Assembly (NCBI RefSeq): GCF_900010725.2
Contig: NZ_LR734868.1
Coordinates: 29,777 to 64,026, forward strand
DNA: 34,250 nt
Origin: Planktothrix serta PCC 8927
GTDB taxonomy: Bacteria; Cyanobacteriota; Cyanobacteriia; Cyanobacteriales; Microcoleaceae
Direction of reading: 5' to 3'
The notes under the pieces were generated by a model, which saw only the letters and a program-made list of their open reading frames with translations, made no database searches and was not told where the DNA came from. The position numbers and the translations under genes are program-made. Every line of letters begins with the position of its first letter. Positions within the stretch are counted from its first letter, which is position 1. Below are positions 1 through 34,250 of the stretch, piece by piece.

Positions 1-1653
1 TGGTGGCGTTGTTGGCGGAAGAGGAGCAGTGGGGTCAAGAACAAAGTTAGATTCACTTAAAATACTGGCATTAACTCCCTGTAAGATGGCTAAAAATTCA
101 CCTGTATTTTTATCTTTAATAATCGTATTACTAGCATTGGAAGCTTGACCTTGGGAGATTTCGAGATCTTGGAATGTGAGTCCTCCAGATAGCCCAAGCT
201 GATCATTGGTAGTAAAATCCGTAACAATATCCGCTAATTCAACGCTTGTTCCCCCTGTAGTTCCTGTAATAAAACTACCCCCATTGGGAGCTTGAGTAAT
301 CACATAACCGAAAACAAAAATATCATCCCCTGCACCTCCTGTCAGGGTGTCTACTCCGGCTTCTCCGGCTAATAAATCATTCCCGTCATCACCGGATAAG
401 AAATCTCGACCTTTACCGCCATTAAGAATATCTTCCCCCGCACCTCCATACAAATTATCCGCCCCAATATCCCCATTCAGAACATCATCTCCCGCATTCC
501 CAAACAGTTGATCATTATCATCTCCTCCAGAAACAGTATCATTCCCTAAATCGCCATAGAGAACATCAACTCCCTGACCCCCGACTAAACTATCATCATC
601 TCCGCCGCCAAAAAGTTGATCATTTCCAACGTCTCCACTCAGGAAGTCCTGACCGGAATTTCCAAATAAAACATCATCTCCGTCTCCGCCGATGACGCTA
701 TCGTTACCCAGTTCACCGGATACGGTATCATTGCCTTTATCTCCGTAGAGCAGGTCATCTTCCCCCCCGCCTCGAAGACTATCATTACCTTGGCCACCAT
801 ACAGACTATCAGCCCCGACTCCACCATTTAAGGTATCATTATCTTTATCTCCAAAAGCCAGATCATTCCCTGAATCACCGAAGATCAAATCATCCCCTTG
901 ACCTCCCCGCAGACAATCATCATCGGTGCCTCCTACAATGGCATCATTCCCTTCATTGCCATTAATTTGATCTAATCCAGCATCTCCTTGTAGGAGATCA
1001 TTGCCTCCCAAACCAAAGATACTATCATTTCCCTCTAACCCAGAAATTGTATCATTTTGATTACTTCCTAGAATCGTATCATCGGCTTCTGTCCCTGACC
1101 CCGCCCCTTGAATTACGATGGGTTGGGGTTCAGTTTCGCCGGGAGTCGGTGTCGGTGTGGGAGTTGGTGTGGTTGTGGGAGTTGGTGTAGTTGTGGGAGT
1201 TGGTGTGTCTGTAGGAGTCGGAGTCGTGGGAGTTGGTGCAGTTGTAGTGGTGGGAGTGGGAGTTGGGGTTTCCGTCGTAAATCCATCGGGAATAAAAATC
1301 ACACTTCCGGCTGGCCCCGATTGAATTTCTCCTGTTGTTAGACCATCTAGGCTTTGAAATTGACCCGTTTCTGTTTCGGCTAAATAGATGGGTGTATTGG
1401 TTTCAATTGATATGGCTTCTAAAATAGGTTCATCCGGTACAAAGATCACTCCTCCAGTAGCACCAGGTAAAGTTGTTCCGAGTCCATTAGAAAGGGGGAG
1501 TAAAGCTTGAACGTCTGCGGGAAATGTTTCAAATTTGTCATCAAAAGTTCTGGGAAAAATTAAAATTGTATCTCCAGTATTATACAGACCATTACTAGGA
1601 GAAATTCTTAAGGCTAAAGTCGCAGGGGTTGTATTGATAATAGAACTTGTCAT
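1..1653 (-). CDS. RTX calcium-binding repeat protein, partial (3' end beyond window)
   Basis: Open without a stop for 551 codons from an ATG (1651-1653) to the left edge, so the C-terminus is missing. By reverse translation: a roughly 120-residue N-terminal region with two LPGA/GPAG-x-VIF[VI]P motifs, a Pro-Thr linker at about residues 126-172, a block of RTX nonapeptides (GGxGxDxxx type, about residues 190-435), then a beta-rich cap and the start of a second Pro-rich linker (ends ...PTTPP). RTX repeats bind calcium in parallel beta-rolls after secretion, usually by a type I system; no transporter is present here. The order of parts matches the upstream neighbour, so it probably continues into cadherin-like domains (inference). 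No Shine-Dalgarno is visible; heptamer repeats occupy the leader. It may be co-transcribed with the upstream RTX gene. Confidence 0.85.
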
Positions 1654-1661
1654 AAGGGGAA

Positions 1662-1739
1662 TGTTAACTGTTGACTGTTGACTGTTGACTGTTGACTGTT
1701 GACTCTTCACCCGAAACCCGAAACCCGAAACCCGAAACC
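1662..1739. repeat. Two adjacent heptanucleotide tandem repeats (TTGACTG and CCCGAAA families)
   Basis: The gap between the two RTX genes is almost entirely repeat. About five units of TTGACTG/TTAACTG (1662-1704) are followed by four perfect CCCGAAA units (1710-1737) with a partial fifth. Such short tandem heptamers are common in filamentous cyanobacteria. The first family reappears at 8013-8050. Confidence 0.9.
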
Positions 1740-1742
1740 TGC

Positions 1743-4700
1743 TTAGATAATTACAAAATCACTAGGCCCAATTAAGGTACTAATGTTGCTTGTTTGTGGG
1801 TCGATAGAAGGTAAAATCCCTAAATCAAAAGCAGGGAGACTATCATCACTTAAATTTGGATCATAGCCCATAACATAAGCACCCGGAAACCCGGCATAAG
1901 ATAAGTTATTGCGATAGACAAAGAAAGCGGCTGTATCACTGGAGCCTTTTTGATTTTTTAAGGCAGCATTCACCGCTTGAATATTATCAAATGTATCTTG
2001 GAAGATGATCACTTGTTTATTACTAATATCATCACCTTCGGAGCCGACATTTGAAATAATAATTCCCTGTAAAGGAACAACCGTTCCTTCTGCTGTGGTA
2101 AAACCAGGGAAACCTAGAGAACTAAACAGGAATCGATCATCACCATTCAGATTAAATTCTGTGATCACATCAACCCCTTCTGCTGGAGCTAAATAGTAGT
2201 AGGAATTATTGCCTACATTTCCAATTAAACTATCAGCCCCTCCGCCCCCAGCTAAGGTATCATCATCTTCACCGCCAAAGATTGTGTCATTACCAGCATC
2301 CCCAAAGATGAGATCATTTCCAATTCCCCCAAACAAACTATCTAAGCCATCTCCAGCATAGATAGTATCTTCCCCAAGATCACCGACAATGGAGTCATTT
2401 CCCGCATCCCCAAAGATGGAATCATCTCCAGTTCCCGCTAAAACCGTATCTGCACCTTCACCACTACTGAGGGTATCGTCTCCCTCGCCCCCAATAATAG
2501 AATCGTTCCCATCGCCACCAAATACGGTGTCACTATTCTCTCCGGCATCGATAGTATCGTTATCTGCACCACCGAGCACTAAGTCTCGACCGACTCCGGC
2601 GAAAATCAGGTCTTGTCCGTCTTCTCCATAGAGGGAATCATCTCCGGCGTTTCCGGTCAGGGAGTCGTTTCCAGTGCCTCCTAAGAGGGTATCGTTACCA
2701 ATACCACTAATCAGAATGTCATCATTATTACCACCGGAGAGTAAATTACTATCATCTCCAGCAACTAAGGTGTCATTCCCATCTTCTCCTAACAAGGTAT
2801 TGCGACCTGCACCACCATCGAGAGAGTCATTTCCTTGACCTCCAAATAGAGAATCATTCCCGATTTGACCTAGGAGAATATCATCTTCTTCGTCGCCTTG
2901 GAGGACATCATCTCCTTCTCCACCATCGAGAGAATCTAGTCCACTTCCCCCCTGTAAAACATCTCGGTTGCCTTCACCTAAAAGGGTATCATTTCCAGCA
3001 AATCCTCTGATATTTTCACTTAAACCACTACCCGTAATTAAATCATTGCCGTCCGTACCCGAAATAATATCATCAACAATGGTAATACTAAACGCATTCT
3101 GAGTTGTCGTGCCAATATTATCGGTGAGAACAAAAACGAAATCATCTCCCCCTGATACATTTCGAGAATTATATTGAATGGAACCGTTATCAATATTTTC
3201 TTGAGTAAACCTCTCTCCGGCATTAATCACTTGAGGTGTAGACCCAATAATTTGTAAATTCCCTAAGTCGGGTTCTTGAGTAATTTGGTAAAAAATTTCA
3301 TTGAGTGGGTTATCGGGGTCTGTTGCCAGGAGATTTTTAGATGTAATATTTTCAAAATCATTAATCGCCAGAATAATCCCATTATTAACTAATAATGTGG
3401 GAGGAATATTAACGTTAATTGTGACTTGACCTGTAGCAGTTAAGCCATAACTATTTTGAATGGTATAACTAAAGGTTTCTGGCCCTGTAAAACCGGGGTT
3501 GGGGGTGAAGGTAATATTTCCTCCACTAGAAATCGAAACACTACCATTGGCAACTGTCCCGGTACTGACTAAGGTTAATTGACTTCCTTGGGGGTCACTA
3601 TCATTGGCTAATACGTTAAAGCTGACTGAACCATCGGGAGTCCGTTTTACGGTGTCATTTTGGGCAATAGGTGGCTGTAAGGGTGGAGTTGTTGGGGTAG
3701 GTGGAGTTGTTGGGGTAGGTGGAGTTGTTGGGGTGGGAGTTGTTGGTGTGGGTGGAGTTGTTGGGGTGGGAGTTGTTGGGGTGGGTGGAGTTGTTGGAGT
3801 GGGGGTTGTTGGAGTTGGGGTTGTTGGTGTGGGTGGAGTTGTTGGAGTTGGAGTTGTTGGGGTAGGTGTGGGAATGGGAATAATTGTACCGGAAATGGGA
3901 GTAAAACTATCTGCGGTAATGGTGCTACTATCGACACCAATTAAAACAGCAATATAATCTCCCTCACTGCCGTTTCTAATAATAGTATTCCCGGCATTTT
4001 CACTACTTTGACTAATAAATAAATCACTAAATTGTAAACCCCCCGCTAAACCAATGCGATCGCCCAGTTCAAAATCATTAACAATTTGAGCTTCTTCTAA
4101 ACTAGCTCCGCCACTTTCAGTGGTCATCACAAAAATATCATTTCCTGAGCCTCCGGTCAGGGTATCGACACCTAAACCCCCAAACAGAAAGTCATCGCCT
4201 GTTTCACCAGAAATTTGGTCATCGCCTTCGCCCCCAAATCCGGTATCATTTCCCGTACCGCCAAATATTGTATCGTTGCCTAAGTTACCTTGTAGACTAT
4301 CAGCGCCATCATTGCCAAAAATTAGGTCTTCTTCTTCGCCCCCAAAAACCGTATCGTTTCCCACATCACCCCAAAGAACATCGCTACCTTTATCGCCAAA
4401 AACCAGATCATTACCATCCCCTCCCCTAACACTATCTGACCCTTGACCGCCATAAACGCTATCATTGCCTAGACCGCCGATCACGGTATCGTTACCCAGT
4501 TGTCCTAAGCCCGTATCATCTCCTTCACTACCATCGAGGAAATCATTATCCTTGCCGCCATTAAGTTCGTCGTTACCTTCTCCTCCGGTGAGGCTATCGT
4601 TTCCTTCGTTTCCGTAGAGGGTATCATTGCCTTCATCCCCTCGGAGTTCATCATTTCCGGCTAAACCAAAGATGGTATCATCGCCATCTAAACCGTTGAT

Positions 4701-5375
4701 CACATCATTTCCAGAGGAGCCTGTAATATAATCGCTGGTTTCTGTTCCTTGTCCAATGCCTTCAATAATAATCGGTCGATTTCCCGGTAATACTTGAATA
4801 AACACTTGAGCCGGGGCGGTTCCATCTGTAATGGTATAACTAAAACTATCTGTGCCAAAGAAATTCGGGTCGGGAGTGTAGGTAAAAATTCCTCCCCCGT
4901 TAAATACTAAGGTTCCGTTTGTCGTTGAGCTAAACTGACCTAGGGTGATACTCGTTGCACTGACCCCAGGAACAGTATCGTTTTCGAGAACATTAAAAAA
5001 GGTGGCTTGTCCCAAGTCCGTCTGAAAAAAGTCATTATTAGCAATGGGAGCGGGATTTGTCCCGCCACTTCCCGAAGGTGTGGGAGTTGGGGTTGTGGGA
5101 GTTGGAGTTGTGGGAGTTGGAGTTGTTGGAGTTGCTGGAGTGGGAGTCGGGGATGTGGTTGGGGTCGGAGATGTAGTTGGAGTTGGGGTTGTGGGAGTTG
5201 GCGCTGGGGGATTTTGAGGGACAAAGATGACTTCACCATTAGCACCCGGTAAGGTTTCCCCGACTAACCCCGTGAAGCTTTGAAACACACCCGGAAGTTC
5301 CGTTGGAAAGATTAAGAGGACTTCCTCAGTGTTAATTACTTGAGCCCTAACGGTATTAATTGCTGCACTTGTCAT
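1743..5375 (-). CDS. Large RTX / cadherin-like repeat surface or secreted protein (1210 aa)
   Basis: Domains by approximate residue: N-terminal module 1-55 with LIFP and [12 protein letters not shown] motifs; Pro-Thr linker 57-98; cadherin/Ig-like domain about 105-195 (NDFFQTDLG start, FSYTITDG end); RTX nonapeptide block 213-415; beta cap to about 495; second Pro-Thr linker 498-566; cadherin-like domain 566-655 ([13 protein letters not shown]); a CSPG/Cadherin_3-like domain to about 765; second RTX block 767-1048; unique C-terminus. There is no classical signal peptide, which fits type I secretion of RTX proteins. Likely role is a calcium-stiffened extracellular or surface-layer/adhesion protein (inference). 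The start is supported by GAGGAG (complement of 5383-5388) eight bases upstream of the ATG. The gene is first in a tandem pair with the RTX gene that ends off-window. Confidence 0.9.
3676..3880 (-). repeat. Pro-Thr linker minisatellite inside the RTX gene
   Basis: Degenerate tandem units built from GGAGTTGTTGGGGT (plus strand) encode [12 protein letters not shown]-type sequence on the minus strand. Unit lengths are multiples of three, so gain or loss of units would change linker length without shifting frame. Shorter linkers of the same kind lie at about 5080-5205 and 1137-1275. Confidence 0.85.
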
Positions 5376-5777
5376 TTCTTAGTCTCCTCATGAATAAACC
5401 CAAGCGATTAAATGAAACTTTTACACCCCGACCCAGGATTAAGTATAATATTCCCAAAAGAGTCGCTGATACTAACATCAATTCCTAAAAATTTATAGCA
5501 TTAATCCCTCCCTCTTGTGGACAGTATAACTAACTTCGTTATTAATATCATGATTATAGATGGCCGCAATTTCAAAAATGATCAAGCCTCCTTTCGGAAG
5601 CCTTAAAAAAATTTTGCATTCAAAATAATAAAGAACTTAGAAAATAAAGAAAACACGTTAAAACTTGCATTTTATTGATTTCAAGTTCTTAGATTAGATT
5701 GTCAGTTGTTAACTCAAAACTAATTACGGGTAGCCACCCGCCCAAGCACGTCTCTACACTGAATAACTGATAACTGA
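5376..5777. promoter_or_regulatory. 402-bp intergenic region upstream of the RTX gene
   Basis: Holds the RTX ribosome binding site (GAGGAG on the minus strand at 5383-5388), a possible terminator for the upstream minus-strand gene near 5586-5601, a GGGTAGCCACCCGCCC-type GC-rich motif at about 5727-5743, and the start of the TAACTGA array. A 28-codon ORF starting near 5411 has no family resemblance and was not called. No RNA gene was recognised. Confidence 0.5.
5573..5608 (-). terminator. Possible intrinsic terminator of the UvrD/RecB-like gene
   Basis: On the minus strand GCTTCC and GGAGGC form a 6-bp stem (one G-U pair) closed by a GAAA tetraloop (complement of 5586-5601). It is preceded by an A/T run and followed by TTGATCATTTTT. 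The U-run is offset from the stem, so this is only a moderate call. It lies about 175 bases past the stop of the minus-strand gene ending at 5778. Confidence 0.4.
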
Positions 5778-5805
5778 TTACTGATTACTGATAACTGATA
5801 ACTGA
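5764..5805. repeat. TAACTGA/TTACTGA heptamer array (six units)
   Basis: Six uninterrupted 7-bp units: two TAACTGA, two TTACTGA, two TAACTGA. The array overlaps the stop codon (5778-5780) and last eight or so codons of the minus-strand gene, so the encoded C-terminus LSVISNQ is repeat-derived. Confidence 0.95.
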
Positions 5806-7955
5806 CCCAGTGGGCCGAGTTGTTCTTGGCCATTAACCGCTAAATCACTGTGACAGAGAATTAAACGATCGCTGACCCGACTTAACAAATCTACAATAAT
5901 ACGACGTAATCGTTGTAGATCAGCCGACCTTGCATTTTCCTCTGTCCAAGGATGATGCTGTTGTTCGGTCAAAAACAACGGCGCTCCCCACAGAATACTC
6001 GCTCCCCCACTTAACCACAAGGGAGATCCCACATCCAGCCAAAAGTGCCAACGATGAGAAGCTCGACTCGCCCGATATTGGAAAATCGTTCCTAATGTTA
6101 CCCCCGCAGGTTTAACCCCTAAACTCGATACAGGATAGGGATTAGCGGTAACAACACCCCGTCGTAATAACTGAATAAACTGACCTACTTGTTCTGAGGT
6201 GTTGACAGCCGTTTGCACCTGTAAACGATTCTGAACATCCCAATAGTGAATTGCGGTTTCCATTAACTCGCGTAAGACCGATAGTTGATCGTTTCTTAGG
6301 GTGCAATCGCGGATTAAAAATTGCTGAATTCCCCGGTCTAACAACACGACTGGACTTGCTAATAGCCGTTGTTGATAATGTTCTCGTTGAACTTCAACCC
6401 ACTGCAAAATCTGATTATAGGCGAACGTTGCTTGATATCCCAACCGATCCCAACGGGGAAACGCCGTCACCGGAAGTAACCGAGGATTCTCTAAATCAGG
6501 AACAAAACAATGATCCGCTAACAGACCTGCGCGTACCGGGTCAATCATAGGTGTTGACGGTTGACACCCCCCCTTGCCCCCCGTGTACGGGGGGTTGGGG
6601 GGGACTGTTCCCTGTTCCCTGTGCCCTGTTCCCTGATAACTAAGGGTAACGAGCATTTCTGCGATCGCATCTCGATGGATCAGATGACCATTACCCGGAT
6701 AAATTAGAGCCATTAAGGTTAATAATGCTCGAATCAGGGGAGAACTAACTAAGGGGCGTTGTTCGGTGCTCGACTCAACAGCAATTCCCGCATGGTTAAG
6801 GAGTTCGCGGAGGGTATAACGGGCGATCGCATCTAAACCCGGAGCAATCACCGCAATTTCATCGGGCTGGACTTGACCAGTTTTAACCCCTGCGATGATC
6901 TGTTCGGCGGTTTGTCGCAGTAAGTCGGATCGTGATATCGTTTGAATCGATTGAATATTAGCGGAAAACAACAGAGAATCGGGAAAAGTGAGGGCACTCT
7001 CAAATACTAAATCCAAAATCGGTTGAGCCAGGTATTTCCCTAAACCCTTTTGTTCGTCTAACGCTTCGAGACGACAGTGCTTTTGCAATGAGGCGAGAGC
7101 GTTAGGGTCAGCCCCTAACCCCAAACGAACAGCCCCATTTGGATTGTAGGTAAATGCAGCCATTTTTCCCTGCTCCAGAAAGAACTCAAACAAGTGGCGG
7201 GCGATGGCGGGATATTCATCCACATCATCTGCTAAAACCACTGGATATCGACGCAGTAAGTGTTTTTGATAAATGGGATGATACAGTAGATGTTGACCAT
7301 AGAGGTCGGCAATGATTCCATAAGTCAGTAACCCCCGTTCTAAGCACCAATTCCTCCACTGTTGCAGCCAAAGACATAAGGAGTTATAAAGGGTTTCAGA
7401 CTCGTTGAGGGGGGTAAATCCTTGCTCTAAAATCTGGGGAATATCTTCTATCGACGTTCCGCTCAAGGCTGCGAGTTGCAGAATATCCAGAATTTGGCGT
7501 ACCATGCGATTAACGCTAATCCCTGGACGTCTGAGATTACTGATTTCCAGATCACGACTCCAAAGTTCCAGAGCAAGTTCCTGTTCTGTTTCGGGACGTA
7601 ACCGCAGGGGAAATTGTGCTTTTAAGCCTAACTTTTCCACTAATAACGGCCAAAATAGAATCACTTCATCTTGAAAAAAGCCTAAAGGGGTTGTGGAGTA
7701 AAAAGAATATTGTCCCTGGGGTGTAGTCGTTAAACGTTCGACTAAGGCGATTCGGTTATCTCCATTGGCGGCAAAAATCAGGGTGGTGGTAGCCACAGGT
7801 TGAGGATTTAACTGGCGTTGTCGCTTTTTGTTTCGGGGTTGGGGGGGGTTAGGAAGTGTAGCCAATAAGGGTGTCCACTCACAAAATAATTCAATGAGGC
7901 GAGTGGTTTTACCACTTCGGGAACCTCCAGTAATCCATAAAGCAGGAGATAGCAC
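5778..7955 (-). CDS. P-loop UvrD/RecB-like helicase-related protein (725 aa)
   Basis: The N-terminus carries a Walker A motif (GGSRSGKTT, residues 10-18). A Walker-B-like VVLADDVDEYP segment lies near residue 240, and the middle (EIAVIAPGLDAIARYTLREL, then SSPLIRALLTLM) resembles the C-terminal ATPase half of UvrD/RecB/AddB-type helicases. I infer a recombination or repair ATPase; complete superfamily I motifs are not evident, and helicase activity is not assured. Start is GTG (7953-7955); no in-frame ATG was found just upstream. Two oddities: about 27 residues (TGHREQGT...GGCQPSTP) encoded by a dispersed repeat around 6551-6641 interrupt the protein in frame, and the last residues come from a TAACTGA array. 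Divergent from pxcA. Alternative: a cyanobacterial P-loop protein of unrelated function. Confidence 0.75.
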   Translation of the reverse strand: MLSPALWITGGSRSGKTTRLIELFCEWTPLLATLPNPPQPRNKKRQRQLNPQPVATTTLIFAANGDNRIALVERLTTTPQGQYSFYSTTPLGFFQDEVILFWPLLVEKLGLKAQFPLRLRPETEQELALELWSRDLEISNLRRPGISVNRMVRQILDILQLAALSGTSIEDIPQILEQGFTPLNESETLYNSLCLWLQQWRNWCLERGLLTYGIIADLYGQHLLYHPIYQKHLLRRYPVVLADDVDEYPAIARHLFEFFLEQGKMAAFTYNPNGAVRLGLGADPNALASLQKHCRLEALDEQKGLGKYLAQPILDLVFESALTFPDSLLFSANIQSIQTISRSDLLRQTAEQIIAGVKTGQVQPDEIAVIAPGLDAIARYTLRELLNHAGIAVESSTEQRPLVSSPLIRALLTLMALIYPGNGHLIHRDAIAEMLVTLSYQGTGHREQGTVPPNPPYTGGKGGCQPSTPMIDPVRAGLLADHCFVPDLENPRLLPVTAFPRWDRLGYQATFAYNQILQWVEVQREHYQQRLLASPVVLLDRGIQQFLIRDCTLRNDQLSVLRELMETAIHYWDVQNRLQVQTAVNTSEQVGQFIQLLRRGVVTANPYPVSSLGVKPAGVTLGTIFQYRASRASHRWHFWLDVGSPLWLSGGASILWGAPLFLTEQQHHPWTEENARSADLQRLRRIIVDLLSRVSDRLILCHSDLAVNGQEQLGPLGQLSVISNQ
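6551..6641. repeat. Composite repeat inserted in frame in the UvrD/RecB-like gene
   Basis: A TTGAC-containing segment, then a large GC hairpin (6567-6603: C7-TTG-C6 facing G6-TTG-G7), then four TGTTCCC/TGTGCCC heptamers ending in TGATAAC. The minus strand reads it as PPNPPYTGGKGG, a type of peptide that dispersed cyanobacterial repeats often encode. The length preserves the reading frame. Confidence 0.85.
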
Positions 7956-8007
7956 AACAATCTGCGTGAAATTTGTTAAGATGCCTCGTACATTGTACCT
8001 TTGTCAG

Positions 8008-8117
8008 TTGATGACTGTTAACTGTTGACTGTTGACTGTTGACTGTTGACGGATTACTATTCTCTATTCTCTGTTCCCTGTTCCCTGTTCCCTGTTCCCT
8101 GTTCCCTGATTACTGAT
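8008..8117. repeat. TTGACTG and TGTTCCC heptamer arrays upstream of pxcA
   Basis: About five TGACTGT/TAACTGT units (8013-8050) are followed by TATTCTC and five TGTTCCC units (about 8058-8107), ending TGATTACTGAT directly before the pxcA ATG. The whole divergent intergenic region is mostly repeat, and no Shine-Dalgarno survives in it. Confidence 0.9.
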
Positions 8118-9524
8118 ATGACCGCTTATAACTCCAATTTATTCAAACGATTTGTTGGGAATGTCAATCAATGGTTTCGTGATACACCAGAACGGGCTTT
8201 AGATCAAGCTTATGATGCAGCCTTGAAAATTCGCTCCCTTGAAAATGAGCATTTTCAGGGGGAAAAAATTGCGCCCGAATCTCATCCTGAATATAGCGAT
8301 CGCGTCATTACTTATTTTAATTCTGAACTCAAAAAATATCTTAAAATTATTCAGGCTCGATTAATGGTATTTAATGCGAGTCGTTCCGTTTTGGGATGGT
8401 CAGAACAAATTCATCCTTCCTCAACTCTCGACAGTGAAACGGAACATAAAATTGAAAATAATGGCTCCTTACCTGACCCTAAAATAGTTTCTATTATTTG
8501 TGAAAAACTAGATTATATTGATGCGGTAATTGCTCGGTACAAACCCCTGCACTCGACGGAATTTTCTGTAGCTTTAATGAATGCTCCTACTGAGCAATCT
8601 CTATCGCTACGCGACACCGTGATCAATAAAGATTTAAAGGTTGTTAATACTTCTAAAACTAACAAATCTTTGAGCAATCCTATACCGAGTTCGGGAAAAC
8701 CGATTAAACAGGATTTAACGACCCAGCCTTCCCCCAGTGTTTTACCTCGAACTCTGTTGAAAACATTAACTCGTATTCAACAGGAACTTAGACCCGGATC
8801 AGAATTAGAAATTATAGAAGCCCATCGAAAAACTAAAATTAAAACCCTTGTTTCTATTCGATTTGTTTTATTGTTAATTTTAATTCCTTTACTCACTCAA
8901 CAATTAACCAAAAATTTTTTAGTGGGGCCAATTGTAGATCGGGTGTTTACAGATCAGCAACAAACTCCTATTTTTCTGAATGTTAATATGGAGGAGGAAG
9001 CTTTTATCGAATTACAGCATTATGAAGAACGGTTGAAATTTAAAACCTTAATTGGTCAAGCTCCTTCCCTAACGCCAGAAGAACTAGAACAAAAATTAAA
9101 GGAAAAAGCTAAAGAATTAGCAGATAACTATAAAGTAGATAGCAGTAATGCTATCAAAAATGTTTTTGCTGATATTATCGCGGTTTTTATGTTTTGTTTT
9201 GTTTTGGTTTCTAACCGTAACGAAGTGGATATTCTTAAATCGTTTATGGGGGATTTAATTTATGGGTTGAGTGATAGTGCTAAAGCATTTATCATTATTT
9301 TGTCTACCGATATGTTCGTGGGATTTCACTCTCCTCACGGTTGGGAAGTTATATTAGAAAGTACCGCGCGACATTTTGGACTTCCTGAAAATCGTGATTT
9401 CAACTTCCTATTTATTGCGACCTTTCCTGTTATTTTAGATGCGGTGTTTAAATATTGGATTTTCCGTTATCTCAACCGCAGTTCACCTTCTGCTGTTTCT
9501 ACTTACAAAACGATGAATGAATAA
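8118..9524 (+). CDS. pxcA: Proton extrusion protein PxcA (CemA family)
   Basis: 468-residue protein of the PxcA/CemA family, which in cyanobacteria is linked to light-induced proton extrusion and inorganic carbon uptake. The N-terminal half is soluble (WFRDTPERALDQAYDAA at the start). The C-terminal half has four hydrophobic segments: around VSIRFVLLLILIPLL, FADIIAVFMFCFVLV, AFIIILSTDMFVGF and FIATFPVILDAVFKYWIF, typical of CemA. I place the start at the ATG at 8118 and not at an upstream ATG at 8046, because the extra 24 residues (MTDYYSLFSVPCSLF...) are just the translation of TGTTCCC repeats. Length is near the usual 420-470. A short linker (EQSLSLRDTV, about 8597-8630) is read from a CTATCGCTACGCGAC motif that resembles a dispersed cyanobacterial repeat. 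Confidence 0.92.
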   Translation: MTAYNSNLFKRFVGNVNQWFRDTPERALDQAYDAALKIRSLENEHFQGEKIAPESHPEYSDRVITYFNSELKKYLKIIQARLMVFNASRSVLGWSEQIHPSSTLDSETEHKIENNGSLPDPKIVSIICEKLDYIDAVIARYKPLHSTEFSVALMNAPTEQSLSLRDTVINKDLKVVNTSKTNKSLSNPIPSSGKPIKQDLTTQPSPSVLPRTLLKTLTRIQQELRPGSELEIIEAHRKTKIKTLVSIRFVLLLILIPLLTQQLTKNFLVGPIVDRVFTDQQQTPIFLNVNMEEEAFIELQHYEERLKFKTLIGQAPSLTPEELEQKLKEKAKELADNYKVDSSNAIKNVFADIIAVFMFCFVLVSNRNEVDILKSFMGDLIYGLSDSAKAFIIILSTDMFVGFHSPHGWEVILESTARHFGLPENRDFNFLFIATFPVILDAVFKYWIFRYLNRSSPSAVSTYKTMNE

Positions 9525-9626
9525 ATGAAGGTAGGGTATAAGCGAATAGAATAGAGATGGTAAAATAATTTAGGGCTAATTTTTTTGATGTTTTTATAAT
9601 TTAATTGATTCTACACAATTTTAATT

Positions 9627-10637
9627 ATGAAAAAGGTTTTAGTCACGGGTGGAACTGGATTTTTAGGTCAGAAATTAGCGTTGAAATTGCATTCTTTAGG
9701 TCAAGATGTCACGATTTTAGGTCGTAACTTAATAATAGGCGATCGCTTACAACAATTAGGACTAAAATTTTTACCCATTGATATTACAAATTCTGAGGAA
9801 ATATTATCAACTATTTCAGGACAGGAGGAGGTGTTTCATTGTGCCGCGTTATCCTCTCCTTGGGGACGAGAGGAGGAGTTTTATAAAACTAATGTGATCG
9901 GAACTCGTAATATTATTAAAGGCTGTTTAACTCATCGAGTCAGACGTTTAATTTATGTTTCAACTTCGGCGGTTTATTTTAATTTAACCCATCGGTTTAA
10001 TCTTAAAGAAACCGATAATTTAGCTCAAAATCCCATCCATCCTTATATTAAAACAAAGCAATTAGCAGAACAGGAAATTAATCGAGGGTTTCAACAGGGT
10101 TTACCTGTAATTTCAATTCGTCCGCGTGGAATTTTTGGCTCTGGTGATACGGTAGTTTTTCCTCGACTATTAAAAGTGAGTGAAACAACGGGAATTCCCT
10201 TAATTAATCGGGGAAAAGCCATACTAGATATGACTTATATTGATAATGTTGTGGATGGCTTATTGTTGTGTCAAACTGCACCCGATCAGGTATTAGGAGA
10301 ATATTTTAATATTACCAATGGAGAACCCACAGAATTGTTTGATTTATTACAAATATTATCAGAAAAATTGAATATTTCCTTAAAATTCAAACCCTTACCC
10401 TACCCGATCGCATACACTTTAGCAACGGGGATGGAATGGATCTATCAATCTTTTTTACCCGGTCGAGAACCTGCTTTAACGCGCTATACTTTGGGATTAT
10501 TAGCCTTTAGTCAAACTTTGGATATCACATCGGCTAAGGTGAAGTTGGGGTATAAACCTCGAATTTCAATTGCACAGGGGTTAGATGAGTTTGTTAGACA
10601 TTGGAAACATCCGCTAAAGCACAACAACGAACAATAA
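9627..10637 (+). CDS. NAD(P)-dependent epimerase/dehydratase (extended SDR, 3beta-HSD-like)
   Basis: 336 residues. The Rossmann nucleotide motif VTGGTGFLG (G8, G11, G14) opens the protein. STSAVY (about 111-116) and the catalytic YxxxK (Y139, K143) follow in the order of extended short-chain dehydrogenases. The sequence is closest in feel to 3beta-hydroxysteroid dehydrogenase/OleD-like reductases that act on lipid-like substrates (family knowledge); the substrate cannot be told. Six bases separate it from the MBL-fold gene, so they are almost certainly co-transcribed. The 102-bp gap upstream is AT-rich, with no clear Shine-Dalgarno. Cyanobacteria sometimes pair such genes in fatty-acid-derived metabolite clusters; no ketosynthase or acyl-CoA ligase is seen here. 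Confidence 0.88.
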   Translation: MKKVLVTGGTGFLGQKLALKLHSLGQDVTILGRNLIIGDRLQQLGLKFLPIDITNSEEILSTISGQEEVFHCAALSSPWGREEEFYKTNVIGTRNIIKGCLTHRVRRLIYVSTSAVYFNLTHRFNLKETDNLAQNPIHPYIKTKQLAEQEINRGFQQGLPVISIRPRGIFGSGDTVVFPRLLKVSETTGIPLINRGKAILDMTYIDNVVDGLLLCQTAPDQVLGEYFNITNGEPTELFDLLQILSEKLNISLKFKPLPYPIAYTLATGMEWIYQSFLPGREPALTRYTLGLLAFSQTLDITSAKVKLGYKPRISIAQGLDEFVRHWKHPLKHNNEQ

Positions 10638-10643
10638 CGAAAT

Positions 10644-11456
10644 ATGGTAGAAATTACGTTTTTGAAGGCGGGATATTGTACACACCCTGAAGCGATGGTA
10701 CTTCCTGGGAGCAGTTGGAAATCGATGGTTTTTCCGGCGTTATTTGCTTTAATTGATCATCCGATGGGGTTGATTTTATTTGATACAGGATATTCCGAAC
10801 GATTTTATCAAGAAACACAGCATTTACCCCAAAAGCTTTATGCTTGGTTGACTCCCGTTTATTTAGAACCTCAAGAAAGTGCAATTTATCAACTGAAACT
10901 ATTAGGAATTCAACCCAAGGATATCAAATATATTATTATTTCTCATTTTCATGCGGATCATATTGGGGGATTAAAAGATTTTCCTAAAGCAGAATTTATT
11001 TGTTTTCAGTCGGGTTATAATGCGATTAAAAATAAACAGGGTTTGAGTGCGTTAAAAGCGGGTTTTTTAGCGGGTTTAATGCCAGAGAATTTTGAAGATC
11101 TGGTAATTTTTGTTGAAAATAGTAATAAGATAAAATTACCGAATAATTTTGCCCCTTTTGACCAGGGGTTTGATTTATTCGGAGATGGTCGTTTAATTGC
11201 AATTGAATTACCGGGTCATGCGGTCGGACAACTGGGTTTATATTTAACGGATAATAGCGGACAACAGTATTTTTTAATTGCGGATGCTTGTTGGTTGAGT
11301 CGTGCGTATCAAGAATTAATTTATCCTCAACGAATTGCCGATTTATTGTTTGCAGACAAAAGAGCCTATCGACAGACATTAAAAAAAATTAATCAGTTAT
11401 ATCGAAATAATCCTGATCTTAAAATTGTTCCCTCCCATAGTTCTATTAAGGATTAA
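10644..11456 (+). CDS. MBL-fold metallo-hydrolase
   Basis: 270 residues with the complete metal set of the metallo-beta-lactamase superfamily: HFHADH (H101, H103, D105, H106), H192 in GHAVGQ, D214 in ADACW and H265 near the C-terminus (PSHS). This layout resembles the lactonase-like branch (N-acyl homoserine lactonase relatives), so hydrolysis of an ester or lactone is a reasonable but unproven role. It follows the SDR gene by six bases and probably acts on a related compound. The start ATG at 10644 has no obvious ribosome binding site, which fits translational coupling. Confidence 0.88.
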   Translation: MVEITFLKAGYCTHPEAMVLPGSSWKSMVFPALFALIDHPMGLILFDTGYSERFYQETQHLPQKLYAWLTPVYLEPQESAIYQLKLLGIQPKDIKYIIISHFHADHIGGLKDFPKAEFICFQSGYNAIKNKQGLSALKAGFLAGLMPENFEDLVIFVENSNKIKLPNNFAPFDQGFDLFGDGRLIAIELPGHAVGQLGLYLTDNSGQQYFLIADACWLSRAYQELIYPQRIADLLFADKRAYRQTLKKINQLYRNNPDLKIVPSHSSIKD

Positions 11457-11483
11457 TATTAAGTAGGATGCTGACACTGCTGT

Positions 11484-13607
11484 CTAACTGTTTAACGGAA
11501 TTTCAATTAAAAACTCAGTTCCTACTCCTAATGTAGAAAAACACTGGAGTTCTCCCCGATGTTTATCCGTGACTAAATGATAGGCGAGGGATAATCCTAA
11601 ACCTGTTCCTTTTCCCTGTAATTGGGGGGTAATAAACGGATCAAAAATACCTTGGCGTTCTGGATCTGACATTCCAATTCCATTATCAGAAATAGAGATA
11701 GCAACGGTATTTTTCTCCTGTAAATAGGTACGAATTTTAATCTGAGGTTGATCCGTTAAATCTCCCTTAGAACTGGTGGCTTCTAAACGATCAATTGTAT
11801 AGGTTAGTAAATTCATAAACACTTGATTCAGTTGTCCGGCATAGCACTCTACTTTGGGTAAAACACTATACTCTTTAATCAGGGTAATACTCGGTCGTCC
11901 GGCTTTAGCTTGGAGACGATTTTGTAAGATTAAGATCGTACTATCTAAGCCTTCATGAATATCAACATATTTCATTTGAGATTCGTCTAAACGAGTGAAA
12001 TGACGCAGCGATCGCACGACATCTCGAATTCGTTCTGCTCCCACTTTCATCGACTCTAACATCCGAGGTAAATCCTGTTTTAAAAAGTTTAAATTTACCT
12101 CTTCCATCTCATCGGCAATTTCAGGAACAACTTGAGGATAATACTGTTGATATAACCCCAATAAATTAATTAAATCCTCAATATAATTTTTGGCATGGGA
12201 AATATTTCCCGAAATAAAATTAACCGGATTATTAATTTCATGGGCAATTCCCGCCACTAACTGCCCCAAACTTGACATTTTTTCCGTTTGAATCAGTTGG
12301 GTTTGAGTGCGTTGAAGCTGAGTTAAAAGTTCTTCTAACTCGGCTCGTCGTTTGGCTTCTTGTCCTTCACTTTGGCGTAAAGCCTGTTCCATTTGTTGGC
12401 GTTCAGTAATATCTAATCCCACAAACACCGCCGCCGATCCGCGATGATATTTTTGAGCCACAATTAAATAAGTGTAAGGAACTCCTCGAACATTGGCGGT
12501 AATTTCTCTCGAACTTTTCCAAGTCTCTTCGGCAAAAAATTCATAGACAAATTCATTAAATTTGGGGCTATTTTGGAGAAATCCCACTTCTTTCCCTAAA
12601 AATTCTTCCGCCGGAACATTGTAAGAATTGGCTAAATGACGATTTACCCCTAAATATTTCAAATCCGAACTAATCCAAGAAACTAACCCCGGTACTGCAT
12701 TTAATACGGCTTCTAATTGATCCTTTGAGGCTAAAACCGCAGAGGACGTTGCTTTTCGATCAGAAATATCATAAGCAAAACCACAAATTAAAGGTAAACA
12801 GGGAACACAAGCCGCGCCGAATTCTGTGGGAATAGTTAACCCCGGTTCACCAGACTGTAATTCCAAATAATTAATTTTAAAATCAACCGGGAAAATTGAA
12901 CCGGATTTTTTTTGATGACGGGATTCAAACGTTAATGCTCCAGTTTGTTTTAATTCTTGGCAATATTCTTGCCAAACCACAGGGGTTAAATCTCGATCAA
13001 TATCATGAATATTCAGTTTTAGCAATTCACTTTGAGTATAACCCAACATCCGACAGGCAGATTGATTGACATAACAAAACCGACCGTCTAAAGTCATCCA
13101 AAAAATGGCATCTGTTGCCTGATCAAACGCGATTTGAGTCAGTTGTAACCTTTCTTGTAACTGTTTTTGAGAGGTAATGACTTCAATGGCTAAAATTAAT
13201 CCGCCGATGGTTCCTGATGCCGTTTGCCAAGGTTGAACCGTCCATTTACTCCATTCTATTAAACCATTCGCTAGAGGTTGGGAGGTTTCGAGTTCCCACC
13301 GAGATAATTTTCCAGCTAAACAATATTGAGCATTTTGATACCAAATTTCGGGTAAATTCGGAAACCATTGTTGATGGGAACAACCGATTAAATTAGGCTG
13401 TCCTGCACCATATTCCTGTTGCCATTGACGGGATACTGCTAAATACTGAAGTTGGGGGTCAACCATTGCCATCGCTGTCGGTAAATATTCGACAAAATGA
13501 CGGAAATAATCTTCCTCGCCTGTTGCAGAAACAGGGGAAGAAATCAACTCACCTGGGGGGTCAGGAGGGTTAAAAATTGTAGTGGGTTGAATTTGCCTTT
13601 TGTTCAC
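11484..13607 (-). CDS. Multi-PAS sensor histidine kinase, soluble
   Basis: 707 residues. Three PAS domains (about 33-145, 152-283 and 293-403), a coiled coil (404-445), a HisKA H-box with phospho-acceptor H456 (GIAHEINNP), and an HATPase domain with N-box N599, G1 motif DNGIGM (641-646) and G2 GKGTGLGLSL (666-673). The N-box reads NLLTYTID where most relatives have NLLxNAxD, so one conserved Asn is replaced. No membrane segment, so it probably senses a cytoplasmic signal. No response regulator is adjacent, making it an orphan. Start is GTG (13605-13607) with GAGGGA about ten bases upstream. The second PAS domain contains an unusual roughly 23-residue insertion (SGEPGL...PCLPL, about 252-274). 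Confidence 0.92.
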   Translation of the reverse strand: MNKRQIQPTTIFNPPDPPGELISSPVSATGEEDYFRHFVEYLPTAMAMVDPQLQYLAVSRQWQQEYGAGQPNLIGCSHQQWFPNLPEIWYQNAQYCLAGKLSRWELETSQPLANGLIEWSKWTVQPWQTASGTIGGLILAIEVITSQKQLQERLQLTQIAFDQATDAIFWMTLDGRFCYVNQSACRMLGYTQSELLKLNIHDIDRDLTPVVWQEYCQELKQTGALTFESRHQKKSGSIFPVDFKINYLELQSGEPGLTIPTEFGAACVPCLPLICGFAYDISDRKATSSAVLASKDQLEAVLNAVPGLVSWISSDLKYLGVNRHLANSYNVPAEEFLGKEVGFLQNSPKFNEFVYEFFAEETWKSSREITANVRGVPYTYLIVAQKYHRGSAAVFVGLDITERQQMEQALRQSEGQEAKRRAELEELLTQLQRTQTQLIQTEKMSSLGQLVAGIAHEINNPVNFISGNISHAKNYIEDLINLLGLYQQYYPQVVPEIADEMEEVNLNFLKQDLPRMLESMKVGAERIRDVVRSLRHFTRLDESQMKYVDIHEGLDSTILILQNRLQAKAGRPSITLIKEYSVLPKVECYAGQLNQVFMNLLTYTIDRLEATSSKGDLTDQPQIKIRTYLQEKNTVAISISDNGIGMSDPERQGIFDPFITPQLQGKGTGLGLSLAYHLVTDKHRGELQCFSTLGVGTEFLIEIPLNS

Positions 13608-14002
13608 GGTTTGGCACTCCCTCAGTCAAAATTGGGTCAAGAACACTGATCCATTTGTCAATACAAGATGGAAGACATTGATTTCAGAAATAGAGTTTAA
13701 AATGAAAGATTAACCCGGTGAGGGGTGTTACCCTCCATTGTATGATTAATTACACCCCTTTGTCTATAAATCCTCTTGGCTTACCCTCATAATTCCCTGA
13801 AATCAGGGCAGCTTACACAATTAATAAATTTTTTTTCTAAATTAATTGTGATCTCTGATACTGAAACTTAAATTAATCATTAATGTAATGTAACTCATGT
13901 TCAATAGAGATTTCCTCTATCGGGAGTTAAGTCAAGTATTATTAACAAAAATTAAAGCTTCATCGTCGGGTAAGAGGGGGCTAAAGCCCTGACTACAGGG
14001 GA
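13608..14002. other. 395-bp intergenic region with two small hairpins
   Basis: Downstream of the TpsB gene and upstream of the kinase, both on the minus strand. It contains CCCTGA-AA-TCAGGG (13795-13808), a GAGGG/CCCTC stem near 13719-13735, and GGGCTAAAGCCC (13978-13989) followed by TGACTAC, a motif that recurs as a dispersed repeat in cyanobacteria (from memory). The rest is AT-rich. No convincing gene or promoter was seen; a minus-strand ORF overlapping the end of the TpsB gene looks like a frame shadow. Confidence 0.5.
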
Positions 14003-15808
14003 TCAGAACGGACTCCAATTCAGTAAAAAATAAATCCCTTGTTCCTGTAAGCTGCGATCGCTGGACTCTATTTGAATTAACGGTATACCCCAGTCGATGC
14101 GTGCGGTTAGGCGATCGCCATATTGCCACCTTAATCCTAACCCAACTGACAATAAGGTGCGATCGGGTAATTCCAATTCTCCCGGTACGTTCCAAGCTTG
14201 ACCAAAATCCATAAAGGGTGTGAGTTGTAAGACTCCCAAACCATTTCGGGTGCGAAGCAGGGGATAACGCAATTCTGCGGAGGCAAAAATCACGTTATCG
14301 CGTAACAAGACATCTTGACGATAGCCGCGCACACTCTCCTCCCCTCCCAGTCCCATTTGTTCTAAGGGGAGTAATTCTTGGTTTGTGAGTTGAACATCAG
14401 ACCGCAGTAAAAACAGGGTATCGGGTGCTAATAACCGTACCCATTGCGCTTGACCTCGCCAAGCAAAATATTGACTATCGGGTTGATCGGAACTCAGGGT
14501 TGCATCTAAAAGTCCGACCCCAAAACTTAATTGCGATCGCACCGCAAACACTTGTTTTGGCCCCTGATTGGTGTATTCTTGAGAAAACCTCAAAATTGAA
14601 AGCCGCGTTTTCCCGTCCTCCTCTGCGCCTCTGGACAGGGGAAAACCCACCCCTAAAATACTGGTATCACTTTCCCGACGCGCAAAGGTTAATCCTAATG
14701 CGAGTTCTTCTGTTGGTGTTTGAATAATGGGTTGACGAAATCGCAATTCATAAGTCCGACTATTAGCTTTAATATCTAAATCGTCGAAAGGAGGTTCTAC
14801 AATTCGACTATTTGTAGAGTTAAAATAAAGTCCTAATGTTGTATTGCGAGAGGTAATCGGAAACGTATATAAAACATCAACAATATTACTGCCCTGAGTA
14901 TTACTATAGGACAGATTTAATTGATCGCCCTGTCCGAATAAATTCCCTTCGCTGACTTCAATTCCCCGTTCCCAGGAACCCACCGTCGGAGAACGATTAT
15001 TATCTGTAAATAGATTAACATCAAAAGTTTTTGCTGTCTTAAAGGTAATATTGAGAATACTTTCACCCGGCTCAGTTCCTGTTGCTAATTCCGCAGAAAT
15101 CGTTTCTACAACTGGGTCAAGTTGTAGTAATTGCAAGGCTCGTAAAAGACGTTGTTGATTAAACGGTTGACGAGTAACTAATTCTAATCGACTTTTAACA
15201 TAGTTGGGGTTTAAACGTCCCTTTCCCTGAATATTAATTTGAGAGATTTTTCCTTCTAAAATTGAAAGGGTAACAATTCCATTGGTTAAAGTTTGCGGAG
15301 GAATTAACGCACCCGAAGTAATATAACCCTGATCAATATATAAATTTGTCACCGCCGAACGCGCTTGTAATAATTCGGTAAAGGTAATCGGATGACCGAC
15401 AAACGGTTGTGTAATTTCAGCTAATTTTTGATCGCTAAAAACCGTATTTCCTTCAAATTCAAACCGTTCAATGGTAATAGTATTTGGAGTGTCAGGAAGT
15501 TGTTCTGGAGTTATCGGTAGAGGCGCCGATGGCGGAAGCAAAGGTTCTGGGGGAGGTAACGGGGGAGAAAGTTGGGGTTCTGGGAGTGAAGGTTGAGGAG
15601 GAATCGGTATAATTAAAGGTTCGGGAGGCAAAGATTCAGGAATTTGAGTTTGCACAGGAGAATTGACTTCAGCCAAGGCAGAATTTACTTGTAAAATTAG
15701 GATGAAAAATTGAGAATAGACGAAAAAACACACCAACAATTTCAGATGGAATTTAAGCTGATAAAAAGAGGGATTTTTTATCCAATGGAAATATAAAAAA
15801 GATGGCAT
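14003..15808 (-). CDS. TpsB / ShlB-FhaC-type outer-membrane transporter
   Basis: 601 residues. Signal peptide-like N-terminus (hydrophobic 25-42, cleavage after ALA near 45-47), a Pro-rich stretch to about 115, a POTRA_2 domain (about 120-195: FEFEGNTVFSDQKL...), a second POTRA region, then a ShlB-type 16-strand beta barrel. The Omp85-superfamily signature VRGYR lies near residue 495 and the chain ends in Phe, as outer-membrane barrels usually do. Family role: export of a two-partner-secretion TpsA protein across the outer membrane. No TpsA gene is in view; the RTX proteins at 1-5375 lack the N-terminal TPS domain, so they are unlikely partners. Cyanobacteria also use such proteins without an obvious partner. 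No Shine-Dalgarno is visible. Confidence 0.9.
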   Translation of the reverse strand: MPSFLYFHWIKNPSFYQLKFHLKLLVCFFVYSQFFILILQVNSALAEVNSPVQTQIPESLPPEPLIIPIPPQPSLPEPQLSPPLPPPEPLLPPSAPLPITPEQLPDTPNTITIERFEFEGNTVFSDQKLAEITQPFVGHPITFTELLQARSAVTNLYIDQGYITSGALIPPQTLTNGIVTLSILEGKISQINIQGKGRLNPNYVKSRLELVTRQPFNQQRLLRALQLLQLDPVVETISAELATGTEPGESILNITFKTAKTFDVNLFTDNNRSPTVGSWERGIEVSEGNLFGQGDQLNLSYSNTQGSNIVDVLYTFPITSRNTTLGLYFNSTNSRIVEPPFDDLDIKANSRTYELRFRQPIIQTPTEELALGLTFARRESDTSILGVGFPLSRGAEEDGKTRLSILRFSQEYTNQGPKQVFAVRSQLSFGVGLLDATLSSDQPDSQYFAWRGQAQWVRLLAPDTLFLLRSDVQLTNQELLPLEQMGLGGEESVRGYRQDVLLRDNVIFASAELRYPLLRTRNGLGVLQLTPFMDFGQAWNVPGELELPDRTLLSVGLGLRWQYGDRLTARIDWGIPLIQIESSDRSLQEQGIYFLLNWSPF

Positions 15809-16090
15809 AAAAAAATATAGAAATCCGGTATTACTCTAGTTTTAGAACAAAAGGGAGCAAGAATACGAAAACATTCAGAGCATGAATATTACGTCAACAG
15901 TTAACCCCCGTGTAGTCCTATTGATTTCTCTATTCAATGCAGTTAATCTAAATCCTGATTGTTATCCATTTTTAACTTTTGCAACAAATTAAGATCATAA
16001 TTGTTGATTATTTTGTTTAAAGAGTCTTCTTCTTCTCTTATAATCAGGAATTAGGCTACTCCTGAACAGCAATTGAGTCAAATCTTTACT
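15809..16090. promoter_or_regulatory. Divergent intergenic region, tpsB-like / ferredoxin
   Basis: 282 bp between divergent genes. A perfect -10 box TATAAT (16039-16044) faces the ferredoxin gene, with a TTGTTT 20 bases upstream that is too far for a standard -35. Nothing else was recognised. Confidence 0.45.
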
Positions 16091-16429
16091 ATGACGGTTT
16101 ATCAAGTCCGCTTAATCAATGAATCTCAAGGTTTAGATTGTACCATTGCGGTTCCTGATGATCAATATATTCTCGATATTGCAGAAGACAATGGAATTCG
16201 TCTACCATCAGGATGTAAACAAGGAGATTGTTCGGTCTGCGTCGCCAAACTCCTCAACGGTCAAGTTGATCAAAGTGAACAAAAATTTCTCCGTCCTGCG
16301 GAAATTGCTATCGGGTATACTGTAACCTGTGTTGCTTATCCGCGTTCAGATTGTACTCTCTATACCCATCAAGAACAAGTTTTATATCAATCGTCTCTCT
16401 ATCATCAACCGAATTCAGATGGTTTTTAA
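16091..16429 (+). CDS. Plant-type 2Fe-2S ferredoxin
   Basis: 112 residues from the ATG at 16091. The cluster ligands are C42, C47, C50 and C80 (C-x4-C-x2-C-x29-C), exactly the chloroplast-type ferredoxin pattern, within RLPSGCKQGDCSVCVAKL. It should carry one-electron traffic between photosystem I or FNR and an acceptor. It departs from PetF in having a basic/neutral stretch (PSGCKQGDC where PetF has SCRAGACS) and a longer tail, so it is a paralogue and not the main photosynthetic ferredoxin (inference). An upstream in-frame TTG at 16073 would add six residues, but ferredoxins usually begin a few residues before the first strand, as here (MTVYQVRL). Confidence 0.92.
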   Translation: MTVYQVRLINESQGLDCTIAVPDDQYILDIAEDNGIRLPSGCKQGDCSVCVAKLLNGQVDQSEQKFLRPAEIAIGYTVTCVAYPRSDCTLYTHQEQVLYQSSLYHQPNSDGF

Positions 16430-16482
16430 TCCCTTGATTTCTCCCTAAATTAACTGTTAATACTCAACTCTTTTTGATTAAC

Positions 16483-16914
16483 ATGGATCGTTTTTTATAC
16501 GAAAAATCTATTTCTTATCAAGGGCATTTAATTATTCCCTTTGTTCGAGTAACGGTGAGTGATAAAAAAATTTATTCTTATATTTTATTATCCCAATTAG
16601 GACATAAAGGAAAATACCACAAATCTGAAAATCCAGCCGATCTCTATTGTAGTCAACTCGAAAAAATTATCGAAATTGCCCAGGATCATTTAGATCAATA
16701 TTCCGATACTGTTCCCAAATCAGATTATTTTCAATATCGATACACCTATCAAAATGATTTAATTGTGATTTATCAAGAAGCCGGAAAATATTTTTACGAC
16801 CATTATAAACCCTATAGTTTAAATAATGTTGCCGCCCCTAAACTTTTCCCCTCAGAACAAGACTGTATTAACTGGGTCAAAGCCGGATTAGATCGTTCTG
16901 GTACAATCAGTTAG
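16483..16914 (+). CDS. Conserved-looking hypothetical protein (143 aa)
   Basis: Starts at ATG 16483 (MDRFLYEKSISYQG); an in-frame TTG at 16474 is less likely. The protein is soluble, Tyr-rich and has no signal or membrane segment. I do not recognise a domain. It lies 53 bases after the ferredoxin gene on the same strand, so co-transcription is possible. It ends 32 bases before a convergent tRNA-Leu gene. Confidence 0.65.
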   Translation: MDRFLYEKSISYQGHLIIPFVRVTVSDKKIYSYILLSQLGHKGKYHKSENPADLYCSQLEKIIEIAQDHLDQYSDTVPKSDYFQYRYTYQNDLIVIYQEAGKYFYDHYKPYSLNNVAAPKLFPSEQDCINWVKAGLDRSGTIS

Positions 16915-16946
16915 TAGAAATGTACTCCCCGTTAAGCTGTTAAAAT

Positions 16947-17026
16947 GCGGATGGCGAGACTCGAACTCGCAAGGGAGACCCACACGCCCCTCAAACGTGC
17001 GCGTATACCAATTCCGCCACATCCGC
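16947..17026 (-). tRNA. trnL-GAG: tRNA-Leu (anticodon GAG)
   Basis: The reverse complement folds as a class II tRNA: acceptor GCGGATG/CATCCGC (7 bp), D-arm with GGTATAC, anticodon stem CACGT/GCGTG with loop TTGAGGG giving anticodon GAG (reads CUC/CUU), a long variable arm (TGGGTCTCCCTT) and T-arm GCGAG-TTCGAGT-CTCGC. CCA is not encoded. Confidence 0.95.
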
Positions 17027-17136
17027 TTCTAAACACTGCGTTTAATTTCGCAGCTAATTTACTAATATAGCACAGCTTCCTCAAAATGTCACCCCCCTTG
17101 ACAATTTTTTTCTAAACCCCCAAATGATCACGGATT

Positions 17137-17166
17137 TAGAGGGATTTCACGGATTTCACGGATTTG
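17137..17166. repeat. GGATTTCAC tandem repeat
   Basis: Three 9-bp units (two exact, the last partial) in the gap between tRNA-Leu and accC. The rest of this 266-bp gap holds a CGTCAACCG duplicate near 17179-17197. Confidence 0.7.
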
Positions 17167-17254
17167 TAGGGCCGGGTTAACGTCAACCGTCAACCGCCAA
17201 CATCTAACACCCTCTTTTCGTGATGACCAAAATCCTTTATCCTAACTAATGGTG

Positions 17255-17287
17255 AACAGCAACAGCAATAGCAATAGCAATAGCAAC
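17255..17287. repeat. AGCAAY hexamer array directly before accC
   Basis: Five to six units of ACAGCA/ATAGCA end five bases before the accC start codon (17293), occupying the space where a Shine-Dalgarno would lie. No GGAG-like motif is found nearby. Confidence 0.85.
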
Positions 17288-17292
17288 AAAAG

Positions 17293-18645
17293 ATGCGATT
17301 CTCAAAAATCTTAATTGCCAATCGAGGGGAAATAGCCTTACGGATTCTTCGCACCTGCGAGGAGATGGGCATTGCGACGGTTGCTGTTCATTCAACGGTA
17401 GATCGCACGGCCCTCCATGTCCAACTGGCCGATGAAGCCGTTTGTATCGGGGAACCCAGCAGCAGTAAAAGCTATTTGAATATTCCCAATATTATCGCCG
17501 CAGCCCTGACTCGCAACGCCACAGCCCTTCATCCCGGCTATGGGTTTTTATCCGAAAATGCCCGATTTGCGGAAATTTGCGCCGATCATGAGATTGCCTT
17601 TATTGGCCCCACACCCAGCGCAATTCGGTCAATGGGAGACAAATCAACGGCCAAAGAAACCATGCAGCGTGTCGGGGTTCCTACTGTCCCCGGTAGTGAT
17701 GGACTCGTGACCGACGAAAAGGAAGCCCTGCAACTGGCCCAAAAAATTGGTTATCCGGTGATTATTAAAGCCACGGCGGGTGGTGGGGGTCGGGGAATGC
17801 GGTTAGTCCGGGAAGATAAAGAGCTTCCTAAACTATTTGCCGCCGCCCAAGGGGAAGCCGAAGCCGCCTTTGGAAATCCGGGGGTTTATTTAGAGAAATT
17901 TATTGAACGTCCTCGCCATATTGAAATTCAGATTTTAGCTGATAATTATGGCAATGTGATTTACTTGGGAGAACGGGATTGTTCGATTCAACGACGTCAC
18001 CAAAAACTATTAGAAGAAGCACCCAGTCCGGTGATGACTCCCAAACTTCGGCAAAAAATGGGAATGGCGGCCGTAAAAGCGGCGAAATCTATTAATTATA
18101 CTGGGGCGGGAACGATTGAATTTTTAGTTGATCAGTCGGGAAATTTCTATTTTATGGAAATGAATACTCGGATTCAAGTTGAACATCCGGTTACGGAAAT
18201 GATCACCGGATTAGATTTAATTGCTGAACAAATTCGCATCGCCCAAGGAGAAAAATTATCCTTAACTCAAGATAAAGTTCAACTGCGGGGTCATTCTATA
18301 GAATGTCGGATTAATGCTGAAGATCCTGACCATAATTTCCGCCCCCACCCCGGACGAATTAGTGGCTATTTACCCCCCGGAGGAAATGGGGTGAGAGTTG
18401 ATTCTCATGTCTATACAGACTATGAAATTCCTCCTTATTATGATTCTTTAATTGGTAAATTAATTGTTTGGGGGCCAGACCGTCCAACGGCTATTCTCAA
18501 GATGAAGCGCGCTTTAAGAGAGTTTGCAATTACTGGAGTTCCCACAACTATCGGATTCCATCAAAGAATTCTTGAAACTCCCGAATTTTTACGAGGAGAA
18601 ATTTATACTAATTTTGTTGAACAAATGATGAAACGAGGAGACTGA
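17293..18645 (+). CDS. accC: Acetyl-CoA carboxylase, biotin carboxylase subunit
   Basis: 450 residues, the normal AccC length. It catalyses ATP-dependent carboxylation of biotin on AccB, the first half-reaction of acetyl-CoA carboxylase in fatty acid synthesis. Motifs: N-terminal [17 protein letters not shown]-grasp glycine loop [11 protein letters not shown] (about 158-168); [20 protein letters not shown] (about 230-250), containing the catalytic/bicarbonate residues; and [15 protein letters not shown] (about 287-301). The start ATG at 17293 fits family N-termini and is preceded by a hexamer array and no Shine-Dalgarno. accB is not adjacent, as is common in cyanobacteria. An inverted repeat AACTTCC/GGAAGTT (18645-18676) follows the stop. 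Confidence 0.97.
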
Positions 18646-18676
18646 ACTTCCCCCACTAACCTGACGGGTGGAAGTT
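18645..18676 (+). terminator. Hairpin after accC
   Basis: AACTTCC (18645-18651) pairs with GGAAGTT (18670-18676), starting at the stop codon's last base. No T-run follows, so termination is uncertain. Confidence 0.35.
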
Positions 18677-18722
18677 AGGACTGCTATCACCCAGTTATTA
18701 AAAATAATTCTTAATAAGAACG

Positions 18723-18845
18723 ATGGCTCAAAAGTCAAGTAATGTAAAAAATGATGTCGATTTTCTTGTCGAATTATTGCAAAAGGGGGACAAATTTGCC
18801 CAGAATGCCCTTTTTCTGGTAACAATACTCAAAGGTAAGCCCTGA
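18723..18845 (+). CDS. Possible small protein (40 aa) upstream of chlH
   Basis: An ATG-initiated ORF, MAQKSSNVKNDVDFLVEL... to ...LVTILKGKP, ending 66 bases before chlH on the same strand. The composition is balanced and plausibly helical, unlike random AT-rich sequence. No clear Shine-Dalgarno precedes it. I do not recognise the family. It could be a small protein or a leader ORF of chlH, or chance. Confidence 0.35.
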   Translation: MAQKSSNVKNDVDFLVELLQKGDKFAQNALFLVTILKGKP

Positions 18846-18911
18846 TGATCTGGCAATGCCCATCGCCAATCACTTTAAGAGAGAGCAGACAAAAAAGGAA
18901 CAAATTAAGAT

Positions 18912-21900
18912 ATGTTTACTTATGTAAAACCCACGATTAGACACATCAAGCCAGATGACCTGAACGGGCGACAACTGATGAAAGTCGTCTATGTGGTGTT
19001 AGAAGCGCAATATCAAAGCGCCTTATCGGCAGCAGTGGAGTCGATTAACAAAAATAACCCTAATGTGGCGATCGAAATTAGCGGTTATTTGATCGAGGAG
19101 TTACGTTCTCCCGAAAACTACGAAAGTTTTAAACAAGATTTATCAAAGGCTAATATTTTCATAGCCTCCCTGATTTTTATTGAAGATTTAGCGGATAAAC
19201 TCGTTGAAGCCGTGACCCCCTATCGGGATACACTAGATGTGGCGGTCGTCTTCCCCTCCATGCCTCAAGTCATGCGCCTGAATAAAATGGGGACGTTTTC
19301 GATGGCGCAACTGGGACAAAGCAAAAGTGCGATCGCCCAGTTCATGAAAAAACGGAAAGAACAGTCTGGGGGGTCTTTCCAAGATGCGATGCTGAAGTTG
19401 CTGCAAACTTTGCCCAAAGTCCTGAAATACCTGCCAATGGACAAGGCTCAGGATGCCCGCAACTTTATGTTATCCTTCCAATATTGGTTAGGGGGTTCTT
19501 CCGAAAACTTGGAAAACTTCTTGCTGATGTTAGGCTCAAAATATGTGTTTACGGGTAAAGAAAAACTGCAATTTGCTGACCCCGTAACCTATCCCGATAT
19601 GGGAATATGGCATCCCCTCGCGCCGAAAATGTTCGAGGATGCGACCGAATATTTTCACTGGTATAATAGCCGCGACGATATTTCCGACGACCCCAAAGAT
19701 CCCCTCGCTCCCTGTGTGGGGTTAGTCCTGCAACGGACGCACCTGGTAACAGGAGATGATGCCCATTATGTGGCGATGATACAGGAACTTGAAGCATTAG
19801 GGGCGCGAGTTTTACCTGTGTTTTCAGGCGGGTTAGACTTTTCTAAACCCATTGATGAGTATTTCTGGGATAACCCCCCGAAAGGTATTCAACCCCAAAC
19901 TATTGTGGATACTATTGTGTCGTTAACGGGTTTTGCCTTAGTGGGTGGCCCCGCTCGACAAGATCACCCGAAGGCGATAGACTCGTTAAAACGGTTAAAC
20001 CGTCCCTATATGGTGGCGTTGCCTTTAGTTTTCCAAACCACTGAAGAATGGGAAGAAAGCGATTTAGGGTTACATCCGATCCAAGTGGCGCTGCAAATTG
20101 CTATTCCTGAACTTGATGGCGCTATTGAACCGATTATTATCTCAGGACGGGATGGAACAACGGGGAAAGCGATCGCACTGCAAGATAGAATTGAAGCGAT
20201 CGCCCAACGATCCTTAAAATGGGCAAATTTGCGGAAAAAACCGAAATTAGCCAAAAAAGTGGCTATCACCGTCTTTAGCTTCCCCCCAGATAAAGGAAAC
20301 ATCGGGACGGCGGCTTATTTGGATGTGTTCGGGTCAATTTATGAAGTGTTGAAAGCCTTAAAAGGTAATGGCTATGACGTTCAAGACGTGCCCGACTCCG
20401 CCGAGAAACTGATGCAGGAAGTTATTCACGACGCCACGGCCCAATATCAAAGCCCAGAACTGAATATTGCCTATCGGATGTCTGTGAGCGAATATGAACG
20501 GTTAACCCCCTATTCTGAGCGCTTAAATGAAAATTGGGGGCCACCACCGGGAACCTTGAACACCGATGGCGAGAATTTGTTAGTCTTCGGAAAACAGTTC
20601 GGAAATGTGTTTATCGGCGTTCAACCCACCTTCGGCTATGAAGGCGACCCGATGCGGTTGTTGTTCTCCCGGTCAGCGAGTCCCCATCATGGCTTCGCTG
20701 CCTACTATACCTATTTAGAACAAGTCTGGCAAGCGGACGCGGTATTACACTTCGGCACGCACGGATCATTAGAATTCATGCCGGGTAAACAAATGGGAAT
20801 GTCGGGAGAATGCTACCCCGATAATTTAATTGGTAGTATTCCCAACCTATATTACTACGCCGCCAATAACCCCAGCGAAGCGACTATTGCCAAACGGCGC
20901 AGTTATGCCGCGACAATTTCTTATTTAACTCCGGCAGCAGAAAACGCTGGGTTATATAAAGGATTGCAAGAACTCAACGAGTTAATTGCCTCTTATCAAA
21001 GCCTAAAAGATAGCGGTCGGGGCGTGGCTATTGTTAACAGCATTATGGATAAGTGTCGCTTGGTGAATTTAGACCAAGATGTCACCCTCCCGGAAACAGA
21101 TGCTTCTGAGTTAACCCCCGAAGACCGAGATCAGATTGTTGGACAGGTTTATCGGCGGTTAATGGAAATTGAGTCGCGGTTGTTACCTTGTGGTTTGCAC
21201 CTTATTGGTAAACCCCCCACGGCCGAAGAAGCGATTTCAACTCTGGTAAATATCGCCAGTATTGATCGGGAGGAAGAAAATCTTCTCAGCTTACCCCGAA
21301 TTATTGCCAATAGCCTTAACCGCGATCTTGAGGAACTCTACTCTAACAATAACCTAGGGGTATTAGCGGATGTGGAGTTATTACAGAAAATCACCGAAGC
21401 TTGCCGCGCCGCCGTTATCGCCTTAGTTAACGAACAAACCGACGCCGAAGGACGGGTTTCCTTAGTCTCCAAACTCAACTTCTTCAATATGGGTAAAAAA
21501 GAACCCTGGATTGAAGCACTGCATGAGTTCGGTTTCACCAAAGTTGACCCCGAACCCATTAAACCGTTATTTGAGTATTTGGAATTTTGCTTACAACAGA
21601 TTTGCGCCGATAACGAGTTGGGTTCCTTGCTGCGAGCCTTAGAAGGAGAATACATCATCCCAGGGCCAGGTGGTGACCCCATCCGTAACCCCGATGTGTT
21701 ACCGACGGGCAAAAATATGCACGCCCTCGATCCCCAGTCTATTCCCACCGCAGCCGCCGTCAAATCCGCCCAAATCGTCGTAGAACGGCTGTTAGAACGG
21801 CAAAAGGTCGAAAATGGTGGAAATTACCCGGAAACCATCTCCGTAGTCCTCTGGGGAACCGATAACATCAAAACCTATGGGGAGTCCCTAGCCCAAGTGA

Positions 21901-22895
21901 TGTGGATGGTGGGGGTTAAACCTGTTCCCGATGCGTTAGGACGGGTGAATAAGTTGGAGTTAATTTCTTTAGAAGAATTGGGACGACCTCGAATTGATGT
22001 CGTGATCAACTGTTCTGGGGTGTTCCGCGACTTATTTATTAACCAAATGGCGCTATTAGATAAAGCGGTGAAAATGGCAGCCGAATCTGATGAACCGTTG
22101 GAAATGAATTTTGTTCGTAAACACGCGATAGAACAGGCGAAAGAGTTAGGAGTATCGGTAAGACAAGCTGCAACACGGGTGTTTAGTAATGCGTCAGGTT
22201 CCTATTCTTCTAATGTGAATTTGGCGGTTGAAAATAGTAGTTGGGAACAGGAATCTGAGTTACAGGAAATGTATTTGAAACGCAAATCTTTTGCTTTCAA
22301 TTCTGATAATCCGGGGACAATGGAACAGGATCGAAATATATTTGAGTCGGCGTTAAAAACCGCAGATGTGACATTTCAAAACTTAGATTCTTCGGAAATT
22401 AGTTTAACGGATGTCTCCCATTATTTCGATTCTGACCCGACGAAATTAATTTCCAGTTTACGCAAGGATGGCAAAAAACCGACGTCTTATATTGCGGATA
22501 CAACAACAGCTAATGCACAGGTGCGGACGTTATCGGAAACGGTGCGTTTGGATGCACGGACTAAACTTCTAAACCCGAAATGGTATGAAGGAATGTTATC
22601 TCATGGGTATGAAGGGGTGCGGGAACTTTCTAAGCGCCTTGTTAATACAATGGGATGGAGTGCAACGGCGGGTGCTGTGGATAATTGGGTTTATGAGGAT
22701 GTGAATGAAACGTTTATTGAAGATGCAGAAATGCAGAAACGTTTGATGAACTTAAATCCTCATTCTTTCCGTAAGATTATTAGCACGTTGTTAGAGGTTA
22801 ATGGTCGCGGCTATTGGGAAACTAGCGAGGAGAATTTAGATCGTCTGCGGGAGTTATACCAAGAAGTTGAAGACCGTATTGAAGGGATTGAATAA
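18912..22895 (+). CDS. chlH: Magnesium chelatase subunit H
   Basis: 1327 residues, the standard length of ChlH. With ChlI and ChlD it inserts Mg2+ into protoporphyrin IX, the committed step to chlorophyll; H is the porphyrin-binding catalytic subunit. Features seen: the N-terminal Mg-chelatase H domain ([18 protein letters not shown]), the CobN/Mg-chelatase signature [15 protein letters not shown] near residue 612, and the conserved C-terminal region ([18 protein letters not shown], about 1218). AAGGA lies about 11 bases before the ATG. The gene is in sense with accC but separated by 266 bp, so it probably has its own promoter. The direct repeat that borders the restriction-modification cassette begins 11 bases past its stop. 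Confidence 0.97.
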
Positions 22896-22905
22896 AACCC
22901 TTTAA

Positions 22906-22994
22906 AATCCCCATTTCCCTCGGTACAGATGTTGTATGCAATATCTTTATCGGGGGGATATAATTTTTAATGAGGATATCATTTGAACCCATTG
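22906..22994 (+). repeat. Direct repeat copy A bordering the RM cassette
   Basis: 89 bp aligning without gaps to 25546-25634, about 72 identities by hand. The best-conserved parts are ATATCTTTA-CG-GGGGATATAAT and GGATATCATTT-AACCCATTG. TCCCTCGGTA (22916-22925) can pair with TATCGGGGGG (22948-22957) as ten base pairs including three G-U. Confidence 0.85.
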
Positions 22995-23075
22995 AGAGAA
23001 AGAATATGGAATCATCAGTTAAAAATAGTTAGTTATTAGAGACGAAACCATTGTTTATTTTGATATTTTTTAATG

Positions 23076-23084
23076 TGTTATAAT
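23076..23084 (+). promoter_or_regulatory. Extended -10 promoter of the methyltransferase gene
   Basis: TGTTATAAT is an extended -10 (TG-n-TATAAT) 49 bases before the methyltransferase ATG. No good -35 lies at 16-18 bases, which extended -10 promoters can tolerate. Confidence 0.5.
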
Positions 23085-23133
23085 AAGATTTAGCTATTAC
23101 AATCAATATTTAATATTAATCAATTATTTACTA

Positions 23134-24165
23134 ATGAGTATTTACTTCAAAACTCCAGAAATCACTTTATATCAAGGAGACTGTTTAGAAGTCTTATCAT
23201 TACTTCCTGAAGAATCAGTAAATCTGATTGTTACCGATCCTCCTTACCACTCAACCAAAAAAGCTAATATCACTGGCGACAGAAATTTTAAGACTGATGA
23301 AGAATATCTAGCTTGGTTAGAGTCAATAACTGAACAATGGCAGCGAATATTAGCTCCCAATGGTTCTATTTATTGTTTTACTTCTTCTAAAATGGCAGCC
23401 CAAGTAGAGGTAATGTTAAGCAAAAAATTCAATATTTTAGCTTCAATCACTTGGACTAAACCTAATGATCCAGGTTATGATGGATGGAAGCAAAAAACAA
23501 AAAAAGAAAGTTTACGAAGTTGGTATTTACACTCGGAACGGATTATTTTTGCTGAAGCAACTTCTAAAGAAAACCCAAAACTATCAGCATTTAGCTTTTT
23601 ATTAAAAAAGACTCGTTTAGCAACAGGATTATCTACAATTGAACTCACAGAGGCTATAGGAGAATACGGTAGTGTTAATCATGGTGGTGCTGTATCAAAT
23701 TGGGAAACAGGTAGGAATATTCCCAATTGTGAACAATATGAAAAACTAAAATCTGTGTTTTCTAAATACGCTCCTGAAGTTCCACAACTCCCTGATTATG
23801 AAAAAATTATTAGACCTTTCTTTGTTAATTCTGATATTCTTTACACAGATATTTGGGATTTTAAAACGGTTAAACCTTATACCGGTAAGCACCCTGCTGA
23901 AAAACCTTTAGATCTAATTAAACATATTATTAATACAAGCTCTTATCCTAATGATATCATTTTGGATTGTTTTGCGGGTTCTGGTGTAGTTGGTCAAGCT
24001 GCTAAAATTCTTGGTAGAAAAGCAATCTTGGTAGAAATTGAAGAAAATTTGTGTGAAAAGATATCCCAAAGATGTTCCACCTCTGCTCATCAATTACCAA
24101 AAGCGCAGCCTAAAAATTTTGACTGGAAACAAGAACCCTTATTTCAATCCTTACTTAAAAGCTAG
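23134..24165 (+). CDS. Type II DNA methyltransferase, beta class (N6-adenine or N4-cytosine)
   Basis: 343 residues. Catalytic motif IV is DPPY (35-38), and the SAM-binding motif I DCFAGSG (278-284) comes near the C-terminus after motif X (HPAEKPLDLIKHII, 253-266). This order defines the beta class. It protects host DNA from the restriction enzyme encoded convergently five bases away. Residues about 150-212 (FSFLLKKTRLATGLSTIELTE, AVSNWETGRNIPNCEQYEKL) look like an XRE-type helix-turn-helix placed in the target-recognition region between motif VIII and motif X; this may help read the target or bind an operator (inference). The gene is AT-rich compared with chlH, which suggests horizontal transfer. 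Confidence 0.92.
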   Translation: MSIYFKTPEITLYQGDCLEVLSLLPEESVNLIVTDPPYHSTKKANITGDRNFKTDEEYLAWLESITEQWQRILAPNGSIYCFTSSKMAAQVEVMLSKKFNILASITWTKPNDPGYDGWKQKTKKESLRSWYLHSERIIFAEATSKENPKLSAFSFLLKKTRLATGLSTIELTEAIGEYGSVNHGGAVSNWETGRNIPNCEQYEKLKSVFSKYAPEVPQLPDYEKIIRPFFVNSDILYTDIWDFKTVKPYTGKHPAEKPLDLIKHIINTSSYPNDIILDCFAGSGVVGQAAKILGRKAILVEIEENLCEKISQRCSTSAHQLPKAQPKNFDWKQEPLFQSLLKS

Positions 24166-24170
24166 TAAAG

Positions 24171-25169
24171 TTAATTTTGCATTAATTCAATTTTTCTTCC
24201 ATTATTACGGAGAATTTCTTCCATCCATGATAGTGTTCGTTCAATTCCCCAATCTCTTGCGGCTGCATTGCAATGATGATGACCCCAACCCAAATTATAA
24301 GAACAATGGTTGTATTCTCCTGCTCTCAGTTCTCTAATATGAAATAAATTTGCTGTAGTTACTGTTAAATCTGGAACATTTCTACCTTCTGCTTGTTCTA
24401 CACGAGAAGCTAGTTCTTGAGCTAAAATAGGCTTTAAACATAATGGACAAATAGCACGTTGTTGGCTATCTATTATTCTATGTTCTTCAAGAAGTTTTAA
24501 GTCAGCAACACCGAGATCCTCGCACTCCTTGTCTATTTTCTGTTTGCATTCATCAGGATTTTCTATTCCTTCATCGCGAGCTATATCCATAATTCCTTCA
24601 GTTCGCCATGCCAGAAAAGATAATTGATATCTTGTGGCTTTTATTTCTTCAGATGAAGCATATTCATACACTCTAATTCCTGCACCTTGACCACCGCTAT
24701 TACTATCAATGTATCCTTGTCTGATGAAGGAATCATCTTGACTGGTGGTATCTGGTACACGAGCTACATACTTCCCACCTAATGGTGATTTCCTTGATGT
24801 TGCTGACTGCCAATCTTTATATTGATTTGGATTATATGAGTTCCATTGTTGTCTAGTTTCATAATATACTAATAAATTCTCTCCTATAGTCAAATTATTG
24901 GGTAAACTGGAACTGGCTGATGGTGGAGTATCAGAAAAGTAGTTTTCTGGATCAGCTATAACAATATAACCGTTCTCAAATCCTTTATCTGGGAAAGCAA
25001 TTCCTAGTGTCCATGAACTAAGAGGGATTATAACTGTATTATTTCGGTTAACACGATTCTGATAAATTGTATCCTTTTCTGCACCTCTAGTTTGACCAGT
25101 CTTCTCTACTTTTCTTGCAATTGCAGCAGGTAAGCCTAATTTATAGCTGATCTTACTTTTTTTAGACAT
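24171..25169 (-). CDS. Type II restriction endonuclease, HNH-like, possibly BstXI family
   Basis: 332 residues. The C-terminal third has a zinc/HNH-like arrangement: CPLC (C241, C244), LFHIRELRAGEYNH (H277, H288) and NLGWGHHHCN (H297-H299, C300). The N-terminal part (TIYQNRVNRNN) has no domain I can name with certainty, but the overall protein reminds me of the BstXI family; that name is a recollection, not a search. Function as a restriction enzyme follows from its place: convergent with the methyltransferase (five-base gap) and overlapping the controller gene by eight bases (ATGTCTAA), a typical C-R pair. No frame disruption is visible, so the system may be active. Confidence 0.82.
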   Translation of the reverse strand: MSKKSKISYKLGLPAAIARKVEKTGQTRGAEKDTIYQNRVNRNNTVIIPLSSWTLGIAFPDKGFENGYIVIADPENYFSDTPPSASSSLPNNLTIGENLLVYYETRQQWNSYNPNQYKDWQSATSRKSPLGGKYVARVPDTTSQDDSFIRQGYIDSNSGGQGAGIRVYEYASSEEIKATRYQLSFLAWRTEGIMDIARDEGIENPDECKQKIDKECEDLGVADLKLLEEHRIIDSQQRAICPLCLKPILAQELASRVEQAEGRNVPDLTVTTANLFHIRELRAGEYNHCSYNLGWGHHHCNAAARDWGIERTLSWMEEILRNNGRKIELMQN

Positions 25170-25413
25170 AATCGCCCCTATCTACCCCATAGTTAGCAAA
25201 AAGAGCAGAAACAGATATATTAAGCGCATCGGCTAACTTTTCAATATTTTCTAAGGATGGGTTGCGCTCACCTCTTTCGATACTGGAAATATAGGTACGA
25301 TGAAGACCCGACAGTTCAGATAATTTCTCCTGAGAAATATCTAACTCTCTTCTACGTCGCCTGATTGCTTTACCAAAGCGCGTTTTAATATCTTTTTGAT
25401 TTTGTTGCTCCAA
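25162..25413 (-). CDS. Restriction-modification controller protein (C protein, XRE family HTH)
   Basis: 83 residues with a single five-helix XRE domain: ISQEKLSELSGLHRTYISSIERGERNPSL with the standard recognition helix, then LADALNISVSALF. Small XRE proteins overlapping a restriction gene are C proteins that delay and limit nuclease expression until the methyltransferase has acted. The start codon is TTG (25411-25413): an in-frame TAA lies two codons upstream, so it cannot extend further, and no in-frame ATG lies close downstream. A GGAG overlaps codon 2, so it is not a usable Shine-Dalgarno for this start. C-gene transcripts are often leaderless, which could apply here. Confidence 0.88.
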   Translation of the reverse strand: MEQQNQKDIKTRFGKAIRRRRRELDISQEKLSELSGLHRTYISSIERGERNPSLENIEKLADALNISVSALFANYGVDRGDYV

Positions 25414-25445
25414 AATTTAATTATTTCAGACTTAAATAATTTGAT

Positions 25446-25485
25446 CTACAGACTATATATAAACTTTTGAATAGTATAAGTCTAC
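25446..25485 (-). promoter_or_regulatory. Putative C-box operator and promoter of the controller-restriction operon
   Basis: AGACTATATA (25450-25459) and TATAAGTCT (25475-25483) form an imperfect inverted repeat 37-72 bases upstream of the controller start. Its GACT/AGTC half-sites match the core of known C-boxes (GACT...AGTC). AT-rich hexamers inside it could serve as the -10. Confidence 0.5.
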
Positions 25486-25545
25486 ATTAAATAAGTTTCA
25501 AAATGAATACTATGAGTATCAATTTGGGCGAACCTAGAAATGAGG

Positions 25546-25634
25546 AATCCCTATTCCCCTGGGTAGAAACGTGGTATATCATATCTTTACCGAGGGGATA
25601 TAATTGTTGTTTAGGATATCATTTCAACCCATTG
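25546..25634 (+). repeat. Direct repeat copy B bordering the RM cassette
   Basis: Partner of 22906-22994. CCCCTGGGTA (25556-25565) faces TACCGAGGGG (25588-25597), pairing at nine of ten positions across a 22-base AT-rich spacer. Confidence 0.85.
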
Positions 25635-25767
25635 GTCGGTTCAGTCAATAATTGAAAAAGTATTATTTAACATGGACTATTATGAGATTCCATAGAAGAT
25701 TAATCAGCCGAATCATCTCCACCACATATAAAATATCGATAATTTATGTAAATAGTTTTTCTAAATA

Positions 25768-25801
25768 TGATATAATAGTAAGGTTTAGATAGTGCGATCG
25801 C
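25768..25801 (+). promoter_or_regulatory. Extended -10 promoter of the unknown two-gene operon, with a HIP1 site
   Basis: TGATATAAT (25768-25776) is an extended -10 box. A HIP1 octamer GCGATCGC follows at 25794-25801. AGAGG (25821-25825) lies nine bases before the first ATG. Confidence 0.5.
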
Positions 25802-25834
25802 TAACTCTGCTGAATTTGAAAGAGGATAGATGAG

Positions 25835-26284
25835 ATGACCGTCATCGATCAAGAACAGGTAATTACAAGCCTTAAATCAGTAACTCAAGACATTTCAGTC
25901 TATGGAGAGGATTTTTTAGGCTTTTATCAATTTATTTTTAATAGTATTCATCAAGCCCAGGACAAATTAGAGCAGTTAGAAGGTTTGGATTTAATTGTGA
26001 TTGAAGATTTATATCAAGATTATGAAAAAATTTCTGACCAAAATTTAGTTTTGCAAAAGAAAGAACGAGAAGTATTACAAGTGTTGAGTTTGGGAGATTT
26101 TCAACAAGATGCTGAAATCACAGAGGTATTATCAGAAATCTTAGCTGATTTTTTACTAGAGTATTTACTGATTCCAATTTTGAATAATATTAATTATGAA
26201 CAATTTTTATCCCAATCCAGTTATTATCAGAAATTATTCAAAAATGGGGTAACAGTTTATGAAGCAAAAAGACGCTTATATTGA
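25835..26284 (+). CDS. Hypothetical helical protein, first gene of an overlapping pair
   Basis: 149 residues, acidic, predicted mostly helical, with Leu-rich stretches (LSEILADFLLEYLLIPIL, about 110-127) and no signal peptide. I do not recognise it. The start has a usable ribosome binding site (AGAGG). Its last 26 bases overlap the next gene in another frame, which implies translational coupling. It sits between a restriction-modification cassette and a toxin-antitoxin remnant, so a defence or stability role is possible, but nothing in the sequence proves this. Confidence 0.7.
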   Translation: MTVIDQEQVITSLKSVTQDISVYGEDFLGFYQFIFNSIHQAQDKLEQLEGLDLIVIEDLYQDYEKISDQNLVLQKKEREVLQVLSLGDFQQDAEITEVLSEILADFLLEYLLIPILNNINYEQFLSQSSYYQKLFKNGVTVYEAKRRLY

Positions 26285-26681
26285 AATTGCACAACGATAT
26301 ATTCAAACTGCCAAGCAACATCAATCTTTGTCAATTAATACCCAAGAAGTTATCGGTTTTCTAACTTATCATGGGTTTGAATCTATTGCTGTTGCTGTGA
26401 TTGTTCATTATAAAAGTAGCGTTCCGCTTAATCATGAAACGAAGTTAAGAATGTTTTTAGCATTCTGTAAAAAACATTTATCTAATTCAGTGAATCTTAA
26501 ACTGATTGCGGCTTTAATTATTCGCTTAGAAAAGAATGGGTATAGAAGTAAGTTTCTCTATCCTGAGTTAATTGATGAAAATAACTTTAAATCTCCTCAA
26601 CATCAAATCACGTTAACAGAAGCAGGGTTACTGGTTAAAGATGTGGAACGAGTGATTAATCAGATCCTGAGTTCAATTTAG
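26259..26681 (+). CDS. Hypothetical helical protein, second gene of an overlapping pair
   Basis: 140 residues, basic and probably all-helical (YIEIAQRYIQTAKQHQ; LKLIAALIIRLEKNG). The size and helix pattern faintly recall HEPN-type or nucleotidyltransferase-associated helical proteins, but the HEPN R-x4-6-H motif is not evident (only R-x8-H in RMFLAFCKKH). No recognised family. It overlaps the upstream gene by 26 bases and is followed after about 50 bases by an antitoxin gene on the same strand. Confidence 0.7.
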   Translation: MKQKDAYIEIAQRYIQTAKQHQSLSINTQEVIGFLTYHGFESIAVAVIVHYKSSVPLNHETKLRMFLAFCKKHLSNSVNLKLIAALIIRLEKNGYRSKFLYPELIDENNFKSPQHQITLTEAGLLVKDVERVINQILSSI

Positions 26682-26732
26682 TATTTTATGTTATTATGTA
26701 CTAAATATTCTACCAAATCATCCTCTTTAATT

Positions 26733-26945
26733 ATGCTAGAAATTCACAAAAATTATATTGTTGATGAAAATCAAAATCCGATTGCTGTTCAGATTCCGAT
26801 TGCTGAATTCGAGAAAATCGAAGAAATTTTAGAAGATTACTTCTTAGGTAAAATGATGGCAGATGAAGAAGATGCAGAAATTTTATCTAAATCAGAAGCT
26901 CTCAAATATTATCAAGGGTTAAAAGAAAGTAATGTGGGTTGTTAG
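26733..26945 (+). CDS. RelB/Phd-like antitoxin
   Basis: 70 residues from the ATG at 26733 (MLEIHKNYIVDENQNPIAVQIP); an upstream in-frame ATG at 26688 would add 15 residues atypical of the family. The N-terminal beta-hairpin plus IPIAEFEKIEEILEDY helix is the common cyanobacterial antitoxin pattern, with an acidic tail that wraps its toxin. It overlaps the toxin reading frame by 14 bases, the usual antitoxin-first layout. The antitoxin is intact although the toxin is not. Confidence 0.82.
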   Translation: MLEIHKNYIVDENQNPIAVQIPIAEFEKIEEILEDYFLGKMMADEEDAEILSKSEALKYYQGLKESNVGC

Positions 26946-27129
26946 ATATACAAAAAAGTTTTTAAAAGAAATGAATTCTCTCCCCCAAGATGTTCAGTCT
27001 CGAATAGAAATTATTGTTTTTCAAGAACTAGAATGCCAAAACCCATTTGAGTTAGGATACTTAAGTAAAATGAAAGGATATACTGATAACTCTGAACTTC
27101 AAGCATTTATTGATCGATACTCAGCTTGA
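26932..27129 (+). pseudogene. Truncated RelE/ParE-family toxin
   Basis: The first 50 residues (VVRYTKKFLKEMNSLPQDVQ ... FELGYLSKMKGYTD) match the N-terminal half of RelE-type mRNA interferases. After KGYTD the family would continue with the strands carrying the catalytic Arg residues (a KIRxGDYRxxY-type segment and a C-terminal hRxDxY). Here it reads NSELQAFIDRYSA and stops at 65 residues instead of about 85-90. The missing half holds the active site, so it should be inactive. The junction is at about 27080-27090 and looks like a deletion or recombination joining to an unrelated tail. Confidence 0.75.
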
Positions 27130-27155
27130 TAGAAAAACGAATTTATATTTTATCG

Positions 27156-27177
27156 TTCCCAGGCTCCCGCCTGGGAA
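27156..27177. repeat. Perfect 9-bp hairpin (TTCCCAGGC/GCCTGGGAA)
   Basis: TTCCCAGGC-TCCC-GCCTGGGAA, directly after the toxin remnant. It resembles a GTTCCCAGGCTCC-type element dispersed in many cyanobacterial genomes (from memory). No T-run follows, so it is a poor intrinsic terminator. Confidence 0.75.
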
Positions 27178-27242
27178 TACCATATTGATGAGGCTCTACC
27201 CATCCGCATCTTGTTAAATGTAACGAAATATTACAAATATGC

Positions 27243-27309
27243 CGTTATAGAGGCATAACGTCTTGACATCTTAGAAGGGGTTCGTTATCTTGATATACAT
27301 ACCCGGGTA
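27243..27309 (+). promoter_or_regulatory. Sigma-70-type promoter with two flanking palindromes
   Basis: TTGACA (27263-27268) and TATCTT (27286-27291) are spaced by 17 bases, a near-consensus promoter. CGTTAT-N6-ATAACG (27243-27260) abuts the -35, and the palindrome TACCCGGGTA (27300-27309) lies near the expected transcript start. Both are candidate operators, perhaps for the RHH protein encoded next. Confidence 0.65.
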
Positions 27310-27326
27310 CACCAGTTCACCGTCCT

Positions 27327-27677
27327 ATGCAAAATAAGCAAAAGGTAACTCTCTATCTTCCGCCGGAACTGCACCGCAAATTAAAAATTAAAGCGGCAGT
27401 TGAATCAGAACCGATGTCATCCATTGCTGAACGAGCCATTGTTTTCTACCTCAACAATTCCGAGTTGGTAGACGAAGTGGAGGCATCCTATGGACAAACC
27501 CATCGGGTTTACTCCTGTCCAGAGTGTTCCAGTTCCATCATTATTAAGGAAGGGGAATTAAGCTCACTAAGAGAGCAGCCCAGTGTCCTATCCGATGATG
27601 AACTTCCAGTCCAACCTGTGAGAGATGTAGAATCTAGCACGGCGCAATCGGGAGAAGAAGAACTGGTTCCTTGCTAA
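27327..27677 (+). CDS. Ribbon-helix-helix protein with a Cys knuckle
   Basis: 116 residues. The N-terminus KVTLYLPPELHRKLKIKAAV...PMSSIAERAIVFYL is a ribbon-helix-helix (CopG/Arc-type) fold: DNA-contacting strand, then two helices. A CPEC pair (C64, C67) follows, and an acidic disordered tail ends in Cys116. It is likely a DNA-binding regulator; autoregulation through the palindromes in the leader is inferred. It precedes the Ycf46-type ATPase by about 100 bases. From memory, Synechocystis has a comparable stress-responsive cluster, slr0373-slr0374-slr0376, whose middle gene is the Ycf46 homologue; gene-by-gene identity was not checked. Confidence 0.82.
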   Translation: MQNKQKVTLYLPPELHRKLKIKAAVESEPMSSIAERAIVFYLNNSELVDEVEASYGQTHRVYSCPECSSSIIIKEGELSSLREQPSVLSDDELPVQPVRDVESSTAQSGEEELVPC

Positions 27678-27775
27678 ATCCCTAGCTTCGAGACTGGCGC
27701 GAGTTGTGTTCAGAATCGGACGTTAGGAATCTGAAATTCTGTAAACGTTACACCGTCTCTATTGGATCGAGGACT

Positions 27776-29296
27776 ATGCAAGAAGAACTCAGTATCTTAA
27801 TTGAAGCCCGATATCCTCTGATCTACCTCGTCACCTCTGAGGAAGAGCGGTCTGAGCAGGCGATCGCCAAAATCGCACAAGCAAAACGCCAGAGAGAGGT
27901 TTATGTGTGGACAGTGACTCGTGGCCTAGTCAAATATGATCAAGCCCGAACTGCCGTTCAGTCCAACACAGTCTCTCCGCAAGCGGCGCTGGAGTGGGTG
28001 ATTCGGCACAGAGAGCCTAACGTAAGCGGAAGTATCTATATATTTAAAGATTTGCATCCCTTCAAAGATTCTCCTGAAGTGACCCGGTGTTTGCGGGATG
28101 CGATCGCCAGTTTTAAAGGCACAAACAAGACCATCATCTTGATGTCGCCGATTCAATCTATTCCCATCGAGCTAGAGAAAGAAGTTGTGGTTCTGGACTT
28201 CGCTCTGCCCGATCTGAAAGAATTGAATCAAGTGTTAACCGCCCAACTCGAACAAGCCCGGTCTCGACGTTTAACCACCGAAGGACGAGAAAAACTGCTC
28301 AAAGCAGCTTTAGGCTTAACCCGCGATGAGGCTGAAAAAGTCTACCGGAAAGCTCAAGTCACCGCCGGACGTCTCACTGAAGAAGAAGTTGACATTGTTC
28401 TCACCGAGAAGAAGCAACTGATTCGACGCAATGGCATTTTAGAATACATTGATGTCGATGAAACAATCGATTCAGTGGGAGGTTTAGAAGAACTGAAACG
28501 GTGGCTACACCAACGTTCCAACGCCTTCACCGAAAGAGCCAGGGAATATGGTCTACCTCAACCCAAGGGAATGTTAATTTTAGGGATACCCGGATGCGGA
28601 AAGTCCCTGATTGCCAAAACCACCTCTCGGTTATGGGGATTACCCTTGCTGCGCTTAGATATGGGTCGGGTGTATGATGGTTCAACGGTGGGTCGTTCCG
28701 AAGCTAACCTGAGAAACGCCTTGAAGACGGCTGAATCCATTTCCCCGGTGATTCTATTTATCGATGAATTAGATAAATCCTTTGCCGGAAGTGCCGGATC
28801 AGCAGATTCTGATGGTGGAACCTCCAGTCGCATCTTTGGATCATTCCTCACCTGGATGCAGGAAAAAAGCTCTCCTGTGTTCGTGATGGCAACCGCCAAC
28901 CGCGTTGAACGCTTACCTGGGGAATTCCTCAGAAAAGGCCGATTTGATGAAATCTTCTTTGTGGATCTCCCCACAAAAGAAGAACGCCAAGATATTTTTA
29001 AAATTCATCTGTCCAAACGCCGACGGGAAATTGAACGCTTCGATTTAGAGCAACTTTCTACCGTTTCCGAAGGCTTTTCTGGAGCAGAAATTGAGCAAGC
29101 CGTAATCGCTTCGATGTACGAGGCTTTTGCTCAAGACCGCGAGTTTACGCAGCTTGATATCATTGCCGCCATAAAATCGACCCTCCCGTTATCCAAAACG
29201 ATGAACGAACAGGTAACGGCACTACGAGATTGGGCGAGACAGCGCGCACGTCCGGCTGCATCTGCCATCGCTGAATATCAGCGCATGGAGTTCTAA
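27776..29296 (+). CDS. ycf46: AAA+ ATPase, Ycf46 family
   Basis: 506 residues. The N-terminal half (MQEELSILIEARYPLIYLVTSEEER) is the Ycf46-specific region. The C-terminal half is a classical AAA module: Walker A GIPGCGKS (about 270-277), Walker B VILFIDELDK (about 324-333), sensor-1 ATANR, and the arginine-finger region RKGRFDEIFFVDLP. From memory, the family has been linked to photosynthesis under stress or CO2 limitation, but its substrate is unknown. I chose the ATG at 27776 (GAGG five bases upstream) over an upstream GTG at 27704, whose 24 extra residues look unstructured. It is the middle gene of a likely three-gene operon with the RHH and Ycf35-like genes. Confidence 0.93.
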   Translation: MQEELSILIEARYPLIYLVTSEEERSEQAIAKIAQAKRQREVYVWTVTRGLVKYDQARTAVQSNTVSPQAALEWVIRHREPNVSGSIYIFKDLHPFKDSPEVTRCLRDAIASFKGTNKTIILMSPIQSIPIELEKEVVVLDFALPDLKELNQVLTAQLEQARSRRLTTEGREKLLKAALGLTRDEAEKVYRKAQVTAGRLTEEEVDIVLTEKKQLIRRNGILEYIDVDETIDSVGGLEELKRWLHQRSNAFTERAREYGLPQPKGMLILGIPGCGKSLIAKTTSRLWGLPLLRLDMGRVYDGSTVGRSEANLRNALKTAESISPVILFIDELDKSFAGSAGSADSDGGTSSRIFGSFLTWMQEKSSPVFVMATANRVERLPGEFLRKGRFDEIFFVDLPTKEERQDIFKIHLSKRRREIERFDLEQLSTVSEGFSGAEIEQAVIASMYEAFAQDREFTQLDIIAAIKSTLPLSKTMNEQVTALRDWARQRARPAASAIAEYQRMEF

Positions 29297-29360
29297 AAGC
29301 TTACTCCTAGTCCAAATAGGAGATAAGGCTAGTCACCAAAACAGGCTAGCAGTTCCCAAA

Positions 29361-29394
29361 AAAAAAGCCGTCCTCTTATAAAGACGGCATTGAT
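29361..29394 (-). terminator. Intrinsic-terminator-like hairpin facing the minus strand
   Basis: GCCGTC (29367-29372) pairs with GACGGC (29383-29388), and an A-run precedes it on the plus strand. Read on the minus strand this is stem plus T-run, a terminator for antisense transcription. On the plus strand it could be a processing or attenuation hairpin between ycf46 and ycf35-like. A weaker GCTAG/CTAGC pair lies just upstream (29328-29350). Confidence 0.5.
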
Positions 29395-29444
29395 TCTAAC
29401 CAAACCGTTGTTGTTTCGTTTTCAGTTCCACGGAGGATACCTAA

Positions 29445-29798
29445 ATGTCTCACTTTAGCACACTGCGTACCAAAATCACCGATTCCGAAATCCTGAAAGC
29501 TTCTCTGCGCGATCTGGGCATTAGCACCAAAACTAGCGCCGATGTTCGCGGATACAACGGCCAACGGGTTCGTGCCGACTTGGTTGCAGTTCTTGAAGGC
29601 GAATATGACCTCGGTTGGTCTCGCAACAGCGATGGTACTTTCGATTTAATTGCTGATCTGTGGGGCGTTGCCAAAAAACACAACCAAACCGAACTGATCA
29701 ACTCTATTAATCAAAAATACGCCATTAACAAGACCTTAGCTGATGTCAAACAGCGCGGTCTGCAAAACGCCAACGTAAAATTGGTTGTCCAAAAATAG
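29445..29798 (+). CDS. ycf35: Ycf35 / DUF1257 family protein
   Basis: 117 residues. MSHFSTLRTKITDSEILKASLRDLG, then VRGYNGQRVRADLV, then YDLGWSRNSDGTFDLIADLWG and a C-terminal QKYAINKTLADVKQRG match the Ycf35/DUF1257 pattern of cyanobacteria and red algal plastids; molecular function is not known. A strong GGAGG (29432-29436) eight bases before the ATG suggests high translation. It lies 148 bases after ycf46 and ends before a strong terminator. Other DUF1257 paralogues exist in cyanobacteria, so the symbol is tentative. Confidence 0.88.
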   Translation: MSHFSTLRTKITDSEILKASLRDLGISTKTSADVRGYNGQRVRADLVAVLEGEYDLGWSRNSDGTFDLIADLWGVAKKHNQTELINSINQKYAINKTLADVKQRGLQNANVKLVVQK

Positions 29799-29822
29799 TG
29801 GGTCAGAGCGTTCCCAAGCTTG

Positions 29823-29858
29823 CGGGTTAACCGAATTTAGACGGGTTAACCCGTTTTT
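29823..29858 (+). terminator. Strong intrinsic terminator
   Basis: A perfect 10-bp stem, CGGGTTAACC (29823-29832) with GGTTAACCCG (29844-29853), 11-base loop, then TTTTT (29854-29858). It closes the RHH-ycf46-ycf35 operon. Confidence 0.92.
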
Positions 29859-29950
29859 CTATTTGCCAGTCGATCAATTTATGAGATATCTTAGTAATAT
29901 TCAATAGAGTGGATCGGTAATCTACTACTTAAAAAACGTAGCGAATTCTC

Positions 29951-30631
29951 ATGCAAACTGAAGCTTTTAGCGAGCTTTTTCCACTATTCAAGGGGGCCAA
30001 TCCTGAAACATTAGAATGGCTGCTATCCGTTGCGGTCAAACATGAATATCCCGCCGACCGGGCTGTTGTCATGGAAGATGCTTGGGGAAATGCGGTTTAT
30101 TTTGTCGTTTCTGGGTGGGTGAAAGTCCGACGTTTATCTGGGGAGGAAGTCGTGACATTAGCCATTTTGGGACATGGAGATTTCTTTGGAGAAATGGCGA
30201 TTTTAGATGAATCCCCCCGTGCGAATGATGTGATTGCCCTATCATCAGTCCGATTAATTAGTGTTTCTGCTCAACGCTTTATCCAGACGTTGTTTAAAGA
30301 TCCGCAACTTCATCATCGAATGTTGCAATTAATGGTGCGCCGTTTGCGTCAAACGAACCAACGCTATCAAATTCGTCACCGACCTCCTGCCGTAAAACTC
30401 GCCAACACCCTCGTAGAATTAGCCGAAAATTACGGTCAGCACAGTGAAAAAGGGGCGGACATTTTTAATATTCCTTTCCAAGATTTAGCAGATGTTACGG
30501 ATATTTCCTTGGAAGAAACAAGCAAAATAATGGATAAAATTATGAGTAAAGGTTGGATGAGTATAGATGAAGAACAGCAAGTGATTCATTTGCTGAATCT
30601 CAAACATTTAAACCATCTGGCCAGTCAATAA
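29951..30631 (+). CDS. Crp/Fnr-family transcriptional regulator
   Basis: 226 residues. A cyclic-nucleotide-binding beta roll (about 10-125) contains the phosphate-binding cassette FFGEMAILDESPRAND (G80, E81, P89, R90), so the key Glu and Arg for cAMP/cGMP are kept, though the residue after PRA is Asn. A dimer helix (MLQLMVRRLRQTNQ) is followed by a winged HTH (IPFQDLADVTDISLEETSKIMDKI), in which the turn and recognition helix are acidic and depart from the usual SRETVSR pattern. It probably binds a cyclic nucleotide, but DNA binding could be altered. No iron-sulfur Cys set, so it is not an Fnr. It lies between the terminator and the M61 peptidase gene. Confidence 0.88.
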   Translation: MQTEAFSELFPLFKGANPETLEWLLSVAVKHEYPADRAVVMEDAWGNAVYFVVSGWVKVRRLSGEEVVTLAILGHGDFFGEMAILDESPRANDVIALSSVRLISVSAQRFIQTLFKDPQLHHRMLQLMVRRLRQTNQRYQIRHRPPAVKLANTLVELAENYGQHSEKGADIFNIPFQDLADVTDISLEETSKIMDKIMSKGWMSIDEEQQVIHLLNLKHLNHLASQ

Positions 30632-30684
30632 ATCTGAAACATTTAACGCGAAATCTCAGCGTCATCTACTACATCAGAATGCTT

Positions 30685-30780
30685 ATCAATCGATTGATTC
30701 CCATTTTTTTCTCTGATATCTTTGCAACCTCTGAGTTGATTTTCCCTTCTGTTTAACGGTTAATTCCATTTACAGAGGGG
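30685..30780. promoter_or_regulatory. Palindrome and leader hairpin upstream of the M61 peptidase
   Basis: ATCAATCGATTGAT (30685-30698) is a perfect 14-bp palindrome. CCCTTCTGT (30744-30752) pairs with ACAGAGGGG (30772-30780) over nine positions with one G-U. Neither matches a Crp site (TGTGA-N6-TCACA) or an NtcA site (GTA-N8-TAC). Confidence 0.45.
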
Positions 30781-30823
30781 AAACTTGTTGTTTAGAAACA
30801 CTTATTTTTAACCGATAAAAATT

Positions 30824-32611
30824 ATGACTGAAGCAACTCAAACCCGTCCTCCTTCTTCAACTCCGGTTACTCCTGTCTTACAATATTGGGTGGCGCTCCC
30901 TAAGCCCGAATCCCATTTATTTGAAATTACGTTACAAATTCGAGGAGATCTCCTTTCCTCCTCCCCATTAGATTTAAAAATGCCCGTTTGGACACCAGGA
31001 TCTTATTTAGTGCGGGAATATTCCCGACATTTACAAGATTGGGAAGTTTGTGATCAGAATGGTAATCCCCTAAACTGGCAAAAAATTAGTAAAAATCATT
31101 GGCAAATTCAACCGGAATCTGCAACAGAAATTACGGTTTCCTATCGGATTTTTGCTAATGAATTAAGTGTGAGAACCAATCATTTAGACTCCTCTCATGG
31201 TTATTTTAATGGGGCGGCTTTATTTTTCTATATTCCCGGATATGAACAACACCCCATTCAAGTCACGATAGAACCCCCTAAAAATTGGACAGTTAGCACA
31301 ATTTTACCCACAATTCCTAATCAACCCAATACCTTTTATGCTTCTAATTTTGATACATTAGTTGATAGTCCTTTTGAAATTGGAACCCATCAGTTATATG
31401 AATTTCAAGTTGAGGGAAAATCCCATCAATTAGCAATTTGGGGTGAGGGAAATCTTAATCCTGAACGGTTACTCAAGGATTTTCAAAAAATTATAGCCGT
31501 AGAATCAGAATTATTTGGGGGATTACCCTACAAACGCTATTTATTTTTATTACATCTTTCTAATCATGGCTTTGGGGGTTTAGAACATAAAAATTCTTGT
31601 TCTTTAATTTATTCTCGATTTGGGTTTCGTAATAACGATAAATATAATCGGTTTATGCAATTAGTCGCCCATGAATTTTTCCATTTATGGAACGTTAAAC
31701 GCATTCGACCCAAAGCCTTAGAACTGTTTGATTATGAACAGGAAAACTATACTCCCTCTTTGTGGTTTTCTGAAGGAACAACCAGCTATTATGATATGGT
31801 GATTCCCTACCGGGCGGGAATTTTTGATGTTAAAGGGTTTTTGAATGCGATCGCCAAAGATATTACTCGCTTACAAACCATCCCAGGGCGGTTAGTTCAA
31901 CCCTTAAGTGAATCGAGTTGGGATACTTGGATTAAACTCTATCGGCGAGAATCTCATAGTGATAATAATCAAATTTCCTATTATTTAAAAGGGGAATTAG
32001 TGTCATTTTTACTGGATTTATTAATCAGAGAAAAACAGGGAAATCAGCGATCGCTCGATGATGTTATGCGTCAAATGTGGGACGAATTTGGTCAACCCGA
32101 AATCGGCTTTACTCCTGAACAATTAGAACAGGTGATTGAATCTATTGCTGAAACCTCTTTAAGGGATTTCTTTCAAAACTATTTATATGGACTGGATGAA
32201 CTTCCCTATAATCAATATTTAGAACCCTTTGGGTTACAAGTGGTCGCTGAAACAACGGATGAAACCCCCTATTTGGGCTGTAAAATAGCCTCAGAAAAAG
32301 GTCGAGAAATAATTAAATTTGTGGAAGTCGGGAGTCCGGCTGAAACCGCAGGATTAGATATTAATGATGAACTTTTAGCCTTAAATGGATTTAAAGTCAC
32401 CTCTGACCAATTCCATGAACGGTTAAAAGATTACAAACCGGGAGATACAGTAGAATTAACCTTTTTTCATCAAGATTTATTGCGAACTTGTCAAGCTACC
32501 TTAACATCTCCCCGTCCTAATCATTACAAAATCGTTTCTGTTAGCCAACCGACCCCTCAACAAAAACGAAATTTTGAAGGCTGGTTAGGGTGTCCTTATC
32601 ACAATTTATGA
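30824..32611 (+). CDS. M61-family metallopeptidase with PDZ domain
   Basis: 595 residues. An N-terminal beta domain is followed by the gluzincin site HEFFHLWNVKRIRP (HExxH about 283-287), with GGLEHKNS just before and the third-ligand region SLWFSEGTTSYYD about 30 residues after. This is the M61 glycyl-aminopeptidase-like pattern. A PDZ domain (about 475-560: GREIIKFVEVGSPAETAGLDINDELLALNG) ends the protein. No signal peptide is seen, so it is probably cytoplasmic. It would trim N-terminal Gly/Ala residues or peptides by family analogy; the substrate is unknown. It lies 192 bases after the Crp-family gene and may be its target. Confidence 0.93.
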   Translation: MTEATQTRPPSSTPVTPVLQYWVALPKPESHLFEITLQIRGDLLSSSPLDLKMPVWTPGSYLVREYSRHLQDWEVCDQNGNPLNWQKISKNHWQIQPESATEITVSYRIFANELSVRTNHLDSSHGYFNGAALFFYIPGYEQHPIQVTIEPPKNWTVSTILPTIPNQPNTFYASNFDTLVDSPFEIGTHQLYEFQVEGKSHQLAIWGEGNLNPERLLKDFQKIIAVESELFGGLPYKRYLFLLHLSNHGFGGLEHKNSCSLIYSRFGFRNNDKYNRFMQLVAHEFFHLWNVKRIRPKALELFDYEQENYTPSLWFSEGTTSYYDMVIPYRAGIFDVKGFLNAIAKDITRLQTIPGRLVQPLSESSWDTWIKLYRRESHSDNNQISYYLKGELVSFLLDLLIREKQGNQRSLDDVMRQMWDEFGQPEIGFTPEQLEQVIESIAETSLRDFFQNYLYGLDELPYNQYLEPFGLQVVAETTDETPYLGCKIASEKGREIIKFVEVGSPAETAGLDINDELLALNGFKVTSDQFHERLKDYKPGDTVELTFFHQDLLRTCQATLTSPRPNHYKIVSVSQPTPQQKRNFEGWLGCPYHNL

Positions 32612-32644
32612 GATGATGAGGGGGAAATATTCAGAGGTTAGGCG

Positions 32645-33124
32645 ATGGAAGTACCACCCCCTCCTTCAATTACACCCCGTCAGATGAATCTATTGCGGGT
32701 TGTAACCTCAATGGCTTGGTCAGATGGAGAATTAGCAACGGAAGAAGTTGATGTCATGCTGAATCAATTTAGCCGTTTGTTTGCGAAACAGGAACAACAA
32801 CAGCAACAACTCCAACAGGAATTAAGGGATTATTTAATGCAAAATATTCCCTTAGAGGAGTTAATTCCTAAACTCGAAACCCAAGCCGAACGAGAACTGG
32901 TACTTGTCTTAGGATATGAAGTGATTAACTCCAGCGCTCGCACCCCAGATGAACCTAAAATTAACCCGGACGAAGCAGCCGCTTATCAAACATTATTACA
33001 GTTACTAAATCTTCCTTCAGATGTGGTTCAACGTCTGGAAGAGCAGATGGATAGTCCCTCCCATTCTAAAGCAGAATTAATTGAAACCATCACTCGAAAA
33101 TTAGGAGCATTTATTCAAAAATAA
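32645..33124 (+). CDS. TerB-like protein
   Basis: 159 residues. MAWSDGELATEEVDVM and the acidic helices after it resemble the TerB/tellurite-resistance fold, which many bacteria use outside tellurite resistance. A Gln-rich segment (EQQQQQLQQEL, about 52-62) separates two halves. It starts 33 bases after the M61 stop, with AGAGG about ten bases before the ATG, so it is probably in one operon with the peptidase. Function is unknown. Confidence 0.8.
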   Translation: MEVPPPPSITPRQMNLLRVVTSMAWSDGELATEEVDVMLNQFSRLFAKQEQQQQQLQQELRDYLMQNIPLEELIPKLETQAERELVLVLGYEVINSSARTPDEPKINPDEAAAYQTLLQLLNLPSDVVQRLEEQMDSPSHSKAELIETITRKLGAFIQK

Positions 33125-33136
33125 TCAGTAAGTTTG

Positions 33137-33197
33137 TAGGGGTGGGTTCATCAAGGTTTTAGTAAATTCATCAAGATCCAAGTGAACCCGCCCGTAC
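33137..33197. repeat. Imperfect inverted repeat downstream of the TerB-like gene
   Basis: GTAGGGGTGGGTTCA pairs with TGAACCCGCCCGTAC, 13 of 15 positions, across a loop of about 30 bases with TTCATCAAG repeated inside. It is followed by three ATCAGTC units (33202-33219). It has the look of a dispersed cyanobacterial palindrome. Confidence 0.7.
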
Positions 33198-33265
33198 CCA
33201 TCATCAGTCATCAGTCATCCGTTTTTAGTTCTTACCAACTATTAATATAAACTGTTAAATCTCCC

Positions 33266-33313
33266 CCTGATAACTGATAACTGATAACTGTTCCCTGTTC
33301 CCTATTCCCTGCT
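33266..33313. repeat. TGATAAC and TGTTCCC heptamers before the last gene
   Basis: Three TGATAAC units run directly into TGTTCCC/TATTCCC units, ending a few bases before the start codon at 33316. No Shine-Dalgarno remains. Confidence 0.9.
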
Positions 33314-33315
33314 CT

Positions 33316-34167
33316 ATGTCAAATTTAATGAATGACATTGCGAAACAAGCCCACAATGGTCGTGTTCCAGCCATCATTCAAATCATTAATCAACAAATGA
33401 CTGATTTAGGAGTAAGAACTCGTGCGGTTTTTACCCATGATGTTTTGCAACTGCTTTGTGAGGCTAAAAATCCTGAATCTTTAGATAAATCAACTATTGT
33501 TACCCAAATTCGTGAAATTTTGGAGTCAATTTCTCCCCGTAATATTCGTCGAGTTAGAATTAATAGTCGTATCCTTAAAGAACAGCAATTACTGTGGTTA
33601 GAAAATATTACCCAAGATCCTGAAGATCAATTGCTGTGGTCAGAAGATATTATTCTCAAAAAACCGAATATTTTTAAACAGTGGGATAAGAGAATTCCAT
33701 CTCAAAATGCCAAAAATAATCAACCTATTTTCAATAACCTATCCTCAACTTCCCCGCCAGAAAAACGTCAATTTCCACTAAATTTAATTGTCGCTGTTGC
33801 TGTGAGTTTAGTATTAGGATTAATGGGATTTTTTCTGTACAATGAGTTACAATTTCAATTATTCAATACCTTACAATCTAACAAAAAAAACAATGTTGAA
33901 GTATCCCCTTCCTCTCTCCAAACTTTATCATCAAAAGAACAATTTACCCAAGCAGTGAAACTGGCTACTGAAGCCTCCGCCGAGGGAAAAGTGGCTGATA
34001 CCCGCCAGGAATGGTTAGAAATTGCTCAAAAATGGCAGCAAGCCGCTGATTATATGGCGAAAGTATCTCCTGATTTTGAACGTTATAAAATAGCCCAAGA
34101 TCGAGCCCCATTATATCGTCGAAATCAAGAACAAGCCCAACAAAAAGCTGATGAATTGAATCAGTAA
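33316..34167 (+). CDS. Single-span membrane protein of unknown function
   Basis: 283 residues. The N-terminal 130 or so are soluble and helical (AIIQIINQQMTDLGVRTRAV; PRNIRRVRINSR). One membrane segment lies at about 153-175 (LIVAVAVSLVLGLMGFFLY). The C-terminus is helical and TPR-like (ADTRQEWLEIAQKWQQAADYM). With a cytoplasmic N-terminus the helical tail would be periplasmic or lumenal. I recognise no named family, though similar architecture is frequent among cyanobacterial hypothetical proteins. Heptamer arrays of opposite orientation flank it. Confidence 0.78.
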   Translation: MSNLMNDIAKQAHNGRVPAIIQIINQQMTDLGVRTRAVFTHDVLQLLCEAKNPESLDKSTIVTQIREILESISPRNIRRVRINSRILKEQQLLWLENITQDPEDQLLWSEDIILKKPNIFKQWDKRIPSQNAKNNQPIFNNLSSTSPPEKRQFPLNLIVAVAVSLVLGLMGFFLYNELQFQLFNTLQSNKKNNVEVSPSSLQTLSSKEQFTQAVKLATEASAEGKVADTRQEWLEIAQKWQQAADYMAKVSPDFERYKIAQDRAPLYRRNQEQAQQKADELNQ

Positions 34168-34178
34168 TCATTTGAAAA

Positions 34179-34250
34179 GGGAACAGGGAACAGGGAACAG
34201 GGAACAGGGAATAGGGAATAGGGAATAGGGAATAGGGAATAGGGAATAGG
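34179..34250. repeat. GGGAACA/GGGAATA heptamer array, runs off the window
   Basis: Four GGGAACA units then six GGGAATA units, perfect, continuing past the right edge. This is the reverse complement of the TGTTCCC/TATTCCC family seen at 6604-6634, 8058-8107 and 33289-33309. Confidence 0.97.

Follow-up and report, generated by a model that had tools for sequence, protein, structure and literature searches.

What do long direct repeats on either side of a restriction-modification (R-M) cassette record? The question is raised by the window, i.e., the whole stretch of 34,250 nt that was analysed and in which all positions are counted, where the genes of an R-M module stand downstream of chlH between two similar 89-nt sequences. 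Repeats around defence cassettes need a tree before they are labelled as insertion scars or excision sites, and the comparison set used here consisted of nine congeners (G001 to G009) and the window's own genome, ten genomes of the genus altogether. Based on this comparison, the R-M module at this locus belongs to a known family and lies in a variable region, and the most plausible reading of its repeats is that they represent two alleles of a local control region.

Genes and probable operator of the module

The module includes the following features.

23134-24165, plus strand: DNA methyltransferase M (N6_N4_Mtase PF01555, E value 1e-39; PADLOC MTase_II)
24171-25169, minus strand: BstXI-family restriction endonuclease R (PF09552, E value 1.8e-70; PADLOC REase_II)
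25162-25413, minus strand: controller-like XRE regulator C (HTH_3, E value 3.4e-19; PADLOC Control_protein), with an 8-nt overlap with R
25446-25485, minus strand: probable C-box operator upstream of C and R, from conservation of the upstream region against shuffled sequences

The coordinates and strands place C and R in one unit, C preceding R, with M convergent to it. The match of R to PF09552 spans the whole profile, and its comparison with solved structures returned two weak matches only (E values 0.049 and 0.56). The best solved-structure matches of C are C.BclI (E value 1.2e-17) and C.AhdI (E value 1.8e-12), with C.Esp1396I (PDB: 3clc) in 12th place of 30 (E value 2.5e-6). The region before C scored higher than all 1000 shuffles against each of three related loci (L046, L047, and L049), and 1/1000 shuffles was as high against L048 and against plasmid pEsp1396, each. 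A simple box pattern with two mismatches is not enriched over the whole window (19 found, 21.25 expected). By family, by layout, and by the presence of C together with a putative C-box operator, the module is a predicted BstXI-family, C-controlled Type II R-M system, whose R and M would cleave and methylate a cognate site.

Upstream of M, neither a box-like match nor a conserved sequence was found. Control of M by C is therefore unsupported and, because no OM operator precedes M, the module was not assigned to the Esp1396I type with respect to regulation. By eye, residues 150-215 or so of M, between the catalytic motifs, resemble an XRE-type HTH, and a similar stretch is present in M of L046, L047, L048, and L076; Pfam scans of M returned no HTH.

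Anatomy of the repeats and limits of the inserted segment

The left and right copies of the repeat, E_L and E_R (also W_L and W_R), and their surroundings are arranged as follows.

18912-22895, plus strand: ORF of 1327 aa, left neighbour of the repeats, which we take to be chlH, for the H subunit of magnesium chelatase (so named in the preliminary description and recognised by eye)
22906-22994, plus strand: E_L, a degenerate REP-like hairpin, TATAAT (22959-22964) and the leader of gene Y; class-A allele
23006-23032, plus strand: stub of gene Y, in which 7 native codons (MESSVKN) are followed by a single extra codon and a TAG stop; congener homology to 23026
23027-25529, no strand: inserted R-M segment, between the end of the E_L/Y homology and the start of the E_R flank homology; 34.0% GC
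25530-25545, plus strand: 16-nt flank of E_R, half of a palindrome in G002 and G003
25546-25634, plus strand: E_R, the leader of gene Y in its class-B allele, with TATAAT at 25599-25604

E_L starts 11 nt past the chlH stop (22895) and aligns with E_R over 89 nt without gaps (72/89 identical; 80.9%), with a longest common exact run of 12 nt. The preliminary description of three R-M genes between two ungapped repeats of about 81% identity, the left one 11 bases after chlH, is thus accurate in its coordinates. When the whole 6.27-Mb genome was searched with both copies as queries, the second copy was recovered at an E value of 2.0e-17, far above chance, and there was no third match at E <= 0.001. 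As had been noted, the DNA between the copies is AT-rich: its GC content is 34.0%, against 40.9% in the window as a whole and 45.9% in chlH, and 5% of equal-size windows are as low. Besides C, R, and M, the ORF list has a fourth entry here (99 aa, 24038-24337), which overlaps M and R; by eye no transposase or integrase was seen among the listed ORFs of at least 60 aa inside the segment, in agreement with the earlier statement.

The repeats had also been taken as the ends of the cassette, and here homology to the congeners redraws the limits. The homology of E_L reaches 23026 (121 nt), i.e., 32 nt beyond the end of E_R, and that of E_R begins at 25530; the inserted segment is therefore 23027-25529. 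Among the congener matches to E, the two in G002 and G003 are the only ones that continue through the 16-nt flank. On the right side, E_R stops short of Y at a point where approximately 11 nt would be left before its ATG, and other sequence follows in place of Y. Gene Y is destroyed on both sides, and the end points of the two copies differ.

These end points bear on an explanation that has precedent among R-M genes, namely insertion with long target duplication, in which the module would have copied an 89-bp target in E and the copies would have diverged later. Congeners with a single copy at an empty site, described below, are in keeping with it. Against it stand the left homology that continues past the end of the right copy, the separate 16-nt flank of E_R, and the fact that the rest of Y follows neither copy.

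To the right of the cassette, 25672-25725 and 27146-27200 match pieces of the chlH-E interval of G002 (both) and of G003 (the second only); the pieces stand in a different order in G002, and the region looks scrambled. Between them, 26688-27129 carries a RelB-like antitoxin ORF (PF18506) followed by a short ORF with no family match, possibly a toxin-antitoxin remnant.

The E locus and gene Y in nine congeners

Exactly one match to E was found in 7/9 congeners and none in G001 and G006; E is therefore not a repeat scattered at random. The DNA of chlH is 91-94% identical in the congeners, and G006, whose contig ends 259 nt after it, was left out of the locus comparison. In five of the nine (G004, G005, G007, G008, and G009) one E copy lies directly after chlH, the one-copy empty site that the preliminary description had proposed to look for. 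In G002 and G003, E is located about 1.5-2 kb further from chlH, with a RAYT-like transposase gene and small ORFs in between. The R-M genes are absent from this place in all eight congeners with the region visible, and the interpretation of the cassette as a discrete acquired module is upheld. The proposed search for the repeat together with other cargo had a divided outcome: no third copy was found in the window's genome at E <= 0.001, and G002 and G003 do have different cargo between chlH and E.

The full 89 nt of E are retained in five congeners, and Y is next in all five. About 64 nt of E remain in G005 and in G009; Y comes next in the former, and a fragment of the gene after Y in the latter. 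Altogether, Y is directly 3' of E in 6/7 congeners with E. The product of Y (MESSVKNLPKIDVRAAV..., ~97-100 aa) had no match in family profile searches. Y is present once each in 6/10 genomes, with an internal stop in G004, and is absent from the window's genome. Its neighbour, considered as a possible PIN-like protein, had no family match above the cut-off. Because ATATAATT is kept in all nine E copies, E probably comprises a hairpin together with the promoter and leader of Y. A promoter scan returned 14 sites (12.6 expected), a number close to chance that carries no information, and the conserved TATAAT of E is absent from its list.

At the one-copy sites E leads into Y in four and into the next-gene fragment in G009, and in 0/5 does it lead into the window's right flank. 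Since E is never joined straight to that flank, the five sites look never occupied rather than excised.

A RAYT-like gene lies directly downstream of chlH, next to a GTAG palindrome, in G002 (L020:9520-10086), G003 (L021:9351-9917), and G001 (L043); the G002 copy matches NF047646 at an E value of 5e-15 with 55.7 bits, under the cut-off of 80. The 3' side of chlH in this genus is a variable region, with cargo differing between species.

The hairpin of E and the REP palindromes

The GTAG palindromes of the genus correspond to REP elements as described, together with RAYT transposases, in the part of PMC3733652 available to us. The palindrome pattern has 42-163 matches per strand per genome (<= 2 mismatches), and its reversed control has 0. 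Compared with one variant of the palindrome, the less common one, the E hairpin scores 15-41, above all 2000 shuffles in 6/7 copies tested (E_L, 29 against a shuffle maximum of 22; G005, 41 against 19), with G008 reached by 7/2000 shuffles. With the commoner variant, G004 and G005 were reached by 0/1000, E_R by 1/1000, G002 by 6/1000, E_L by 371/1000, and G008 by 613/1000 shuffles. Whether the hairpin is identified as a REP varies with the variant chosen for comparison.

E_L folds better than its shuffles (z -3.5), and E_R does not (z 0.27). Across the copies, 90.6% of the cells in the hairpin pairs are paired, and this figure and the covariation score were each reached by 3/500 shuffles; only two pairs are changed on both sides, no better than shuffles (393/500). 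The pair-count evidence is weak, because the structure was taken from the fold of E_L itself and the double-sided changes are at shuffle level. Two Rfam matches under the gathering score in 22800-25800, one of them overlapping E_L, were treated as chance.

The likeness to one REP variant, the abundance of REPs in the genus, and the RAYT-like gene at the locus in three congeners might suggest a composite mobile unit, whose REP-bearing E copies would serve as ends for movement by a RAYT transposase in trans. The REP ends of E are decayed and non-identical, the E copies reach past the palindrome into the Y leader, and with both copies as queries no second copy of the unit was found in the ten genomes, all of which make this explanation very improbable.

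Two alleles, probably from two lineages

E_R is closest to the copies of G002 (97.8% identity) and G003 (94.4%), and E_L to those of G004 (91.0%) and G007/G008 (88.8%). In a tree of the nine copies (89 columns, two copies entered with 62 nt only), E_R groups with G002 and G003 with a support of 99/97, and E_L is located among the other species with a weaker support of 82/85. Constraining E_L and E_R to be sisters costs 29.6 log units even in the best such tree (AU p 5.96e-9), and an in-situ duplication of E is rejected by the same test. The result counts equally against target duplication, which we regard as improbable. The chlH tree (8/10 genomes) joins the window to G002 and G003 with a support of 100/100, so that E_R is the allele expected for the window's lineage. 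E_L and E_R are, by their placement in these trees, non-sister alleles of one locus from two lineages. Weighing against this reading are the shortness of E (89 columns, nine copies), the weak placement of E_L, and the lack of a clear recombination breakpoint in chlH, where 80 clade-diagnostic sites are mixed throughout.

Homologous loss needs a minimal length of homology. Because the longest uninterrupted identity between E_L and E_R is 12 nt, loss of the module by homologous exchange is unlikely, and the one-copy sites do not have the look of products of such loss. The preliminary view of recombination-prone repeats from which the cassette could be lost is not supported: the copies are not sisters, and E is not scattered.

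The explanation that we hold to be probable is that a BstXI-family Type II module with an Esp1396I-like layout was inserted by non-homologous joining into the variable region downstream of chlH, and that its repeats are two divergent alleles of locus E. This locus would consist of a decayed REP-type hairpin and the putative promoter and leader of the small gene Y, with class B (E_R) as the allele of the window's own clade and class A (E_L) as that of other species. E_L may have come with the R-M genes on a fragment that included E and Y as far as its seventh codon, or it may have been retained from an older tandem arrangement, E...E.

The second of these routes differs from the first in route only and is a version of the same explanation: both alleles would already have stood after chlH in the ancestor shared with G002 and G003, and the cargo would have been swapped later, RAYT there and R-M here. 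The sequence just after chlH in G001 resembles the 5' third of E (25/28 alignment columns match, with 3 gaps), a likeness that none of 1000 shuffles equalled when E of G004, E of G005, or E_R was the reference. It is less marked in G002 and G003 and depends on the copy compared (1-6/1000 for some, 110-705/1000 for others), and full E lies further down there behind different cargo. Because E-like sequence follows chlH in G001, and more weakly in G002 and G003, a tandem E arrangement may predate the R-M module. On the other hand, the post-chlH sequence of G001, G002, and G003 is mostly REP palindrome, which explains part of the likeness; compared with E_L it is at shuffle level (328, 705, and 366 of 1000, respectively); and two full E copies are found only in the window's genome among the ten. 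We consider the older tandem a possible route, held with clearly lower confidence than the general reading.

By either route, the module would act after entry as reported in the portion of the Esp1396I literature that we consulted (PMC4041747): M would be made first, C would bind the boxes at 25446-25485, and C and R would be switched on after a delay. The repeats are probably not involved in either the function or the loss of the module.

Relatives of the module and their flanking repeats

A scan of GTDB genomes revealed 57 loci with relatives of R in many phyla, and 5/386 genomes in a phylum sample, including the window's own, carried one. IMG/VR contributed 6 loci (42-59% identity) and plasmids 9 records (all < 60% identity), and there was no match in phage records; carriage by a phage or plasmid was thus rejected as the source. 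A piece of an R gene with 93% identity is located in G006 on a 7.4-kb contig (C80:5210-5947, record CAITND010000080.1, L042 = L050), where neither M nor C was found.

Sixty-seven loci were scored for layout, of which three repeat others (L042 = L050; L109 and L110 have the same figures as L052 and L077). With the presence of C judged from the window's C as query, 29 are C+R+M-, in 30 R+M- was present and C not found, and 8 have other patterns: three with R alone, one C+R+, one R+M+, L052 and L109, in which C lies elsewhere, and L110, a C+R+M- locus when read from the opposite strand. C preceding R with a convergent M is also the arrangement in L046-L049.

For flanking repeats 65 loci were listed and 55 tested, 10 being skipped for a missing M or a short flank, using 800-nt flanks and E <= 1e-3. 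A direct repeat at this threshold occurs at 9/55 testable BstXI-type modules, the window included, and a repeat of at least 50 nt at 5/55 (window, L056, L064, L071, and L076), i.e., 4/54 without the window. Among 312 control placements 9 had any repeat and 0 reached 50 nt; the difference for repeats of at least 50 nt has a Fisher p of 4e-4 without the window, with control placements that come from the same loci and are mutually non-independent. Several modules lie beside the 3' ends of host genes, presumably, as judged by eye from the protein sequences, carB (second tail in L076), proA (second tail in L064), and dnaK (second tail with a terminator-like hairpin in L056 and L058). L071 has a 91-nt palindrome-bearing repeat pair rather than a gene tail.

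These findings are what target duplication would lead one to expect at other loci, and the long repeats at other BstXI-type modules agree with the long target duplication published for R-M genes, as far as the consulted part of PMC3031569 describes it. The left and right carB tails of L076 are 94.2% identical, their status as sisters is not rejected (AU p 0.27), and L076 may be an ordinary copied target. For this reason a two-lineage origin is taken as shown for the window only.

Long repeats around R-M genes have hitherto been read as copied targets, and here they are better explained by the alleles of two lineages. As a generalisation we offer, with considerable doubt, that some R-M flanking repeats are the donor and recipient alleles of one locus, which came to stand next to each other when a fragment with the R-M genes and their neighbour was joined in by one homologous and one illegitimate end. 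If this were true, the divergence of the repeats would record the donor lineage of the R-M genes.

Comparison with known systems

The GTAG REP/RAYT system resembles the locus in the likeness of the E hairpin to one variant of the genus palindrome and in the RAYT-like gene at the same place in three congeners. It differs in that the palindrome of E is decayed and that E as a unit has a single match per genome elsewhere in the genus.

Insertion of R-M genes with a long target duplication has been reported (PMC3031569 and PMC3874152, the available parts of which cite Nobusato 2000 and Furuta 2010). The window's module is similar in lying between long direct repeats next to the 3' end of a host gene, and unlike it in the divergence of its two copies (81% identity), in their origin from two lineages, and in their unequal end points.

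With respect to the BstXI family (PF09552), R has the full-length profile match already described, and a target of the CCA-N-TGG type would fit the family.

The closest parallel in layout is Esp1396I from plasmid pEsp1396 (NC_004936.1), whose C, R, and M are 38.6%, 43.3%, and 54.3% identical, respectively, to those of the window. According to the consulted part of PMC4041747, this system has a C-R unit, a convergent M, and control by C, and C.Esp1396I also represses M. The window's module differs in being chromosomal and in that no operator was found before M; it shares with pEsp1396 a C-R unit convergent with M and a C-box-like operator before C.
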